A stretch of 64,000 bases of DNA from Bryobacterales bacterium. Lineage in GTDB: Bacteria; Acidobacteriota; Terriglobia; Bryobacterales; Bryobacteraceae. The notes below the pieces were generated by a model. It was not told where the DNA came from, searched no databases, and worked only from the letters and a program-made list of their open reading frames with translations. Position numbers and translations under genes: made by a program. Below are positions 1 to 64,000 of this stretch, one piece after another (within the stretch, counting starts at the first letter, position 1; each line of letters opens with the position of its first letter). The stretch is taken from contig JANXXL010000131.1 of assembly GCA_025350625.1 (NCBI GenBank), positions 1-64,000 on the forward strand. The letters are read 5' to 3'.

Positions 1-676
1 GCCGGAATCCGGATCGCCGTCAACAGGTCGCCCGGATGGAGCACCGTCATGCGCGTGATGTCGGTGGCGGGAACCATGAAATAATCCTCGGCATTTACCA
101 CCCGCTCGCCACGCGTGCTGCGGATGACCATCTTGGCGTCGAGCGCGATCAGGGCGGGCGCCGTGTCCGACGGATTGACGGCCACGCAGCGGTCCGCTCC
201 CAGAATGGCGTGCTCGCGGTTAATGGCAGTCGGCGTATCGGCGAAGCACACGTTGCCGCCCGCGCGATAGCATTTCCAGCCGGCGCGGTAGTACCAGCAG
301 CGCGTATCCTGCGACACGTTGCCGCCGATGGTTCCCTGGTTGCGGATCTGCGGCGACGCTGCGGATTCGGCGGCTTCGAGCAAAATACTGTATCGCTCGC
401 GCACTAGCGGATTGCGCACCACGTCGGTCAATGTCGTCATCGCGCCGATCTCGATCCCGCCCCCAGCCTCGCGCACCCCGGTCAGCTCCTTAATTTGGCT
501 CAGGTCGACCACCACTTTAGGACGCTTGATGCGATCCTTCAGCCAATCGAAGCTATCCAGGCCGCCGGCCAGCACCCACGCGTCCGAGCCGTGCTGGGAG
601 AGCAAGGCGAGGGCGTCATCTATGGTCGCCGGCTGAAAGAGTTCGAACGCCGGCATTACGTCGTGAATCACAGCCA
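1..676 (-). CDS. Xanthine dehydrogenase/CoxM-like FAD-binding subunit (C-terminus runs off window)
   Basis: Reverse-strand reading from ATG at 676: MAVIHDVMPAFELFQPATIDDALALL...GGLDSFDWLK...IGAMTTLTDVVRNPLV...ASPQIRNQGTIGGNVSQDTRCWYYRAG; typical FAD-binding subunit motifs; adjacent to Mo and 2Fe-2S subunits. Confidence 0.9.
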
Positions 677-711
677 TGTTCTGTTCTCCTTAATCCCTTT
701 CCTGTGGTTCG

Positions 712-3228
712 CTAAATGTGGGCCGTCAGTCCATCCTGGGAGGCCCGGCCTGCTTCGAGCGATGCCAGAATGATGTCTGCGGTCACCGGCGCACGCCGGA
801 AAATCTCATCGCCCAACGCGTCTGAGAGAGCATTCAACACCGAGGCGCATCCCGCACCCACCGGCGGCTCGCCGATGCCGCGCGCGCCGACCGGCGTTTC
901 TGGATCGGGAATCCCCACCGCTTCCCAAGCCATCTTGGCTGGAATGTCCAGGATGGTGGGCGGCCGGTTGTAGTGGAATCGTTTGGCGAGTGCCACTCCG
1001 TAGTGCTGATCGTAGACCCACTTCTGGCCGAGCGCGTGGCCGAAGCCTAAAGTAGAGCGCCCCAGCACCTGGCCGCCAAAAGCGCGGGGATGGATCACAA
1101 TGCCGACGTCGGCAACGCCCAGGTAATCGACGATGCGATATTTGCCGGTCTCCGTATCGACTTCAACTTCGGCGAAGCCGGCAACGTAAGAATTGGTCAC
1201 GCCGTCGTGGGGGTATTTGTCCTTGGCGACGGCCATCAAGCCTTGTCCAGCGAGCGCGGCGGCAGAGGCTTTCGTGAATTTATTGATTTCGGGCGGCACT
1301 TCGTGGCCATCGTAGATGCCGCCGAGTTTGATCGCGCGGTCAGCGGCCTGCGCGAAGGTGAGGCCAGCCCCGCCGCCTCTTCGGAACACTCGTCCGCCGC
1401 CGACTTCGTAGTCTTCCGGTTTGCCGCCGAGATCCATGGCTGCGATCTGCTGCAACTTGTTCTTAGCGTCGGTAGCCGCCGCATGCGCGGCACGAGTCAT
1501 CGCGTGGATGGTCTGGCTGCCTCCGGAAGGACAGGTCCAAGGCAGATTCTTGGCGGTGTTTCCCCAGGCGATTTCGCAATTTTCCCAAGGCACGTCGAGC
1601 ATCTCGGCAACCACGCGATGCACATCGATCACGGATTCCGTTCCCAAATTGCCCACGCCCGATTGGATATAGAGCCGGCCGTCCGGTCTGATGACGAAGA
1701 GCCCGTCGAAGCCCACGGTGCCGGCCGAATAAGCACTGACCGCCACGCCTACGCCGCGCACTTTCGAGCCGCTGCGTTTGGGCTGCGCCTTCCTCTCGTC
1801 CCAGCGGAACAGTTCTGCGCCGCGGTCGAGCGCCTCTTTGACGAACGCGCTGGTGACATGATCGCGCTTGCCCTTCACCGGTCCGCCAATGGGAGCCTTC
1901 CCCGCCGGAGCATTCAACCGCCGGATCGCCACCTGATCGACGCCCAGCTTGCGTGCGGCTTTGGCGAGCAGCGGTTCCATGAGGACCACTCCCTGCATCC
2001 CGCCCGGCTGGCTCTGCGCACTGCGCGGCGGGGTGTTGGTCATGACTGTCACTCCCCGCCACCGCATGGCTTCGGGCTGGTAGCACAGCGACACAATGCG
2101 TCCCGCGCTATTGGGATCGTTCTGCGGATCGTAGGGACCGTTATCGCAGATCACAAACATATCGAGGGCAGTGATCTTGCCTTCTTTGGTGAATCCCACT
2201 TTCATCCGGCCGTGAAAACCGGGACGCGCGCGGCCGATGAAATGCTCCTCTTCGCGGCTGAGGCGCATCATGACGGGCGCATTCACCTTCTTAGACAGCA
2301 GCGCGGGAATGATGAGCGAAATTCCGCTGGTTACCTTACTGCCGAAACCGCCGCCGGTGTATTCGCTGATCACCACCACGTTGGTTTGATCCATGCCCAG
2401 CCAGCGCGCGATTGCGGGGACGGTCTGAGCCGTGCTCTGCGTCGAGCAATGCACGTAAACTTTGCCATTCTGCCAATAAGCCATCGCGGTGCGGGTTTCG
2501 AGACATTGATGGCTGGTGTTTGGCGTGACAAAAGTTTCGTCCAGAACCAGAGCCGCGTTTTTGAAGCCTGCTTCGAGGTCGCCGAAGGACCATTCGTCGG
2601 TCGCCTTCCCCATCGGGAGCTTGCCTTCTTTGGCGTCGGCGAACTGCGCTTCGGTCCACTTGAATTCATGCACCTCAGGCGGTGGCGGGCCGGACGGCTT
2701 CGCTCCCGGTGCGGGCGGCGGCGGAACGGGGCGCACCCATACGTTGCCTTCGAGCCGTGGGTTCGGACCGCCGGGGCGCAGGGTCACCAGCGGGTCCACC
2801 ACGAAAGGCAGGCGCTCGAAGTCGATTTGAATTCTTTCGATCGCTTCCGCGGCAGTGTACTCGTCGATAGCGGCCACGGCGAGAATCGGCTCGCCTTGGA
2901 AGAGCGGTTCGTTGGTGAGACCGCGTTCCGCTTTTGGATTGGGCGGAATCAGCACGCCGTCATCGGTGATGAAGGCCGCCGGTGCAGGCAGATCGTTTGC
3001 TGTAAGAATCGCCTTCACACCCGGCATCGCGAGCGCGGCGCTGAGATCCATACTTCTGACGCGCGCATGCGGCAGGGGACTGAGCAGCAACTTGCAAAAG
3101 AGCATGCCGTCGGCGCGATAGTCCTCCGCATACTTGGCCTTGCCGGTTACCTTCGCCACCAGGTCGGGCGTGGTGTAATTCTTGCCGATCAGTTTGTGGG
3201 CTGGTGAATCAACTTTATTGGTAGGCAT
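712..3228 (-). CDS. Xanthine dehydrogenase family molybdopterin-binding subunit
   Basis: 838-aa ORF; GGGFGSK, GARGIGEPPVGAG and DETFVTPNTSHQCLETR-like motifs of the xanthine oxidase family. Confidence 0.93.
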   Translation of the reverse strand: MPTNKVDSPAHKLIGKNYTTPDLVAKVTGKAKYAEDYRADGMLFCKLLLSPLPHARVRSMDLSAALAMPGVKAILTANDLPAPAAFITDDGVLIPPNPKAERGLTNEPLFQGEPILAVAAIDEYTAAEAIERIQIDFERLPFVVDPLVTLRPGGPNPRLEGNVWVRPVPPPPAPGAKPSGPPPPEVHEFKWTEAQFADAKEGKLPMGKATDEWSFGDLEAGFKNAALVLDETFVTPNTSHQCLETRTAMAYWQNGKVYVHCSTQSTAQTVPAIARWLGMDQTNVVVISEYTGGGFGSKVTSGISLIIPALLSKKVNAPVMMRLSREEEHFIGRARPGFHGRMKVGFTKEGKITALDMFVICDNGPYDPQNDPNSAGRIVSLCYQPEAMRWRGVTVMTNTPPRSAQSQPGGMQGVVLMEPLLAKAARKLGVDQVAIRRLNAPAGKAPIGGPVKGKRDHVTSAFVKEALDRGAELFRWDERKAQPKRSGSKVRGVGVAVSAYSAGTVGFDGLFVIRPDGRLYIQSGVGNLGTESVIDVHRVVAEMLDVPWENCEIAWGNTAKNLPWTCPSGGSQTIHAMTRAAHAAATDAKNKLQQIAAMDLGGKPEDYEVGGGRVFRRGGGAGLTFAQAADRAIKLGGIYDGHEVPPEINKFTKASAAALAGQGLMAVAKDKYPHDGVTNSYVAGFAEVEVDTETGKYRIVDYLGVADVGIVIHPRAFGGQVLGRSTLGFGHALGQKWVYDQHYGVALAKRFHYNRPPTILDIPAKMAWEAVGIPDPETPVGARGIGEPPVGAGCASVLNALSDALGDEIFRRAPVTADIILASLEAGRASQDGLTAHI

Positions 3229-3230
3229 GG

Positions 3231-3857
3231 TTATGAGCTCCGCATGTTTTCCGCGCCGCGCATCATCGCGGTGAGGATCTTATCGTAATCCTGACACCGG
3301 CAGAGGTTGCCGGAAATGCCGTGGGCCAGTTGCTCTCGCGTTGGGCTGGGATTGGTTTTGAGAAACCCTACCGTCGCCATCACGAATCCAGGCATGCAGA
3401 AGGCACACTGGAAGCCTTGTTCATCGATCACGCCCTGCTGCACCGGATGCAGCGTGCCATCGGCCGCGGCCAGCCCTTCAATGCTCACGATTTGCCGGCC
3501 CCGCACCGTGTGCGTAAGAATTGAGCACGAATAGTGCGGGACATCGTCGATCAGCACCGTGCACGCTCCGCACTCAGACCGGTCGCATCCGAGCTTGGTG
3601 CCGGTGAGGCCCAGTTTGTAGCGCAGCGTCATCGCCAGGGTCTCCTGCTTCATGACGTCGACCCGGCGCTGCTGGCCATTGACGTTCAGGGTGACCAGGC
3701 GCTCGACGGAACCGGCAGCCGATGGCTGGGCCCGTACGGTAGCGCCCCGGAACAGATAGGCGGCCGAGGATACGGCGCCCGCCGCGATGACCCCTTTTAT
3801 GAGATCCCGCCGCGTGAACGCCCTGGGTTGGTCTTCGGAAATCTTAAGGTCTGCCAT
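3231..3857 (-). CDS. (2Fe-2S)-binding subunit of molybdenum hydroxylase with Tat-like signal
   Basis: 208 aa; FTRRDLIKGVIAAGAVSSAAYLF N-terminus; CDRSECGACTVLIDD and CAFCMPGFVM...GNLCRC cysteine motifs. Confidence 0.93.
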   Translation of the reverse strand: MADLKISEDQPRAFTRRDLIKGVIAAGAVSSAAYLFRGATVRAQPSAAGSVERLVTLNVNGQQRRVDVMKQETLAMTLRYKLGLTGTKLGCDRSECGACTVLIDDVPHYSCSILTHTVRGRQIVSIEGLAAADGTLHPVQQGVIDEQGFQCAFCMPGFVMATVGFLKTNPSPTREQLAHGISGNLCRCQDYDKILTAMMRGAENMRSS

Positions 3858-3977
3858 TTCAGGATCACCTCTCTAATGCAGGTTACTTCTTCCTAATTCG
3901 AGCGACGCAGGCGAGCGCCGAAAGCGCTCCCAATTGTACAGGGCTTCGCAGCGGTTCGCAATGGGCTCATACCAGGT

Positions 3978-4379
3978 CTAATTTTTGGTCAAATCAGCGG
4001 TCAAGTGAACCTTAGGGCTGGGAGGAACCAGTACACAGGCAATCCGCCACCGGACCCCATACTTTCGGAAAAGGACCAGCACGGACTCGTTGCGTTTCAT
4101 GATAAGCGAACCAAACTGCGTATTCCCGGCTTCGACCAGCGCCGTTACCTCAGTAAGCCAATGAATCGAGCGAACGTCCAGCCGGGGGCGCGTTACTTCG
4201 GACATAGGTTCCGGGGACAAATAGGCTCGATCCACATCGGAAATGTCCGGGATAAAAAGCTCTGAGGGCGGAGTACTTTGATCGTTGAAAGCGGCGATGA
4301 CGCGCGCTATCTCTGCGCCGTCCATTGCATTCTCCGCCCATGCCGGGGAAGCCAGCACCAGCGCGAGGAAGGCAACCAT
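3978..4379 (-). CDS. Hypothetical secreted protein
   Basis: ORF 3978..4406; probable start at internal Met giving MVAFLALVLASPAWAENA signal peptide. Confidence 0.6.
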   Translation of the reverse strand: MVAFLALVLASPAWAENAMDGAEIARVIAAFNDQSTPPSELFIPDISDVDRAYLSPEPMSEVTRPRLDVRSIHWLTEVTALVEAGNTQFGSLIMKRNESVLVLFRKYGVRWRIACVLVPPSPKVHLTADLTKN

Positions 4380-4433
4380 TCTCACACGGTCATCATAGCA
4401 TCGCACGCCTGGGAATGCGGGTCCTCGAAGCAG

Positions 4434-5462
4434 TTAGTGCAGCATCAGCTTCTGTACCCGCAGATTGCCAACCTCGCCGACGTAGAGCGTATTCTCGTTC
4501 GCGCAATCGATCGCATTCACCGTTCCGAATTCCTTCGGCAACTTGCCGGCCTTGCCAAACTTGCCCACCATGGTTCCATCCAGGCGCAGTTTGTAGATTT
4601 CACCGTCGCGGTCAATATCATTGGGCGGATTTGAATTTGAGACGTATAGGAACGGATTCGCTCCCTTGGTCAGGCACATCGCCTGCGCGTTTCCAAGATT
4701 GGTGAAGGCCGTCTTGAAGGCGCCGTTATTGTCGAAGACCTGAACCCGTTTGTTCCCGCCATCCGCCGCATAGACATTTCCTTGCGCGTCCACCGCAATG
4801 CTGCGGACGTTGGCGAACTCACCGTTCGCGGTCCCCTTCTTGCCCCAGGACTTGACGAATTTGCCGTCTTTGTCGAACTTCGCGACACGCGCATTGCCCA
4901 CGCCGTCGGCAACGAAAATATTTCCCGCCGCGTCCCAGGCTACATCGGTCGGCCGGTCAAACAGGTCGGTCGGTTGTCCCGCGCCGTCGCCTGTGGTGGG
5001 CTTGGCTGGAACGTTGACCGCTTCGGCTTTCCGTCCAAGCAACATCGCGAGCCGGCCTTGCGGATCGAACTTAATGACCATGTTGGTCATCTCATCCACC
5101 ACCCAGATGTTGTCGGCGGGATCGACGCGGACTTGGGAGGCGAACATAAAGCCGTAGGAGTCCTTGCCGATCTCGCGGACAAACTTGCCGGTGCGATCGA
5201 ACTGGTAGAGTTTTGAACCGCCGTGAGCGAAGGGGCGCGCGGTCCCGATAGTGATGGTGGGATGACTGGTGCGGGTATATACAAAAATATCCCCGTGCGA
5301 ATTGGTCGCCACGCCGCCCACTTCACCGAGATAGAGTCCGGCAGGAAGCTGCAGCGCGTTGGGTACCGAGTCGAAGCGGATTTCGGGCGCTTCCTGCTGG
5401 GCGTTGGCCGAAACTCCAGCGATCATTGCCGCAGCCAGCAAAGCATGCATCATAGGTTTCAT
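4434..5462 (-). CDS. Secreted NHL-repeat beta-propeller protein
   Basis: ORF 4434..5567; start refined to MKPMMHALLAAAMIAGVSANAQ; repeated FDRPTDVAWDAAGNIFVADG / VRSIAVDAQGNVYAADGGNKRVQVF blades. Confidence 0.88.
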   Translation of the reverse strand: MKPMMHALLAAAMIAGVSANAQQEAPEIRFDSVPNALQLPAGLYLGEVGGVATNSHGDIFVYTRTSHPTITIGTARPFAHGGSKLYQFDRTGKFVREIGKDSYGFMFASQVRVDPADNIWVVDEMTNMVIKFDPQGRLAMLLGRKAEAVNVPAKPTTGDGAGQPTDLFDRPTDVAWDAAGNIFVADGVGNARVAKFDKDGKFVKSWGKKGTANGEFANVRSIAVDAQGNVYAADGGNKRVQVFDNNGAFKTAFTNLGNAQAMCLTKGANPFLYVSNSNPPNDIDRDGEIYKLRLDGTMVGKFGKAGKLPKEFGTVNAIDCANENTLYVGEVGNLRVQKLMLH

Positions 5463-5478
5463 ATTGGATCTCCAGTCG

Positions 5479-6525
5479 TTACCGCGAGCCCACATTCTTG
5501 GCCGTGCTTGGCTCAAGAATAATCTTCTGCACGCGCCAGGATTCGATTTCACCCGCAATAATCTCATTCGGATTGCGGCAATCCATCATGTGGACTACCT
5601 GGAACCCCGGGGGTAACTTGCCGGGGCGGCCGAACTTGCCGAGCACGGTGCCGTCCAGTTCCGTCTTATAAATCTCGCCGGTAATATCCCACGATCCCGG
5701 CATGTTGCCGTTCGGGTTCGAGTTTGACAGGTAAGCGTATTGGTGGGGACCAGGCGAAATGCACAAGGTCCAGCCCACGCCCAAGTTCGTGATCTCGCGG
5801 AGGGGCTTCAGATTATTGTCGAGTACCTGATAACGGAAGTTGGAGCGGTCGGCCACCCAGACGTTGCCCTGTCCGTCCACCTGCAAGCCGTGGGGCAGTT
5901 CGAACTCTCCCAAACCTTTGCCCGCCTTTTCACTACCCGACTGTGCCAGAAAGCGGCCGTTCTTGTCGTATTTGACGACGCGGTTGTTGCAGTAACCGTC
6001 GGAGATGAAGATATTGCCTTGCGGGTCCCAGCCCACATCGGTCGGCCGGCAAAAGATATACTTCTGCGCCGGCTGATTGGGGCCGGCGGGGAATACCTGC
6101 GCGCCCTGCACTGCCGGAGGCCTGCGGCCCAGCACCATTAGCACTTTTCCATCGGGGCTGAACTTCGTCACCATGTTAGTGCCTTCGTCGACCGTCCAGA
6201 TATTGTCGTCCTTATCGACGCGCACCGAATGGGCGAATTCGAAACCGTAATAGCCCGCGCCGATTTCCTTGAGGAAGTTGCCGCCCTGGTCGAATTCGAA
6301 CAAGCGTGTGTTTGCGCTCCGGTGATAAACAAAGATGTGGCCCTTGGAGTTGGTCGCCACCGCGACCGATTCGCCCAGATACTCGCCCGGCGGAAGTTTT
6401 AAAAAGTTCGGCGCGGATGTGTAGGGAATATCGCGAACATTTTCAATGCTCGCTTTGCGCTGGGCAAACCCGTGCGCGGCGAACACAACCGCCAGAACTG
6501 CTGACGACGCCAGAATTCGTTTCAT
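5479..6525 (-). CDS. Secreted NHL-repeat beta-propeller protein
   Basis: ORF 5479..6549; start refined to MKRILASSAVLAVVFAAHGFAQ; RPTDVGWDPQGNIFISDGYCNNRVVKYDKNGRF blades; paralogous to preceding ORF. Confidence 0.88.
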   Translation of the reverse strand: MKRILASSAVLAVVFAAHGFAQRKASIENVRDIPYTSAPNFLKLPPGEYLGESVAVATNSKGHIFVYHRSANTRLFEFDQGGNFLKEIGAGYYGFEFAHSVRVDKDDNIWTVDEGTNMVTKFSPDGKVLMVLGRRPPAVQGAQVFPAGPNQPAQKYIFCRPTDVGWDPQGNIFISDGYCNNRVVKYDKNGRFLAQSGSEKAGKGLGEFELPHGLQVDGQGNVWVADRSNFRYQVLDNNLKPLREITNLGVGWTLCISPGPHQYAYLSNSNPNGNMPGSWDITGEIYKTELDGTVLGKFGRPGKLPPGFQVVHMMDCRNPNEIIAGEIESWRVQKIILEPSTAKNVGSR

Positions 6526-6595
6526 AGAAGTCTCCTTGAACCTTCCCATCGGAATCTATTCTAGTCGAACTGGGGCGAGCGGGGGGAGTTGCCGG

Positions 6596-9500
6596 TCACC
6601 ATATTAGTTTCATAGCGAACTGAATCTCGCGCGCTGGGGTTTGTGTCGAAGTAATCAAACCGGCGCCGGAGGTGGGGCTTCCATTTTGTTCGAAGACGAT
6701 CCGGTTATCGACTGGCGATGCGAAGTTGGCGCGGTTGAATACATTGAAAAACTCTGCGCGAAGCTGGACGTTAAAAGTCTCGGAGATCCTCCGGATTCGA
6801 TTGTTCTTGAATAGGGAAAAGTCCAGGTTGGCGAGGCCGGGTCCAATCACCGTGTTCCGTCCCAGGTTGCCTCGCAGATTTGATGGATTGGGAAAAGCCA
6901 GGCACTGCGTGCGGATGTAGTGGTTGGGATTGCCGGGATTGGAGAGTGTCTCGCAGCCCGGACCGAACACCCAATTCGGAGGCTCGGCAGTCTCGTCGAG
7001 CTTCATTCCCAGCGGGTCCCCGCCCAAGATTGGGGTGAACGGCTGACCGCTCGAAGCCTTGAAAATGCCGCCCAATTGCCATCCGCTGAGCGCCCAAGCC
7101 GCGAGCCGGGAGTATGTGACCGGAGCAGGTGTCTGCCAGGTGAGGTTGACTACAAAATTCTGCCCGACGTCGAAATCCGATAGACCCCGCGACGTGCGCT
7201 GGTCGAAAAATAGCGGGTTCATAAGGCCGTTGGGAAAGGCGTCGTCAGCCACAGTAGCCGAGAGCGTGTCAATGCTTTTGCTCCAGGTATACGCGCCATG
7301 GAATTGAACGCCGTGACTGAGACTCTTCGTGACCACAGCTTGCAGCGCATGATAAAAGGAGTTGGCCTGCCAAAGCGTCCCGGTGATTCGCCCATAGTTC
7401 GGGTTCAGCGTTTTGCTGGTGGCTGCCGGCGGGAACAGATAACCGGCGGCAGTCAGTGTTGGAAGAACCATATCGAAATTGTCCTGGCGGAAAGGCTGAT
7501 GCACGCCCCGCGAGCCAACATATCCGACGGTCGCCGTCAAGCCTTTCGCAAGCTGGCGCTCCAGGTTGAAATTCCACTGCATGACGTAATTCCGTTTAGG
7601 GGCGTGTTCCACAAAATCGGCGCGGGAAACGGTTGAACTGCCGGAAAACTGCTGAAACGCCCCCAAGGGAAATGAACCTGCCGGAAGACTTTCAGCGTAT
7701 ATCTGCCTGGAGAAGGGACTCGCGTTAGGTATGGTCAGCGTGAATTCATAGGGCAGCGGCAGCACGTCGAAAATACCAAAACCCGAACGGACAATGGTTT
7801 TGTCACCGGGGAACGGGCTCCAAACCACACCCACCCGAGGCTCGAAATTGTGCAGCGTTGGATTGAGAAAGAAAGGATTGCCCAAGTGCGGCTGAGCATC
7901 GGTCAGGTTAAGAAGATTTGCGAGCCGGTTGTGCGCCTCAGTGGGAACGGTTGACATTTCATAACGCACCCCGAGGCTGAGATTCAGGCCCCGGCGGACT
8001 CGGATATCGTCGTGCACATATGCGCCGAACAGCGTCTCGCGAATTCCCACCACCGGAATCGGACGGGGAACAACACCCTCAAAAATTCGCGGGCGGTTGG
8101 TTAAAAAATTGGCCAGGGAGGCGAACCTGAAGCCTCCGTTTACGGCCAGGCTGGCTTCGATATTATCCTGCATGCGCTCTACCAGCACGCCAAATTGCAC
8201 GGCGTGGATTCCCTTTGTGTAGGAGACATCGTTGGCCCCCTGGAATGAGTTCCAGGTATAGGTTTGTGATGAACTCAAGGCGTTGGGTAGATCCCGGTTC
8301 ACTCCTCCCGGGAAGTCGGTAAGACCGGGAACGCCCTGCACCCAGCCCACGTATTCCCCGGGAACGTAGCCGAATTTGAGATCCGTCAAATTAGAATTCA
8401 TGACCTTGGATACGCCGCCGTTGACAGCAACGGCGCGGTTGAAGCCCGCGCGCGCCGAGTTCAAGAGCCGGGGGCTTAAGATGTGCTGCTCGAGAAGCGT
8501 GACCAACTGGCGCTGCGACACCACATTCGAGAGCAGCCAGTCAAAAGCGTCCGGCAGGATCTGCTTCGAGTTGTCTCGTAAGTAGGTGCCTGCCAAGGTG
8601 TCATGGTCGGAGAACTTGCGGTCGATCTTGGTAGTGAAGTAGTTCTCAGTAGTAACCTGCTGGTCGGCAAAACTGAAGATGCCTGTATCGCCATTGCCGA
8701 GCGTAGGTCCGTTAGGCAGAGGATAGAAGGCAGTGAGGAATTGCGCAACAAAGGGATCTACCTGCACCTGCCCGGTTGAAAGCTGGCCCTTCCGGGCCGT
8801 CGGCGACGGTACCGTATCCACGCGAGTCACGCCCAGAGACTGGCGCAGCCCCTCATAATCCGCGAAGAAGAAAGTGCGGCCTTTCTGGATGGGCCCCCCG
8901 GCCGATCCACCGAATTGATTTCGTTTAAAAGGCGGAATCCTGCCGTCAAAGAAGTTTCGCGCGTCGAGCGCGCTGTTCCGCAGAAACTCGTAAACGTCGC
9001 CGTGAAACGAACTGGTCCCCGAGCGTGTTACTGCATTGATCACGCCGCCCGAGGTACGCCCGTATTCGGCAGGATAGTTACTGCCCAGCACCGAGAATTG
9101 CTCGACAGCGTCCACTCCCAGGTTGGAGCCGAGCACGCTGCCCGGAGCGCCGTTCGAATAATCGTTGATGCTGATGCCGTCCAGGCGGTAACTGTTCTGA
9201 TCCGGACGGGCTCCTGAAACGCTGATGGCGGCCCCAAAACCGCGTTGCGCGTTAGCGCCGCCGGTCTGGATGCCAGTGACGCCGGCCTCGAGCGCCGCGA
9301 GTTGCGTCCAGTCGCGCCCGTTCAAGGGTGAGTCCCGGACCGTGGACGCGCTCACGTTTCCGCCGGTCGCAGTCGACGCCTGACTCTCCGGGTTCCCGGA
9401 AACCGCGTCTCCGATCACTTGGCTCGAGTCTCCCTCCTGCATCACCACATTGACTACCAGCTTCGCGCTGACCGCGACCGCGATATTGGTTCGCCGCTGG

Positions 9501-9982
9501 GTGCTAAAACCGAATGCCTCCACAGTCATTTCGTAAGTGCCGGGTTCGAGATGGGGGGAGGCGTAGACGCCCCCGGCACCGGCGGTGACCACACGCTCCG
9601 CATCCGTGGCCACGTTTTTCAGGGTGACTCGCGCGTTGGGCACGGCGAGCTGCGAAGCGCTAGTGACGGTGCCGGAAATCGCCCCCTCGGGGACCTGGGC
9701 GTTCGCTCGACTGCAATAGAGAGTGGAACAAACCAACAGCCCAGCAAGTAAAAGAAAACTCTGCCGGTAAAGTTTTGATGCAACGCGTGAACTTGCGCGC
9801 TCTTCCGGCTCAGGCCAGTCACTGCGAACAACGATCAATTTTGCCTTCCTAAGCAAACCCAATTTTGCCTTCCTAAGCAAACCCGTGGAGATCGCAGATG
9901 CAATCAGATTCTCGCGCAACCGCTCATTGTTACCCAAATTGACCGAAAACACAAGCGGAACATGAAAGTGAATGCTCTGCAA
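6596..9982 (-). CDS. TonB-dependent receptor with N-terminal carboxypeptidase-regulatory-like domain (Oar-like)
   Basis: 1128 aa; GAISGTVTSASQLAVPNARVTLKNVATDAERVV domain, plug SGGVINAVTRSGTSSFHGDVYEFLRNSALDARNFFD, barrel NVQLRAEFFNVFNRANF; true start uncertain. Confidence 0.92.
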   Translation of the reverse strand: MQSIHFHVPLVFSVNLGNNERLRENLIASAISTGLLRKAKLGLLRKAKLIVVRSDWPEPEERASSRVASKLYRQSFLLLAGLLVCSTLYCSRANAQVPEGAISGTVTSASQLAVPNARVTLKNVATDAERVVTAGAGGVYASPHLEPGTYEMTVEAFGFSTQRRTNIAVAVSAKLVVNVVMQEGDSSQVIGDAVSGNPESQASTATGGNVSASTVRDSPLNGRDWTQLAALEAGVTGIQTGGANAQRGFGAAISVSGARPDQNSYRLDGISINDYSNGAPGSVLGSNLGVDAVEQFSVLGSNYPAEYGRTSGGVINAVTRSGTSSFHGDVYEFLRNSALDARNFFDGRIPPFKRNQFGGSAGGPIQKGRTFFFADYEGLRQSLGVTRVDTVPSPTARKGQLSTGQVQVDPFVAQFLTAFYPLPNGPTLGNGDTGIFSFADQQVTTENYFTTKIDRKFSDHDTLAGTYLRDNSKQILPDAFDWLLSNVVSQRQLVTLLEQHILSPRLLNSARAGFNRAVAVNGGVSKVMNSNLTDLKFGYVPGEYVGWVQGVPGLTDFPGGVNRDLPNALSSSQTYTWNSFQGANDVSYTKGIHAVQFGVLVERMQDNIEASLAVNGGFRFASLANFLTNRPRIFEGVVPRPIPVVGIRETLFGAYVHDDIRVRRGLNLSLGVRYEMSTVPTEAHNRLANLLNLTDAQPHLGNPFFLNPTLHNFEPRVGVVWSPFPGDKTIVRSGFGIFDVLPLPYEFTLTIPNASPFSRQIYAESLPAGSFPLGAFQQFSGSSTVSRADFVEHAPKRNYVMQWNFNLERQLAKGLTATVGYVGSRGVHQPFRQDNFDMVLPTLTAAGYLFPPAATSKTLNPNYGRITGTLWQANSFYHALQAVVTKSLSHGVQFHGAYTWSKSIDTLSATVADDAFPNGLMNPLFFDQRTSRGLSDFDVGQNFVVNLTWQTPAPVTYSRLAAWALSGWQLGGIFKASSGQPFTPILGGDPLGMKLDETAEPPNWVFGPGCETLSNPGNPNHYIRTQCLAFPNPSNLRGNLGRNTVIGPGLANLDFSLFKNNRIRRISETFNVQLRAEFFNVFNRANFASPVDNRIVFEQNGSPTSGAGLITSTQTPAREIQFAMKLIW
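9837..9884. repeat. Perfect 24-bp tandem duplication (2 copies)
   Basis: aattttgccttcctaagcaaaccc repeated twice head-to-tail; translates on - strand to LLRKAKLG x2. Confidence 0.97.
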
Positions 9983-10076
9983 CGAATCGCGTTTGTGCGA
10001 TCAGCTCGAACGGATGAAAACGGCGGTGGTTAGGAGTATACTCGCTTCTGCCAGACCAACATATTCTCGAGAAAAT

Positions 10077-11105
10077 ATGAAAACGCAATGGTCGCTGTTA
10101 TGGATCATGGAACTCTGTTTTGCACTCGGCCTGAGTGTTCATGGCCAGGATAAACCGCCCCTCAAGCTAATTCAAAAGATCCCACTGCCCCACGTCAAAG
10201 GGCGAATTGACCACATGGATGTGGACGTAAAGGGCAAGCGCCTGTTCATCGCAGGCTTAGAAAACGGCACGTTAGAGCTAGTGGATCTCAACGCCGGGAA
10301 ATGGGTGCGCAGCATCCCTGGCGTCAAGGCCCCTCAAGGAGTGGCCTACATTGCATCGCTAAATAAGGTATTCGTCGCCAATGAAAATGACGATACGCTC
10401 AAAGTTTTTCGCGGCGATACTCTCGATCTTCTCGCCACCATACGGCTGGACCTGGGCGCTAACCGAGTAATCTACGATCCGCACGCCAAAAAGCTGTATG
10501 TAGGTTACGGCGGCACATCCGCCAAGAAGGATCATGGAGAATTAGGAATCATCGACGCCGAAAACGGCAAGCATACGGGCGACATCGAAGTAGGAGTCCG
10601 CCCCGCCGAGATTCTGCTCGACAAATCCGGAAACACGCTTTTCGTCTTCGATTCAGTAGCGAATAAGATCCAGGTCATCGATACTCGCAAGCGCCAGATT
10701 CTCTCCACTTGGCCGGTGAGCGGCCAACGACCGGGCGACGGGGCGCTTGATGAAACCACCCACCGCCTGTTTATGGGGACCCGAACCCCGCCATTGATGA
10801 TCGTCATGGACTCGACCTCCGGGAAGGAAGTCGCAAAACTACCCACGGTTGAAGGCATGGATGGCGTCTATTTTGATGCGCAACATAAGCGCGTCTACGT
10901 TTCCGGCGGCAGAGGCTTTGATGTAGGCTCGGTGGTCGTCTACCAGCAGCACGACGCCGATCGCTACACACAAATCGGGGAAATTCCCACCGCGCCCGGC
11001 GCCGGCACGTCGTTTTGGTCGCCGGAATTTAATCGTCTTTACGTCGCTGCTCCTTCAAATGACAAAAGAGAAGCGGCAATACTCGTGTTTGAACCGCAGC
11101 CGTGA
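10077..11105 (+). CDS. Secreted YVTN/YncE-family beta-propeller protein
   Basis: ORF 9972..11105; start refined to MKTQWSLLWIMELCFALGLSVHGQ; repeated blade motifs, KIPLPHVKGRIDHMDVDVKGKRLF. Confidence 0.85.
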   Translation: MKTQWSLLWIMELCFALGLSVHGQDKPPLKLIQKIPLPHVKGRIDHMDVDVKGKRLFIAGLENGTLELVDLNAGKWVRSIPGVKAPQGVAYIASLNKVFVANENDDTLKVFRGDTLDLLATIRLDLGANRVIYDPHAKKLYVGYGGTSAKKDHGELGIIDAENGKHTGDIEVGVRPAEILLDKSGNTLFVFDSVANKIQVIDTRKRQILSTWPVSGQRPGDGALDETTHRLFMGTRTPPLMIVMDSTSGKEVAKLPTVEGMDGVYFDAQHKRVYVSGGRGFDVGSVVVYQQHDADRYTQIGEIPTAPGAGTSFWSPEFNRLYVAAPSNDKREAAILVFEPQP

Positions 11106-11144
11106 AGAACGCAAACTGACGGCTTACAACTGACTGGAGAAAAT

Positions 11145-12194
11145 ATGAAAATAGCTTCTGCAATGATAATGGCGCCGGTGGTGGCAGCGTTACTGAGCTC
11201 CTGCGCCACCGCGCCAACTACTTCCACCGCTTCCACCGCTGGAAACGCCCCGGCGGCCTCCCACGAAGTTGCGCCGCTGCAACTTATTCAGAAAATTCCA
11301 GTGCCGGGTGTCGCCGGCCGCATCGATCACTTCACCGCGTTCCCCAAGAAACGGCTCCTCATTTTCGCCGCGCTGGGCAATAACACGGTGGAGATTCTCA
11401 ATACCTTCCAGGCCAAGGTGGTCCAGAGCATCAAAGGGCTGGACGAACCTCAGGGCGTATTATACGTTCCTGAATTCGACAAGATCTTCGTCGCCAACGC
11501 AGGAAGCGGCAGAGTCAATGTTTATGACGGAAAGACTCTTGCGCTCCGCAAGAGTATCGAGTTCGGCGAAGAAGCCGACACCGATAACCTCCGCTGGGAT
11601 GAAGCCTCAAAACGGGTTTTCGTCGGAATCGTGGGCGGCATCGCCATGATCGACGCGGCCACCGACGCGCATGTTGAGCAAAATCTCAAAGGCAGCGGTG
11701 GTCACTCCGAGTCGTTCCAGTTGGAAAAGAAAGGCTCCCGCGTTTTCGTCAACGTGCCGGACGATGACGCTGCCGTTAATGTGATCGACCGGAAAACCGG
11801 TGCGCTCACGCAGTGGAAGCTGAATGGAGCCAAGGCAAATTATCCGATGGCGCTCAATGAGGACGATCACCGGCTCTTCGTGGTCACCCGAAGACCTCCG
11901 TTAGTGATCGTGCTCGATACCGAAACGGGCAAGGAGGTTGCCAGAGTGCCGGTGGGTGGATCGTGTGACGACGTGTTTTACGATGCGGACCGCAAGCGGA
12001 TTTACGCTATCGGCGGTGAAGGGTTTATCACTGTGGTCCAGCAGAATGACCCGAATCACTATACGGCAACCGCCAATCTTCCGACAAGCGTAGGAGTGCG
12101 CACCGGAACTTTCTTTGGGGTCAGCTTGTATGTCGGCGTGCCGGCCACCGGATTGGAACCGGCGCAAATCTGGAACTATGCTGTGCCTGAATAA
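11145..12194 (+). CDS. YVTN/YncE-family beta-propeller lipoprotein
   Basis: 349 aa; lipobox-like ALLSSCATAP; KIPVPGVAGRIDHFTAF, paralogue of 10077..11105. Confidence 0.85.
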   Translation: MKIASAMIMAPVVAALLSSCATAPTTSTASTAGNAPAASHEVAPLQLIQKIPVPGVAGRIDHFTAFPKKRLLIFAALGNNTVEILNTFQAKVVQSIKGLDEPQGVLYVPEFDKIFVANAGSGRVNVYDGKTLALRKSIEFGEEADTDNLRWDEASKRVFVGIVGGIAMIDAATDAHVEQNLKGSGGHSESFQLEKKGSRVFVNVPDDDAAVNVIDRKTGALTQWKLNGAKANYPMALNEDDHRLFVVTRRPPLVIVLDTETGKEVARVPVGGSCDDVFYDADRKRIYAIGGEGFITVVQQNDPNHYTATANLPTSVGVRTGTFFGVSLYVGVPATGLEPAQIWNYAVPE

Positions 12195-12206
12195 AAGAGC
12201 GCAACC

Positions 12207-13235
12207 ATGCCGCGCGTAAAAATGCTCCTCGCAATCTGCTGCTCTGCGGTATTCGCGATGCAAGCGGCCGCGCAGCCGAGTGCGCCTCTTCGACTGGTTC
12301 AAACTATTCCCATGCCGGGTGTCCACGGGCGCATGGATCACCTCGGTGTGGACGTTAAAGGCCAGCGCCTGTTCGCCGCCGCACTGGGCGAAAATCAAAA
12401 CACGGTCGAGGTCATCGACCTCAAGGCCGGTAAGAGGACCTTCAGCATTCCGGGGCAAAGCACGCCACAGGGCGTATTCTATTCTGCTGAATTCAACAAA
12501 CTGTTCGTCGCCAACGGCGCCGATGGCACCTGCAAGATTTTTCGCGGGGACGACTTCAAGCCGATTGAAAGCTTGGCCCTGGGCACAAACGCGAATCACG
12601 TGGGGTATGACCCGGCGAGCAAGTATTTGTATGTCGGCATTGGCATCCCCGATTCAAAAGCCGGGGCTCTGGCCATTATCGACACGCGCACCAATAAACA
12701 CATTGGGGACATCCAGACCGATGTCCACCCCGGGGGCATCAAGTTCGAGAAATCGGGCTCGCGGATTTTCGTGACGCTAACCGGAGTTCCGAAGCTGGGC
12801 GTGGCGGACCGCAAGAAGCGCGTACAAATGACCACCTGGCCGGTGATAGGGGTCGAGGGGAATGTCGCGCTGGCGTTCGATGAGAGCCATCACCGCCTTT
12901 TCGACGGCAGCCGCAACCCGCCGATGCTGACCATTCTCGATACCGATTCCGGGAAACAAATTGCCCAGCTCGAAGGCGTCGGCGGTATCGATGACCTGTG
13001 GTATGACGCATCGCGGAAGCGCATCTACGCCTCCGGAGGAAGGGGCTCCGAAGCGGGCTTCGTTTACGTTTATCAGCAGAAAGACGCCGACCATTATGAG
13101 CTAATCGCAAAAATTCCTACGCGGGGCAACGCGCAAACGTCAATTTGGGTTCCGCAACTCAAGCGCTTGTACGTGTCAGCTTCGGGTAATGAAAAGGAAG
13201 ACGCAGCGATATTGGTCCTCGAGCCGCAGCCCTAA
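12207..13235 (+). CDS. Secreted YVTN/YncE-family beta-propeller protein
   Basis: 342 aa; signal peptide; TIPMPGVHGRMDHLGVDVKGQRLFAAAL; third tandem paralogue. Confidence 0.85.
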   Translation: MPRVKMLLAICCSAVFAMQAAAQPSAPLRLVQTIPMPGVHGRMDHLGVDVKGQRLFAAALGENQNTVEVIDLKAGKRTFSIPGQSTPQGVFYSAEFNKLFVANGADGTCKIFRGDDFKPIESLALGTNANHVGYDPASKYLYVGIGIPDSKAGALAIIDTRTNKHIGDIQTDVHPGGIKFEKSGSRIFVTLTGVPKLGVADRKKRVQMTTWPVIGVEGNVALAFDESHHRLFDGSRNPPMLTILDTDSGKQIAQLEGVGGIDDLWYDASRKRIYASGGRGSEAGFVYVYQQKDADHYELIAKIPTRGNAQTSIWVPQLKRLYVSASGNEKEDAAILVLEPQP

Positions 13236-13243
13236 GGTGCACT

Positions 13244-14245
13244 TCACGAGTCGCTGTATAGCCCCATCGCCTTCTTCACCTTATTCACGGTGTCCTGAGC
13301 GATGGGCGTGATGCGCTCGGCGCCATTGGCGAGTACTCGCGCGATGAAGCCCCGGTCTGCCATGATCTCCTGGTAGCGTGTCTGAATGGGTTCGAGCGCG
13401 CTAATCACCGCCTCCGCCACCTGCTTCTTCAGATCTCCGTAGCGCATCCCCGTAAAGTGCGCCTGCGTGTTGTCGTCGCTCCAGCCAGTGAAAGCCTGGA
13501 AGATAGTCAGCAGATTGCGCACCCCGGGCCCGGGATGACCCGCGGGGGAGTCAAACTCCACAGCCGGATTCGAATCCGTCGTGGCGCGTAGTATCTTTTT
13601 GCGAATCACGGCAGGCGGATCCAGCAGGCTCACGGCATGGCCGCTGCCCGTTTCCGATTTGCTCATCTTTTTTTGCGGATCGTCGAGTCCCATGATGCGC
13701 GCGCCTACGGTGGGCAGATGCGTGGCCGGCATGGTGAAGGTTTCGCCGTAAAGCGAATTGAATCGCTGCGCTATGTCGCGCGCCAGCTCCAGATGCTGCG
13801 ATTGATCGTCGCCCACCGGCACGATTGCGGCCTGATACAGCAAAATATCGGCAGCCATCAATACCGGATACTGCAGGATGCCATCGCCGATGGTTTCCTG
13901 CGCCTGGGACTTGGCTTTGAATTGCGTCATGCGCTCCAGCCAGCCTAGAGGCGTGACGCAGGTCAGCATCCACGCCAATTCGGCATGCTGGGGGATGGCC
14001 GATTGCACCACCAGCGATGAATGCAGCGGGTCGATGCCGATCGCGAGCAGCATCCCGGCCAGCTCTTCGATCTTCGCGCGCAGCTCGGCCGGCTGCTGGT
14101 AGACCGTTACCGCGTGCAGATCCACGATACAGTAGATACTGTCGTAGTCATACTGGATCTTGGCCCAGTTCTTCAGCGCGCCAAGATAATTTCCGATATG
14201 CGGGCTGCCGGTGGGCTGGATGCCGGAGAGGACTCTTGCTTTCAT
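13244..14245 (-). CDS. trpS: Tryptophanyl-tRNA synthetase
   Basis: 333 aa; MKARVLSGIQPTGSPHIGNYLGALKNW (HIGH-type motif) and KKMSKSETG (KMSKS). Confidence 0.97.
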   Translation of the reverse strand: MKARVLSGIQPTGSPHIGNYLGALKNWAKIQYDYDSIYCIVDLHAVTVYQQPAELRAKIEELAGMLLAIGIDPLHSSLVVQSAIPQHAELAWMLTCVTPLGWLERMTQFKAKSQAQETIGDGILQYPVLMAADILLYQAAIVPVGDDQSQHLELARDIAQRFNSLYGETFTMPATHLPTVGARIMGLDDPQKKMSKSETGSGHAVSLLDPPAVIRKKILRATTDSNPAVEFDSPAGHPGPGVRNLLTIFQAFTGWSDDNTQAHFTGMRYGDLKKQVAEAVISALEPIQTRYQEIMADRGFIARVLANGAERITPIAQDTVNKVKKAMGLYSDS

Positions 14246-14278
14246 TCGGGTTCGGGGAGAACTTCTATCGTAAACGAT

Positions 14279-15454
14279 GTGTCCGCGCCGGTGGCGAACT
14301 CAGTAATCATTGAAAAGTGGGTGTACGGGGGGGAAGCACTGGCGCGTCTTGACGGCCGCGTGGTGCTGGCTCCCTTCGTTCTGCCCGGAGAAACCGTGCG
14401 TCTGGAGGCAGACGATGGAATCCACGCGCGCCTGGCCGAGGTGTTGACCCCTTCGCCCGAGCGCGTCGCGGCGCCCTGTCCTCTGTTCACGCGCTGCGGC
14501 GGTTGCCATTATCAGCACGCGCCCTATGATTTTCAACTCGCGCGCAAGGTTGAAATTTTGCGCGAGCAGTTGCGCCGAGTAGGCAAGATCGAATACACCG
14601 GTGAAATCGAAACTATCAGCGGCCCGCCGTTGGGATATCGCAACCGCGCGCAATTTCACATCGCGGACGGGAGCATCGGCTACCTTGCGGCGCGCTCGCA
14701 TACGCTGGTACCGGTCACGGGCGAATGCCCCGTCTCCTCGCCTCGCTTGAATCAGGCGCTGGCTGAAATGCGCGGCCGGCTAAGCGACCCGCGCTTCCCG
14801 CGCTTCGTCCATTCGCTCGAAATTTTCACCAATGAAACTGAGGTGCAGGTCAACGCGCTTGAAACCGACCGTCCCGTTGCCCGATCTTTTTACGACTGGT
14901 GTGGATCGACCGTTGCTATCGATTACGCCACATCGTTCGGCACGTTCCGCGTCAGTCCGCGGTCGTTCTTCCAGATAAATCGCTTCCTGATCGAGCCGTT
15001 GGTGGATGCAGCTCTCTACCAAGCCGAAGGCAAAACAGCCCTGGACTTGTATGCCGGCGTGGGTTTATTTGCCGTGCCGCTGGCTCGCCGCTTTGAGAAT
15101 GTGATCGCCGTTGAGTCGAGTGTCACTGCTGCGCGCGATCTCGAAGTAAACGCGGCCCATGCCGAAGTCCACCTCGAAACCGAGCGTGCCCGCGTCGAAG
15201 ATTTCCTGCGCACCTTAGCCGAGACCCCGGACTTCGTTCTTGCCGATCCGCCGCGCGCCGGACTCGATAAGGCAGTAGTCGCGCAACTGGAGCGCCTGGC
15301 TCCTCCGCGCATAACTCTCGTGTCGTGCGACCCCGCTACGCTCGCCCGGGACCTGGCCGGGCTCACCAGTTACCGTATCGAACGCCTCACGCTGGTCGAT
15401 TTATTCCCGCAAACCTATCACCTGGAAACCGTCGCACAATTGGTCCGCGCCTAG
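14279..15454 (+). CDS. TrmA/RlmD-family class I SAM-dependent RNA (uracil-C5) methyltransferase
   Basis: ORF 14021..15454; probable GTG start at 14279 (the upstream part overlaps trpS); CPLFTRCGGCHYQH, ALDLYAGVGLFAVPLA, DPPRAGLDKAVV, VSCDPATLARDL. Confidence 0.9.
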   Translation: MSAPVANSVIIEKWVYGGEALARLDGRVVLAPFVLPGETVRLEADDGIHARLAEVLTPSPERVAAPCPLFTRCGGCHYQHAPYDFQLARKVEILREQLRRVGKIEYTGEIETISGPPLGYRNRAQFHIADGSIGYLAARSHTLVPVTGECPVSSPRLNQALAEMRGRLSDPRFPRFVHSLEIFTNETEVQVNALETDRPVARSFYDWCGSTVAIDYATSFGTFRVSPRSFFQINRFLIEPLVDAALYQAEGKTALDLYAGVGLFAVPLARRFENVIAVESSVTAARDLEVNAAHAEVHLETERARVEDFLRTLAETPDFVLADPPRAGLDKAVVAQLERLAPPRITLVSCDPATLARDLAGLTSYRIERLTLVDLFPQTYHLETVAQLVRA

Positions 15455-16740
15455 CGCAACGCCGCTTCGAGCGTGCCCGTCTGCCGGAGCACATTTAAGC
15501 GGGCTACTTCGGCAGCGTGCTGCGCCTCATAATACGCCAGCCACTTTTCGTTTTCAGTCGCGCGCAGCGCTTCCACTTTGGCGAGCGGCAGGCGGCCCTC
15601 ATCCATCTGCGCCAGGTCGATGGTGAGTTCCTCGCGAGTCACATCCAAGTCCGCGCGTGCGACCTCGCGAGCCGCTTCGGACCGCCGCAGGTTCTGGTAG
15701 GCGATCCGCAAATCCGAAGTAATGCGCGCGCGCGTGCGGCCCACCTCCACTCTTAGCTTGGCGATATCCACTTCGCTCTCTGCCGATTGCGCCGAGGCGG
15801 CCCGTCCGACGAGTAGAGGGATTTCGATGGACGCTCCCACCTGCGCATTGTTGCGTTGGAACTTGGCGAAATAATCCTGGTAATTGTACTTCGCAAACAG
15901 CGAGTATTGCGCCACCAGGTTCACCTTCGGCAGACGCTCGGCATGATAGCTTTTGATTTCGAGCAGCTTTGCCTGCATGCTGGATTGCAGCCGCTTCAAT
16001 TCGTTGCTGCCTTCAAGCGCCTGTTCGATGGACGCCTCCTCCGATACCGGCACCACCAGCGGAGAACGGTCTTCGGGACTCACTCGCGCGCGATCGTCCG
16101 GTCCGAACCCCAGCGCCAGCGCCAGCGAGCTTTCAGCAGTCATCAAGTCCTGCGATAAGGTGTCGACGTGCTGGTTGGCTTTGAGAACCGCCAGATTCGC
16201 CTTCTTCGATTCAATCGCCAGCTCGCGCCCCTCGGCCACTCGCTGCTCCATCAATTCCCGCACCCGGGCCAGGTTTTCGCCTTGCCGGCGCGCTGCGTCC
16301 AGGCTGCGCGCCGCCTGTTCGGCGTCGAGGTAGAGAGACGCCACCCGGTAGATCACTTCGTCTTGTCGCTTGGCCACGTCCATGCCGGCTCCGCGAAGTT
16401 CCTCGTTGGCCTGCGCCACCAAATAGTTTTGGGGGCGGTTAAAAAGAGCCATCTGGGTTCGAGCTTGCACAATGGAAGGAGCGCTACCCTCGATACTGTT
16501 AGGGAACCCTCTGGTCCACGCCGCGCCGCTGCCGGCGAAAACCTTGGGGATGAAGGGATCGCGCATCACGGTCACTTGCTGGCGGGCCTTTTGCTGGTCT
16601 AGACGAGCCAGCAGCAGATCCGGGTTCTGTGCGAGAGCCTGATCGAGCGCCTGGCGCAACGTCAGCGTCCGCACTTCACCGTAGAGCGGCAACACCGGCA
16701 CGCACAGACTCAAAAACAGCACGAACGAGGGGAGTTTCAT
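15451..16740 (-). CDS. TolC-family outer membrane efflux protein
   Basis: 429 aa; LTLRQALDQALAQNPDLLLARLDQQKARQQV; coiled-coil OEP repeats. Confidence 0.9.
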   Translation of the reverse strand: MKLPSFVLFLSLCVPVLPLYGEVRTLTLRQALDQALAQNPDLLLARLDQQKARQQVTVMRDPFIPKVFAGSGAAWTRGFPNSIEGSAPSIVQARTQMALFNRPQNYLVAQANEELRGAGMDVAKRQDEVIYRVASLYLDAEQAARSLDAARRQGENLARVRELMEQRVAEGRELAIESKKANLAVLKANQHVDTLSQDLMTAESSLALALGFGPDDRARVSPEDRSPLVVPVSEEASIEQALEGSNELKRLQSSMQAKLLEIKSYHAERLPKVNLVAQYSLFAKYNYQDYFAKFQRNNAQVGASIEIPLLVGRAASAQSAESEVDIAKLRVEVGRTRARITSDLRIAYQNLRRSEAAREVARADLDVTREELTIDLAQMDEGRLPLAKVEALRATENEKWLAYYEAQHAAEVARLNVLRQTGTLEAALR

Positions 16741-16769
16741 ACTCCATCAGTGTAGCCACCCGCAATACC

Positions 16770-17978
16770 CTATTCGTAGCGCAGCGCTTCCGTGGGGTTC
16801 AGCCGCGATGCGCGGCTCGCAGGCAGCATCCCGAACGCGAGTCCCACGATGAGCGAAACCGTAAACGCCACGGCAATCGACAGCGGAGAGATCGGGATCG
16901 CGAAGTCATCGGTGAAGAAGCGCACGCTGAGCGGGATCGCCACGCCGATCAGAATCCCCGCCACGCCGCCCGCCATACTGATGATCACCGCTTCAGCGAG
17001 GAACTGTTCCAGCACGTCGCGCCTCGCGGCACCCACGGCCATCCGCAGCCCGATCTCGCGCGTCCGCTCCGTCACCGTCACCAGCATGATGTTCATAATC
17101 CCTATACCTGAAATTATCAGCGCCAGAGCCGAAACCAACATAAGCACCACGGTGAGTACAGTAGCGATACGCCGTGCCGCATCGAGAATCGCCGCCAGAT
17201 TGTCGACGCGGTATTTGGCGCCCGCGCGATGCCGCGATTCAAGAATAGTCTTGACGATGCTGGTGATTGCAGGCACCTCCGACGCGCTCCGCGCCTGTAC
17301 ATACAACGGGTCAATGCGCTCGATCGGCGCGAAGTAACGCAATACCGTGATCGGAATCAGCACGTTCTCGCCCGAAAGTTCCGACAGGCCGAAGCTCTCG
17401 GTCTTCTCTTTGAAAGTGCCGATAACCGCGAATTGCAGCCCGTGCAGCTTCACAGTCTGCCCCACCGCCGCGCTCTGGCTCCCGAAGAGCCTCCGCGCCA
17501 GCCGCTCCATCAGCAGGGCCACGCGGTGCCGCTGGCTCACGTCGGACATGTCGAAGAACCGGCCCGCCAGCAGATCCAGATTCCGCACCTGCGGGTAATA
17601 TTGATCGGACCCGATGATGGCCACGTCTTCTTCTCCGCCCTGGACGCGAATGCGGTCGAAGCTGTTCATCACGCCGGTCGCGGCCACTACGCGCGAGCCC
17701 AGTTGATCGCGCACGGCATCGACGTCGGCGATTTTTACGTAATCCGCCGCCGCAGCCGCGCCCGTGGCGTTGTTCCCAGCCTCATACTGCGCGTAAATAA
17801 GGTTCGATCCAATGCGCTGGATCTGATCCAGAATATAGTCGCGGCTGGTGAGCGAAATGGTGACCACCAGGATCACGGAAGCGTTGCCGATCACCAGTCC
17901 CAGCGCGGTGAGGAAGGCTCGAAATTTGTTGGCTTGGAGCGCCTGAAAGCTGAAGCGAAGCGCTTCGCCGTGGAACAT
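16770..17978 (-). CDS. MacB-like ABC transporter permease (FtsX domain)
   Basis: 402 aa; LRFSFQALQANKFRAFLTALGLVIGNASVI; IGIMNIMLVTVTERTREIGLRMAVGA. Confidence 0.92.
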   Translation of the reverse strand: MFHGEALRFSFQALQANKFRAFLTALGLVIGNASVILVVTISLTSRDYILDQIQRIGSNLIYAQYEAGNNATGAAAAADYVKIADVDAVRDQLGSRVVAATGVMNSFDRIRVQGGEEDVAIIGSDQYYPQVRNLDLLAGRFFDMSDVSQRHRVALLMERLARRLFGSQSAAVGQTVKLHGLQFAVIGTFKEKTESFGLSELSGENVLIPITVLRYFAPIERIDPLYVQARSASEVPAITSIVKTILESRHRAGAKYRVDNLAAILDAARRIATVLTVVLMLVSALALIISGIGIMNIMLVTVTERTREIGLRMAVGAARRDVLEQFLAEAVIISMAGGVAGILIGVAIPLSVRFFTDDFAIPISPLSIAVAFTVSLIVGLAFGMLPASRASRLNPTEALRYE

Positions 17979-18838
17979 CAGACCCCGATCTTCCGCAGCA
18001 GCGCCTCGGCTTCGGATTTCGGTGGATCGCTCGGAGTGATCGGCGTTTGCAAGTAACGCCGCAGCAATTTTCGGGCTTCGTCCAGATTTCGGCCGGTCTT
18101 GACATAGACAGAGGCGCGCTCGAAAATCACTCGTGGATTTTGCGGAGCCACTCGTTCGGCCTGTTCGAACAAGGCGTCGCTCTCCCTGGTCTTTCCGCGA
18201 TTTGCCAAATATTTGGCGAGATCGATCATGCGGCTCGCCTGCCGGGGAGCCAATTCCACCGCGGTTCGCAGATGCTGTTCGGCCGAATCGTATTGTTTAC
18301 GGTGCTCATCCAACTGGGCCTGGTAGTAGTGCCCCTCGGCAGGGTCTCTTAGGGCGACTCTTGCGGCCAGCGCTTCCGCTTTATTCGCGCCGCCCCCCAG
18401 GAAACCAGGCGCCCCAAGGTAATAGTCGAAAAGATCGCCAATCGCTTCCCGGTTGGTGGGATCGAGCGACACCGCCCGCTCGAACATTTGACGTGCCTTC
18501 GACGCATACCCCGGAGCTGAAAAAGGATTCGAAGTTTCCGCCCGCCGCCCGTAGCCCCGTCCCAACCACAGCAAGCATTCCGAATTGCCCGGCGTGAGCG
18601 CCGCCGCGCGCTCCAGAGACTCAGTGGCCTTGCGATATTCGCCCAGCATGAAATAGTCCTGACCGATAAGCTGCAAAACCGCAGCATCCTTATCTTCAAC
18701 GGCCAGCAACTCTTTAAGGGACCCCGCGTAATCTGTACGCTGGTAAAGTTCGTGAGCCTCGGTCCATGCGAGTGATTCCGCTCGCCCGGCGGCTCCCGCC
18801 AGCAAAACTCCGGCAATGATGAGAACAAATCGGTGCAT
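17978..18838 (-). CDS. Secreted tetratricopeptide-repeat protein
   Basis: ORF 17978..18859; MHRFVLIIAGVLLAGAAGRAE signal; repeated TPR-like helices. Confidence 0.8.
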   Translation of the reverse strand: MHRFVLIIAGVLLAGAAGRAESLAWTEAHELYQRTDYAGSLKELLAVEDKDAAVLQLIGQDYFMLGEYRKATESLERAAALTPGNSECLLWLGRGYGRRAETSNPFSAPGYASKARQMFERAVSLDPTNREAIGDLFDYYLGAPGFLGGGANKAEALAARVALRDPAEGHYYQAQLDEHRKQYDSAEQHLRTAVELAPRQASRMIDLAKYLANRGKTRESDALFEQAERVAPQNPRVIFERASVYVKTGRNLDEARKLLRRYLQTPITPSDPPKSEAEALLRKIGV

Positions 18839-19036
18839 TCGGCTATCTATTTGCTGCAATTTTCCCTTTCACTCATTTTACATGAACTCGTGTTCATGTT
18901 TTGGATGTGTCTTTTGCCTCGCGGGATGCGTCTTTTTTAATGCGAGCGAATGCTTCCGGCAGTAGGCGAATTCGAACCCGCTGTAGTATCCTAGACGATG
19001 GAAAGTGTCTATAGAACTCGGGAGGTATTTAAGTCC

Positions 19037-20149
19037 ATGTCGATATTTCGAAAGTTCCTGTTGATTCTGCCGGTTAGCCTCATCTTTGCGGTTACCGGCT
19101 GGGGCCAGACCGCCGCGTTTGAAGGCATCGTGAAGGGCCCGGACGGTAAGCCCATGCAAGGTGCGCAGATCAAAATCGAACGTCTGGACGTAAAGGGGAA
19201 TTACCCTACCAAGACCGACAAGAAAGGCCACTACTTCTACGGAGGGTTGCCTCTCGGCACTTACAAGATCAGCGTTCTTGTCGATGGCAAGGATCGGGAT
19301 TTCCGCAATAACGTTCATACGAAAGTGAATGACACCGAGGACGTGAGCTTCGATCTCGCCGCTTCCGGCGGCGGCGCCCCGCAAGCGGATGAAAGCGGGC
19401 GCGCCCTGACCGCCGAGCAGAAAGCGGCCATCGAAAAGGCCAACAAAGAACAGGTCGCCGCGATGGCCAAGAACAAGGCTCTCAATGACGCCTTTAACGC
19501 CGGTAAGACCGCCGCTGGCGCCAACCAATGGGACGGCGCCATCGAAAGCTTCACCAAGGCCGGCGAACTCGACGCCACCCAGCATGTCGTCTGGGGCAAT
19601 CTGGCGGATTCGTATGTGAGCCGCTCTAAGGCCACCCCGGCCGGTCGCGAAGCGGACCTGGGGAAAGCTGCCGAGGCCTATCAGAAAGCTATCGCCATAA
19701 AGGCCGACGACTCGGCGTACCACAATAACTACGCGCTGGTGCTCGCGCAGCAGAAGAAATTCGACGAAGCCCAGACGGAGCTGACCAAGGCCGCCGAGAT
19801 CGACCCGGCCAATGCCGGCAAATTCTATTTCAACCTCGGCGCTGTGTATGTAAACACCGGCAACTCCGATCCGGCCGCCACCGCGTTCAAGAAGGCTATC
19901 GACTTGGACCCGAATTACGCCGAAGCTTACTACCAGTACGGACTCTCGCTCATGGGGAAAGCCACGATTGAGAACGGTAAGACCACGGCTCCTCCGGGCA
20001 CGTCGGAAGCGTTCCAGAAGTATCTGGAGCTGGCGCCCAACGGTCCCAACGCGGAAACATCCAAAGCGATGCTGGCCAGCATGGGTGCGACGGTGACGAC
20101 CAACTTCGCCCAGCCGAAGGCTCCGGCGCAGCAGAAGAAAAAGCAGTAA
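19037..20149 (+). CDS. Secreted protein with carboxypeptidase-regulatory-like domain plus TPR repeats
   Basis: ORF 18998..20149; start MSIFRKFLLILPVSLIFAVTGWG; FEGIVKGPDGKPMQGAQIKIERLD; AEIDPANAGKFYFNLGAVYVNTGNSDPAATAFKKAIDLDPNYAEAYYQYG. Confidence 0.87.
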   Translation: MSIFRKFLLILPVSLIFAVTGWGQTAAFEGIVKGPDGKPMQGAQIKIERLDVKGNYPTKTDKKGHYFYGGLPLGTYKISVLVDGKDRDFRNNVHTKVNDTEDVSFDLAASGGGAPQADESGRALTAEQKAAIEKANKEQVAAMAKNKALNDAFNAGKTAAGANQWDGAIESFTKAGELDATQHVVWGNLADSYVSRSKATPAGREADLGKAAEAYQKAIAIKADDSAYHNNYALVLAQQKKFDEAQTELTKAAEIDPANAGKFYFNLGAVYVNTGNSDPAATAFKKAIDLDPNYAEAYYQYGLSLMGKATIENGKTTAPPGTSEAFQKYLELAPNGPNAETSKAMLASMGATVTTNFAQPKAPAQQKKKQ

Positions 20150-20158
20150 GTGGAGTAG

Positions 20159-20446
20159 ATGTTCCGGGCCTTCCTGTATCTGATCGTATTCCTGCTCGTA
20201 ATGAGCGTGGTGCGGTCCGTACTCGGGATCGTTACGAAAGCTTTTAGTGGATTGTCCAGCAGTACTTCTCCGCAGGCGGGAGCCTCCAGTTCCCGCCCGC
20301 CTTCTTCCCCTCCCACCGGCGGCGAACTCAAAAAAGATCCTGTCTGCGGGACTTTTATCTCTACCGCCACTGCCTTTCAGAAATCCTCCGGCGGGCAAAC
20401 GTATTACTTCTGCTCCACGGAGTGCCGGGACAAATTCCCAGGTTGA
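20159..20446 (+). CDS. Small membrane protein with YHS-like metal-binding C-terminus
   Basis: 95 aa; N-terminal TM, C-terminal KKDPVCGTFISTATAFQKSSGGQTYYFCSTECRDKF. Confidence 0.75.
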   Translation: MFRAFLYLIVFLLVMSVVRSVLGIVTKAFSGLSSSTSPQAGASSSRPPSSPPTGGELKKDPVCGTFISTATAFQKSSGGQTYYFCSTECRDKFPG

Positions 20447-20484
20447 GAGTAGCGATGGAAGTGGGGTTGTGAAGCCGAGTGGCG

Positions 20485-21534
20485 CTACTGCCTATTCATC
20501 TCTTCTATTAGCCGCTCCGCTTGAGCCATCTGTGCAGCGGTTCCCCGAAAGACAATCGCTCCCGTCGAGTCGTAGGGGAACACCCATGGACTGCGGGTCG
20601 CCTTGCGAATCTGGTTTGCGGCATTCTCGACATCTGCGATCGTTGCGGCGCGAGTCACGTAGAACACTTGGAGAACGCTGTCGATAGTATCCGGCACCCG
20701 ATAAATGCGCGTAACGGCTTCGTTTGCTGGGGGAGCTGTTGTGGGCGAGCGCTTAGGCTGATCCATCTGGTTGAACAGCCATTCGGCCGTCGCCATCTGC
20801 CCTGCGCTTCCACGGAGGGCCAAGGCTCTCGACGGATTGTATGCGAATGTCGACCGAACCTCGGCTATTGTACGCATCGCGGTGGATACAACATGGAAAT
20901 CCTGGAACGTCTTGGCATGGGCGACGTAGAAAACTTGCAGCACACCCCGATTTTCCTGGTCTACCGTAAAGTACTGGCTTGTGGCAGAGTGCAGAATGGG
21001 CTCGTTCCGGGGCTTGTCCATCTGGCTAAGGAGCCATTCGTTGGCCGCCATTTGGTCGGCGTTGCCACGCATCACGATTGCCCGTTGCGCGTTCTGAGTA
21101 ATCAGCAACCGCAGTTCCGTAATGGCGCGAAGCGAGGTCGCGAGTTCCTGCAATTCCTGAATGGTCGAGGTATGGGCAGCATGATACACACGCACCACGT
21201 TCTCTTCAATACCGGTGAGCCGATATTCGTGCATTACCGGATTGGGTTGCCCAGGGTCAAGCTGATCCAATTCGACAAACAACCACTCGGCCAACGAAAG
21301 CTGCTCTGCGGCTCCCCCGATGGTCAGGGTGAAGGGCTTGGGCTCGGTTGACAAACTGACCTGCGTGATTCCGGCGATCATTTTTATAACCGCCGCGATC
21401 TCCTGAGCGCTTTCCACTGTCTGGGTATGGGCGAATTGAAGGACCCGAGCCTGGCTCGGCTGCAACAAGGATTGCCCCGGCGCGCGCGAAAGGGAAAAGG
21501 CGATGATTACCAGTCCAATGACCTTGGCATACAT
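20485..21534 (-). CDS. Secreted protein with four tandem ~80-aa repeats resembling secretin N/STN-type domains
   Basis: ORF 20485..21615; start MYAKVIGLVIIAFSLSRAPGQ; four copies of a VLQFxxxxxxTxxDxxxxxxxIRxIxxxxxxxxxxxxxxxxxRGxAxQMAxAEWLxxxMDQP-like unit. Confidence 0.65.
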   Translation of the reverse strand: MYAKVIGLVIIAFSLSRAPGQSLLQPSQARVLQFAHTQTVESAQEIAAVIKMIAGITQVSLSTEPKPFTLTIGGAAEQLSLAEWLFVELDQLDPGQPNPVMHEYRLTGIEENVVRVYHAAHTSTIQELQELATSLRAITELRLLITQNAQRAIVMRGNADQMAANEWLLSQMDKPRNEPILHSATSQYFTVDQENRGVLQVFYVAHAKTFQDFHVVSTAMRTIAEVRSTFAYNPSRALALRGSAGQMATAEWLFNQMDQPKRSPTTAPPANEAVTRIYRVPDTIDSVLQVFYVTRAATIADVENAANQIRKATRSPWVFPYDSTGAIVFRGTAAQMAQAERLIEEMNRQ

Positions 21535-21686
21535 GGTGTGGACTCCTTTTGTGCGATCCCGGCCTTCACGTCGAGCTAGTTTACAGACTGACTGGGCGCA
21601 GATCAATCCCACCATAAGTCGCCCAGTAATGGAGCTAACAAATCGCTATCGCTCCATGCGGTGCGAACATCGGTACCAGGCAACAC

Positions 21687-22133
21687 TCAGCTTAGTTTCG
21701 ACCGCACGCGGTCGCTAAGCGCCTTGCCATCGACACGCTTGCCTGCGAGCTTAGCCTGCGCCGCTTTCATCACCACTCCCATTTGCTTCAAGGATGTGAC
21801 CCCAGTTTCGGCCATGGCGGCTGCGAGTGCCGCATCGATCTCCGCTTCCGTGGGCGCGGAAGGCATGTAGGATTCGATCAGTTTCAGCTCCGCCTCTTCT
21901 TTATCCGCCAGCTCCGGCCGGTTCCCCTTGCGGAACATGTCGGCCGACTCCCGCCTCTGCTTCACCAAAGTGTTGAGGATCTGGAGTTCCGCCGCCTCGT
22001 CCAACGGCTTCATAGTATCGACGGTGTAGCGTTGCAATGCAGCCTTAATCATGCGTATCGCGTCGAGGCGGGCTTCCTCGCGCCCCTTCATCGCCGCCGT
22101 CATGTCTTTCTGGATTTGTTCGAGTAAAGCCAT
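21687..22133 (-). CDS. GatB/YqeY domain-containing protein
   Basis: MALLEQIQKDMTAAMKGREEARLDAIRMIKAALQ...MGVVMKAAQAKLAGKRVDGKALSDRVRSKL. Confidence 0.93.
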   Translation of the reverse strand: MALLEQIQKDMTAAMKGREEARLDAIRMIKAALQRYTVDTMKPLDEAAELQILNTLVKQRRESADMFRKGNRPELADKEEAELKLIESYMPSAPTEAEIDAALAAAMAETGVTSLKQMGVVMKAAQAKLAGKRVDGKALSDRVRSKLS

Positions 22134-22252
22134 AGAGACTAGCTTGGACGACGACGGCTGGCGCGTCAAATCCCGGACTCGCTTGACAGGACCATTTTTA
22201 TACGGCTATATTTTGTTCGGCGTCTCCTGCGCCCGCCGAGCCCACGCGAATC

Positions 22253-23347
22253 ATGAATGAAAAGGTCTTAGCCGCTACCACTTTCGGCGCGATGAAAACC
22301 GAGATTCGCGAGTACCCGTTGCCGGAGGTCCCGCCCGATGCCGGCATTCTCAAGATCGAGGCGGCAGGCGTTTGCGGCAGTGACTGGCAGGCGTATCAGT
22401 CCGATCGTCCGCCGCGCATTATGGGCCACGAAAACGTCGGCCGGATCTATCGCATCGGAGCGATTGCGGCGAAGCGCTGGGGGCTTTCTGAAGGCGACCG
22501 GGTGGCGCTCGAAGAATACCTGCCGTGCGGCCGTTGCAGCCTGTGCCGCTCCGGTGAATTTCGCTTGTGCGAGCAAACGGAAGCCCGGCGTCCGGGCGCG
22601 TTCCGCTACGGCACAACTCCTGTCTCCGAAAAGCCCGGCCTGTGGGGAGGCTTCAGCCAGTTTCAGTATCTGCATCCGGATTCGGTGTTCCATAGAGTTC
22701 CCGACGAGACCCCGGCGGAGCTCGCAGCCCTGTGCCTGCCCCTCGGCAACGGGTTCCAGTGGACCTATCTTGACGGGCGCGCGGGACCGGGCAAGACAGT
22801 TTTGATTCAAGGACCCGGGCAACAGGGCTTAGCGTGTGTCATCGCAGCGAAAGTCGCCGGCGCCGATTGCGTAATCGTCAGTGGATTGAGCCGGGATAAA
22901 GTGCGGCTCGAAATCGCGAAGGCATTCGGGGCGGATCATATTGTTGATGTCGAACAGAATGATCTGGAAGAGAGCGTGCGCGCCATCACCGGGGGCTCTG
23001 GCGTCGATATTTCGATCGACACTGCCGGCGCAGCGGACACGCTTGTCAAAGCCATGCAGGCGACCCGGAAGAATGGCCTTGTGCTTCTCGCTGCGGCTCC
23101 CGCAGGCGCTTCTGAGGGTTTTCACGCGAGCAAGCTGTTGGCCGGCAGAATCACGCTCAAGGCGTGCCGGGGCCACAGCTATGAATCCGTCGAGCTGGCC
23201 TTGCGTTACATTACGTCCGGCCGCTTTCCTTTACACTTGATGACCACGCATCGATTTGGACTCGCCGATGTAGACTTGGCCGTTCGCTCCGTGGGTGGCC
23301 AGGGAGCGCCCGGCGCAGTTCATGTGACGGTTCTACCGTGGACGTAA
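22253..23347 (+). CDS. Zinc-binding alcohol dehydrogenase family protein (MDR superfamily)
   Basis: 364 aa; GHENVGRIYRIG, PCGRCSLCRSGEFRLCEQ, GPGQQGLACVIAAKVAGAD. Confidence 0.9.
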   Translation: MNEKVLAATTFGAMKTEIREYPLPEVPPDAGILKIEAAGVCGSDWQAYQSDRPPRIMGHENVGRIYRIGAIAAKRWGLSEGDRVALEEYLPCGRCSLCRSGEFRLCEQTEARRPGAFRYGTTPVSEKPGLWGGFSQFQYLHPDSVFHRVPDETPAELAALCLPLGNGFQWTYLDGRAGPGKTVLIQGPGQQGLACVIAAKVAGADCVIVSGLSRDKVRLEIAKAFGADHIVDVEQNDLEESVRAITGGSGVDISIDTAGAADTLVKAMQATRKNGLVLLAAAPAGASEGFHASKLLAGRITLKACRGHSYESVELALRYITSGRFPLHLMTTHRFGLADVDLAVRSVGGQGAPGAVHVTVLPWT

Positions 23348-23637
23348 CCATGGAATTGAATCCCGCCCATATCGTGTCCATGACCGACTGCTCACCGGCG
23401 ACGCTGCGGAACATTATTAAACATCTCGAAGTGTCCACCGATTTCGAACACCTGGTGTACCGTGAGGCGGAACTGGACGCTATCTGGTCGATCACGGGTT
23501 TTTCCCTACGAGGCGCGCCGGCTTCAGCGGAGCGATCTTATCTGGAGCTGTTACACGAGTCCGCGCATCAGGCCCACGACCTGGTGGCGGACCGCCGCCC
23601 CCGGGATGCAGCGGCGCTGCTGCGAAGACTCTTATAA
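23338..23637 (+). CDS. Hypothetical protein (99 aa), translationally overlapped with upstream ADH
   Basis: GTG start 23338 overlaps ADH stop by 10 bp; no family recognised. Confidence 0.6.
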   Translation: MDVTMELNPAHIVSMTDCSPATLRNIIKHLEVSTDFEHLVYREAELDAIWSITGFSLRGAPASAERSYLELLHESAHQAHDLVADRRPRDAAALLRRLL

Positions 23638-23653
23638 TGGCGAGGACCTCGTA

Positions 23654-24940
23654 ATGCTCTCCCAAGCCGAAAACGACCTGCTCACTCAGACCGCCATTGG
23701 CACTCCCGCGGGTGAGTACTTCCGCCGCTATTGGCTCCCCGCGATGCTCGCGTCTGAGGTGCCCGCGCCGGATTGCCCGCCGGTGCGCGTCAAGCTACTG
23801 GGCGAAGATCTGATCGCCTTTCGCGATACCCATGGCCGCGTCGGACTGCTCGACGAATTCTGCCCGCATCGCCGCGCCAGCCTGTTTTGGGGCCGCAACG
23901 AAGAGTGCGGTTTGCGTTGCGTCTATCATGGCTGGAAATTCGACCCGAGCGGAGCGTGCGTCGACATGCCCAACGAGCCGGCGCAATACGCGTTCGAAAA
24001 CAAAGTCCGCACTAGGGCGTATTCGACCCGGGAATATGGCGGCGTCATCTGGGCTTACCTGGGGCCGCCGGATCAGCTTCCCGAACTTCCCAAACTGGAG
24101 TGGGCGCGCGTCCCGGATTCGCACCGCTACGTCTCCAAGCGCTTCCAGGAGACCAACTATCTGCAGGCCATCGAAGGCGGGATTGATTCGAGCCACTCCA
24201 ATTTTCTGCACGCGACCCTCGACGCGTTTCGCGTGACCGATTCCTATGTCGAGAAAACCAAAAACAGCGCGAATCTGCGAGCCAAATATCATCTGATGGA
24301 CAAAGCGCCGCGCTTTTCAGTAAAGAAGACCGATTACGGTTTGGTGATCGCCGTCCGCCGCAACGCCGAAGAGGACACCTACTACTGGCGGCTCACGCAA
24401 TTCCTGCTGCCGAGCCATACGATGATTCCCTACCAGAAGGGCCACTCGATCCACGGCCACTGCTGGGTGCCGCGCGACGACCAGACCTGCTGGGTATGGA
24501 CCATGACCTGGAATCCCGACGATGCGCTTTCGCGCGAAGACCGGGATGCAATTGAGAACGACTCCTTCGTTCACGCAAAAGTGGAACCAGTAACGTTTCG
24601 GCCGCTGCGCAACCAGGACAACAACTACCTGATCGACCGCGAGCAGCAGCGAAGCGCAACCATGACGGGCATTCACGGCTTTGCGGCTCAGGATCAGGCA
24701 TTGCAGGAGAGCATGGGCCCGCTTGTCGACCGGACACGAGAACGCCTCGGCACCAGCGATACCGCAATCATCGCCATGCGCCGATTGTTGCTCCAAGAGA
24801 TTCGCTCACTTCAGCAAGGAGAAACCCCGCTCGCCGCACAGCAAGGGGATATTTATTGGGTTCGCTCGTGCTCTCTGGTGCTGAATCGCCAAGTGGAACT
24901 GGATGAAGGCGCCCGTGAGTTAATGAAGGCCGAGGTCTAA
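23654..24940 (+). CDS. Rieske 2Fe-2S aromatic ring-hydroxylating oxygenase, alpha subunit type (phthalate dioxygenase-like)
   Basis: ORF 23462..24940; start MLSQAENDLLTQ; FCPHRRASLFWGRNEECGLRCVYHGWKFD Rieske motif; GGIDSSHSNFLH mononuclear iron site region. Confidence 0.9.
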   Translation: MLSQAENDLLTQTAIGTPAGEYFRRYWLPAMLASEVPAPDCPPVRVKLLGEDLIAFRDTHGRVGLLDEFCPHRRASLFWGRNEECGLRCVYHGWKFDPSGACVDMPNEPAQYAFENKVRTRAYSTREYGGVIWAYLGPPDQLPELPKLEWARVPDSHRYVSKRFQETNYLQAIEGGIDSSHSNFLHATLDAFRVTDSYVEKTKNSANLRAKYHLMDKAPRFSVKKTDYGLVIAVRRNAEEDTYYWRLTQFLLPSHTMIPYQKGHSIHGHCWVPRDDQTCWVWTMTWNPDDALSREDRDAIENDSFVHAKVEPVTFRPLRNQDNNYLIDREQQRSATMTGIHGFAAQDQALQESMGPLVDRTRERLGTSDTAIIAMRRLLLQEIRSLQQGETPLAAQQGDIYWVRSCSLVLNRQVELDEGARELMKAEV

Positions 24941-24947
24941 CCTTACT

Positions 24948-25661
24948 ATGCGCGAGCCGGCCCTGCGCGAAGAACTAGTCCGAGCTTGCAAAGTGTTATA
25001 CGCCGCGAAAGCCGCTGGCGACGGACTAGGTGGCCATCTGAGCGCCCGGCTGGACGAGCGGCAAATTCTCATCAAGCCCCGCCCAGTTAGCTGGTGGAAG
25101 CTCGAACCTCAGGACCTGATCCTGATCGATTTCGCAGGTGCGCGTACCGATCAGCCTGGCCAACCAAGCGGTGTGACCGAGTGGCCGATCCACGCCCGCA
25201 TCTATGCCGCCCGTCCGGACGTGCAATGCATCTTTCACGCTCACCCTTCGGCGTCGACGATGATGGCGGCGCTCAATATCCAAATGGAACCCCTCGATCA
25301 GGACTGCGCCTCGTTGACGGATCGGCTCCCCGTCTTAGACAACGGCGCGGTTAGTATCTCGACGCCCGCGTTGGGTGATGAAGCGGCGCGGGCTCTGGGC
25401 CAGATGGGCGCCGTCCTGTTGAAGAATCATGGCTGCGTCGTCGCGGGCGCAGGGATTGCTGAAGTCTGCGTCGCCGCCTGCAAGCTGGAGAAAAGCGCGG
25501 AGACCATGCTGCGCGCCGCCTCGCTCGCGAAGCTCCCGTTGCTTTCCGCCGAAACCCGATCAGCGATTCTGGCGGCGAGAAAAGGCGTGGAATCCGGGAG
25601 CATCAGTCAGGAGCGCTGGCGCATGCTTCAGGATTACTACTTAGGGCGCGCCGATGCCTGA
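24948..25661 (+). CDS. Class II aldolase/adducin family protein
   Basis: 237 aa; GGHLSARLDERQILIKP, HAHPSASTMMAAL, LLKNHGCVVAGAGIAEV. Confidence 0.9.
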   Translation: MREPALREELVRACKVLYAAKAAGDGLGGHLSARLDERQILIKPRPVSWWKLEPQDLILIDFAGARTDQPGQPSGVTEWPIHARIYAARPDVQCIFHAHPSASTMMAALNIQMEPLDQDCASLTDRLPVLDNGAVSISTPALGDEAARALGQMGAVLLKNHGCVVAGAGIAEVCVAACKLEKSAETMLRAASLAKLPLLSAETRSAILAARKGVESGSISQERWRMLQDYYLGRADA

Positions 25662-27096
25662 CCCCGTATCAACTGTTTCCACGCAGCCGTCTGCATCCAT
25701 CGCATTGCCAGCCGCCTCCCCCAGCGTGTGGAAGGCGATACCGACAGTAGCGATTCCGGTGGTGCTCTGGTTTGTGCCGCTGCCGCTCGAGCCCAAGGCC
25801 CAGCACGCCATTGCCATTTCGTTGTTCATGATCCTGGCATGGGCTACCGAGGTGATGGATCACGGAGTCACGGGTCTGATCGGATGTTACCTGTTCTGGG
25901 CGCTTGGAGTAGTAAAATTCGAAGTCGCCTTCAGCGGATTCGCCGACGATACCCCGTGGTTCCTGATGGGCGCAATTTTATTCGGCACCATGGCCAGCAA
26001 GTCGGGATTGGCAAAGCGGGTCGCGTATTTGGTGACGATCCGCGTTGGCACCAGTTACTCGCGCCTGCTGCTCGCGCTGATCCTTTCGGATTTCCTGCTG
26101 ACGATTCTGGTTCCCTCCGGCATGGCTCGCGTGACCATCATGGCGACCGTCGCTTTGGGGCTAATACAGGCTTTTGGACTAGGTCCAGGCAGCAATATAG
26201 GCCGGGCCATGTTTCTGATTCTCACCTACACCGCGGGCGTGTTCGACAAATCCATCATCGCGGGCGCGGCGGCAATCACCGGCAGGGGCATCATCGAAAG
26301 CGCAGGTCATGTAGAAGTTTTATGGAGCCAATGGCTGCTCGCCTATCTGCCTTCCGACATCATCACGATCCTGGTGGCATGGCGGCTGATGTTGTGGCTC
26401 TACCCTCCGGAAATCGCGTCGCTGCCGGGAGGCGTCGCATATCTTAAAGACGAATTGCGCGAAATGGGCCCGTGGACGCCGTTAGAAAAGAAGTCGCTGG
26501 CGCTGATGCTGATAGCGATTGTCTTCTGGTCGACCGACTTTATCCACCACATTCCTTCTTCGATGATCGGACTGGGCATTGGACTATTGGCAGTGCTGCC
26601 ATTCCTGGGGATTCTCGGCATCGACGACATCAGGAAGCTAAATTTCCTGCAATTATTTTTTGTTGCCGCCGCCGTCAGCATGGGCAAAGTGTTGAGCGCA
26701 TCGAATGGTCTGGCGGTCCTGACCAACGTCCTATTCGCCCGGCTGGAGCCGCTGCTGACCCATCCGATGCTTTCTACACTTGCCATCTACTGGACGGGCT
26801 TCATCTACCACCTGTTCCTGGCCAGCGAAATTTCAATGTTGGGAACTTCTACTCCGCTCCTCATGCAGTTCGCGATCACGCATGGCTTGAACCCGCTCAA
26901 GCTTGGAATGCTGTGGGTGTTTTCCGCGGGCGGCAAGATCTTCGTGTATCAATCGGGAGTGCTCGTGATTGGGTACGCCTATGGCTACTTCCGCGCGAAG
27001 GACATTCTGCGGCTCGGTCTCATCATGAGCCTGGTGGACTCGCTCTTATTGCTAGTGGTGGTACGGTTCTACTGGCCGCTGATCGGAATCAAGTGA
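25654..27096 (+). CDS. SLC13/DASS-family anion (dicarboxylate) transporter
   Basis: 480 aa polytopic; WFVPLPLEPKAQHAIAISLFMILAWATE; ASEISMLGTSTPLLMQFA. Confidence 0.85.
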   Translation: MPDPVSTVSTQPSASIALPAASPSVWKAIPTVAIPVVLWFVPLPLEPKAQHAIAISLFMILAWATEVMDHGVTGLIGCYLFWALGVVKFEVAFSGFADDTPWFLMGAILFGTMASKSGLAKRVAYLVTIRVGTSYSRLLLALILSDFLLTILVPSGMARVTIMATVALGLIQAFGLGPGSNIGRAMFLILTYTAGVFDKSIIAGAAAITGRGIIESAGHVEVLWSQWLLAYLPSDIITILVAWRLMLWLYPPEIASLPGGVAYLKDELREMGPWTPLEKKSLALMLIAIVFWSTDFIHHIPSSMIGLGIGLLAVLPFLGILGIDDIRKLNFLQLFFVAAAVSMGKVLSASNGLAVLTNVLFARLEPLLTHPMLSTLAIYWTGFIYHLFLASEISMLGTSTPLLMQFAITHGLNPLKLGMLWVFSAGGKIFVYQSGVLVIGYAYGYFRAKDILRLGLIMSLVDSLLLLVVVRFYWPLIGIK

Positions 27097-27173
27097 TCGA
27101 AGCCACGATCCGCTGAATCATTCCATCCACCGGCCCTGCATCGATTGAGACCCATCCGCGGCGCGGCGCGCTA

Positions 27174-27770
27174 TCATTTTTGGTATTTCCGCGCGTAGAC
27201 AGCCAGATCGAGCGCCTCCACCCCCGCCATTGCCTGGCGGAACGCCTGCGGGTCGGGCAGCGGTCCGATCACTACGCGGAACAGATTCTCATGCGGGCCC
27301 GGCGCGACAAAGGAATCGAATCCATGGCTTCGCAGTCCTTCGGCGAGAAGCATCGCCATACCTCTCTCTACCGCTCCGATCTGCAGATAAACTTTCCCGG
27401 TTTCCGGTTCAGCGAAGAGCGGCGCCCCGCCCATCAGGGCGCTCTTGACCATCGGCGCCGGAGCGCCTTTGGCCGGAACCGCAAGGGAGGCTTCCGGAAT
27501 TGGTACGGATGCGGGAGCAGTCGCTGTCTCGGGAACCGCCGCCCGGGTAATTGCCGAGGCCCGAGCCGCTTTTCTGACACCGGTCGTTTCGCCCGCCAGA
27601 TATGCGAGCGAAGAACTCACCGCCACTGCGATCACTCCTACAAAAAGCCAGCTTGCGATTTGCGACCGGCCCAACACCACCTCATAATCACTCGTCTCGG
27701 AAAGTTTTTCGAGCGCCGGCTCAACTTCGACGGGGGTCGAGGATTCCAGATTCAAAAAACTCGTCATCAC
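27174..27770 (-). CDS. SPOR-domain protein with single TM
   Basis: 198 aa; VYLQIGAVERGMAMLLAEGLRSHGFDSFVAPGPHENLFRVVIGPLPDPQAF. Confidence 0.8.
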   Translation of the reverse strand: MMTSFLNLESSTPVEVEPALEKLSETSDYEVVLGRSQIASWLFVGVIAVAVSSSLAYLAGETTGVRKAARASAITRAAVPETATAPASVPIPEASLAVPAKGAPAPMVKSALMGGAPLFAEPETGKVYLQIGAVERGMAMLLAEGLRSHGFDSFVAPGPHENLFRVVIGPLPDPQAFRQAMAGVEALDLAVYARKYQK

Positions 27771-27825
27771 AGGAACTATCGGCGCAAATGAGGCCGCTCG
27801 ATAGAGGTATTGGCGCCGCGAAACC

Positions 27826-28872
27826 CTACAAGTTTCTCTTCAAATAACTGCAAACATGGAAGCCGTCCAGGAACTTGAAGGGCGTTTCTCCCAAGGTGTA
27901 GTGGCCGCAGGGCAGCACCACCGCTTTGTAATCCATCTTCAACTCTCGCGCCTTGGCGATCACTTGCTCGGAAAACCGCAAGGGGAAGGTCGTATCGTAG
28001 CGGGCGTAGATGAACAGCGACTTCTTCTTAAGCTTGGCGTAGCGCTCGATATAATGCGGCGGGCTGATCACCATCCAGGCATCGCGCAGTTGTTCGAGCG
28101 TAACCTCAGGCTCCAGACTTTGCCGGATATGCTGCGAGGATAGACCTTCCCACACCACATCCGCAAAGTAGGTGGAGCAGTGATTGAAAACATTTACGGA
28201 AATGCGCGGGTCGTGTGCGCTCGCGAGGAAGGCGTAGCAGGACCCTAGGCTGGTGCCGACAATGCCGATACGTTGGTACCCTTCAGACACCAGCCAGTCG
28301 ACCGCGCTGCGGGTATCGATCACGGCCTGCCGAGTGGCGTCGATAGTCCGCGCTATGTTCGAGGACACCGCGTAATCGGCGCGCTCGAGTTCGGCCGGCA
28401 TGCGGTAATCGTGATAGGGAGGGCTCAGCCGCAGCGCCGAGATTCCCAGCTTAGCCAGGCCAACGCATAGCGAGTTGTGCTGAGTAGCCGACGCATTCCA
28501 GTGCGGCACCACCACCGTCGCCACTCGCCGCGATCCCGGCTTATGCTTGGCCGGGAACCATTGGCCATGAACCCGGTTGTTTTCCGGATGAGGCGTCTCG
28601 ACGGCACTGGTAAAGCGCAACAGATTGCCCGTGAGTTCGAAATCCGTAGGCGATTCGTAAGCGAAAAACTGATCGCTCGATTCGAGCGCGGCCCGGTTCA
28701 AAAGCTGCAAGTAGGCATGGGAATCGTGGCCATTCTGAGGATTCTGGCGGGTAACGGGCCAGTCCCTGGTCCACTCCAGGCCCCAATCGAACGGCCTCAC
28801 CACGCGGTTGGTGGCGCCGGAGCAGAGACGGTTCTCCCAATCGTACATCCACCTTGCGTAAAGTTTTCGCAT
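27826..28872 (-). CDS. Alpha/beta-hydrolase family protein
   Basis: 348 aa; IGIVGTSLGSCYAFLASAHDPRI nucleophile elbow (GTSLG); HY near C-terminus. Confidence 0.75.
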   Translation of the reverse strand: MRKLYARWMYDWENRLCSGATNRVVRPFDWGLEWTRDWPVTRQNPQNGHDSHAYLQLLNRAALESSDQFFAYESPTDFELTGNLLRFTSAVETPHPENNRVHGQWFPAKHKPGSRRVATVVVPHWNASATQHNSLCVGLAKLGISALRLSPPYHDYRMPAELERADYAVSSNIARTIDATRQAVIDTRSAVDWLVSEGYQRIGIVGTSLGSCYAFLASAHDPRISVNVFNHCSTYFADVVWEGLSSQHIRQSLEPEVTLEQLRDAWMVISPPHYIERYAKLKKKSLFIYARYDTTFPLRFSEQVIAKARELKMDYKAVVLPCGHYTLGETPFKFLDGFHVCSYLKRNL

Positions 28873-28930
28873 GAATCCATTACTAGTTTAAGGGAGCCGG
28901 CGAAGGGGAGAGGTGCGGCAAATAAAAAAT

Positions 28931-28967
28931 GGGAGGTGCACCGTCCTCCGACGGCGGTGCGCCTCCC
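28931..28967 (-). terminator. Rho-independent terminator for the PilZ gene (- strand)
   Basis: 13-bp stem gggaggtgcaccg / cggtgcgcctccc (one G-U) followed on the - strand by a T-rich ATTTTTTATTT tract. Confidence 0.85.
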
Positions 28968-29032
28968 TTGGGAGAACCAGCGCAGCCCCTCTTTAAAGGA
29001 TGCTGCGCGGGCAGGCAGAAACAAGGAGAGAT

Positions 29033-29404
29033 CTAGTTCACATTCGTTCGCGGCAGTGGGGGTGCGAGCGGGGCCTGCGTGCGAAATTCGTACTGCTGAA
29101 TTTCAATGGCCGCACGGCCATCTTCAAACCGGACCACCCGTCCCCGCGCTACCAGTTTCAGCGCAACTTGATTGTCGAGTTGCACCGGCCAGCTAATGTC
29201 CAGTTCCAGTCGCCGTCCCGGAAGCAGCATGTGTTCGGACGTAAACAACACGCCGGAACTCGAAATATTGAGGGTCTTGCCTTCGCCCGCTTCATCGCCG
29301 CTGCGCTTGTTCAGGACCCGGAACCGCACGTCCCGTTCGATCGGGAATCGATCCGAGTGCCGCCGGTCGGACTGCATTTTATCGGTCAAGCTCACCGCAC
29401 TCAC
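29033..29404 (-). CDS. PilZ-domain protein
   Basis: 123 aa; RRHSDRFPIERDVRFRVL...GEGKTLNISSSGVLFTSE. Confidence 0.85.
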   Translation of the reverse strand: MSAVSLTDKMQSDRRHSDRFPIERDVRFRVLNKRSGDEAGEGKTLNISSSGVLFTSEHMLLPGRRLELDISWPVQLDNQVALKLVARGRVVRFEDGRAAIEIQQYEFRTQAPLAPPLPRTNVN

Positions 29405-29526
29405 CTCGCTCTATGAGTGTGCCCCGAACTGCCTGTTCTTACAATAGATTCGCAGGCCCATTTGGAGCTAGTACTAAGGTCTCGCGCCCCTGGTACTGCC
29501 TTCCCGCCAGAAGGCCGCACAGCCGC

Positions 29527-30852
29527 TTATTTAGCAGGCTGGTCCGGCCGGCTTTGTTTCCGGCGCGAGCGGATCTCTTGCAGACGCTGGGAGATACGTT
29601 GCTCGGTACCGCGCTCGGTCGGGTGATAGAACTCGACTCCCCGCAGGTTGTCCGGCAAACACTCCATCGAGTTCATGGCGTCTGCGAATTCATGGGCGTG
29701 CTGATATTCTGCGCCGTAACCCCATTCCTTCATCGGTTTTGTGGGAGCATTTCGCAATTGCATCGGCACCGGTTCGGCGGTGTTTTTCCTTACTGCTTCG
29801 ATCGCCGCATTCAGCGCCCGATACGCCGCGTCCGATTTAGGCGCGGCCGCCAGATACACGGCCAATTGCGCCAGTGCCTGATCGCCCTCGGGCGTACCCA
29901 GGAAGTGCACCGCCTGCTGTGCCGCTACCGCTTGTTCGAGAGCGCGCGGGTCCGCCAGACCGATGTCCTCGATCGCCATCCGCATCAGGCGGCGGGCCAG
30001 GTACAGACGGTCTTCGCCCGACTCCAGCATTCGGGCCAGCCAGTAGAGAGCCGCGTCCGCATCGGAAGATCGCACGCTCTTGTGCAGCGCCGAAATCAGA
30101 TTGAAGTGCTCTTCGCCGCCTTTGTCATAAAGCAACGTCTTGCGGCCGAGCACGGATTCTACCGCTTGGCGATCGAGTTGGCCTTCGCGCGCCACCGCTG
30201 AAGCTAGTTCCAGCAGATTGTAAGCCGCACGGGCGTCCCCATTCGAGTAGACGGCGATCTGCTCCAGCAGTTCCCGCGGCGCTTCCAGCCGCAACACCGT
30301 GAGGGCACGTTCGAGGAGAGTCACAATCTCCTCCACCGCCAGCGCCCGCAGCGCATAAACTTTCGCCCGCGACAATAGCGCCGAGACCACCTCAAACGAG
30401 GGGTTCTCGGTGGTGGCGCCGATTAGAATAATATCGCCGCGCTCGACATACGGAAGGAACGCGTCCTGTTGGGCCCGGTTGAAGCGGTGAATCTCATCGA
30501 CAAACAAAACAGTGCGCCGGCCCAGCCGACGGCTCCGCTCCGCGTCGGCCATCACCGCCTTGATTTCTTTGATCCCGCTCAGCACCGCGCTGAACGGCAC
30601 AAAATCGGCCTTGGTCAGACGCGCGATCAATCGCGCAAGCGTGGTTTTACCGGTGCCCGGCGGTCCCCACAAAATCAGCGACTGCAACTCATCGCGCTCG
30701 ATCTGCGCCCGCAGCGGCTTGTCCGGACCGAGGATGTGCTCCTGTCCCACGAAGTCCTCGAACTTCTCCGGACGCATGCGCTCTGCCAAGGGACGCCGCG
30801 CATCCACTTCAGGTCGGGCATATTCGGGCGGCGTGGTGTCGAACAAACTCAT
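29527..30852 (-). CDS. rarA: Replication-associated recombination protein A (AAA+ ATPase)
   Basis: 441 aa; [57 protein letters not shown]. Confidence 0.96.
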
Positions 30853-31601
30853 GGGGTCCCCTGGGCCGCTCTCTGGCGGCCAGCCTCGTATAGTAGAATC
30901 CCGGCAGCCACTGCAGCGTTCAAGGATTCTACTCCCGCCGTCGGAATCCGCAGGCCGGTAGCGCGCGCCGCCAGCGCCGGACTTACACCGCGCGCTTCGC
31001 TGCCGATGATGATTCCGCAGCCTTCTACCAGATCCGCGTCACCCAGCAATTTCTGCGCGCGCGGCATAGCGGCGTACCACGTCAACCGCGTTTGGTCCAA
31101 AATTTCGTCAACTTCGATCGAAGCCACCAGGGGCACCCGGAAAGCCGATCCGGCGGACCCTCGCAGACACTTCGGATTATAGGGATTTACCGTGCCTTTG
31201 AGAAAAACCACTCCGGATGCGCCGAATGCGTCCGCCGCCCGCAGGATCGCTCCTGCGTTGCCGGGATCTTGCACACTATCGAGCACCACTACTAGCGCTT
31301 TGCCCCGCATCATCTGCGCCAGGGTCGACGCGTGGGGACGCACCAGCGCGATCACGCCCTGCGGCGTCTCCGTCGAAGTCAATTCACGAAAGGTTTTATC
31401 GCTCACGATTCGCGCTTCCGGGTAGTGCAGGCGCGCGGACTCGGACACAATCACCGCACCCACTTCACATTTTGCCGCCAGCGCCTCCTCGAGCAGATGG
31501 GCGCCCTCGGCCACCGCATAGCCGTCCTCGGTGAGGGTTCCACGCGACACGGCCCGGCGAATTTGTTTAACCAGAGGGTTCTTGTCGCTGAGAGAGTCCA
31601 C
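30849..31601 (-). CDS. SpoU/TrmH-family RNA 2'-O-methyltransferase
   Basis: ORF 30849..31772; probable GTG start at 31601 (VDSLSDKNPLVKQIRRAVSRG); VLDSVQDPGNAGAILRAADAFGASGVVFL, GSEARGVSPAL. Confidence 0.92.
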   Translation of the reverse strand: MDSLSDKNPLVKQIRRAVSRGTLTEDGYAVAEGAHLLEEALAAKCEVGAVIVSESARLHYPEARIVSDKTFRELTSTETPQGVIALVRPHASTLAQMMRGKALVVVLDSVQDPGNAGAILRAADAFGASGVVFLKGTVNPYNPKCLRGSAGSAFRVPLVASIEVDEILDQTRLTWYAAMPRAQKLLGDADLVEGCGIIIGSEARGVSPALAARATGLRIPTAGVESLNAAVAAGILLYEAGRQRAAQGTP

Positions 31602-31605
31602 TACA

Positions 31606-32235
31606 ATGATTCTAAACGTCACGGCTCTGAGACAAATGACACGGCCCCTAACATGGATCGCGGTGGTGGTTCTTGGCTTGGGCGCCGCAGCCTCGCTGAT
31701 GAAAGTGCTCTCGGTGGCGCGCGACATCCGCCACCAGTCGACAGTCGACGAAGTGCGGCCTGCCGACGTCATCCTGGTTCTGGGCGCGGCCGAGTATCGG
31801 GGAAAGCCTTCGCCCGTTCTCGAAGCGCGGCTTAACCATGCGCTGTTTCTCTATCGCCAGCAGTGGGCGCCACGCATTCTGACTACCGGCGGGGCGGGTG
31901 GCGATCCCACTTTCACCGAAGGCGAAGTGGGGCGCGCGTACTTGAGCAGCCATGGCATCCCATCCGAGGCTATCCTGACCGAGACCGAAGGATCCAGCAC
32001 CGTTGAGAGCACGGTTGCCGCCGCTGAAATCATGCGCCGTATGAATTTGAAATCCTGCATCGTCGTGAGCGACGGCTATCACATATACCGCGTCAAGAGG
32101 ATGCTGGAATCTCAGGGTATGAATGTGTTCGGCTCGCCGCGCCCGTCCGAACCCCGCGACACCTGGCGCGAACAATGGCTCTACTTCCGCCAGGCGATTG
32201 CCTATGGCCTATGGCGTGTGGGGATTGCCGTCTGA
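31606..32235 (+). CDS. YdcF/SanA-like (DUF218) family protein
   Basis: ORF 31531..32235; ADVILVLGAAEYRGKPSPVLEARLNHALFLYRQQWAPRILTTGGAG; ESTVAAAEIM. Confidence 0.9.
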   Translation: MILNVTALRQMTRPLTWIAVVVLGLGAAASLMKVLSVARDIRHQSTVDEVRPADVILVLGAAEYRGKPSPVLEARLNHALFLYRQQWAPRILTTGGAGGDPTFTEGEVGRAYLSSHGIPSEAILTETEGSSTVESTVAAAEIMRRMNLKSCIVVSDGYHIYRVKRMLESQGMNVFGSPRPSEPRDTWREQWLYFRQAIAYGLWRVGIAV

Positions 32236-32267
32236 CGTTGCCGGTCCGCAAATGATTCGATGTCAGC

Positions 32268-32894
32268 TCAATATTTCCGCAGCACTGCCATTAGCTTCCC
32301 CTGGATGCGGACCAGGGTCTTCGGCACATATATCGGCAGCATCGAGGCATTCGCAGGCTGCAAACGCACCTGGTCTCCCGGTTCATTGTAAAACCGCTTC
32401 AGTGTGGTCTCCGCCCCGTCTACCAGCGCCACCACAATATCGCCATCGCGAGCGTCGCCGGCTTTTTCGATCAGCACGTAATCGCCGTCGCAAATGTGAT
32501 CTTCAATCATGGAATCTCCGCGCACTTTCAACGCAAAGGTATTCGCGTCGCCCGCAAAATCCGCGAAGCTGAGCGTGTCCTCGCCCGCAATCGCCTCTAC
32601 CGGTAGTCCCGCGGCGATGCGCCCGAGCAAAGGCACTTCGAGGCGGGGCGGCATTTGCCGGTGCTGCCGCTGCTCCTCATAATATTTCGGAGCCACCTCG
32701 AGCGAGCGGCTTTGGTTAAATCCGCGTTTCACATAGGCCTTACTTTCGAGCGCGAGGATGTGTTTGTGGACCGTCGCCAGCGACGCCAGATCCAACCCCT
32801 CCGCGATTTCTTCGTAACTTGGGCTGTAGCCGCGCTTCTCGAGGAACCCGGCGAGGAATTCCAGGAATTCTTTTTGGCGTTTTGTGAGAGCCAT
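32268..32894 (-). CDS. lexA: LexA repressor
   Basis: 208 aa; LTKRQKEFLEFLAGFLEKRGYSPSYEEIAEGLDLASLATVHKHILALESKAYV; GDSMIEDHICDGDYVLIE; Ala-Gly in AIAGEDTL. Confidence 0.95.
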   Translation of the reverse strand: MALTKRQKEFLEFLAGFLEKRGYSPSYEEIAEGLDLASLATVHKHILALESKAYVKRGFNQSRSLEVAPKYYEEQRQHRQMPPRLEVPLLGRIAAGLPVEAIAGEDTLSFADFAGDANTFALKVRGDSMIEDHICDGDYVLIEKAGDARDGDIVVALVDGAETTLKRFYNEPGDQVRLQPANASMLPIYVPKTLVRIQGKLMAVLRKY

Positions 32895-33048
32895 GAAAAT
32901 ATTGTACGGCGAAGAAAAGGAGAATTCAAGGGGAATCGGTAATTATCCTGTCCCACCCAAGACCGCGGCAAGTTTTGGGCTTGGTACTCCTATCCAGTTA
33001 GTTCCATTGTATTTAACGATCCAATTCGTGTAGAGTAAGGCTATCGAG

Positions 33049-33480
33049 ATGCGAGATCGAAGAGTTCATGAACGAACCGCAGTAGCGTTTTACGTGCATG
33101 TGACCCTCATCACCAATCCTGAATTATCCGCTGCGGCCGTGACTTTAGACGTATCGAATTCGGGCCTCGCGGTTTGCCTTCCGTTCCAGCTCATGCCCGG
33201 CAGCCTGGTCCGTATCGACCTTGCGGACAGCGTGCTGCATGGCGTTGTCGCCCATTCCCACGAGTGGCCCCAATCGGTTACACCTTCTTTCGCTCGCAAT
33301 AAGGTGTGGATCGAAACCAGTTGGTCAGCTGGCAGCCCCGACTCGACTTTGTTCCACACTGGCATCGACTTTTCCGAGATTTCGATAGGACAGTCCGGGC
33401 TGTCGCAACTGTTGGAGGCGACCATCGAGGAGATGCGGCCGAGTCCCCAGATGACACATCAGGTGTCCGACAAGCCTTAG
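33049..33480 (+). CDS. PilZ-domain-like protein
   Basis: 143 aa; MRDRRVHERTAVAFYVHVTLIT...VTLDVSNSGLAVCLPFQLMPGSLVRIDL. Confidence 0.75.
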   Translation: MRDRRVHERTAVAFYVHVTLITNPELSAAAVTLDVSNSGLAVCLPFQLMPGSLVRIDLADSVLHGVVAHSHEWPQSVTPSFARNKVWIETSWSAGSPDSTLFHTGIDFSEISIGQSGLSQLLEATIEEMRPSPQMTHQVSDKP

Positions 33481-33498
33481 CACAGTCGCCCTGCGACT

Positions 33499-34614
33499 TC
33501 ACTTAACCTTGATGTACTTCCTCAGATTGTGTGCGGCCACGTCGGCGGCGTAGATGGTGCCTGCGTCATCTGCCGCAATGCCTGACGCGGTGGTCCCAAC
33601 ATCCAGTTTATCGGGGTCCGCAGGGTCGGGAATGAACGCCTTGAGGGAGCCGTCTTTGGCGCTCCCCACTACGATACCCCGCATGAGTCCCTTCTTTTTT
33701 GCCGGATCTGGGAATGCGCCTCCGACATACATGGTGTCGTCTTTGCTCACAAATACAGAACTCGGCTGCCCGAATTGTTTCCACGCGGCAATGAAGTTGC
33801 CGTCCAGATCGAAAATCTGAATCCGGCTGTTCTTGCGGTCGGCCACGTACAAACGTCCTTGCGAACCGCCAATGAAAATGTCATGCGGCTCATCGAAATC
33901 GCCGGGGGCTGGTCCCAGGTGTCCCCAGGTCTTGATGAACTTGCCATCCTTCGAAAACTTCACGACGCGGGCGGAGTTGTGTTTGTTGGGGGCGTGGCCA
34001 TCGGTCACAAAGATATCGCCGTTGGGCGCGATGGCAATGCCCGTAGGCCTGTCGAAGGTGTCGGGACCATTGCCGGCTACGCCCTCTTTGCCGAGCGTCA
34101 TTAATATTTTGCCCTCCGGACTCAGTTTGAGGACTTCCTGGCCCCGGACGACACCAGCGGCATTCTTGGCCGACATGCCGAGCACGGTCGCCTCATCGTT
34201 GACATCGCTGGTCCACAGGTTTCCGTCCCGATCGATGGTGAAGCCGTGGGGATAGGCGAACAGCCCTGCGCCGAAGCTCTTTAGAAGCTTGCCCGACGGA
34301 TCGAATTTCAAAATCGGCGGATTCGCACCGCTCTGCCCGATGCAGGTGGCGTGGCCGGGGGGTACTGTGTTGAAGCACCGATGAAAAATCCAGATGTTGC
34401 CGTCCTCATGGACATGCACGCGGATGACTTCTCCCCAGTGGCCTCCGTTCATGGTCTTGGGAATGGTCGGCCAGCCTTCGGCGAGGCGGTACGGATTGGG
34501 GAGTTCAGATGGTTTGGGGTAATGTGTTTGCTGGGCTTGCGCCACAGCTCCAAAAAGGGCGATTGCGGCGACACCGGCTATAAGAACAAAACCTGCTCGA
34601 TTTTTGTGTGACAT
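33499..34614 (-). CDS. Secreted NHL-repeat (peptidyl-alpha-hydroxyglycine lyase-like) propeller
   Basis: 371 aa; signal peptide; FDRPTGIAIAPNGDIFVTDGHAPNKHNSARVVKFSKDGKFIKTWG. Confidence 0.85.
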   Translation of the reverse strand: MSHKNRAGFVLIAGVAAIALFGAVAQAQQTHYPKPSELPNPYRLAEGWPTIPKTMNGGHWGEVIRVHVHEDGNIWIFHRCFNTVPPGHATCIGQSGANPPILKFDPSGKLLKSFGAGLFAYPHGFTIDRDGNLWTSDVNDEATVLGMSAKNAAGVVRGQEVLKLSPEGKILMTLGKEGVAGNGPDTFDRPTGIAIAPNGDIFVTDGHAPNKHNSARVVKFSKDGKFIKTWGHLGPAPGDFDEPHDIFIGGSQGRLYVADRKNSRIQIFDLDGNFIAAWKQFGQPSSVFVSKDDTMYVGGAFPDPAKKKGLMRGIVVGSAKDGSLKAFIPDPADPDKLDVGTTASGIAADDAGTIYAADVAAHNLRKYIKVK

Positions 34615-34665
34615 GATGGCTCTCCAGTAGAGAACCAGGATAATATGTTTCGTGCCCGGATGTCC

Positions 34666-35037
34666 TTACGTCAATAGCCTCCGCCTGATCCTGACGCCGA
34701 TACTCTCCGCCAAGCCGATCGCTCCCAGCCCTATCAGGAAATGAAGGATGCGGATCGCTTCGTGTGCGCGTCCCGGCAGCAACGTTCCCATTCTCAGCCC
34801 GAAGGCCACCACGATCACGCCATATAACATTGCGCCCAGGACAAGCCCCGGCTTCACGCCCGCGCGCAGACCCATCGCGGCCAGAATCCATAGGAGACTC
34901 ACCAGGATCTCGCCCAGCCGCATGTGTACCGGCACCATCTCGAGCGAACGGCCTGACCAGAACATGAATCCGAGCACGAGCATAAATAAACTCAGCACGC
35001 GTATCGCGCTCTGGATCAGTCTGGTTGCGATTTTCAT
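34666..35037 (-). CDS. Hypothetical membrane protein
   Basis: 123 aa, three or four hydrophobic helices. Confidence 0.65.
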   Translation of the reverse strand: MKIATRLIQSAIRVLSLFMLVLGFMFWSGRSLEMVPVHMRLGEILVSLLWILAAMGLRAGVKPGLVLGAMLYGVIVVAFGLRMGTLLPGRAHEAIRILHFLIGLGAIGLAESIGVRIRRRLLT

Positions 35038-35156
35038 ATGGGTTTAGGATCGCACGCCCTTGGCGCCGGTCGTAAACGGATCGCGGTAGTCCGACTCGCC
35101 TATTTCGCTTCTGGCAAGGAGCGAATGGGGCTGCCAACACGCAGTAAACTGAACCT

Positions 35157-35378
35157 ATGACTCGCAAAGCCAGTGTGCTGATCGAAAAAGACGAGCATGG
35201 GTTTTACGCTTCGTGCCCGGAACTCAAGGGCTGTCAGTCGCAAGGGGCAAGCATCGAGGATGCCTTGGCAAACATTCGCGAAGCAATCGAACTGTATCTG
35301 GAAACGCTGCCACCAGATGAGCGGGATGCATTGCTGAGCCGCGAGATCCTCACCACCTCCGTTGAGGTGCATGCCTAA
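35157..35378 (+). CDS. hicB: HicB-family antitoxin
   Basis: 73 aa; MTRKASVLIEKDEHGFYASCPELKGCQSQGASIEDALANIREAIELYLETLP. Confidence 0.92.
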   Translation: MTRKASVLIEKDEHGFYASCPELKGCQSQGASIEDALANIREAIELYLETLPPDERDALLSREILTTSVEVHA

Positions 35379-35576
35379 ACCCCTCGGTGGACTGCCCGCG
35401 AAGCGGAAACGGCGCTATTAGCTGCGGGTTTCCACCTACTGCGATCAAAAGGTAGCCACCGAATCTACGCAAAGGGAACACGTCGGGTGGTCGTCCCCTT
35501 TCATGCGGGTGCCGTGCTTCATCCTAAGATTGTGAAGCAGACCCTCGAAGCACTCGATGAAACGCGAACCGGGTAG
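35371..35576 (+). pseudogene. hicA: HicA-like toxin, frameshifted near its N-terminus
   Basis: ATG at 35371 overlaps hicB stop; zero frame gives MPKPLGGLPAKRKRRY*; the -1 frame reads WTAREAETALLAAGFHLLRSKGSHRIYAKGTRRVVVPFHAGAVLHPKIVKQTLEALDETRTG*, classic HicA. Confidence 0.87.
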
Positions 35577-35877
35577 ACTCTCAACAGTGACGTGAAACTC
35601 GTGATGCGCTGCAAGAATTAGGGAGCGCTCCCTCCAAAAAAATCGGCGCATAAAAAAACAGGTTTGTGACGATTCTCTTTGCTTACACATTTGCTCACAC
35701 CATTGGCCTCCATAGCAGTCATGATGCCCAAAAGGCCGACCCGCATCCACGCAGAATCGGCCAGTTACGGCGGGACTACCTCGGGCGAGAATCGGGTTCG
35801 CTTCCCGTTAGCGGTTTCAATTCCTCCTCATTTAGCTCTGGCAGAATCCCTGGCGGCGCCCGGAAACGCAACGATAT

Positions 35878-35979
35878 TCAGACGCCATCGCCAGCCTGGT
35901 AGCGGGCTACTTCTTCCATGAGACGGCCCCGCTTGTCAACAAAAATCTTCCCCGCTTCAACCCAGGCTTCCATACGCAT
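35878..35979 (-). CDS. Possible 33-aa ORF or gene remnant next to IS110
   Basis: MRMEAWVEAGKIFVDKRGRLMEEVARYQAGDGV*; amphipathic helix-like; no RBS verification. Confidence 0.25.
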   Translation of the reverse strand: MRMEAWVEAGKIFVDKRGRLMEEVARYQAGDGV

Positions 35980-36134
35980 TCAAGTGAGCCTGTTTGCGAC
36001 TAGGCTCGATGCAAGATGAATTCAGGGTCGAAGTCCGGCGCTGTCTTCTACTTTACGAGCTCGAAGCTCAAGCCCACTAGCGCAGTCGCCGGAACGTTCG
36101 GGTTTACTCAACACCGCAATGGTCAAGACAACTT

Positions 36135-37190
36135 TCACACCATCTTAGGAAAGGGTTTGTAGAACTCGCCGCTTACCCATAAGCGGTGCAGCAGCACGGA
36201 TAGCTTGCGGGCCACCGCGACAATCCCCCGCAGCGTAGCTTTCTTTCCGCCTTCGGTTTTAGCCAAGCCCCATCGGCGTAGCGCCGAGTCCTTGCCCCAA
36301 TGTCCCAGGACGTGATGTGCGCACTGCACCAATAACTTGCGCAAGTATGGATCGCCGCTCTTGGCGATCCCTAACTGGGGATCGTGCGCACCGCTCTGTT
36401 TCTGCCTGGGCCGCAGTCCCAGAAATCCCGCTACATCGCGGCTGTGCGCGAACCGCTCGGGCCGCCCTAACGTCAATGCGAAAGTCAGGGCGGTGAGGGT
36501 GCCCACGCCCGGAATGCTGGTCAATCGTTTTACTTCTGGATGCCATTGCTCGGCCAACTCGCCGATGCGCTGATCATAGTTGCCGATGTGCTGGCTCAAC
36601 GCGTCGATGTGCCGCAGTAATCCTTCCAGCGCCGTTCGCAACATCGCGGGCAGATCCGCCAACGCCCGTTCTCCGAACGTGCCGGTAATCGACTTAGGCA
36701 GGCGTACGCCGAACCCCTTGGCGATGCCGCGCGCACTATTGATCAGCAGCGTACGTGCTCGCAGGATCGCATCCCGCGCCCGTATCACGGCTAGTTGGGC
36801 TTGTTGTTCGGCGGTGCGGTGCTCCACAGGAGCCAGCAGTTGTACGTCGGCCCGGGCAAGAAGCGCGAGTTTCCTCGCATCGGCCGAATCGTTCTTGGTG
36901 TCGCTGGCGGTGATCCACTTTAGCTTACGCGCGTTGGCCACGATTACTTCATGACCCAACCCCTTCAGTTCCCGGCTGATCCAGGCCGACTGCGCCCCCG
37001 CTTCCAGTGCAATCCGCCGTGGCTCTCCGCTGAAATGTGTTGCCAGCGAACTCGCCTGGTTACGGAAACTGCCTTCTTCGACGACCTCACCCTCTCGGTT
37101 CACGACGCAGTAGCGGCTCATCTTGTCGCCCAAATCAATACCAATCGTCTCGGCCGGCATTCGCTTTCCCGCTTTGCTAAGCTTCTTCAT
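36135..37190 (-). mobile_element. IS110-family transposase/recombinase (DEDD + Transposase_20), apparently intact
   Basis: 351 aa; TIGIDLGDKMSRYCVV, ALEAGAQSAWISREL, NDSADARKLA, SIPGVGTLTALTFAL...GIAKSGDPYLRKLLVQCAHH. Confidence 0.95.
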
Positions 37191-37310
37191 GGCTGGTTTC
37201 TCCTTTGCACCTCATCGAGTGCGTTCCACAGCTTATCGCTGTATAAGGCGAGTCAGCCGTCTCATCCCATCTTCTTTGAAATTCCGCTTTCTTTCGGCGG
37301 ATCGCAGTAA
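37191..37310 (-). ncRNA. Candidate IS110 bridge-RNA-like structured leader (boundaries not determined)
   Basis: Three consecutive hairpins on - strand: TCCGC(N9)GCGGA 37283-37301; ACAGC(N5)GCTGT 37228-37242; GCAC(N8)GTGC 37207-37222, all 5' of the recombinase ATG. Confidence 0.4.
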
Positions 37311-37314
37311 CGGT

Positions 37315-37566
37315 CTACCAACCATCCCCAAAAGACATCCCTCCACATAGTGCGAACACACAAACATTCCAGAACCAAATGAGGAGAATCAAATCGCGAA
37401 CGGCGTGGCTAACAGAGACAATAGGAGTAAACCCATATATGCAGGCAACCGCAGCACTGGTCAATACCAGCAGCCCGGCTGAGATTCTTGCTCCTGGAAT
37501 GAACTTGCGGGCTCGCTCCATTCCGAAGTAGTAATTTCTGCGTGCTTGTTTCAGTTCGATTAGCAC
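37315..37566 (-). CDS. Small hypothetical membrane protein
   Basis: 83 aa with two hydrophobic segments; C-terminus ends beside the IS110 leader. Confidence 0.45.
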   Translation of the reverse strand: MLIELKQARRNYYFGMERARKFIPGARISAGLLVLTSAAVACIYGFTPIVSVSHAVRDLILLIWFWNVCVFALCGGMSFGDGW

Positions 37567-37641
37567 CTCGGATAACTACCCAAAATCATACTCCCTTTCA
37601 AAGTAGGATTTTCGGACCAGTGACCTGCGCCTGCATGATCC

Positions 37642-37860
37642 TCATGAATTGAATTTGCCCATCAGTCCTAGAACAACAAGAAGCGCGCCAAATCCAACGT
37701 ACAAAGCACGCCAACGCTTCGTAAACGGCTTCGGTGCTGTAAGCCGATCTTCCTCCCGAAGCGGCGCTTCGACCTGGTTGCGGAATTTGCCTTCACTGAG
37801 CAGCCCGGTAAGTATCAAAATTATTCCAAAAAGTATGCCTAGAACATTTTGAAGAGTCAT
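37642..37860 (-). CDS. Small hypothetical membrane protein
   Basis: ORF 37642..37932; start MTLQNVLGILFGIILILTGLL; two TM segments. Confidence 0.55.
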   Translation of the reverse strand: MTLQNVLGILFGIILILTGLLSEGKFRNQVEAPLREEDRLTAPKPFTKRWRALYVGFGALLVVLGLMGKFNS

Positions 37861-37961
37861 GAGTTCACTGATCGATGCGCCGCGCGGACGCCATAATGCT
37901 ACCAAACGGGGGGATCGTGCCGGAAGACCCACTACCGTCAGTCGCTTGTTATCCTGCGGGT

Positions 37962-40010
37962 ATGGAAATCCGGCACTCCGTTTGCGCGCTTGATTGTCCC
38001 GACGCTTGTTCTCTGCTGGTCAACGTGGAAGATGGCCGCGCTACCCGACTGCGCGGGGATACAGCCCATCCGGTCACACGCGGATTCCTCTGCGGGAAGG
38101 TCGCGCAATATCTGGAGCGCGAATACTCGCCGCAGCGCCTGCTCTATCCGCAAAAACGCGCCGGTGCGAAAGGCGAAGGGCGCTTCGCGCGCATCTCGTG
38201 GGACGAAGCGCTCGGAACCATCGCACAGCGCCTGGCTGCCATCGCCGAAAAGCACGGACCCGAATCGATTCTCCCCTATAGCTACGCCGGGACCATGGGC
38301 TTGCTCAACGGTTCCGGCATGGACCGCCGCTTCTTCCATCGCCTGGGCGCCTCGCGGCTCGACCGCACGATTTGTTCCAGCACCGGCGGCGCCGCTCTTA
38401 CCGCAAGTCTCGGTTTGCGCTACGGCACCGAGCCCGAACAGTTTCGCCATTCTAAACTGATCATCGCCTGGGGCGCGAATATTCACGGCACCAACGTGCA
38501 CCTGTGGCCTTTCATCGTCGAGGCCCGCCGCAACGGGGCCAAGCTCTATGTGATCGACCCGGTCAAGACCCGCACCGCCGCTCTGGCCGACCGCCATCTG
38601 GCGATAAATCCGGGAAGCGATCTCGCGCTGGCGCTGGGCTTGACGCACGTCATTATTGGTGAGAAACTTCACGATGCCGATTACGTCGCGCGTTATACCC
38701 ACGGTTTCGACGAACTCGCCGCTCTCGCCCGAGCCTACGATCCGACGCGAGTGGCCGCACTCACGGGCATCGCCGCGGAGGATATCGTGCAACTCGCGCG
38801 CGAGTACGCGAACGCGCGGCCCGCTGTCATTCGCGTGAACTATGGAGTGCAGCGCAGCGACCATGGCGGCGCGGCGGTCCGCGCGATTGCCGCTCTGCCG
38901 GCGCTCACGGGGTCTTGGAAGGAAGCCGGCGGTGGATTGCAGCTCACCACCTCGCAAGCTTTCCAGTTCAATAGCAAGGCTCTCGAAATGCCGGAGTTGC
39001 AGGAGCGCTCGACGCTCGGGCGCGAAGCGCGCCTCGTCAATATGTCGGAGCTGGGCAAGGCGCTCACGGAATTGGACGCCCCGCCCGTCAAGGCGATGGT
39101 GGTTTATAACTCCAACCCGGCAGCCATCGCGCCGAACCAAGGAAGGGTGTTGGCAGGAATGCGCCGCGAAGATTTGTTCACGGTGGTGCTCGAACAATTC
39201 CAGACGGACACCGCTGATTACGCGGACATCCTCTTGCCTTCGACGACATTCCTCGAACATACCGACCTGTACCGCTCCTACGGGCACTATTTCCTGCAAC
39301 TGGCTCGCCCGGCGCTCGATCCGCCTGGCGAAGCCCGCTCCAACGTCGAAGTCTTCCGCGACCTGGCGCTGCGCATGGGCTTTGACGACCAATGTTTCCG
39401 CGATTCCGAAGACATCATGATCCGTTCGCTGCTCAACTCCGGACATCCATTCCTCAAAGGCATCACACTCGAGCGCTTGGACCGGGAGCACTCCATTCGA
39501 CTGAACATTTCCGAGCCTGGCGCACCTTTTTTGCCCTTTCGGGAAGGCGGGTTTGGCACGCCATCCGGGAAGTGCGAGTTCGGAGCCGAGGCGCTCGACT
39601 ACACGCCGCCAGTGGAGTCGCGCTTCGGAGACGAGTCCCTCAAAAGCCGCTATCCGCTGGAGTTGATTTCATCAAAAAATGACGACAGCATGAATTCCAC
39701 ATTTGGCTATCGCCCGCGGGTGGATGCGGACACTTCCCTGCTCTATCTGAATCATGCCGACGCCACATCTCGCGCTATCCAGACCGGCGACCGCGTACGA
39801 GTCTTCAATGACCGCGGCAGCCTTCTGCTGCGCGCCAACGTGAACGGAGTGGTGCAGCCCGGGGTCGCGCGCGCGCCATCCGTGCGCTGGAACAAGCGCG
39901 CAGAGGACGCCTCGAACGTCAATGTGCTCACTTCCGAGCGCCTCACGGACATGGGAGGCGGTCCTACGTTTTATAGCTGCCTGGTCGAAGTCGAACGCTG
40001 CGGCGATTAG
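37962..40010 (+). CDS. Molybdopterin-dependent (bis-MGD, 4Fe-4S) oxidoreductase, FdhA/DMSO-reductase superfamily
   Basis: ORF 37875..40010; start MEIRHSVCALDCPDACSLLV; FLCGKVAQYLEREYSPQRLLYP; CSSTGGAALTASLGLRYG; C-terminal molydopterin dinucleotide-binding region. Confidence 0.93.
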   Translation: MEIRHSVCALDCPDACSLLVNVEDGRATRLRGDTAHPVTRGFLCGKVAQYLEREYSPQRLLYPQKRAGAKGEGRFARISWDEALGTIAQRLAAIAEKHGPESILPYSYAGTMGLLNGSGMDRRFFHRLGASRLDRTICSSTGGAALTASLGLRYGTEPEQFRHSKLIIAWGANIHGTNVHLWPFIVEARRNGAKLYVIDPVKTRTAALADRHLAINPGSDLALALGLTHVIIGEKLHDADYVARYTHGFDELAALARAYDPTRVAALTGIAAEDIVQLAREYANARPAVIRVNYGVQRSDHGGAAVRAIAALPALTGSWKEAGGGLQLTTSQAFQFNSKALEMPELQERSTLGREARLVNMSELGKALTELDAPPVKAMVVYNSNPAAIAPNQGRVLAGMRREDLFTVVLEQFQTDTADYADILLPSTTFLEHTDLYRSYGHYFLQLARPALDPPGEARSNVEVFRDLALRMGFDDQCFRDSEDIMIRSLLNSGHPFLKGITLERLDREHSIRLNISEPGAPFLPFREGGFGTPSGKCEFGAEALDYTPPVESRFGDESLKSRYPLELISSKNDDSMNSTFGYRPRVDADTSLLYLNHADATSRAIQTGDRVRVFNDRGSLLLRANVNGVVQPGVARAPSVRWNKRAEDASNVNVLTSERLTDMGGGPTFYSCLVEVERCGD

Positions 40011-41428
40011 TGCGCGGCGGCGGAAAGGGCCGCCACCCGCTCTAGCATCGCGTCCAGATCCTGGCGTGCATAATAGCGCCCTCGCAGCACCACGCCGCCG
40101 ATCTTCTGGGTATTGTGAATGTCCTTGAGCGGGTCGGCGTTGAGCAGCACCAGGTCGGCGGACTTCCCTTCCTCAATGGTGCCGGTCTCGTTGAGAATTC
40201 CGAAGTAGCGCGCCGGGTTCCGCGTCGCCGTCTGCAGCGCTTCCATAGGTGTCAATCCGGACTCCTCGAAGAGCGCCAGTTCCTGGTGCAATCCCCAGCC
40301 TGGCAACACGGGGTTAAATGGATTGGTGTCCGTGCCTGCGAGCAATTCCACGCCGGCGCGGTGCATATCGCCGACCAGCTTCCTGTAGCGGGTGAGCAGC
40401 ATACGCATGCGCTGATGCAGCACCTCGTATTCGGGGGGAGACAAATCACGCAGGTAAAAGATCACGCGTGGGTCCCAGTTGGAGGTCCATGTCTTAGGGA
40501 GGAAGCGGCGGCGCGGATCGTTTACGAACTCTTCGTCAAGCTCGTGCACGAAACCAGCCAGGATGGCGAGTGTGGGCGTCTGCCATGTCCCGTTCTTTCG
40601 AAACGTCTCGAAGAGCGCGGCGGCCTTGGTTTCGTCATAGGTATTCACCAGCCCGGAGAGCAGCGGCCACGCCAGCAGCCGCAGTCTTTGCTCACCCGTC
40701 ATCTGGGGATCGTACATAGTGGCCACCCGCTCGGCTCGAAGTTGCACCTCATTAGTAGAAGCGGCCAGCAAAATATTGTTCAGGTGTTCCTCGCTGCGCA
40801 TCCCGGCGTCCGAGGCTTCGAGCGGACTCACCTCTTCCGGCACGTGCCCGGCTATCGGGATTCCCACCGCACGCGCCTCCTCTGCCAAGGCCAGGAACGC
40901 TTCCCGCGGAACGCTGCTGTACACTTTAAGGAAATCCGCGCCGTGAGCCTGTAACAGGTGGACGGCGAGCCGGGCTTGTTCGGCGTTCGCTACCGCCACT
41001 GCATCCGGCCAGTTCCCTCCGCCACCCATAAGCGGACCGTCCACGAATCCCGGCGCAAACATTCGCGGCGCGTCCGAACGCAGCTTCCATTGCCGGATGG
41101 TTGCCAAAGCGATCCCCGAATACATCTCGCGAACTCCCGTGATCCCGTTGGCGATCAGCAGCGGAAACGCGATCTCGGGCGAAGTGATATGCACATGCAT
41201 ATCCCACAATCCGGGAATCAGATACTTACCCGTAGCATCGATCACAACTGCGCCGGCTACGCTCTTGGCCCGCCGTTTCACCGTTACGATGCGGCCGTCG
41301 CGGACGATCACGGTGAAGTTTTTCTTAGCGGGCGCGCCGGTTGCGTCGATCACCGTCGCGTGTTCAAAGACCAGCGTCTGCGCGACGGCTGGGGGAAGCA
41401 GACCAATCAGGAGAATGAAAGCGCGCAC
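40007..41428 (-). CDS. Secreted amidohydrolase-family protein (imidazolonepropionase-like)
   Basis: 473 aa; signal peptide; LIPGLWDMHVHITSPE; GTDTNPFNPVLPGWGLHQEL; GTIEEGKSADLVLLNADPL. Confidence 0.92.
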   Translation of the reverse strand: MRAFILLIGLLPPAVAQTLVFEHATVIDATGAPAKKNFTVIVRDGRIVTVKRRAKSVAGAVVIDATGKYLIPGLWDMHVHITSPEIAFPLLIANGITGVREMYSGIALATIRQWKLRSDAPRMFAPGFVDGPLMGGGGNWPDAVAVANAEQARLAVHLLQAHGADFLKVYSSVPREAFLALAEEARAVGIPIAGHVPEEVSPLEASDAGMRSEEHLNNILLAASTNEVQLRAERVATMYDPQMTGEQRLRLLAWPLLSGLVNTYDETKAAALFETFRKNGTWQTPTLAILAGFVHELDEEFVNDPRRRFLPKTWTSNWDPRVIFYLRDLSPPEYEVLHQRMRMLLTRYRKLVGDMHRAGVELLAGTDTNPFNPVLPGWGLHQELALFEESGLTPMEALQTATRNPARYFGILNETGTIEEGKSADLVLLNADPLKDIHNTQKIGGVVLRGRYYARQDLDAMLERVAALSAAAH

Positions 41429-41907
41429 TACAGCAACTTGATAATGGCGGCTTCCAGGTCTGAGATCGGAGTGTCGCCGAAGAACGATCGGACTCTTTTG
41501 CCGGTGCGGTCGTAAAGGAACAGCGCCGGCAACTCACCGCTCGCCCACTTAGCGTCGACTGTGGGATAAAACGCGTCGTTATTCGCGGTCTTCAGAAGAT
41601 ACGTTGGTCCCTCCACACGATTTTCCTTGAGGACCTTTAGCGCCGCGGCTTCCTGCTCCTGATCGTCGGCTGAGATCAGCACCAGGTCAAACCCGCGCAC
41701 CGCCAGCTTCCGCGACAACTGGACCAACTGCGGCATCTCCTTGCGGCAGGGCACGCACCAGGTAGCCCAGAAATTGGCGAGGACCACCTTGCCGTGGTGG
41801 GCGGCGATTACTTTGGGGTAAACGGCTTGGTCGAGACGCGTCAGCTTGGGTGAAATTTGCGCCATCAAGCCGGCTGCGAATATACCCAGACCAAGCAGCA
41901 GCTTCAT
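41428..41907 (-). CDS. TlpA-like thioredoxin-fold protein
   Basis: 159 aa; VVLANFWATWCVPCRKEMPQLVQLSRKLA. Confidence 0.93.
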   Translation of the reverse strand: MKLLLGLGIFAAGLMAQISPKLTRLDQAVYPKVIAAHHGKVVLANFWATWCVPCRKEMPQLVQLSRKLAVRGFDLVLISADDQEQEAAALKVLKENRVEGPTYLLKTANNDAFYPTVDAKWASGELPALFLYDRTGKRVRSFFGDTPISDLEAAIIKLL

Positions 41908-42284
41908 TTCTTATCAAGCTTGAAGTTCATGACGGCTTCTTTGCGATTGTCGAACAGACTGAGCGTCCGCGCCGCCGCGGTTGCGTCGCCGGACTTGACC
42001 GTTAACTGATAGTCGATGTCGGCGCGCAAGCCTGAGAAGTGATACTGACCATCGGTCTGCGTGATAAAAGATCGTACCTGGAGCGTGCGCATATCTTTGA
42101 GCTGGACCACCGCCCCGTTTGCCGGCTGGTCGTCCGCACCCACCACGATTCCCATCACGGACCGGGAATTCGCTTCTTCGCGCCGCTCTTGTTTGGTCTT
42201 GTTTTGAGCGAAGACACCTGCGGAAAGAATCGCCGCCACGGCCGCAAGCGTCAGCACCCGTAAGACGTTCCGCATCCGCATCAT
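41904..42284 (-). CDS. Secreted carboxypeptidase-regulatory-like domain protein
   Basis: 126 aa; MGIVVGADDQPANGAVVQLKDMRTLQVRSFITQTDGQYHFSGL. Confidence 0.85.
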   Translation of the reverse strand: MMRMRNVLRVLTLAAVAAILSAGVFAQNKTKQERREEANSRSVMGIVVGADDQPANGAVVQLKDMRTLQVRSFITQTDGQYHFSGLRADIDYQLTVKSGDATAAARTLSLFDNRKEAVMNFKLDKK

Positions 42285-42298
42285 AGTTTACTCTCCAC

Positions 42299-42644
42299 TT
42301 ATTTGGACTCGGAAGGCAACGCAAGGGTTACCTCTACCCGCTCTTCTCCGGTAACGGAAACTTCTTTTTCGGCTGGCTGATAGCCTTTGAGCGACGCTTT
42401 GACGATGTAGGCGGCGGGCGTAGGCGTTACCCGGAACGCAAATTCGCCCCGGGAGTCGCTCACAGATTGCAATCCTTTAATTTTCGGCGCGTCTTTCCTC
42501 GATAGAGTCACGGGCAGCGCCAGGGAGCGAGAATCCGTTGTCGTGAAATACCGTGCCTGCAATCACCGCGTAAGCCCGGTCTTTCTGGGGCGAGGCCCCT
42601 TCGGCGACCGAAAACGCCAGGAGGCAGGCCGCGCCAGCCACCAT
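42299..42644 (-). pseudogene. Secreted carboxypeptidase-regulatory-like protein, disrupted by a 1-nt frameshift at 42512-42514
   Basis: Frame 1: MVAGAACLLAFSVAEGASPQKDRAYAVIAGTVFHDNGFSLPGAA; frame 2: VTLSRKDAPKIKGLQSVSDSRGEFAFRVTPTPAAYIVKASLKGYQPAEKEVSVTG; removing one C from the CCC run joins them. Confidence 0.75.
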
Positions 42645-42657
42645 GTGACCTGCCAGT

Positions 42658-42903
42658 TTACTTCCAAGCCTTATCCTCGTCTTCGTCCTCTTCGTCGTCC
42701 TCGTCTTCGTCATCGTCGTCTTCATCCAGGTCGTCTTCATCGAGGTCGTCCTCGTCATCGGCGGCGTCGGAAACCAATTCAAGCGGGCTCACGCCGCTCA
42801 CGTTCAGATTTGCGCCGCACTCCTCGCATACCAGGGAATCCCCTTCATCCAGCTCTTCCTCGTCAACATCTATGACCGCATCGCAAAGCGGGCAGTTGAC
42901 CAT
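42658..42903 (-). CDS. LysW-like zinc-ribbon protein with hyperacidic C-terminal tail
   Basis: 81 aa; MVNCPLCDAVIDVDEEELDEGDSLVCEECGANLNVSGVSPLELVSDAADDEDDLDEDDLDEDDDDEDEDDEEDEDEDKAWK; CxxC...CxxC. Confidence 0.75.
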   Translation of the reverse strand: MVNCPLCDAVIDVDEEELDEGDSLVCEECGANLNVSGVSPLELVSDAADDEDDLDEDDLDEDDDDEDEDDEEDEDEDKAWK

Positions 42904-43007
42904 GGCTCTCCTCCTCGTCTACCACGCGGTCTACGCGCTAAAACACTTGCAAGCGCCTGGAAGGGCACCCAGAACTATATTTACCATGAGATCGCCGCAG
43001 AGAGCGG

Positions 43008-43367
43008 CTACACGGGCTGCAATATGCCGTGTGCGCGTTCCAGATCGGCGGCGGAGAGGGTGACCAGAGTTTTCTCCAGGTCCTCGCCCGAGGTAATCAT
43101 GTGCTTCAAATGGCGGCCCGCTAGTTTCAGGCACCAGGGATCGGTCAGCGCATGCCCGGATTTAGCGGCCAGACCCAGCAACAGCGAATGTGGGAGGGCG
43201 ACGATTTTTTCCTGCTTCTCCTCACCTTCGGTCCACAATATGAACTTCACGTCCACCGTGTCGGCGTGGCGGATCGAAATGGCGGTCTGCAGCCAGCGGA
43301 ACTCCAACTCCCAGGTGCGGCCGAAGGGGTCGGGACCGGCTTCAAAACGGCGAAGGTTTTCTGGCAT
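43008..43367 (-). CDS. Hypothetical protein
   Basis: 119 aa, coherent composition; no family recognised. Confidence 0.6.
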   Translation of the reverse strand: MPENLRRFEAGPDPFGRTWELEFRWLQTAISIRHADTVDVKFILWTEGEEKQEKIVALPHSLLLGLAAKSGHALTDPWCLKLAGRHLKHMITSGEDLEKTLVTLSAADLERAHGILQPV

Positions 43368-43536
43368 CGCTACCAGCGTAACAAATGATTCGCGACGGAA
43401 TTCACCGTAACTAGTACCCTGGACCCTCGTGGGCCACCGCGAGAGCGGGTAGCGGTCGAGTGAATACCTTAGCGGGTATGCTGTTATGCCTTAGCGGCGT
43501 TTGAATCCAGGGATTCAAGGTTATTCTGATGTTGCC

Positions 43537-43872
43537 ATGAAGAAAGTATTAACCATTGCTGCTCTCGTTTTAGCTCCTTTGACGTTGGTTGGATCGGGGG
43601 GGCTCAACTACACCTGTGTGGACGGAACCATGGACGGTGGTAACTGTTACCCCGGGCATGTCCATTTCACGGGTCAAGGCACCCCTAGCACCATTCACAT
43701 TACTGTCACCCGGAATAGCGATAGCACCGTCTATGACGACTTCGACTATGACGCGAGCAATGGTGTGGATTTCACGGAAGTTCTCTACCCGAGGGGGAAT
43801 TACACCGTCACCATAACCGGCTATCCATACGCCGCATCCCAGAACCTTTCCACCGGCAGCGACGGCAACTAA
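43537..43872 (+). CDS. Small secreted hypothetical protein
   Basis: ORF 43501..43872; MKKVLTIAALVLAPLTLVGSGG signal; beta-rich body; followed by terminator. Confidence 0.65.
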   Translation: MKKVLTIAALVLAPLTLVGSGGLNYTCVDGTMDGGNCYPGHVHFTGQGTPSTIHITVTRNSDSTVYDDFDYDASNGVDFTEVLYPRGNYTVTITGYPYAASQNLSTGSDGN

Positions 43873-43900
43873 GCTGACGGGTAACAATTTCAACCTTTCA

Positions 43901-43926
43901 GGGGTGGCGGAAACGCCGCCCCTTTT
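43901..43926 (+). terminator. Rho-independent terminator
   Basis: ggggtggcg-gaaa-cgccgcccc followed by tttt. Confidence 0.85.
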
Positions 43927-44000
43927 CTATTGCTGGAAAACAGACACGGCGCGAGGGCGGCGGTAGTTAAATTGGAGCTTCGATAGTCAGTCGGCTTCGA

Positions 44001-44426
44001 TCAATCGTAGAGGCCCAGCGGGACGGTCACGTTGATGTTGGGACCGGTGTAGTTGCCGGATATATAGGGCGAGAGCATCTTATAGGGATAGTTCGAAATC
44101 AGCACGGAAATACACCAGCTGTTAGTATTCGCATTGGACGCCGTCACTGTGACCATCGAGGTACTCAGTCCAAAATAACCATTGCTGCCGGTTGTGCTCT
44201 GTCCATAGATGACCATATTCTGAATTTCACCTGTAGTGGCACTGTTATTCGTCATACCCCAGCGTGCGGCCCAGCGGGCTCGCTCAACTAGCGCCTGGTG
44301 AATAAACAAGAACTGCCCGAAGTCGAAAATGCCCATGAGCAGACTGAAAAACACAAGGAATATCAGCGCCAGCTCCAGCATAGTGCTGCCTCGGTTGCCC
44401 CGGCGTTTACGGTTCACTAGTGACAT
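44001..44426 (-). CDS. TadE-like pilus assembly protein
   Basis: 141 aa; RRGNRGSTMLELALIFLVFFSLLMGIFDFGQFLFIHQALVERARWAARWG. Confidence 0.9.
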   Translation of the reverse strand: MSLVNRKRRGNRGSTMLELALIFLVFFSLLMGIFDFGQFLFIHQALVERARWAARWGMTNNSATTGEIQNMVIYGQSTTGSNGYFGLSTSMVTVTASNANTNSWCISVLISNYPYKMLSPYISGNYTGPNINVTVPLGLYD

Positions 44427-44441
44427 AGTTTTGCTCTCCCC

Positions 44442-44936
44442 CTAACAAACACCACTATCGGGGCAATACATTCCTTGGAACGGGTAGGTTGCCGCGGGCT
44501 TTCCGGTCAGCGTATAAGTTCCTGTAACACCATTGATGGCATAGCCAGTTATGGCAACCGTCACGGAGGTGGGGGTAAACGTCGTGCCAGCGCTTCCCAA
44601 ATAACCGATCGTGATTGTCACGTTACCGGTGCCGAGGCCTTTCACTACCGGGATAGTATTGGTCCCCATAGGATCGCCATAGATCACCATATTCTTCACG
44701 GCCGCATTGAAGGTGTTCGAGGGAGCCGAACTGGACGAGTCATAAACTTGGAGGGCCCCGAAATGTGCGCCATTGTTTACCGCGTTCACCAGGGCATTGT
44801 ATTGATAAAAAATGTATCCGTATTGGAAGGTCGCGGTGAAGGCCATGACCAGAATTCCGGAGCCCAGCGCAAACTCCAGCATGGAGCTGCCAGCCCGGCT
44901 GCCGAATCTTCTAAACCGCGTAGCGGGGCGCCTCAC
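44442..44936 (-). CDS. TadE-like pilus assembly protein
   Basis: 164 aa; GSRAGSSMLEFALGSGILVMAFTATFQYGYIFYQYNALVNAVNNGAHFGA. Confidence 0.85.
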   Translation of the reverse strand: MRRPATRFRRFGSRAGSSMLEFALGSGILVMAFTATFQYGYIFYQYNALVNAVNNGAHFGALQVYDSSSSAPSNTFNAAVKNMVIYGDPMGTNTIPVVKGLGTGNVTITIGYLGSAGTTFTPTSVTVAITGYAINGVTGTYTLTGKPAATYPFQGMYCPDSGVC

Positions 44937-46207
44937 TGCACCAACCTCACCCGTGCACCACCGCCTGAATTGCTTGTTCCGCCGTTAGTGCCGCCCATTA
45001 CCCAGGGTCCCGCAAAAATCGCGCAGTAAGGCTGATTTCCCGTGCCATCTTTATAAAAGGTACTCAACCCGCCCGAGCTGGATTCAGTGGTTTCCAGCAA
45101 GAATGTCCCGTAGCCCACTACCTGACTTCCGGTGTTGTTGGGATATACCATGGGCACCGGCATCAACCTCCGTCCATTGTGAGAGGTGTTAGCCAGGTAG
45201 GTGGATAACTTTAGCGCGGAGGTGGTGGCACTCGACGGGTCGTAGTTAACCACGTCTTGGTTCACGCGGTCGTCTAAGATTTTTGCTGTGCCCTGTTTAT
45301 TTCCGCTGGAGAGGTCCGGTGTAATATCAGTGCCGATCGCCAACGCCTGTAACTGCTTGGTGTCCAGAATGTATTGATTAATAACCGAGGTGGAGTTGCT
45401 TCCCCAGTAGCCATTAATGCTCGCGCCCCAGTTCTGCACAACTTCCACCATAGGATCCGCGTTGTTCCCGGGCAGATTGTCAATGGCGACGTCACCGGCG
45501 CAAGGGGGGGACACGAAGCAGTTGGCTGCGGTCCCACCGTTGCCGTTGCCATGGCCGTTACCGCATCCCTGGCGGTGGCTGTTGTACTGCGGCCACTGGA
45601 TGTCGTATTCTTCGCCGACTGTTAATCCGAAATTCGGCCCGCTGGCTTCGCACGAGCTGACGCTGCCGTTGCACGCCGCGACACCCGTGAAAGGTCCGAG
45701 GCCCTGCGCGATGGACGCGGCCGCCGGCAAGCTCACTTGCCCGGCGATGGCCTGCGATTGCACATTCTGGGTGTAAACCGGGCTAGCCATTACCACCGGC
45801 ACAAAGTAAACGTTGGGAGCGACCGTCTTAGTAACGCGAACATAGTTCATCGTGGGCGCCAAGACAGAGGTGACATTCGCTGTGGTGTACCAGGTGCCCG
45901 AAGTGGTCGCCCCGAACTCGACTGTGGGGCTGGTTAGTCTGGTGGAGCTGAAGTTCCAGGCGTCCGACAAACTGGTGGCCGCGGTGTTGGCACGGGTAAT
46001 GCCGGCCGAGGTGCCGTCCATTTGGAGAGCCGCTGCAATGGAGGCGGCATCCACGTAGGTCTGGGTTTCGTTCTTCACGATGAAGATGTGTCCCATGTCG
46101 ATCGCGAGACCCATCGCGGCAACCAGTGCGATAGCCGAGGCGGTCATAACGACCAGAACGAATCCACGCTGGCGTAATCTCCGGTTTGCTTTTTGCGGGG
46201 GTGTCAT
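44933..46207 (-). CDS. TadG-like (putative Flp pilus-assembly) protein
   Basis: 424 aa; RGFVLVVMTASAIALVAAMGLAIDMGHIFIVKNETQTYVDAASIAAALQMDG. Confidence 0.85.
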   Translation of the reverse strand: MTPPQKANRRLRQRGFVLVVMTASAIALVAAMGLAIDMGHIFIVKNETQTYVDAASIAAALQMDGTSAGITRANTAATSLSDAWNFSSTRLTSPTVEFGATTSGTWYTTANVTSVLAPTMNYVRVTKTVAPNVYFVPVVMASPVYTQNVQSQAIAGQVSLPAAASIAQGLGPFTGVAACNGSVSSCEASGPNFGLTVGEEYDIQWPQYNSHRQGCGNGHGNGNGGTAANCFVSPPCAGDVAIDNLPGNNADPMVEVVQNWGASINGYWGSNSTSVINQYILDTKQLQALAIGTDITPDLSSGNKQGTAKILDDRVNQDVVNYDPSSATTSALKLSTYLANTSHNGRRLMPVPMVYPNNTGSQVVGYGTFLLETTESSSGGLSTFYKDGTGNQPYCAIFAGPWVMGGTNGGTSNSGGGARVRLVQ

Positions 46208-46405
46208 GGCGCAACTTCTCCTTACCTAAATGAAATCGTCTGCGGACTCGATTTTCTGCAGACACGAACCGCCGGAAACCAGTAGTTCCCACTAGTTCGC
46301 AGTACCATCTTGGGGGCAGAAGAGGGTTGTTTCAAGGACTTCAGGTTAAATGGCTTCGCGAACATCGGGCAAAGACCTTAGGGCCGCGGTTTATGAGAGC
46401 CGGAC

Positions 46406-47560
46406 TTATAGCAAAGACGTCGCGAGGGCCGCCACGTCCGCGGACGCCGGGAGGCTGCCCTGGGCCAACGCCTGATTGCCGCCACCGCGCCCGCCTGCGG
46501 AGGTAACCGCGGCCTTCACGCGATCGCCGGCATGAATTCCGGAGTCGGCCGAGGCCGCGAGCAAAACCGACGGCGGATTCGCCGACACCACCAGGAACAC
46601 GGCCTTCCCCTGCGCCACGAAGGCTTGCGCCCGAGTCCGCGTGGCGTCATCGATGGGGCCATGCTGGGTAATACGGCGTATACCGTCGGGGCCACGAGCG
46701 GTCGCGTCCCATAGTTCGCGGCCTTCACGCTGGGCGAGTTCGGAGGCCAGGCGCTGATTAGATTTTTCGAGCGTCTTGACGCGCTCGAATTGGGCTGCAA
46801 CCACGGCGGGGGTTTCGGCTGCCGGGGCCGAAAGCTGACGTGAGACTTCCTGGAGCGTCCGGAAATCGGCGCGCGCGTGGCGAAGCGCCCGCAGGCCGCA
46901 CACGAATTCCAGGCGGATGTTGCCGCGAATCTTTTCCGTCTTGCGCACAAATACCGGACCAATCTCGGCAGTGCTGCGTAGGTGGGTACCGCCGCACGCG
47001 CTGCGGTCGATCCTGTCGATCGCAATCACCCGCAGAGTGCCGCTGCGCTGCGATTCCTTGCGCAGTCCCAGGCCGGCCGTGCCGTCTTCGAAGGTGATCG
47101 TGAGGGGCCGGGCTTCGCGCACGATTTCGGCGCAGCGGTCTTCCACCCGCTCGATCTGAACTCCCGTGATTGCAGGGGCCGTTATATCGATGGTTGACAC
47201 CTCGGAACCCAGGTGAAAGCTAACTGTGGAGATTTTGAACAAATCTTCGAGAACCGCCGACAACAAGTGTTGCCCGCTATGCTGCTGCATGTGATCGAAG
47301 CGGCGCTCCCAGTTAATTTGGCCGGTGATTTCCCCCGCTGAAATCGAGGTGTCCAAGACGTGGGCCATCCGATCTTCTTCGTCGATTACGTCGATGACGT
47401 TGGCGGCGCCCAGCGTCCCGGTGTCGAACGGCTGCCCGCCGGAGGTGGGATAGAACGCGGTCCGGTCAAGGTAGACGCGGCGTCCTTCGTCGGCGGTTTC
47501 GATCACCTGTGCGCGGAAATCCCGCAGGTAGCAATCCTGGTAGTAGAGGCGTTCGGTCAC
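46406..47560 (-). CDS. AlaX-type alanyl-tRNA editing protein with DHHA1-like C-terminus
   Basis: 384 aa; YLDRTAFYPTSGGQPFDTG; HMQQHSGQHLLSAVL; IDRSACGGTHLRSTAEIG. Confidence 0.92.
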   Translation of the reverse strand: MTERLYYQDCYLRDFRAQVIETADEGRRVYLDRTAFYPTSGGQPFDTGTLGAANVIDVIDEEDRMAHVLDTSISAGEITGQINWERRFDHMQQHSGQHLLSAVLEDLFKISTVSFHLGSEVSTIDITAPAITGVQIERVEDRCAEIVREARPLTITFEDGTAGLGLRKESQRSGTLRVIAIDRIDRSACGGTHLRSTAEIGPVFVRKTEKIRGNIRLEFVCGLRALRHARADFRTLQEVSRQLSAPAAETPAVVAAQFERVKTLEKSNQRLASELAQREGRELWDATARGPDGIRRITQHGPIDDATRTRAQAFVAQGKAVFLVVSANPPSVLLAASADSGIHAGDRVKAAVTSAGGRGGGNQALAQGSLPASADVAALATSLL

Positions 47561-47566
47561 GATTTT

Positions 47567-48007
47567 CTAGGGGGCGGGAGAGGTGATTTCCACCTCGGCG
47601 CGGATGAACTGCCAGTCCGGTAATTCATAGATGCGCAGCTTGGTAGTGGCAGTGGCGGCGACATCCTTGATTTCCTGGGGTCCCAGCGCCGGAACCTTGG
47701 CTTCAAATTCCGTGATGGGCGGGTCATCGGGCTTGGACGCTGTCGTCACCAGCCGGATCTTAAGGGTTAAGTCCCCGATATCCGCCTCGGAGTGATTGAC
47801 CACTGCAAACTTGATGTTCAGCTTGCCGGCGGAGGTTTCAGAGATCCGGTAACCGGATAATTCCAGATACTTGGCCAGCGGGTGTTTATTCGAGACGATG
47901 GTGGTGGTGGCCTCCGGAGCGCCCGCTTTTTTAAGCGGGTTGGTTTCGGGCGAAGGTGCCGAGCACGCTGCCAGCATGAAAATAAGTGCGACCGGGGCGA
48001 ATCTCAC
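47567..48007 (-). CDS. Hypothetical lipoprotein
   Basis: 146 aa; lipobox FMLAACSAPSP; beta-rich body. Confidence 0.7.
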   Translation of the reverse strand: MRFAPVALIFMLAACSAPSPETNPLKKAGAPEATTTIVSNKHPLAKYLELSGYRISETSAGKLNIKFAVVNHSEADIGDLTLKIRLVTTASKPDDPPITEFEAKVPALGPQEIKDVAATATTKLRIYELPDWQFIRAEVEITSPAP

Positions 48008-48070
48008 GGTATCTTACATGGTACACGGTAGCCGCCTGAAACCGTGATAATGATGGTTACGAGTGGAGGC

Positions 48071-48721
48071 ATGGCCGGACATATCCGCGAGCAGTTCGAC
48101 ACCGTCTTCCGGCGCGATCCGGCGGCCCGCAGTGTGCTCGAAATCGTACTGTGCTATCCGGGCTTCCACGCTATCCTGCTGCATCGGATGGCGCACCGTC
48201 TCTATAGCGCCGGATGGTTTACGCTCGCGCGCGTGATCTCGCAATTCTCGCGCGCCGCGACTGGCATTGAAATCCACCCCGGCGCCTGCATCGGACGGCG
48301 CTTTTTTATCGATCACGGCATGGGAGTGGTGATCGGCGAGACTTCTGAAATCGGCGATGACGTGCTGGTGTATCAAGGCGTGACGCTGGGAGGCACCGGC
48401 AAGGACACCGGCAAACGTCACCCGACCATCGGCGATGGCGTGGTCATCGGGACCGGCGCAACTATTCTGGGCAACATTCGCATCGGCGATCACGTCAAGA
48501 TTGGCGCCGGGAGCGTAGTCGTGCATCCGGTACCGGATCATTCGACTGTCGTAGGCGTGCCCGGCCGGGTGGTCGGCGACGATCAGGAATTCGAACCGCT
48601 GGCGCACGGCGACTTGCCCGATCCCGAAGGCCGCGCCATCGATGAACTCTCTAAACGCGTGGCGGAGCTGGAGGCTACGATCAAGGCTTTGGCAGATGAG
48701 AAACTTTCTTCGAAGCGTTAA
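48071..48721 (+). CDS. cysE: Serine O-acetyltransferase
   Basis: ORF 48044..48721; left-handed beta-helix; [46 protein letters not shown]. Confidence 0.95.
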
Positions 48722-49289
48722 CTTTTTGTCGATCGCGCTCTGGGCCGCAGCCGCCGCGCCTGCCGCCGATATCACTTTCTGGGTGGAGCCTTGCTCCGTC
48801 ATGAATTCCGCCTGCGATGCCGGCGATGCGGATCTCGCTCGGTGGGCTTTGGAGGCCTGGAAAAAGGCGTCCGGCGGCCAACTGCATTTCGTTGAGACTA
48901 AGGATCGGGCCAACGCTCTCCTGCGGGTTCTGTGGGCCGATAAAAATAGCGGACTTTATGGGGAAGCCGTAACCGTGAACGTCAATGGCCGACGAGGGTC
49001 TGAGTTGCACATCCTGATTGCGGAGCCCCCCGGAAAAGACCGGCTGCTGCGGGACACTATCGTTTATTTAACGTGCTTGCATGAGTCGGGCCATGCGATG
49101 GGGTTACGCCACACGGCCGCATTTCCTGACATCATGTACAGCTTTCAGTTCGGCGGCGATATTGATGAATACTTTGGGCGTTACCGTCGCAAGTTGACTA
49201 CTCGCGAAGACATCCGCAAGAACTCCGGGATGTCAGCGGCCGACCGCGACGCTCTCCTCGAAAGCATACCGAAAGGCGTTCCGCGCTAG
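48696..49289 (+). CDS. Matrixin-type zinc metalloprotease
   Basis: ORF 48642..49289; [19 protein letters not shown] (HExxHxxGxxH plus Met-turn). Confidence 0.87.
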
Positions 49290-50150
49290 TTGGTCGAGCT
49301 GATCTTCGGTGAACCCGAACTCGCGTGCGGCCAGCTCGTACTCGCTCGCCAGCGTGCAGTTGAAGAGCGCCGGGTCGTCTGAATTAAGGATGATCGGGAC
49401 ACCGGCGTCATAGAGATGTCTAATGGGATGGGCCGCGAGCGACGCCACTGCTCCCGTGCGCAGGTTGCTGGTGATGCAGACTTCGAGCGGAATTTGATTG
49501 GCGGCCAAATGCGCAACCAGTGCCGGGTCTTCAATGGCGCGAATACCGTGGCCGATGCGCTCCGCGCCAATTTCGAGCGCTTCCCATACGCTCCAGGGAC
49601 CAGCGATCTCGCCCGCGTGACACGTGAGCCGCAAGCCGCGATCACGCGCTTCGCTATAGAGCCCGGCGAATAATCGCGCGGGGCCGCGCTCTTCATCGCC
49701 CCCGAGGCCGATCGCAACCACTCCTTCGCCCACGCGCTCGGCGGCAAGATCGAACACCGGTTTGGCGGTGTCCACGCCGAACTGGCGAACGGCGTCGAAA
49801 ATCCAGCGCACCGTGATGGGCGTCCGGGCGGATTCCTGCATCAATCGCTGATAGATCGCGGCAAGGTCCTGCTGTTTCCATAACACGACGCCGACCGATA
49901 GAATCACTTCGGCGTAGATCACACCTTCGCTCGCAAGACGCTCGAAGAGACGGCGAGCGACGCGCGCGTAGTGGTCCGGTGTCCGCAGGCGCTGGTTCAC
50001 CCACACAAAGCTCTTGAGAAATCCGGCGAAATCGGTATAGGCTGTGTGGGCGGCGATCTCCTCGCGCGTGAGTGTGGGATCGATTTCGAGTAGTGTTTCG
50101 GGTTCGACGGAACCATCCAAGTGCAGGTGCAATTCGGCTCGCGGCGGCAT
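49233..50150 (-). CDS. Adenosine deaminase family protein
   Basis: ORF 49233..50234; start [63 protein letters not shown]. Confidence 0.94.
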
Positions 50151-50169
50151 CCAATGCCATAATAACGGT

Positions 50170-52062
50170 GTGCAGGCAGCCCCCGTCGCTTCTTCCTTGA
50201 CCTCCTTCGAGCTGCACTTGCACGGCGAGGGCACCCACCACGAGAGCTACCGGATGCTGGGCTCGCACTTGGTGCGTCAAGAAGGCGCGCAGGGCGTTCG
50301 TTTCGCTGTCTGGGCGCCGAATGCCAAGGAAGTCACAGTAATCGGCGAGTTCAACCGATGGAATCGCACCAGCCATCCCATGCAGCATCGCGACGGCGGC
50401 GTTTGGGAACTGTTCATCCCGGCGCTGGGGCCGGGCGAGCACTACAAGTATTGCGTGGTGTCGCGCGGTGGCGAGATTCAGGAAAAATCGGACCCCTACG
50501 CCTTCTTCGCCGAAGCGCCGCCGCGCACCGCGTCGATTGTCTGGGGCCTTAACAACCACACCTGGGGCGATCAGGATTGGATGGAGGCTCGCGGCAAGCG
50601 CAACCTGTTGCGCGAACCCGTCTCTGTCTATGAAGTTCACCTGGAATCGTGGATGCGTAAGCCCTCGAACGAATCGCTGAGCTACCGCGAGCTGGCCGAC
50701 CGCCTGGTCACGTATGTGCGCGACCTAGGGTACACGCATTTGGAGCTGATGCCGGTGATGGAGCATCCGTTCTCCGGCTCCTGGGGCTATCAGGTCACCG
50801 GATACTACGCGCCCACCGCGCGCTTCGGCACTCCCGACGACTTTCGCTACTTTATCGACTGCGCCCATCAAGCCGGCCTGGGTGTGATTCTCGATTGGGT
50901 GCCGGGACATTTCCCGCGCGACGCCCATGGCTTGTGGCGCTTCGACGGAACGGCGCTCTATGAGCATGCAGATCCCCGCCAAGGCGAGCATCGCGAATGG
51001 GGCACGCTCATTTTCAATTTCGGCCGCAATGAAGTGCGCAATTTTCTGCTATCGAACGCGCTCTATTGGCTGAGAGAATTCCACATCGACGGCCTGCGTG
51101 TCGATGCCGTCGCGTCCATGCTCTACCTGGATTATGCGCGCGAGCAGGGCGAATGGATTCCCAACCGCTTCGGCGGGCGGGAGAACCTGGAAGCCATCGA
51201 CTTCCTGAAACGGTTTAATGAGCTCGCGCACCAGGAACCGGGCGCGATCACCATTGCCGAGGAATCGACGGCCTGGCCCGGCGTTTCTCGCCCGGTCTAC
51301 ACCGGCGGACTGGGCTTCACCATGAAGTGGAACATGGGCTGGATGCACGACATGTTCCAGTACTTCATCAAGGATTCGGTTTTCCGCAAATATCACCAGC
51401 AACTGATCACCTTCAGCATGCTCTATGCCTTCACGGAAAATTTCATGCTGCCGGTATCGCACGACGAAGTGGTGTATGGGAAACGGTCGCTGATTTATAA
51501 GATGCCGGGGGACGAATGGCAGCGCTTCGCCAACACCCGCGCGTTCCTGGCCTACATGTTTGCGCATCCCGGCAAGAAACTGCTCTTCATGGGGACCGAG
51601 TTCGGGCAGACTTCCGAGTGGAATCACGACACGCAGCTCGAATGGCGGCTGCTCCAATACCCTATCCACTACAAACTGCAAACCATGGTGAAGGAGTTGA
51701 ACTGGCTTTACCGGCGCGAGCCTGCGCTCTATGAAGTTGACGACACCTACCACGGCTTCGAGTGGATCGACTTGCAGGATGCCGAATCCTCGATCATCAC
51801 GTTTATCCGCTTTGCGCGCAATCGCGAGGACTTCATTGTGTTCGCCTGCAACTTCACGCCCGTGCCCCGCGAAGGTTACCGCATCGGGGTCCCCAGAGGC
51901 GGTCTCTACCGCGAGTTGTTCAACACCGACTCGGAGCTATTCGGCGGAGCCAACCTGGGTAATGCCGGCGCGGTGATGGCGGATGAGAACCCCCACCACG
52001 GGCGTCCCGCCAGCCTGGTGATCACCCTGCCGCCCCTCGCGGTGGTGGCATTCAAGCCATAA
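50170..52062 (+). CDS. glgB: 1,4-alpha-glucan branching enzyme
   Basis: ORF 50044..52062; GTG start 50170; [53 protein letters not shown]. Confidence 0.95.
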
Positions 52063-52207
52063 CTCTGACCGCCTGAAGCTGATCTTTCCGCGCACGAGTT
52101 TGTTGGCGACTCGCTCGGCAGGCACCTGTGCGACCCATCACTAAGCTGAGAAATTTAGGGGCATTTAGCCCGTGAGGTACAATCAAAATCGAAGAGAAAG
52201 GCACGCC

Positions 52208-52393
52208 ATGGACGCATTGGTTGAGAAACTCGACGCCAAACTGAAACAATGGAAACCGGAGACGGCCGCCGACGTGCGTTATCGCGTGGCCGAAATGATT
52301 GTTCTCGCCGATCAAGATGCACTGGACCTGATTCGTTCGCGGTCGATTGAGCAGGAGGTTTTGGATAGGCTCGATGACCCCACGTTCCGGTGA
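52208..52393 (+). CDS. Antitoxin-like small protein upstream of a MazF/PemK remnant
   Basis: 61 aa MDALVEKLDAKLKQWKPETAADVRYRVAEMIVLADQDALDLIRSRSIEQEVLDRLDDPTFR; overlaps toxin ORF start by 20 bp. Confidence 0.65.
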   Translation: MDALVEKLDAKLKQWKPETAADVRYRVAEMIVLADQDALDLIRSRSIEQEVLDRLDDPTFR

Positions 52394-52585
52394 AGTCTGG
52401 CTGGCTGATCTTGGTTTGGCAGCCAAAACGCGGCCCGTCGTAGTCGTCTCGCGTCACGATCCCGATCCGCCGCGCGCTCTGGTGCTGTATGTGCCTCTCA
52501 CCATCAAGCCGTAGCAGCACCTTTTGAGGTACCAGTACTCTCACGACGGTGGCGCTATTGATGCGATGCGAGCGAAGCCGGATAG
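52374..52585 (+). pseudogene. Truncated and frameshifted MazF/PemK-like toxin
   Basis: ATG 52374: MTPRSGEVWLADLGLAAKTRPVVVVSRHDPDPPRALVLYVPLTIKP* (stop 52512-52514); shifted frame continues AAPFEVPVLSRRWRY*, matching PemK-like FEVP segment. Confidence 0.78.
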
Positions 52586-52592
52586 TTGAGCT

Positions 52593-52772
52593 ATGAATTT
52601 TTCACAAATGGCTCCGAACGAAGGTCCGGTAACGACTACCGGTCAAGTGCAGGAGTCTCTCATCGGCCCGCTAAGCACGCCGGAGCCAATGGGAATGATA
52701 TTACTCGGAACCGCGTTAATTATAGTCTTCATTTTTCTGCGCCGCCGTTTGCCATCATCCCAAGAATCCTAG
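52593..52772 (+). CDS. Short ORF with PEP-CTERM-like tail
   Basis: 59 aa MNFSQMAPNEGPVTTTGQVQESLIGPLSTPEPMGMILLGTALIIVFIFLRRRLPSSQES*; PEP + TM + RRR. Confidence 0.6.
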   Translation: MNFSQMAPNEGPVTTTGQVQESLIGPLSTPEPMGMILLGTALIIVFIFLRRRLPSSQES

Positions 52773-52829
52773 GCTTTTGCCCACTGCTTTGTCTCTGGTT
52801 GTATAAAAAGTGTAGGGTATACTCCAGAA

Positions 52830-54077
52830 ATGTTCCGCACGCTGTTAGCGCTGCTGGTGCTAAGCGCCGGAGTAATGTGGTGCCAGCCGGTTGGGGGTTC
52901 ACGCGCTCCCGCTTTTGATGTAGTTGCTGCCACTGACGCTTATCTCGCTAAGGTTCCTGCCGAGAAGAAGGCCCAGTCGGACGCGTATTTCGAGGGTGGA
53001 TACTGGTTGATCCTTTGGGATTTCCTCTACGCCGCGGCGGTCTCCGTGCTCCTGTTGTCGACGCATCTATCGGCTCGAATGCGTTCGTTCGCGGAACGCA
53101 TCACTCCCTACCAGCCGCTGCGCACGTTTGCTTATTGGGCGCAGTATCTGGTGGTGACGTTCGTAGTGGGTGCTCCACTCGCGGTCTATGAAGGTTTCAT
53201 CCGCGAGCACCAGTACGGTCTGGCGACCCAGACTTTCGGACCCTGGTTGGGTGATCAACTGAAGACTTTCGCGGTCACTTTGTTTCTTGGAGGGTTCGCG
53301 ATTGCTGTGCTCTTCGGAATCGTGCGCCGTCTGCCGCGCACCTGGCATATTTGGGGAGCCGTCGCCGCCTTCGCTCTGGTCGCAGTGCAGGCGATGATTT
53401 TTCCGGTATTTATCGCGCCCCTATTCAACCAATACACCAAGCTCGACGATCCCGCCATCCGCGAACCGATTCTGAGTCTGGCTCGCGCCAACGGAATTCC
53501 CGCTACTGAAGTCTACAAAGTGGACGCATCGCGCCAAAGCACGCGCATCAGTGCGAATGTTTCCGGTTTCCTCGGCACCGAGCGCATTACACTCAATGAC
53601 AACCTGCTGACTCGCGCCACCCTGCCCGAAATCATGTCGGTGATGGGTCACGAGATGGGCCATTATGTGCTGAATCACGCTTACAAAGGTCTGCTGGTAT
53701 TCCTTATCGTGTTAGCAGTGTTTTTCGCAGGGATGCGACGCGCACTGGAGTGGTCGCTCGGCCGCTGGGGCGCGCGGTGGGAAATTCGCGGGGTCTCCGA
53801 TCCGGCAGTGTTGCCGCTGGCGGTGCTAATTATTTCAATTTTCAGCTTTCTCTACACGCCGATTGGCAATACCGTCACGCGGACCATGGAATACGAAGCA
53901 GATATGTACGGGCTAAACGCCGTACGCCAGCCGGATGGGTTTGCCGACATCGCTCTCAAACTCGCTGAATACCGCAAGCTGAGCCCCGGTCCGCTCGAAG
54001 AAATGATTTTCTTCGATCATCCTTCCGGTCGCACGCGTATCTTCTCCGCGATGCGCTGGAAAGCCGAGAACCGCTAG
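52830..54077 (+). CDS. M48-family (Ste24/CAAX prenyl protease 1-like) metallopeptidase
   Basis: 415 aa; VMGHEMGHYVLNH HExxH; RTMEYEADMYGLNAVRQP; multiple TM. Confidence 0.94.
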   Translation: MFRTLLALLVLSAGVMWCQPVGGSRAPAFDVVAATDAYLAKVPAEKKAQSDAYFEGGYWLILWDFLYAAAVSVLLLSTHLSARMRSFAERITPYQPLRTFAYWAQYLVVTFVVGAPLAVYEGFIREHQYGLATQTFGPWLGDQLKTFAVTLFLGGFAIAVLFGIVRRLPRTWHIWGAVAAFALVAVQAMIFPVFIAPLFNQYTKLDDPAIREPILSLARANGIPATEVYKVDASRQSTRISANVSGFLGTERITLNDNLLTRATLPEIMSVMGHEMGHYVLNHAYKGLLVFLIVLAVFFAGMRRALEWSLGRWGARWEIRGVSDPAVLPLAVLIISIFSFLYTPIGNTVTRTMEYEADMYGLNAVRQPDGFADIALKLAEYRKLSPGPLEEMIFFDHPSGRTRIFSAMRWKAENR

Positions 54078-54079
54078 GG

Positions 54080-55198
54080 CTACCACAACACGCGCTCCAG
54101 CGCCTCGCAGAAAAAGTATTCGCCCCACATCACGGATTCATCCACGCCCAGCCCTTTATGCACGTGATACACGCCGCCTTTGAGGATGCCTTGCCATTTG
54201 GGATCGCGCTTTCCTAGATGCTTTTCACAGAGCGACCGCAAAATGCGCACCGCTGTCGACCAATAGAGGTGCCCCTTCATTGAATCCGGCACCAGACGGC
54301 ACAGGCGCAGGAGCCCAGCCGCATAAATCGCCGCCGCCGAGGTATCGAGCAAGGTCCGGTTCTCGGCGGGCGCGTTGAAGTCCCAAGGCGGTATGCCGTC
54401 GCTCGGCGAATGCGTGATATAAAAATCGGCGCACGCTTGTGCGGTTTCAAGGTAATGCGGGTCGCGGCTGTATTCGTAGACGGTGGCGAAGCCGTACATA
54501 GCCCAGCTCAAGCCGCGCGACCAGCAGGAATCGCCGCGATAACCCTGATGGGTCGTTTGATGCAAAAATTCGCCGGTATCGGTGTCAAAAACCCCTTCAT
54601 GTCCGGTGGAACCGTCGCCACGAACGAGAACGCGCCGCGTGGTCCGCGCATGGCGCAGGGCGATATCGCGCAATTTGCGATCGCCGCTCTCGCGCGCGGC
54701 ATAGAGAATGATGCCGACGTTCATCATGGTATCGATGAACACCGAGTTGTCGGCCACGAAAGAACGTAAGTAGCCGCCCTTCTCCTTGAAACGCATGGCC
54801 AGCGTGCGTCCGGCTTCGATCAGCACGTCGCGGCGCGCGGGATCGGGGTGGAGGCGATGCCAGCGATAATAGGTCGACAGAAATAGAAACCCTAAATCGT
54901 GTGCGTCGCGATCTTTCTTCCGCGGCTCGATGGGTTCGGTGTAGCGCACGGCGTTTTCGTACCAGAACTTCGCTTCCGCTGAATCAGGCTCGGCGTGCTT
55001 GTAGAAGATCCACATCATGCCGGGCAGGAAGCCGTCGGACCAGTGAGTCCACACCTGGCCTTCATGCTTCCACTCGCCGTCTTTGGTATGCAGGGGATAC
55101 AGCATGGGGTGCTTCTCGATCAGTTTGCGGACCTGGCGCTGCGCGAATTGGTAGGAGTGCGTGAATAGTTCCCCGGTGTCGCTCGAAAGGTGAATCAT
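54080..55198 (-). CDS. Glycoside hydrolase family 88 (unsaturated glucuronyl hydrolase-like)
   Basis: ORF 54080..55657, likely start MIHLSSDTGELF; HDLGFLFLSTYYRWH; GYRGDSCWSRGLSWAMYGFA; DTSAAAIYAAGLLRL. Confidence 0.85.
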   Translation of the reverse strand: MIHLSSDTGELFTHSYQFAQRQVRKLIEKHPMLYPLHTKDGEWKHEGQVWTHWSDGFLPGMMWIFYKHAEPDSAEAKFWYENAVRYTEPIEPRKKDRDAHDLGFLFLSTYYRWHRLHPDPARRDVLIEAGRTLAMRFKEKGGYLRSFVADNSVFIDTMMNVGIILYAARESGDRKLRDIALRHARTTRRVLVRGDGSTGHEGVFDTDTGEFLHQTTHQGYRGDSCWSRGLSWAMYGFATVYEYSRDPHYLETAQACADFYITHSPSDGIPPWDFNAPAENRTLLDTSAAAIYAAGLLRLCRLVPDSMKGHLYWSTAVRILRSLCEKHLGKRDPKWQGILKGGVYHVHKGLGVDESVMWGEYFFCEALERVLW

Positions 55199-55279
55199 GT
55201 AGTGCCTATCATTATAGGCTCGCCATCGCGCGCAGTCCGCCGGACGAACCGGCTTAGCGGATCTGCTACGATCAAAAAA

Positions 55280-55510
55280 ATGCCCACGAAAATCACTATC
55301 CGCGACAACGGCTCCATCCGCGTCGAGGGAGACTTTACCATTTACGACATGAATGGCAACCCCTTCGACCTCGCCGGCCGGGGAACCATCGGCTTGTGCC
55401 GCTGCGGACAGTCGGAGAACAAACCATTCTGCGATGGCGCCCACGGTAAGACTGGCTTCCAATCGGCGTGCCCGGCGCGGGCTTTGCCGCCTCCCGTAGC
55501 CAAATCCTGA
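55280..55510 (+). CDS. CDGSH iron-sulfur domain protein
   Basis: ORF 55190..55510; MPTKITIRDNGSIRVEGDFTIYD...GLCRCGQSENKPFCDGAHGKTGF. Confidence 0.9.
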   Translation: MPTKITIRDNGSIRVEGDFTIYDMNGNPFDLAGRGTIGLCRCGQSENKPFCDGAHGKTGFQSACPARALPPPVAKS

Positions 55511-55639
55511 CGCGCGCGTCATCGCGGATAGCATCTTTCTACGGCGATTCAGCGTTGCGTTTTCCTGCTTCTTAGTCTGGATTACAGGGACATCCTTAAG
55601 TCGTGACGGGAGAGAAGTTGTCTCCTTACGGAACCAGTT

Positions 55640-55713
55640 AGGGAAGACGAATCCCAAATCGGCTTACCGGAGCTACTTTTCCGGCCCGTGGTGGGTTCGT
55701 TTGCCCTAAGGAG
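55640..55713 (+). promoter_or_regulatory. Candidate structured 5' UTR ending at the RBS of the PEP-CTERM gene
   Basis: Arm AGGGAAGACGAATCCCA 55640-55656 pairs with TGGGTTCGTTTGCCCT 55692-55707 (one mismatch, one bulge), inner CCGGA/TCCGG hairpin, AAGGAG immediately after. Confidence 0.5.
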
Positions 55714-55722
55714 AATCCCGAA

Positions 55723-56457
55723 ATGATGCTGCTTGCCCGAACGATCCCAAAATTGCAGATTTTGGTCTTGACGCTGGCTGCGTTGACAGCACCTGCTTAC
55801 GCCACGATCAGCTATACCGCATGTACAACCGGATGCGTGGATGCCAATGGCACGTACGCCATCTGGCAAACCGCTCCCGGCTCGGCCGGACTGACGTTCT
55901 CGATGTCCCCCAGCACTTTTGCAGCAGGCAATCTTGCAAGCGGCGTGTACACCGATGGCACGGGCACGGTGTTCACCGGCTATAACGGAGCGAGCATCGA
56001 CACGCTTATGAGCGTGTCCGGAAGTTCACTGCTCGAAGGAGGCAATGGAACCGGCACTGGAATCGAAATTCTGCTCCCGGCGAACACCTACGCATTCGCC
56101 ATGAATTTCACTATGTTCGGTTCCTCCTTTTCCACGTACTATGAGGCGGTGGGCAACCACAACGTGAACGGGACCAACTTTTCAACCAATGTAGTGGGCG
56201 CCGGATCAAGCCAGTTCTTTGCCATCACCAGCACTTCGCCACTGACCCAGTTGTTTATCGGTCCGAATAGCAGCGCCGGTCACCTGCAAATTAATAATTT
56301 TGAAATCGGACAGGTAGCGCCTACGCCGGAGATTTCAACCGTCGCCCTTATCGGCAGCGGACTGGTTCTCGTAGGACTGCTGCGCCGCAGCCGGATGCAG
56401 AAGCGGAGCAAAGTTCCGTCAGGCCAGAACCCGTTCGAATGCGGGATCGCGACCTAG
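55723..56457 (+). CDS. PEP-CTERM-like secreted protein
   Basis: 244 aa; signal peptide; C-terminal APTPEISTVALIGSGLVLVGLLRRSRM. Confidence 0.78.
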   Translation: MMLLARTIPKLQILVLTLAALTAPAYATISYTACTTGCVDANGTYAIWQTAPGSAGLTFSMSPSTFAAGNLASGVYTDGTGTVFTGYNGASIDTLMSVSGSSLLEGGNGTGTGIEILLPANTYAFAMNFTMFGSSFSTYYEAVGNHNVNGTNFSTNVVGAGSSQFFAITSTSPLTQLFIGPNSSAGHLQINNFEIGQVAPTPEISTVALIGSGLVLVGLLRRSRMQKRSKVPSGQNPFECGIAT

Positions 56458-57378
56458 GATCGATAACTCCTCGCGCATCAAGCACTCTTCGGAATCCGGC
56501 GGCAGCAGCGAGGAATAGCTTCGCGCTCCGCTGCGGACTTCGAGTGAGGACGCCTCCGTCCGGCGGATCGACATCTCCAGGTTGCCGCCGGTGAAGACTA
56601 CCGAGTGCAGCCCCGCATCTCCCGCCACTGGCGCCAGCGTAATATCGATGCCGGGGAGGGCGCGCTCAATCCAGCGGGCGAAGTACAGAGAACGGGTTCC
56701 GGGCCGGGCGCCTCCATGTTCAAGTCGCACCGCCCCGCTGCGCGCGTCCACGAGCCATTCGGGGGGCGCAGCGTCCATCAGGTGGGCCACCGCTTCACGC
56801 CAACCCGTGAGCCGGGTCCACGCCAGGTCCGCCACTCGCCGGCCGCCCTTTTGCATGCGCCGCAGGAACTCGAATGCCGAAGCTGGATGGCGCACCGCCC
56901 GCGTGTTGAAGATAATTTTGTTCGCGAGCGGAAACAGCGGATCGAGGGACCGGTCCAAAAAAGCGCGCGGGCCGCGGCACCACAGCACTACCGGCAGATC
57001 GGGCGCGATCAACGGAACGAGCACCCGAGCCACTTCGTCGGTTTGCTCGGAATCTGCAGTGATCTCGATGCCTTCCGAGCAAATCTGCTGCTGCCCGCCG
57101 AAAGGCATCCAGCATTCAGCGAACACCTGTCCGCTCAACTCGCCGCCTTCGCTCGGAATCAGCACGATGGCGCGGCTGGGATGGCCGTGCATTAGTTGGC
57201 CAATGGTTTTCCTGGCGGATTCGGCGTCGGCCGCGTCATCCGGCTCGGCTACCACCATTAAAGTCATCGAGCACGCGCGCAACACGCCGCCTGCGCCGCC
57301 CTGGTCCTTGGCAAGTTGAGCCCACAGGCCGCGTAAATCCCGCAGGACCTTTTCAGGATCGATAGCCGCCGCGACCAT
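56419..57378 (-). CDS. opcA: Glucose-6-phosphate dehydrogenase assembly protein OpcA-like
   Basis: 319 aa, directly downstream of and overlapping zwf; LVPLIAPDLPVVLWCRGPRAF. Confidence 0.85.
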   Translation of the reverse strand: MVAAAIDPEKVLRDLRGLWAQLAKDQGGAGGVLRACSMTLMVVAEPDDAADAESARKTIGQLMHGHPSRAIVLIPSEGGELSGQVFAECWMPFGGQQQICSEGIEITADSEQTDEVARVLVPLIAPDLPVVLWCRGPRAFLDRSLDPLFPLANKIIFNTRAVRHPASAFEFLRRMQKGGRRVADLAWTRLTGWREAVAHLMDAAPPEWLVDARSGAVRLEHGGARPGTRSLYFARWIERALPGIDITLAPVAGDAGLHSVVFTGGNLEMSIRRTEASSLEVRSGARSYSSLLPPDSEECLMREELSILGRDPAFERVLA

Positions 57379-58865
57379 TAACTATTCCTCCAAACGTGGG
57401 CTTGGCGCGCGAGCATTTCGTCTGCTGCTGCCGGTCCCCAGGTGCCCGGTTCGTAATTCGGAAATTCGAATTTGCGATTGGCCCAGTCCTCAAGGATTGG
57501 CGACACTACCCGCCAGCTTGCCTCTACCATGTCCTGCCGCGTATAGAGGGTCGCGTCGCCCGTCAGCGCGTCTTCGAGCAACGTCTCATAGGCGGTCGGC
57601 GACCGCTCGCCAAAACTGGAGCCGTAGTTGAAATCCATCGACACCGGCCGCAGGCGCATGCCGCTGCCGGGCTGCTTCGACAAAAACCGCAGAGAAATAC
57701 CTTCCTCGGGTTGAATGCGCAGGATCAAAAGATTCGGCCGCATGGTGACGCCCCCCGCGTCAGGAGTAAACAACGCGTGGGGAGCCGTATTGTATTGGAT
57801 AGCAATCTCCGTAGTGCGTTTCGGCAACCTCTTGCCGCTGCGAATATAGAACGGAATACCGGCCCAACGCCAGTTATCGATATAAAACGTCGCGGCGGCG
57901 TAGGTGGGAGCTTGCGTCGCGGGGTCGACTCCCGGCTCGTGGCGAAAGCCGCCGTATTGTCCCGCCACGGCGTAGAGCGGCACTTCCTCGGGACTCAGAA
58001 TGCGAATCGAGCGCAGCAACTTGGCGCGCTCGTCGCGCACGGCATCCGGCTCATACTCCGCCGGGGGCTCCATCGCGATAGTAGCCATCACTTGCAACAG
58101 ATGATTCTGGATCATGTCGCGCACTGCGCCGGCTTCCTGATAGTACGCGCCCCGACCCTCGACGCCGATCGATTCCGCGGCCGTGATCTGCACGTGATTT
58201 ATGTAGCGCCGGTTCCACAAGGGCTCAAAGATCCCGTTGCCGAAGCGGAACGCCAGGATATTCTGCACCGTTTCCTTACCCAGATAGTGATCGATGCGAT
58301 AGACGTCGGCTTCGTCGAATACGCGGTGGATGCGTTCGTTCAACTCGCGTGCGCTCTTTAGATCGTGGCCAAACGGTTTCTCAACCACAACGCGCTGCCA
58401 GCCTTCCGCAGTGCTGCGTCCCAAACCCACGGCCCCGAGCCGCTCTACCACTTCACCGTAGTAGCTGGGTTGCGTCGAAAGGTAATACAGAACGTTGGTG
58501 CGGCCGAGCGCCGTCAGTTTGTCCTTGATCGAGGAGTAGAGCGCCGGGTCGCTCAAATCGCCCGCGACGTAATAGAGACCCTTTGCGAAGCCATCCCACC
58601 GCTCTTCATCGAAGGGACTGTCTTCGAGAAACTGCTTCACCGAATCGTGCATCTTGGAGCGAAATTCGTCGTCGTTCAGCGGTGTGCGGGAGGTTCCTAG
58701 AATCGACACTGTCGCCGGGAGCCGCCTCTCATAGGCCAACCGGTAAAGTGCCGGAATCAGCTTGCGTTTGGTGAGATCGCCGTTTGCCCCAAAGATGACA
58801 ATGGCGCATTCCGGGACCTGGCGTTCGAAGCGCAGTGGGTCGGCAAAGGGGTTGGAGTCGGCCAC
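57378..58865 (-). CDS. zwf: Glucose-6-phosphate 1-dehydrogenase
   Basis: 495 aa; IFGANGDLTKRKLIPALYRL; RIDHYLGKETVQNILAFRFGN. Confidence 0.97.
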   Translation of the reverse strand: MADSNPFADPLRFERQVPECAIVIFGANGDLTKRKLIPALYRLAYERRLPATVSILGTSRTPLNDDEFRSKMHDSVKQFLEDSPFDEERWDGFAKGLYYVAGDLSDPALYSSIKDKLTALGRTNVLYYLSTQPSYYGEVVERLGAVGLGRSTAEGWQRVVVEKPFGHDLKSARELNERIHRVFDEADVYRIDHYLGKETVQNILAFRFGNGIFEPLWNRRYINHVQITAAESIGVEGRGAYYQEAGAVRDMIQNHLLQVMATIAMEPPAEYEPDAVRDERAKLLRSIRILSPEEVPLYAVAGQYGGFRHEPGVDPATQAPTYAAATFYIDNWRWAGIPFYIRSGKRLPKRTTEIAIQYNTAPHALFTPDAGGVTMRPNLLILRIQPEEGISLRFLSKQPGSGMRLRPVSMDFNYGSSFGERSPTAYETLLEDALTGDATLYTRQDMVEASWRVVSPILEDWANRKFEFPNYEPGTWGPAAADEMLARQAHVWRNS

Positions 58866-58929
58866 TCAGTTCAACTTAGCATGTTAGGATTGAACTTCAC
58901 CCCTCCACGGTCTTTCGAAATCCAAAATC

Positions 58930-59304
58930 ATGCCAACTGCAGACACCAAGAAAGTGCTCGCCGTGCTGGACGACCTGTTCTTCACCGTCAAAATCAACGA
59001 AGCGGCCAAGCGCGCCGGTCTGAGCGCCACCTTCGTAAAGAGCCAGCGGGACGCTCTCGATCAAGCCGCCGAGGGACCCGCTCTGATCATTCTCGACCTG
59101 AACTTCGCCGCTATCCTGCCGGTGGATCTCATCCAGAAATTTAAGGCCGATCCGAATCTGAAAAAGATCAACCTGGTGGGGTACGTTTCGCATGTTCAGG
59201 GGGAACTGAAGCAGGAAGCCCAAGAGGCCGGCTGCGATATGGTGCTGGCACGCTCCGCATTTTCGCAGAGCCTCCAGCAGATCATGAAACGGCACGCCAA
59301 TTAA
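58930..59304 (+). CDS. Stand-alone receiver-like (possibly degenerate) protein
   Basis: 124 aa; KKVLAVLDDLFF...ALIILDLNFAAILP...INLVGYVSH...GCDMVLARSAF; receiver-like fold pattern with Arg in place of the usual Lys. Confidence 0.7.
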   Translation: MPTADTKKVLAVLDDLFFTVKINEAAKRAGLSATFVKSQRDALDQAAEGPALIILDLNFAAILPVDLIQKFKADPNLKKINLVGYVSHVQGELKQEAQEAGCDMVLARSAFSQSLQQIMKRHAN

Positions 59305-59305
59305 G
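59078..59305. repeat. 228-bp direct repeat, copy 1 (3' part of receiver-like gene)
   Basis: Aligns without gaps to 61282-61509 (offset 2204), 22 mismatches by hand count. Confidence 0.95.
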
Positions 59306-59456
59306 CACGGCTGCCGAAACTCGCGCGAATTGGGCGCGAGCTGGCCCGTTCCCATTTCGAGCAGATCCAGTTTCCGGACCAGGTACTAGATCTACTGGAT
59401 TTTCCACAGAAAGGAAAAAGCTTGTTCTCAAAGGCTCAGGCTGGTTATAGTTATTT

Positions 59457-61184
59457 GTGCCGGTAGGTCAACATATTAATCCGGTTAAGGAGAGAATGAT
59501 GTGGATCCCGGTCGAGCGAGTCCTGGCGGCGCCGTCGAAGTATTGTAGTATCGCCTTTCTGTATGTCGTATTGCTTGTCTTGACGAGCGGCAGACCGATT
59601 CTGGCTCAAACCTTCCCCATGTCCATCACGTGCACCAGCACGGGACAAACTTGTACCCCCGTTTTTTCGACGCCCGTCACGTTCGCGCAGGCCGGACCGC
59701 TCGCCATTACGGTCACAGCCGCTCCCACACACTGTTCCAACGTCGGCTACATCGTCGCCCTGGACACGACCGTACTCAGCACTACCACCTTCCTGACTCC
59801 CGGACAAACTAGCGGACCCATTGTCAGCGCGGCGGTGAGCAGCGGTCAGCATACCGTCACCGTACAAGGCATCGGGACTGTGGGCGGATGCAATACCGGT
59901 GTCCTGGGTTCATGGTCAGGAACACTGGTGGTATCGCAGACCACGAACACCCCCACGGGCGCCAACGTAAGCGTGCCGTTGGGCGCGATCAATGTCGCCT
60001 TCGCGAATGTCACGGCGCCGGGAAGCACAATAGCCACCCCCCTTCCTCCACAGATCATGCCGCCGGGGTTCGCAGTATTCTCGCCATTACCCCCAGAAAT
60101 CCGTAGTGTCGATATATCAACCACCGCCACGTTCACGGGGCCAATCATCCTTGCATTCGACCTGGCTGGCGGCTCGCCATTACCGCCGAATATCACGCCA
60201 CAACAGTTTTCCAGGCTAAGAGTGCTACACGGAGAAGCCATTCCGGGCAACCCTATAATACCGGGCAACCCTATATTCGTGGACAGGACCGTCCCCACTC
60301 CCCCGCAAATCATTCCGAGCCCTCCACAGATCATGCCCATCTATGCGCAGGTTTCCTCGCTCAGTCCGTTCGTGATCGCTCAAATGTCCGACAAGATTGT
60401 GTTCTCGAGCAATCGCGACGGCAACTCCGAGATTTATTCGATGAACAGCGATGGAACAGGCCCGGCGAGGTTGACGAATAATCCGGCGGTGGACGTTTTC
60501 CCGGCCTGGTCGCCGGACCGCAGCAAGATCGCCTTCAGCAGCAACCGCAGCGGCAACTTTGAGATCTACTCGATGAACGCCGATGGCAGCTCGCCGGTAA
60601 GGCTGACGTTCAATGCACAGATCAATGGCGGCCCGGCTTGGTCACCCAACGGGACTAAGATCGCCTTCACCAGCAACCACGACGGCAATTTCGAAATCTA
60701 CTCGATGAATCCTGACGGAACGGGACTGGCACGGCTGACCAACAATCTATCGGCCGATGCCAATCCAACCTGGTCCCCTGATGGGACCAGGATCGCCTTT
60801 ATGAGCACCCGGGACGGCCGCTTCCAGATCTACTCGATGAACGCCGACGGGACGGGTGTGAAGCGGCTCACCAACAATTCGGCAGTGGACGTCAGTCCCG
60901 CTTGGTCTCCGGACGGCAGCAAGATTGTCTTCGCGAGCAACCGGAACGGCCTCATCAATTTCGAGATCTACGCGATGAACGCCGACGGCAGCGGGCCCGC
61001 CAGACTGACGAACAATGCAGCGGAGGACGGCCAGCCTTCCTGGTCGCCAGACGGCGCCAAAATCATCTTCACCAGCAACCGCACGGGCTTCTTTAACTTC
61101 CAGATCTACGCGATGAACTCCGATGGCAGCGGGCTGGCCAGGCTGACGACGAACCAAACGTTCGATCTGTCTCCGCAGTGGTAG
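59457..61184 (+). CDS. Secreted TolB/PD40-type beta-propeller protein
   Basis: 575 aa; six IxFxSNRDGNxEIYSMNxDGTGxxRLTNNxxxDxxPxWSPDG repeats. Confidence 0.93.
   Translation: MPVGQHINPVKERMMWIPVERVLAAPSKYCSIAFLYVVLLVLTSGRPILAQTFPMSITCTSTGQTCTPVFSTPVTFAQAGPLAITVTAAPTHCSNVGYIVALDTTVLSTTTFLTPGQTSGPIVSAAVSSGQHTVTVQGIGTVGGCNTGVLGSWSGTLVVSQTTNTPTGANVSVPLGAINVAFANVTAPGSTIATPLPPQIMPPGFAVFSPLPPEIRSVDISTTATFTGPIILAFDLAGGSPLPPNITPQQFSRLRVLHGEAIPGNPIIPGNPIFVDRTVPTPPQIIPSPPQIMPIYAQVSSLSPFVIAQMSDKIVFSSNRDGNSEIYSMNSDGTGPARLTNNPAVDVFPAWSPDRSKIAFSSNRSGNFEIYSMNADGSSPVRLTFNAQINGGPAWSPNGTKIAFTSNHDGNFEIYSMNPDGTGLARLTNNLSADANPTWSPDGTRIAFMSTRDGRFQIYSMNADGTGVKRLTNNSAVDVSPAWSPDGSKIVFASNRNGLINFEIYAMNADGSGPARLTNNAAEDGQPSWSPDGAKIIFTSNRTGFFNFQIYAMNSDGSGLARLTTNQTFDLSPQW
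60390..61184 (+). repeat. Six PD40 (WD40-like) repeats of ~42-44 codons
   Basis: Recurring SNRDGN.EIYSMN.DG.G..RLTNN protein unit, visible at DNA level. Confidence 0.92.
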
Positions 61185-61281
61185 GCCGGTTCGTTCGACG
61201 CGTGCTCCCGCAAGTCCGATCAAGCCCCGAGGCAGCGGACGTACAGCGATGGAATCGCCTGACATTAACCCGTATGGCGTA

Positions 61282-61509
61282 CCGCTCTGATCATTCTCGA
61301 GCTGAACTTTACCGCTATCCTGCCGGAGGAGCTCATCCAGAAATTTAAGGCCGATCCGAATCGGCAAAAGATCAACCTGGTGGGTTACTTTTCGTATGTT
61401 CAGGGCGAACTGAAGCAGAAGGCCCAAGAGGCCGGCTGCAATATGGTGCTGGCGCGATCAGCCTTCTCTCAGAGCCTGCAGCAGATCATGAAACGGCACA
61501 CCAATTAAG
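61282..61509 (+). pseudogene. 5'-truncated copy of the receiver-like gene (direct repeat copy 2)
   Basis: Reads ALIILELNFTAILPEELIQKFKADPNRQKINLVGYFSYVQGELKQKAQEAGCNMVLARSAFSQSLQQIMKRHTN* with no upstream in-frame domain. Confidence 0.88.
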
Positions 61510-62095
61510 GAATCGGCGCGTTCTTCTGACGGCGCACCCGCTCAAGATCCGCTGTCAGTTGCTTGGTGATCTTGTCGGCCACGTCCGCGCTTGCCCCCCG
61601 AAATTTCGCGCCGTTACTTTCCTGCGTAGTGGACCACATCACATCGCCGTCCTTATTCACCAGGCGCACGGTGGCCATAGCTTCATGCTTGCGTTCCTTA
61701 ATATTGGTCGATTCGGTCTCGCCGACACCCAAACTCAGGGAACGGGCCGCGCTGCGGCTGGTGCTCCCGCCGCCTCCGTTGAAACGAGTTCCCGTGTTAA
61801 CTCCGTTACTTTCCGACCCACCCGCACGCGCGTTGATGCCCTCGGAGGACTGAAAACTTTCGGTGTAGACCAAGTCCTCAGCCGCCCCCCGCAGAAAGGC
61901 GTCGGCGCGCTCGGTGTTTTCAGTCAATACGAATAACTTTGAACCCTGCAGACTGCTAATCAACAGGTCGCGCATCTGCGCGGCGGTTTCGCCGCCGGTT
62001 AACCGGTCGACATAAACCCGCTTTACGCCGGCCATCTGGGCCAAAACATCGTCGGGCGCTTGTGCCAGCAGAAAGGTCAAGAGGAGAGCCGTCAT
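61505..62095 (-). CDS. Hypothetical secreted protein
   Basis: ORF 61505..62236; start MTALLLTFLLAQAPDDVLAQMAGVKRVYVDRLTGGETAAQMRDLL. Confidence 0.7.
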   Translation of the reverse strand: MTALLLTFLLAQAPDDVLAQMAGVKRVYVDRLTGGETAAQMRDLLISSLQGSKLFVLTENTERADAFLRGAAEDLVYTESFQSSEGINARAGGSESNGVNTGTRFNGGGGSTSRSAARSLSLGVGETESTNIKERKHEAMATVRLVNKDGDVMWSTTQESNGAKFRGASADVADKITKQLTADLERVRRQKNAPIP

Positions 62096-62099
62096 GTAT

Positions 62100-62525
62100 C
62101 TATCCTTTCCCGGCCTTCCGAGCCTCCGGGTCCTGATATTGCACTTTCTGCCCGGTGCGGGCCTCCAATCCCACCAGCATCGCGCGGATTCCGTTCTTAT
62201 CCACACGAAACACCATCGCCTGCTGCTTGCCTTCATCGTCGCTATAGCCCACGGTCAGGAAATGCTTACGCGTTTTGCTCAACAGGAACATCGGAGAGAT
62301 CACCACCGCCATCATCAGCCGCCGGTCTACTTTTTGACCGTATTCGAGCAAATTGATGCGGTCATAAGGCACCCGCACCTGCGCGCCCCTGGCGTAGAAG
62401 GCGAAATAGCGAGGGTCGGAAAGTTCCACGGACCCTCCCGCGCCGCTCGCCAGCACGCCGACGGTTCCACCCACGTAGTCGGCACGGCTTTGGGCTAGCA
62501 GCAGCAGAAGCGCGAGGAGAGGCAT
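62100..62525 (-). CDS. Hypothetical secreted protein
   Basis: 141 aa; MPLLALLLLLAQSRA signal; internal hydrophobic segment. Confidence 0.7.
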   Translation of the reverse strand: MPLLALLLLLAQSRADYVGGTVGVLASGAGGSVELSDPRYFAFYARGAQVRVPYDRINLLEYGQKVDRRLMMAVVISPMFLLSKTRKHFLTVGYSDDEGKQQAMVFRVDKNGIRAMLVGLEARTGQKVQYQDPEARKAGKG

Positions 62526-62589
62526 AAGAATTAGTTGCGGGAACCACGCACATTTCTCTCTAAGAAAATAGGTGGGTTACACTCGACGA

Positions 62590-63372
62590 ATGCTCCTCTG
62601 CCCGGTACGCGACTGCCACCTGCCGCTCGCGCGTGAGGAGCGGCGTCTGGTTTGCCTGCGCGGACATTCCTTCGATATCGCGCGCAGCGGATACATAAAC
62701 CTGCTGCAACCTCAGGACCGGCGGTCCAAGCGCCCGGGCGACACTCCGTATGCCGTGGCAGCACGCCGGAGGTTGCATGATCGAGGGGTAACGGAGCCGC
62801 TTCTGCGCGCCATCGGGGAGATTCTAAACACCTCGCCCGCGGACACCGTTCTCGATGCGGGTTGCGGTGATGGTTTCTACCTGGGATCCCTGGCTCGTCA
62901 GAACGGGTTTGCGGCGCATGGCGTCGATATCTCGATTACGGCGGTGGATGCGGCGGCGCGCCGTTATCCGGAGTCGGAGTGGATCGTCGCCAATGCCGAT
63001 CGCTTGGTGCCTTATGCCGACCGCTCCTTCTCTAAAGTCTTATCGATCACGGGGCGAATGAACGCAAGCGAATTCCGGCGAGTGCTGCGCGACGATGGTC
63101 ATCTCCTGGTGGCCATTGCCGCACCTGACGATCTGGCGGAGCTGCGCCATGCAACCGGCCGCGCCGGCCGGGACCGCGTGGCACGAACTATTGAAACCTT
63201 CGCGGACGGATTCAAGCTGGCCGATCGGCACCGAATCACCACAGCGGCTGACCTGGACGCTGCCGCTGTGGAAGATGTCCTGCTCGCGATCTATCGCCCG
63301 CTGCGGTCGCAACCTATAAGAGCGATGCTCGTCACGTTCAGTCTGGATGTGTTGCTGTTTCTTGCCTTGTAA
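62590..63372 (+). CDS. RlmA-like 23S rRNA guanine-N1-methyltransferase family protein
   Basis: ORF 62572..63372; MLLCPVRDCHLPLAREERRLVCLRGHSFDIARSGYINLLQP; VLDAGCGDGFYLGSLA. Confidence 0.88.
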   Translation: MLLCPVRDCHLPLAREERRLVCLRGHSFDIARSGYINLLQPQDRRSKRPGDTPYAVAARRRLHDRGVTEPLLRAIGEILNTSPADTVLDAGCGDGFYLGSLARQNGFAAHGVDISITAVDAAARRYPESEWIVANADRLVPYADRSFSKVLSITGRMNASEFRRVLRDDGHLLVAIAAPDDLAELRHATGRAGRDRVARTIETFADGFKLADRHRITTAADLDAAAVEDVLLAIYRPLRSQPIRAMLVTFSLDVLLFLAL

Positions 63373-63384
63373 TAATGGAGAAGC

Positions 63385-63909
63385 ATGAGCATGCCACCCG
63401 AAAAGACACCGGCTTCAACGCAACCGGAACCTTGGATGCGAGGTCCGATTCCCGGCGTCCCCACCTTCATCGCGCCGCTGTTCTACTCCTTCCAGATGGC
63501 TCGCGAGGATCTTGCAAAATACACGGCAGACCTCACCATCAAGCAAATCTGGGCCACACCCCACGGCTTCGGTTCCGTCGGCTTCCACCTGCGGCATATC
63601 GCCGGCTCTACGGACCGACTGATGACCTACGTCGCGGGAGAACAGTTGTCCGACGCCCAACTGGCCGCGCTCAAGTCCGAAAAGGAACCGGGCGCAACGC
63701 GCGAGACATTGCTTGCAGCCATCAACGAAGCGTTTGAAAGAGCGGAAAAGGCGGCCCGCGCCCTCGAACCAGGCTGCCTCGCCGATCCCCGCGGCGTAGG
63801 CCGGAAACAACTCCCGACCACCGTAATCGGACTCCTGGTCCACCTCGCCGAGCATAACCAGCGCCACGTCGGCCAAGCCATCAGCGCGGCCAAGCTGGCA
63901 CGAATTTAG
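63385..63909 (+). CDS. DinB-family protein
   Basis: 174 aa; GSVGFHLRHIAGSTDRLMTYVAGEQL...LLVHLAEHNQRHVGQ. Confidence 0.88.
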   Translation: MSMPPEKTPASTQPEPWMRGPIPGVPTFIAPLFYSFQMAREDLAKYTADLTIKQIWATPHGFGSVGFHLRHIAGSTDRLMTYVAGEQLSDAQLAALKSEKEPGATRETLLAAINEAFERAEKAARALEPGCLADPRGVGRKQLPTTVIGLLVHLAEHNQRHVGQAISAAKLARI

Positions 63910-63938
63910 AATAGAATTGATCTTCCGCCGGTCTGCAC

Positions 63939-64000
63939 ATGACTCTCTCGTCCTACTGGCGGTTGCTGCGCGATAACCGGAATTTCAGACTGCTGTGGTT
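63939..64000 (+). CDS. N-terminus of a probable MFS transporter (runs off window)
   Basis: MTLSSYWRLLRDNRNFRLLW..., typical MFS N-terminus. Confidence 0.6.
   Translation, partial: MTLSSYWRLLRDNRNFRLLW

What the first reader, a model, noticed from the sequence alone, without database searches (positions are those of the whole stretch)
36050..37400. Apparently intact IS110 element with a hairpin-rich leader: candidate bridge RNA
Seen: full-length IS110 recombinase on the - strand with a non-coding 5' leader (37191-37314) holding three consecutive stem-loops: TCCGC-cgaaagaaa-GCGGA (37283-37301), ACAGC-gataa-GCTGT (37228-37242) and GCAC-tcgatgag-GTGC (37207-37222). Established: IS110-family elements (for example IS621) express a structured bridge RNA from a non-coding end that programs target and donor recognition. 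Inference: this leader is all or part of such an RNA. Element ends and core dinucleotide could not be fixed by eye. It sits between the broken hicA and two small membrane-protein ORFs.
Basis: partly seen in the sequence, partly recalled or inferred. Interest (0 to 1): 0.62.

Follow-up and report, generated by a model that had tools for sequence, protein, structure and literature searches.

The report
RNA-guided insertion sequence, RNA at 3' end
This is a complete copy of a known kind of jumping gene whose insertion site is chosen by a small guide RNA, but the guide RNA lies downstream of the recombinase gene, not in the hairpin-rich leader upstream; the leader instead looks like a fold that hides the gene's ribosome-binding site.

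Summary
The recombinase gene (36135-37190, - strand) and the three hairpins are real. The element's ends, fixed by comparison with about 30 relatives, are 37272 and 35915 (1,358 bp, core dinucleotide AG). Hairpin 1 (37283-37301) therefore lies outside the element, and only about 81 nt separate the left end from the ATG. The element has a 10-bp subterminal inverted repeat, a short left end and a 220-nt right end: an IS1111-group element. A covariance model built from 23 relatives, without this sequence, finds the bridge/seeker RNA downstream of the gene at 35960-36111 (82.9 bits, E 5e-20) and nothing in the leader. Across relatives its loops match each element's own flanks (0 of 20,000 permutations for either side). 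The window's target loop spells AAAGT-AG-CCC(A/G)CTA; that motif recurs in this genome just after genes, and lies at the right junction, offset by 6 bp. The leader's two inner hairpins belong to a conserved fold whose closing helix pairs the left repeat region with the Shine-Dalgarno region (0 of 500 permutations), so it probably limits translation; an RBS-masking 5'-UTR is already known for ISPpu9.

The parts
35915..37272 (-). IS1111-group element, 1,358 bp, counted with one AG core at its left end (37271-37272); the second AG is at 35913-35914
   Evidence: Alignment with L004, five copies of a relative in G338 and ends across about 30 relatives
36135..37190 (-). DEDD recombinase (transposase), 351 aa; conserved residues D19 (GIDLGD), E63 (LEAG), D101/D105 (KNDSADA) and GL-P----SG (GLRPRQKQSG)
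35960..36111 (-). bridge/seeker RNA, covariance-model match over all 153 model positions
   Evidence: 82.9 bits, E 5e-20; fold supported by covariation in relatives
36071..36079 (-). target guide, 5' side of loop (UAGUGGGCU); pairs with AGCCCGCTA
36048..36054 (-). target guide, 3' side of loop (AAAGUAG); matches the left target plus core
35967..35973 (-). donor guide (AUGGAAG), same sequence as the right end plus core (CATGGAAG)
   Evidence: covaries with the right end in relatives, 0 of 5,000 permutations
37256..37265 (-). left subterminal inverted repeat ATGAGACGGC
   Evidence: Sequence
35918..35927 (-). right subterminal inverted repeat GCCGTCTCAT, exact reverse complement of the left one
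   Evidence: Sequence
35934..35939 (-). outward -35 box TTGACA, 19 nt from the core; would act with a -10 (GAAGAT) formed across the circle junction
   Evidence: TTGACA (5 or 6 of 6) at 19-20 nt from the core in 27 of 28 relatives
37271..37272 (-). core AG, left copy
   Evidence: AG/AG in most relatives, AA/AA in one subgroup
35913..35914 (-). core AG, right copy
37191..37272 (-). left end and mRNA leader; closing helix P1 = 37254-37258 with 37191-37195, extended towards the Shine-Dalgarno AAGGAGA (37199-37205)
37228..37242 (-). leader hairpin P2 (ACAGC-gataa-GCTGT)
   Evidence: covarying arms in relatives
37207..37222 (-). leader hairpin P3 (GCAC...GTGC)
35900..35914 (-). AGAAGTAGCCCGCTA: core AG, then the guide-predicted target AAGT-AG-CCCGCTA displaced 6 bp from the right end

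Best explanation
An intact-looking IS1111-group (IS110 family) insertion sequence. In the excised circle, joining right and left ends creates a promoter (TTGACA in the right end, -10 across the AG core) that transcribes the leader, the recombinase gene and, at the 3' end, a roughly 150-nt bridge/seeker RNA. One loop of the RNA carries two target guides that pair with opposite strands of the site AAAGT-AG-CCC(A/G)CTA; a second region pairs with the element's own end (ATGGAAG). The recombinase uses both to exchange strands at the AG core. The upstream hairpins are not the guide RNA: they form a conserved mRNA leader whose closing helix pairs the left repeat region with the ribosome-binding site and probably keeps recombinase translation low. 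Shown here by comparative sequence analysis: ends, core, repeats, RNA position and fold, guide-to-flank matching, leader pairing. Inferred: transcription, RNA binding, activity of this copy, translational effect.
For: Ends and AG core. Model R1, built from 23 relatives without this sequence or its closest relative, hits 35960-36111 with E 5e-20. Five helices with 94% of cells paired and 15 pairs with two-sided changes, 0 of 500 shuffles reaching any measure. Guide-to-flank matching on relatives: right 168 against 115 +/- 5.8, left 126 against 85 +/- 5.4, 0 of 20,000 each. Donor guide covaries with the right end, 0 of 5,000. In the G338 relative, five copies sit in a REP-like site that its loop spells. 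TTGACA-like -35 at fixed distance in 27 of 28. Leader helix P1: 0 of 500 permutations. R1 also finds an RNA 3' of the gene in ISAzs32 (E 2e-6) and weakly in IS4321 (E 0.007). The organisation matches published IS1111 elements (PMC11187229, PMC11208160).
Against: The window's right flank fits the guide 9 of 9 (one wobble) only when shifted 6 bp (4 of 9 at the junction itself), so this insertion or a later change was not canonical. Single copy in the genome, with no empty site found in relatives. The -10 across the junction is weak (3 of 6). Pairing of the RNA with the left-end donor side was inconclusive (328 of 5,000). No expression data; the genome is a fragmented assembly.
Confidence: 0.94

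Rival explanations
1. The upstream leader (with hairpins 1-3) is the bridge RNA, IS110/IS621 style.
For: It is structured (z -2.9), and IS110-group elements keep the RNA upstream (PMC11208160).
Against: Element starts about 81 nt before the ATG with hairpin 1 outside; no model match in the leader; leader does not clearly track the target; a full RNA with working guides lies on the 3' side.
Confidence: 0.02
2. The leader pairing reflects DNA-level constraints (extra repeats for recombinase binding at the left end), not mRNA folding.
For: The 5' arm of P1 overlaps the inner part of the left repeat, which is constrained by the right repeat anyway.
Against: The 3' arm next to the ATG and the Shine-Dalgarno region changes with it (0 of 500), P1 extends into the Shine-Dalgarno, and P2 and P3 arms covary; ISPpu9 has a tested RBS-masking 5'-UTR (PMC8450116).
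Confidence: 0.25
3. This copy is a dead or damaged element: the 6-bp offset at the right junction marks an aberrant event.
For: Right junction reads CATGGA-AG-AAGT-AG-CCCGCTA with 6 extra bases; single copy; two relatives (L008, L012) also show duplicated right-end tails.
Against: Open reading frame, motif residues, repeats, RNA and -35 box are all intact. A natural target variant with extra AAG units would look the same.
Confidence: 0.25

Closest known systems
IS1111 group of the IS110 family (ISEc11, ISPa11, ISKpn4, IS4321), with seekRNA/bridge RNA
   Same: Short left end, long right end, subterminal inverted repeats, RNA downstream of tnp, top-strand guide 5' of bottom-strand guide, junction promoter, hairpin-like repeated targets
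   Different: Recombinase is diverged (28% over the matched part to IS4321); the relatives at about 50% identity or more come from the one phylum that was searched for them; own target motif
IS110 group (IS621, ISCro4)
   Same: Same recombinase domains; weak but clear match to the solved ISCro4 and IS621 proteins; RNA-guided
   Different: There the RNA is upstream in a long left end; here the left end is about 81 nt without it
ISPpu9 tnp 5'-UTR (PMC8450116)
   Same: RBS proposed to be hidden by mRNA leader structure; AG core repeat; element sits in repeated palindromes
   Different: ISPpu9 has a 244-nt leader and an antisense sRNA; here the leader is about 80 nt and no antisense RNA was examined

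Membership tests
IS1111 group (IS110 family) | DEDD recombinase with Transposase_20 domain and GL-P----S(T)G motif | tested here: met
   (GLRPRQKQSG)
IS1111 group (IS110 family) | Subterminal inverted repeats of 7-17 bp | tested here: met
   10 bp exact, 37256-37265 and 35918-35927
IS1111 group (IS110 family) | Short left end, long right end with a structured guide RNA downstream of tnp | tested here: met
   About 81 nt against about 220 nt; RNA at 35960-36111
IS1111 group (IS110 family) | RNA segments matching both strands of the target, top-strand match first | tested here: met
   Across relatives; in the window itself the right match is offset by 6 bp
IS1111 group (IS110 family) | Circular intermediate with a promoter formed at the junction | not testable with these tools
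   Only the conserved -35 and its spacing were seen
IS110 group (IS621 type) | Bridge RNA in a long left end upstream of the gene | tested here: not met
RBS-masking transposase leader (as ISPpu9) | Leader fold pairs with the ribosome-binding site | tested here: met
   Predicted and covarying
RBS-masking transposase leader (as ISPpu9) | The fold lowers translation | not testable with these tools
   Needs reporter fusions

The most novel reading that the evidence does not exclude
IS1111-group elements share a compact mRNA leader in which the left inverted-repeat region itself pairs with the Shine-Dalgarno and pre-ATG sequence, so the DNA end recognised for recombination doubles as a translational lock. 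One subgroup (L033 type) masks the start codon with the outermost bases of the left end, which a junction-promoter transcript would probably lack.
Probability: 0.45. Interest if true: 0.45.

Novelty: new member of a known kind. Interest (0 to 1): 0.3.

Why it matters
It adds an acidobacterial branch of RNA-guided recombinases with ends, core, guide RNA and target worked out computationally, including five genomic copies of a relative that confirm the guide rule. It also corrects a natural misreading: structured leaders upstream of IS110-family genes need not be the bridge RNA. The leader helix gives a directly testable idea on how these elements keep recombinase levels low.

Tried and rejected
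Rfam: no match at gathering over the whole window nor at E 1 over 35880-37420. The genome-contig scan gave only the already close relative and one fragment; viral contigs gave none. Empty site in 100 related genomes: not found. Second R1 hit in the window at 55060-55257 (12 bits, E 0.11) taken as chance. Left-donor guide covariation was not significant; the RNA segment was picked wrongly in at least two sequences of that test (L006, L039). Leader as guide RNA rejected. No AlphaFold run: the family assignment did not need it.

Full report
Observation. The window holds a full-length IS110-family recombinase, 36135-37190 on the - strand, in a genome of 417 contigs where it is the only copy.

Ends. 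The closest relative (88% protein identity; L004, the same contig as L002) aligns from window 37272 to about 35913 and then stops on both sides. About 30 further relatives, mostly at 40-54% identity, share the same left end (AG-ATGGGATGAGA) and right end (CTCATRGA-AG), with unrelated DNA outside; one complete genome (G338) has five copies in different places. The dinucleotide next to both ends is AG in most and AA in one subgroup, at both ends together, which marks it as the core. In the window the core copies are 37271-37272 and 35913-35914. Hairpin 1 is outside the element. The left non-coding part is about 81 nt, the right one about 220 nt, and the 10-bp subterminal repeats are exact.

Guide RNA. 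The relatives' right ends share invariant blocks (GACTGCG, GCAGC, GCA, TGCGNATRGAA). From 23 of them, leaving out the window and L004, an alignment, fold and covariance model were made. The fold has five helices; 93.9% of cells pair against 82% in shuffles, and 15 pairs show two-sided changes. The model finds the window at 35960-36111 with 82.9 bits, E 5e-20, over its full length, and only noise in the leader. It also finds an RNA just 3' of the gene in ISAzs32 (E 2e-6) and, weakly, in IS4321 (E 0.007).

Guides. After GACTGCG the RNA complements the core plus right flank; before the GCAG block it repeats the left flank plus core. Over distinct relatives the match is far above that with flanks dealt at random (right 168 against 115 +/- 5.8, left 126 against 85 +/- 5.4; 0 of 20,000 each). 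In G338 all five copies sit in GCGGCTTY-AG-CCGCTGAGG, a REP-like palindrome, and the loop reads CUCAGCGGCU and GCUUCAG. The RNA's AUGGAAG (AUAGAAR in others) covaries with the right end (0 of 5,000); the corresponding left-end pairing was not significant.

Target of the window copy. Its loop predicts AAAGT-AG-CCC(A/G)CTA. TTCAAAGTAGCCCNCT occurs four times exactly in this genome, against about 0.01 expected from base counts (my estimate), with no exact hit for the reversed control, and in 5 of 23 genomes of the genus. The four copies lie within about 50 nt downstream of reading-frame ends, read from the gene as GGTAGYGGGCTACTTTGAA, a short terminator-like hairpin (inference). At the window the left flank is TTTCAAAGA-AG and the right side AG-AAGT-AG-CCCGCTA: the guide fits 9 of 9 (one wobble) when moved 6 bp and 4 of 9 at the junction. 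A target variant with extra AAG units, or a small insertion during an aberrant event, would both explain this; no empty site was found.

Leader. The window leader folds with P1 closing two hairpins. In relatives the 5' arm (inner left repeat) and the 3' arm (Shine-Dalgarno to pre-ATG) match each other better than arms exchanged between elements (sum -317.6 against -255.3 +/- 10.2 kcal/mol; 0 of 500), in several reaching 10-11 uninterrupted pairs that include part of the Shine-Dalgarno. P1 alone on the alignment pairs in 90.6% of cells against 82% in shuffles. P2 and P3 arms covary. Similar pairing can be read in ISAzs32 and IS4321 (by eye). ISPpu9 has a tested leader of this kind (PMC8450116), so the principle is known. 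A -35 box TTGACA lies 19-20 nt before the core in 27 of 28 relatives, consistent with the junction promoter described for IS1111 elements (PMC11187229).

Verdict. A well-supported new member of the IS1111 group.

Noticed in passing
window 35376-35576 (+): HicA-like frame (Pfam HicA_toxin 1.2e-11) follows a HicB-like antitoxin gene directly but has no ATG/GTG/TTG start, so hicA looks inactive or uses a rare start.
   Followed up: partly
G000 (L082-L095), window 35900-35908: TTCAAAGTAGCCC(A/G)CT recurs in this genome just downstream of genes and in other genomes of the genus; probably a small terminator-like or REP-like repeat.
   Followed up: partly
L008, L012 (right ends): The right end is followed by a short duplicated tail (21 bp and 14 bp) before the guide-matched target, reminiscent of the 6-bp offset in the window.
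   Followed up: partly
L033, L034, L035, L042, L065: Subgroup with core AA instead of AG and a very short leader in which AUGGGA at the outer left end can pair with UCCCAU over the start codon.
   Followed up: partly
window 35679-35822: The flank near the right end is 71-85% identical to stretches in three related genomes (G019, G030, G009; L071-L073), unexplained.
   Followed up: no
L006, L011, L015, L037 (right ends): Extra palindrome-rich DNA of roughly 100-350 bp lies between the guide RNA and the right end in several relatives, possibly inserted repeats.
   Followed up: no
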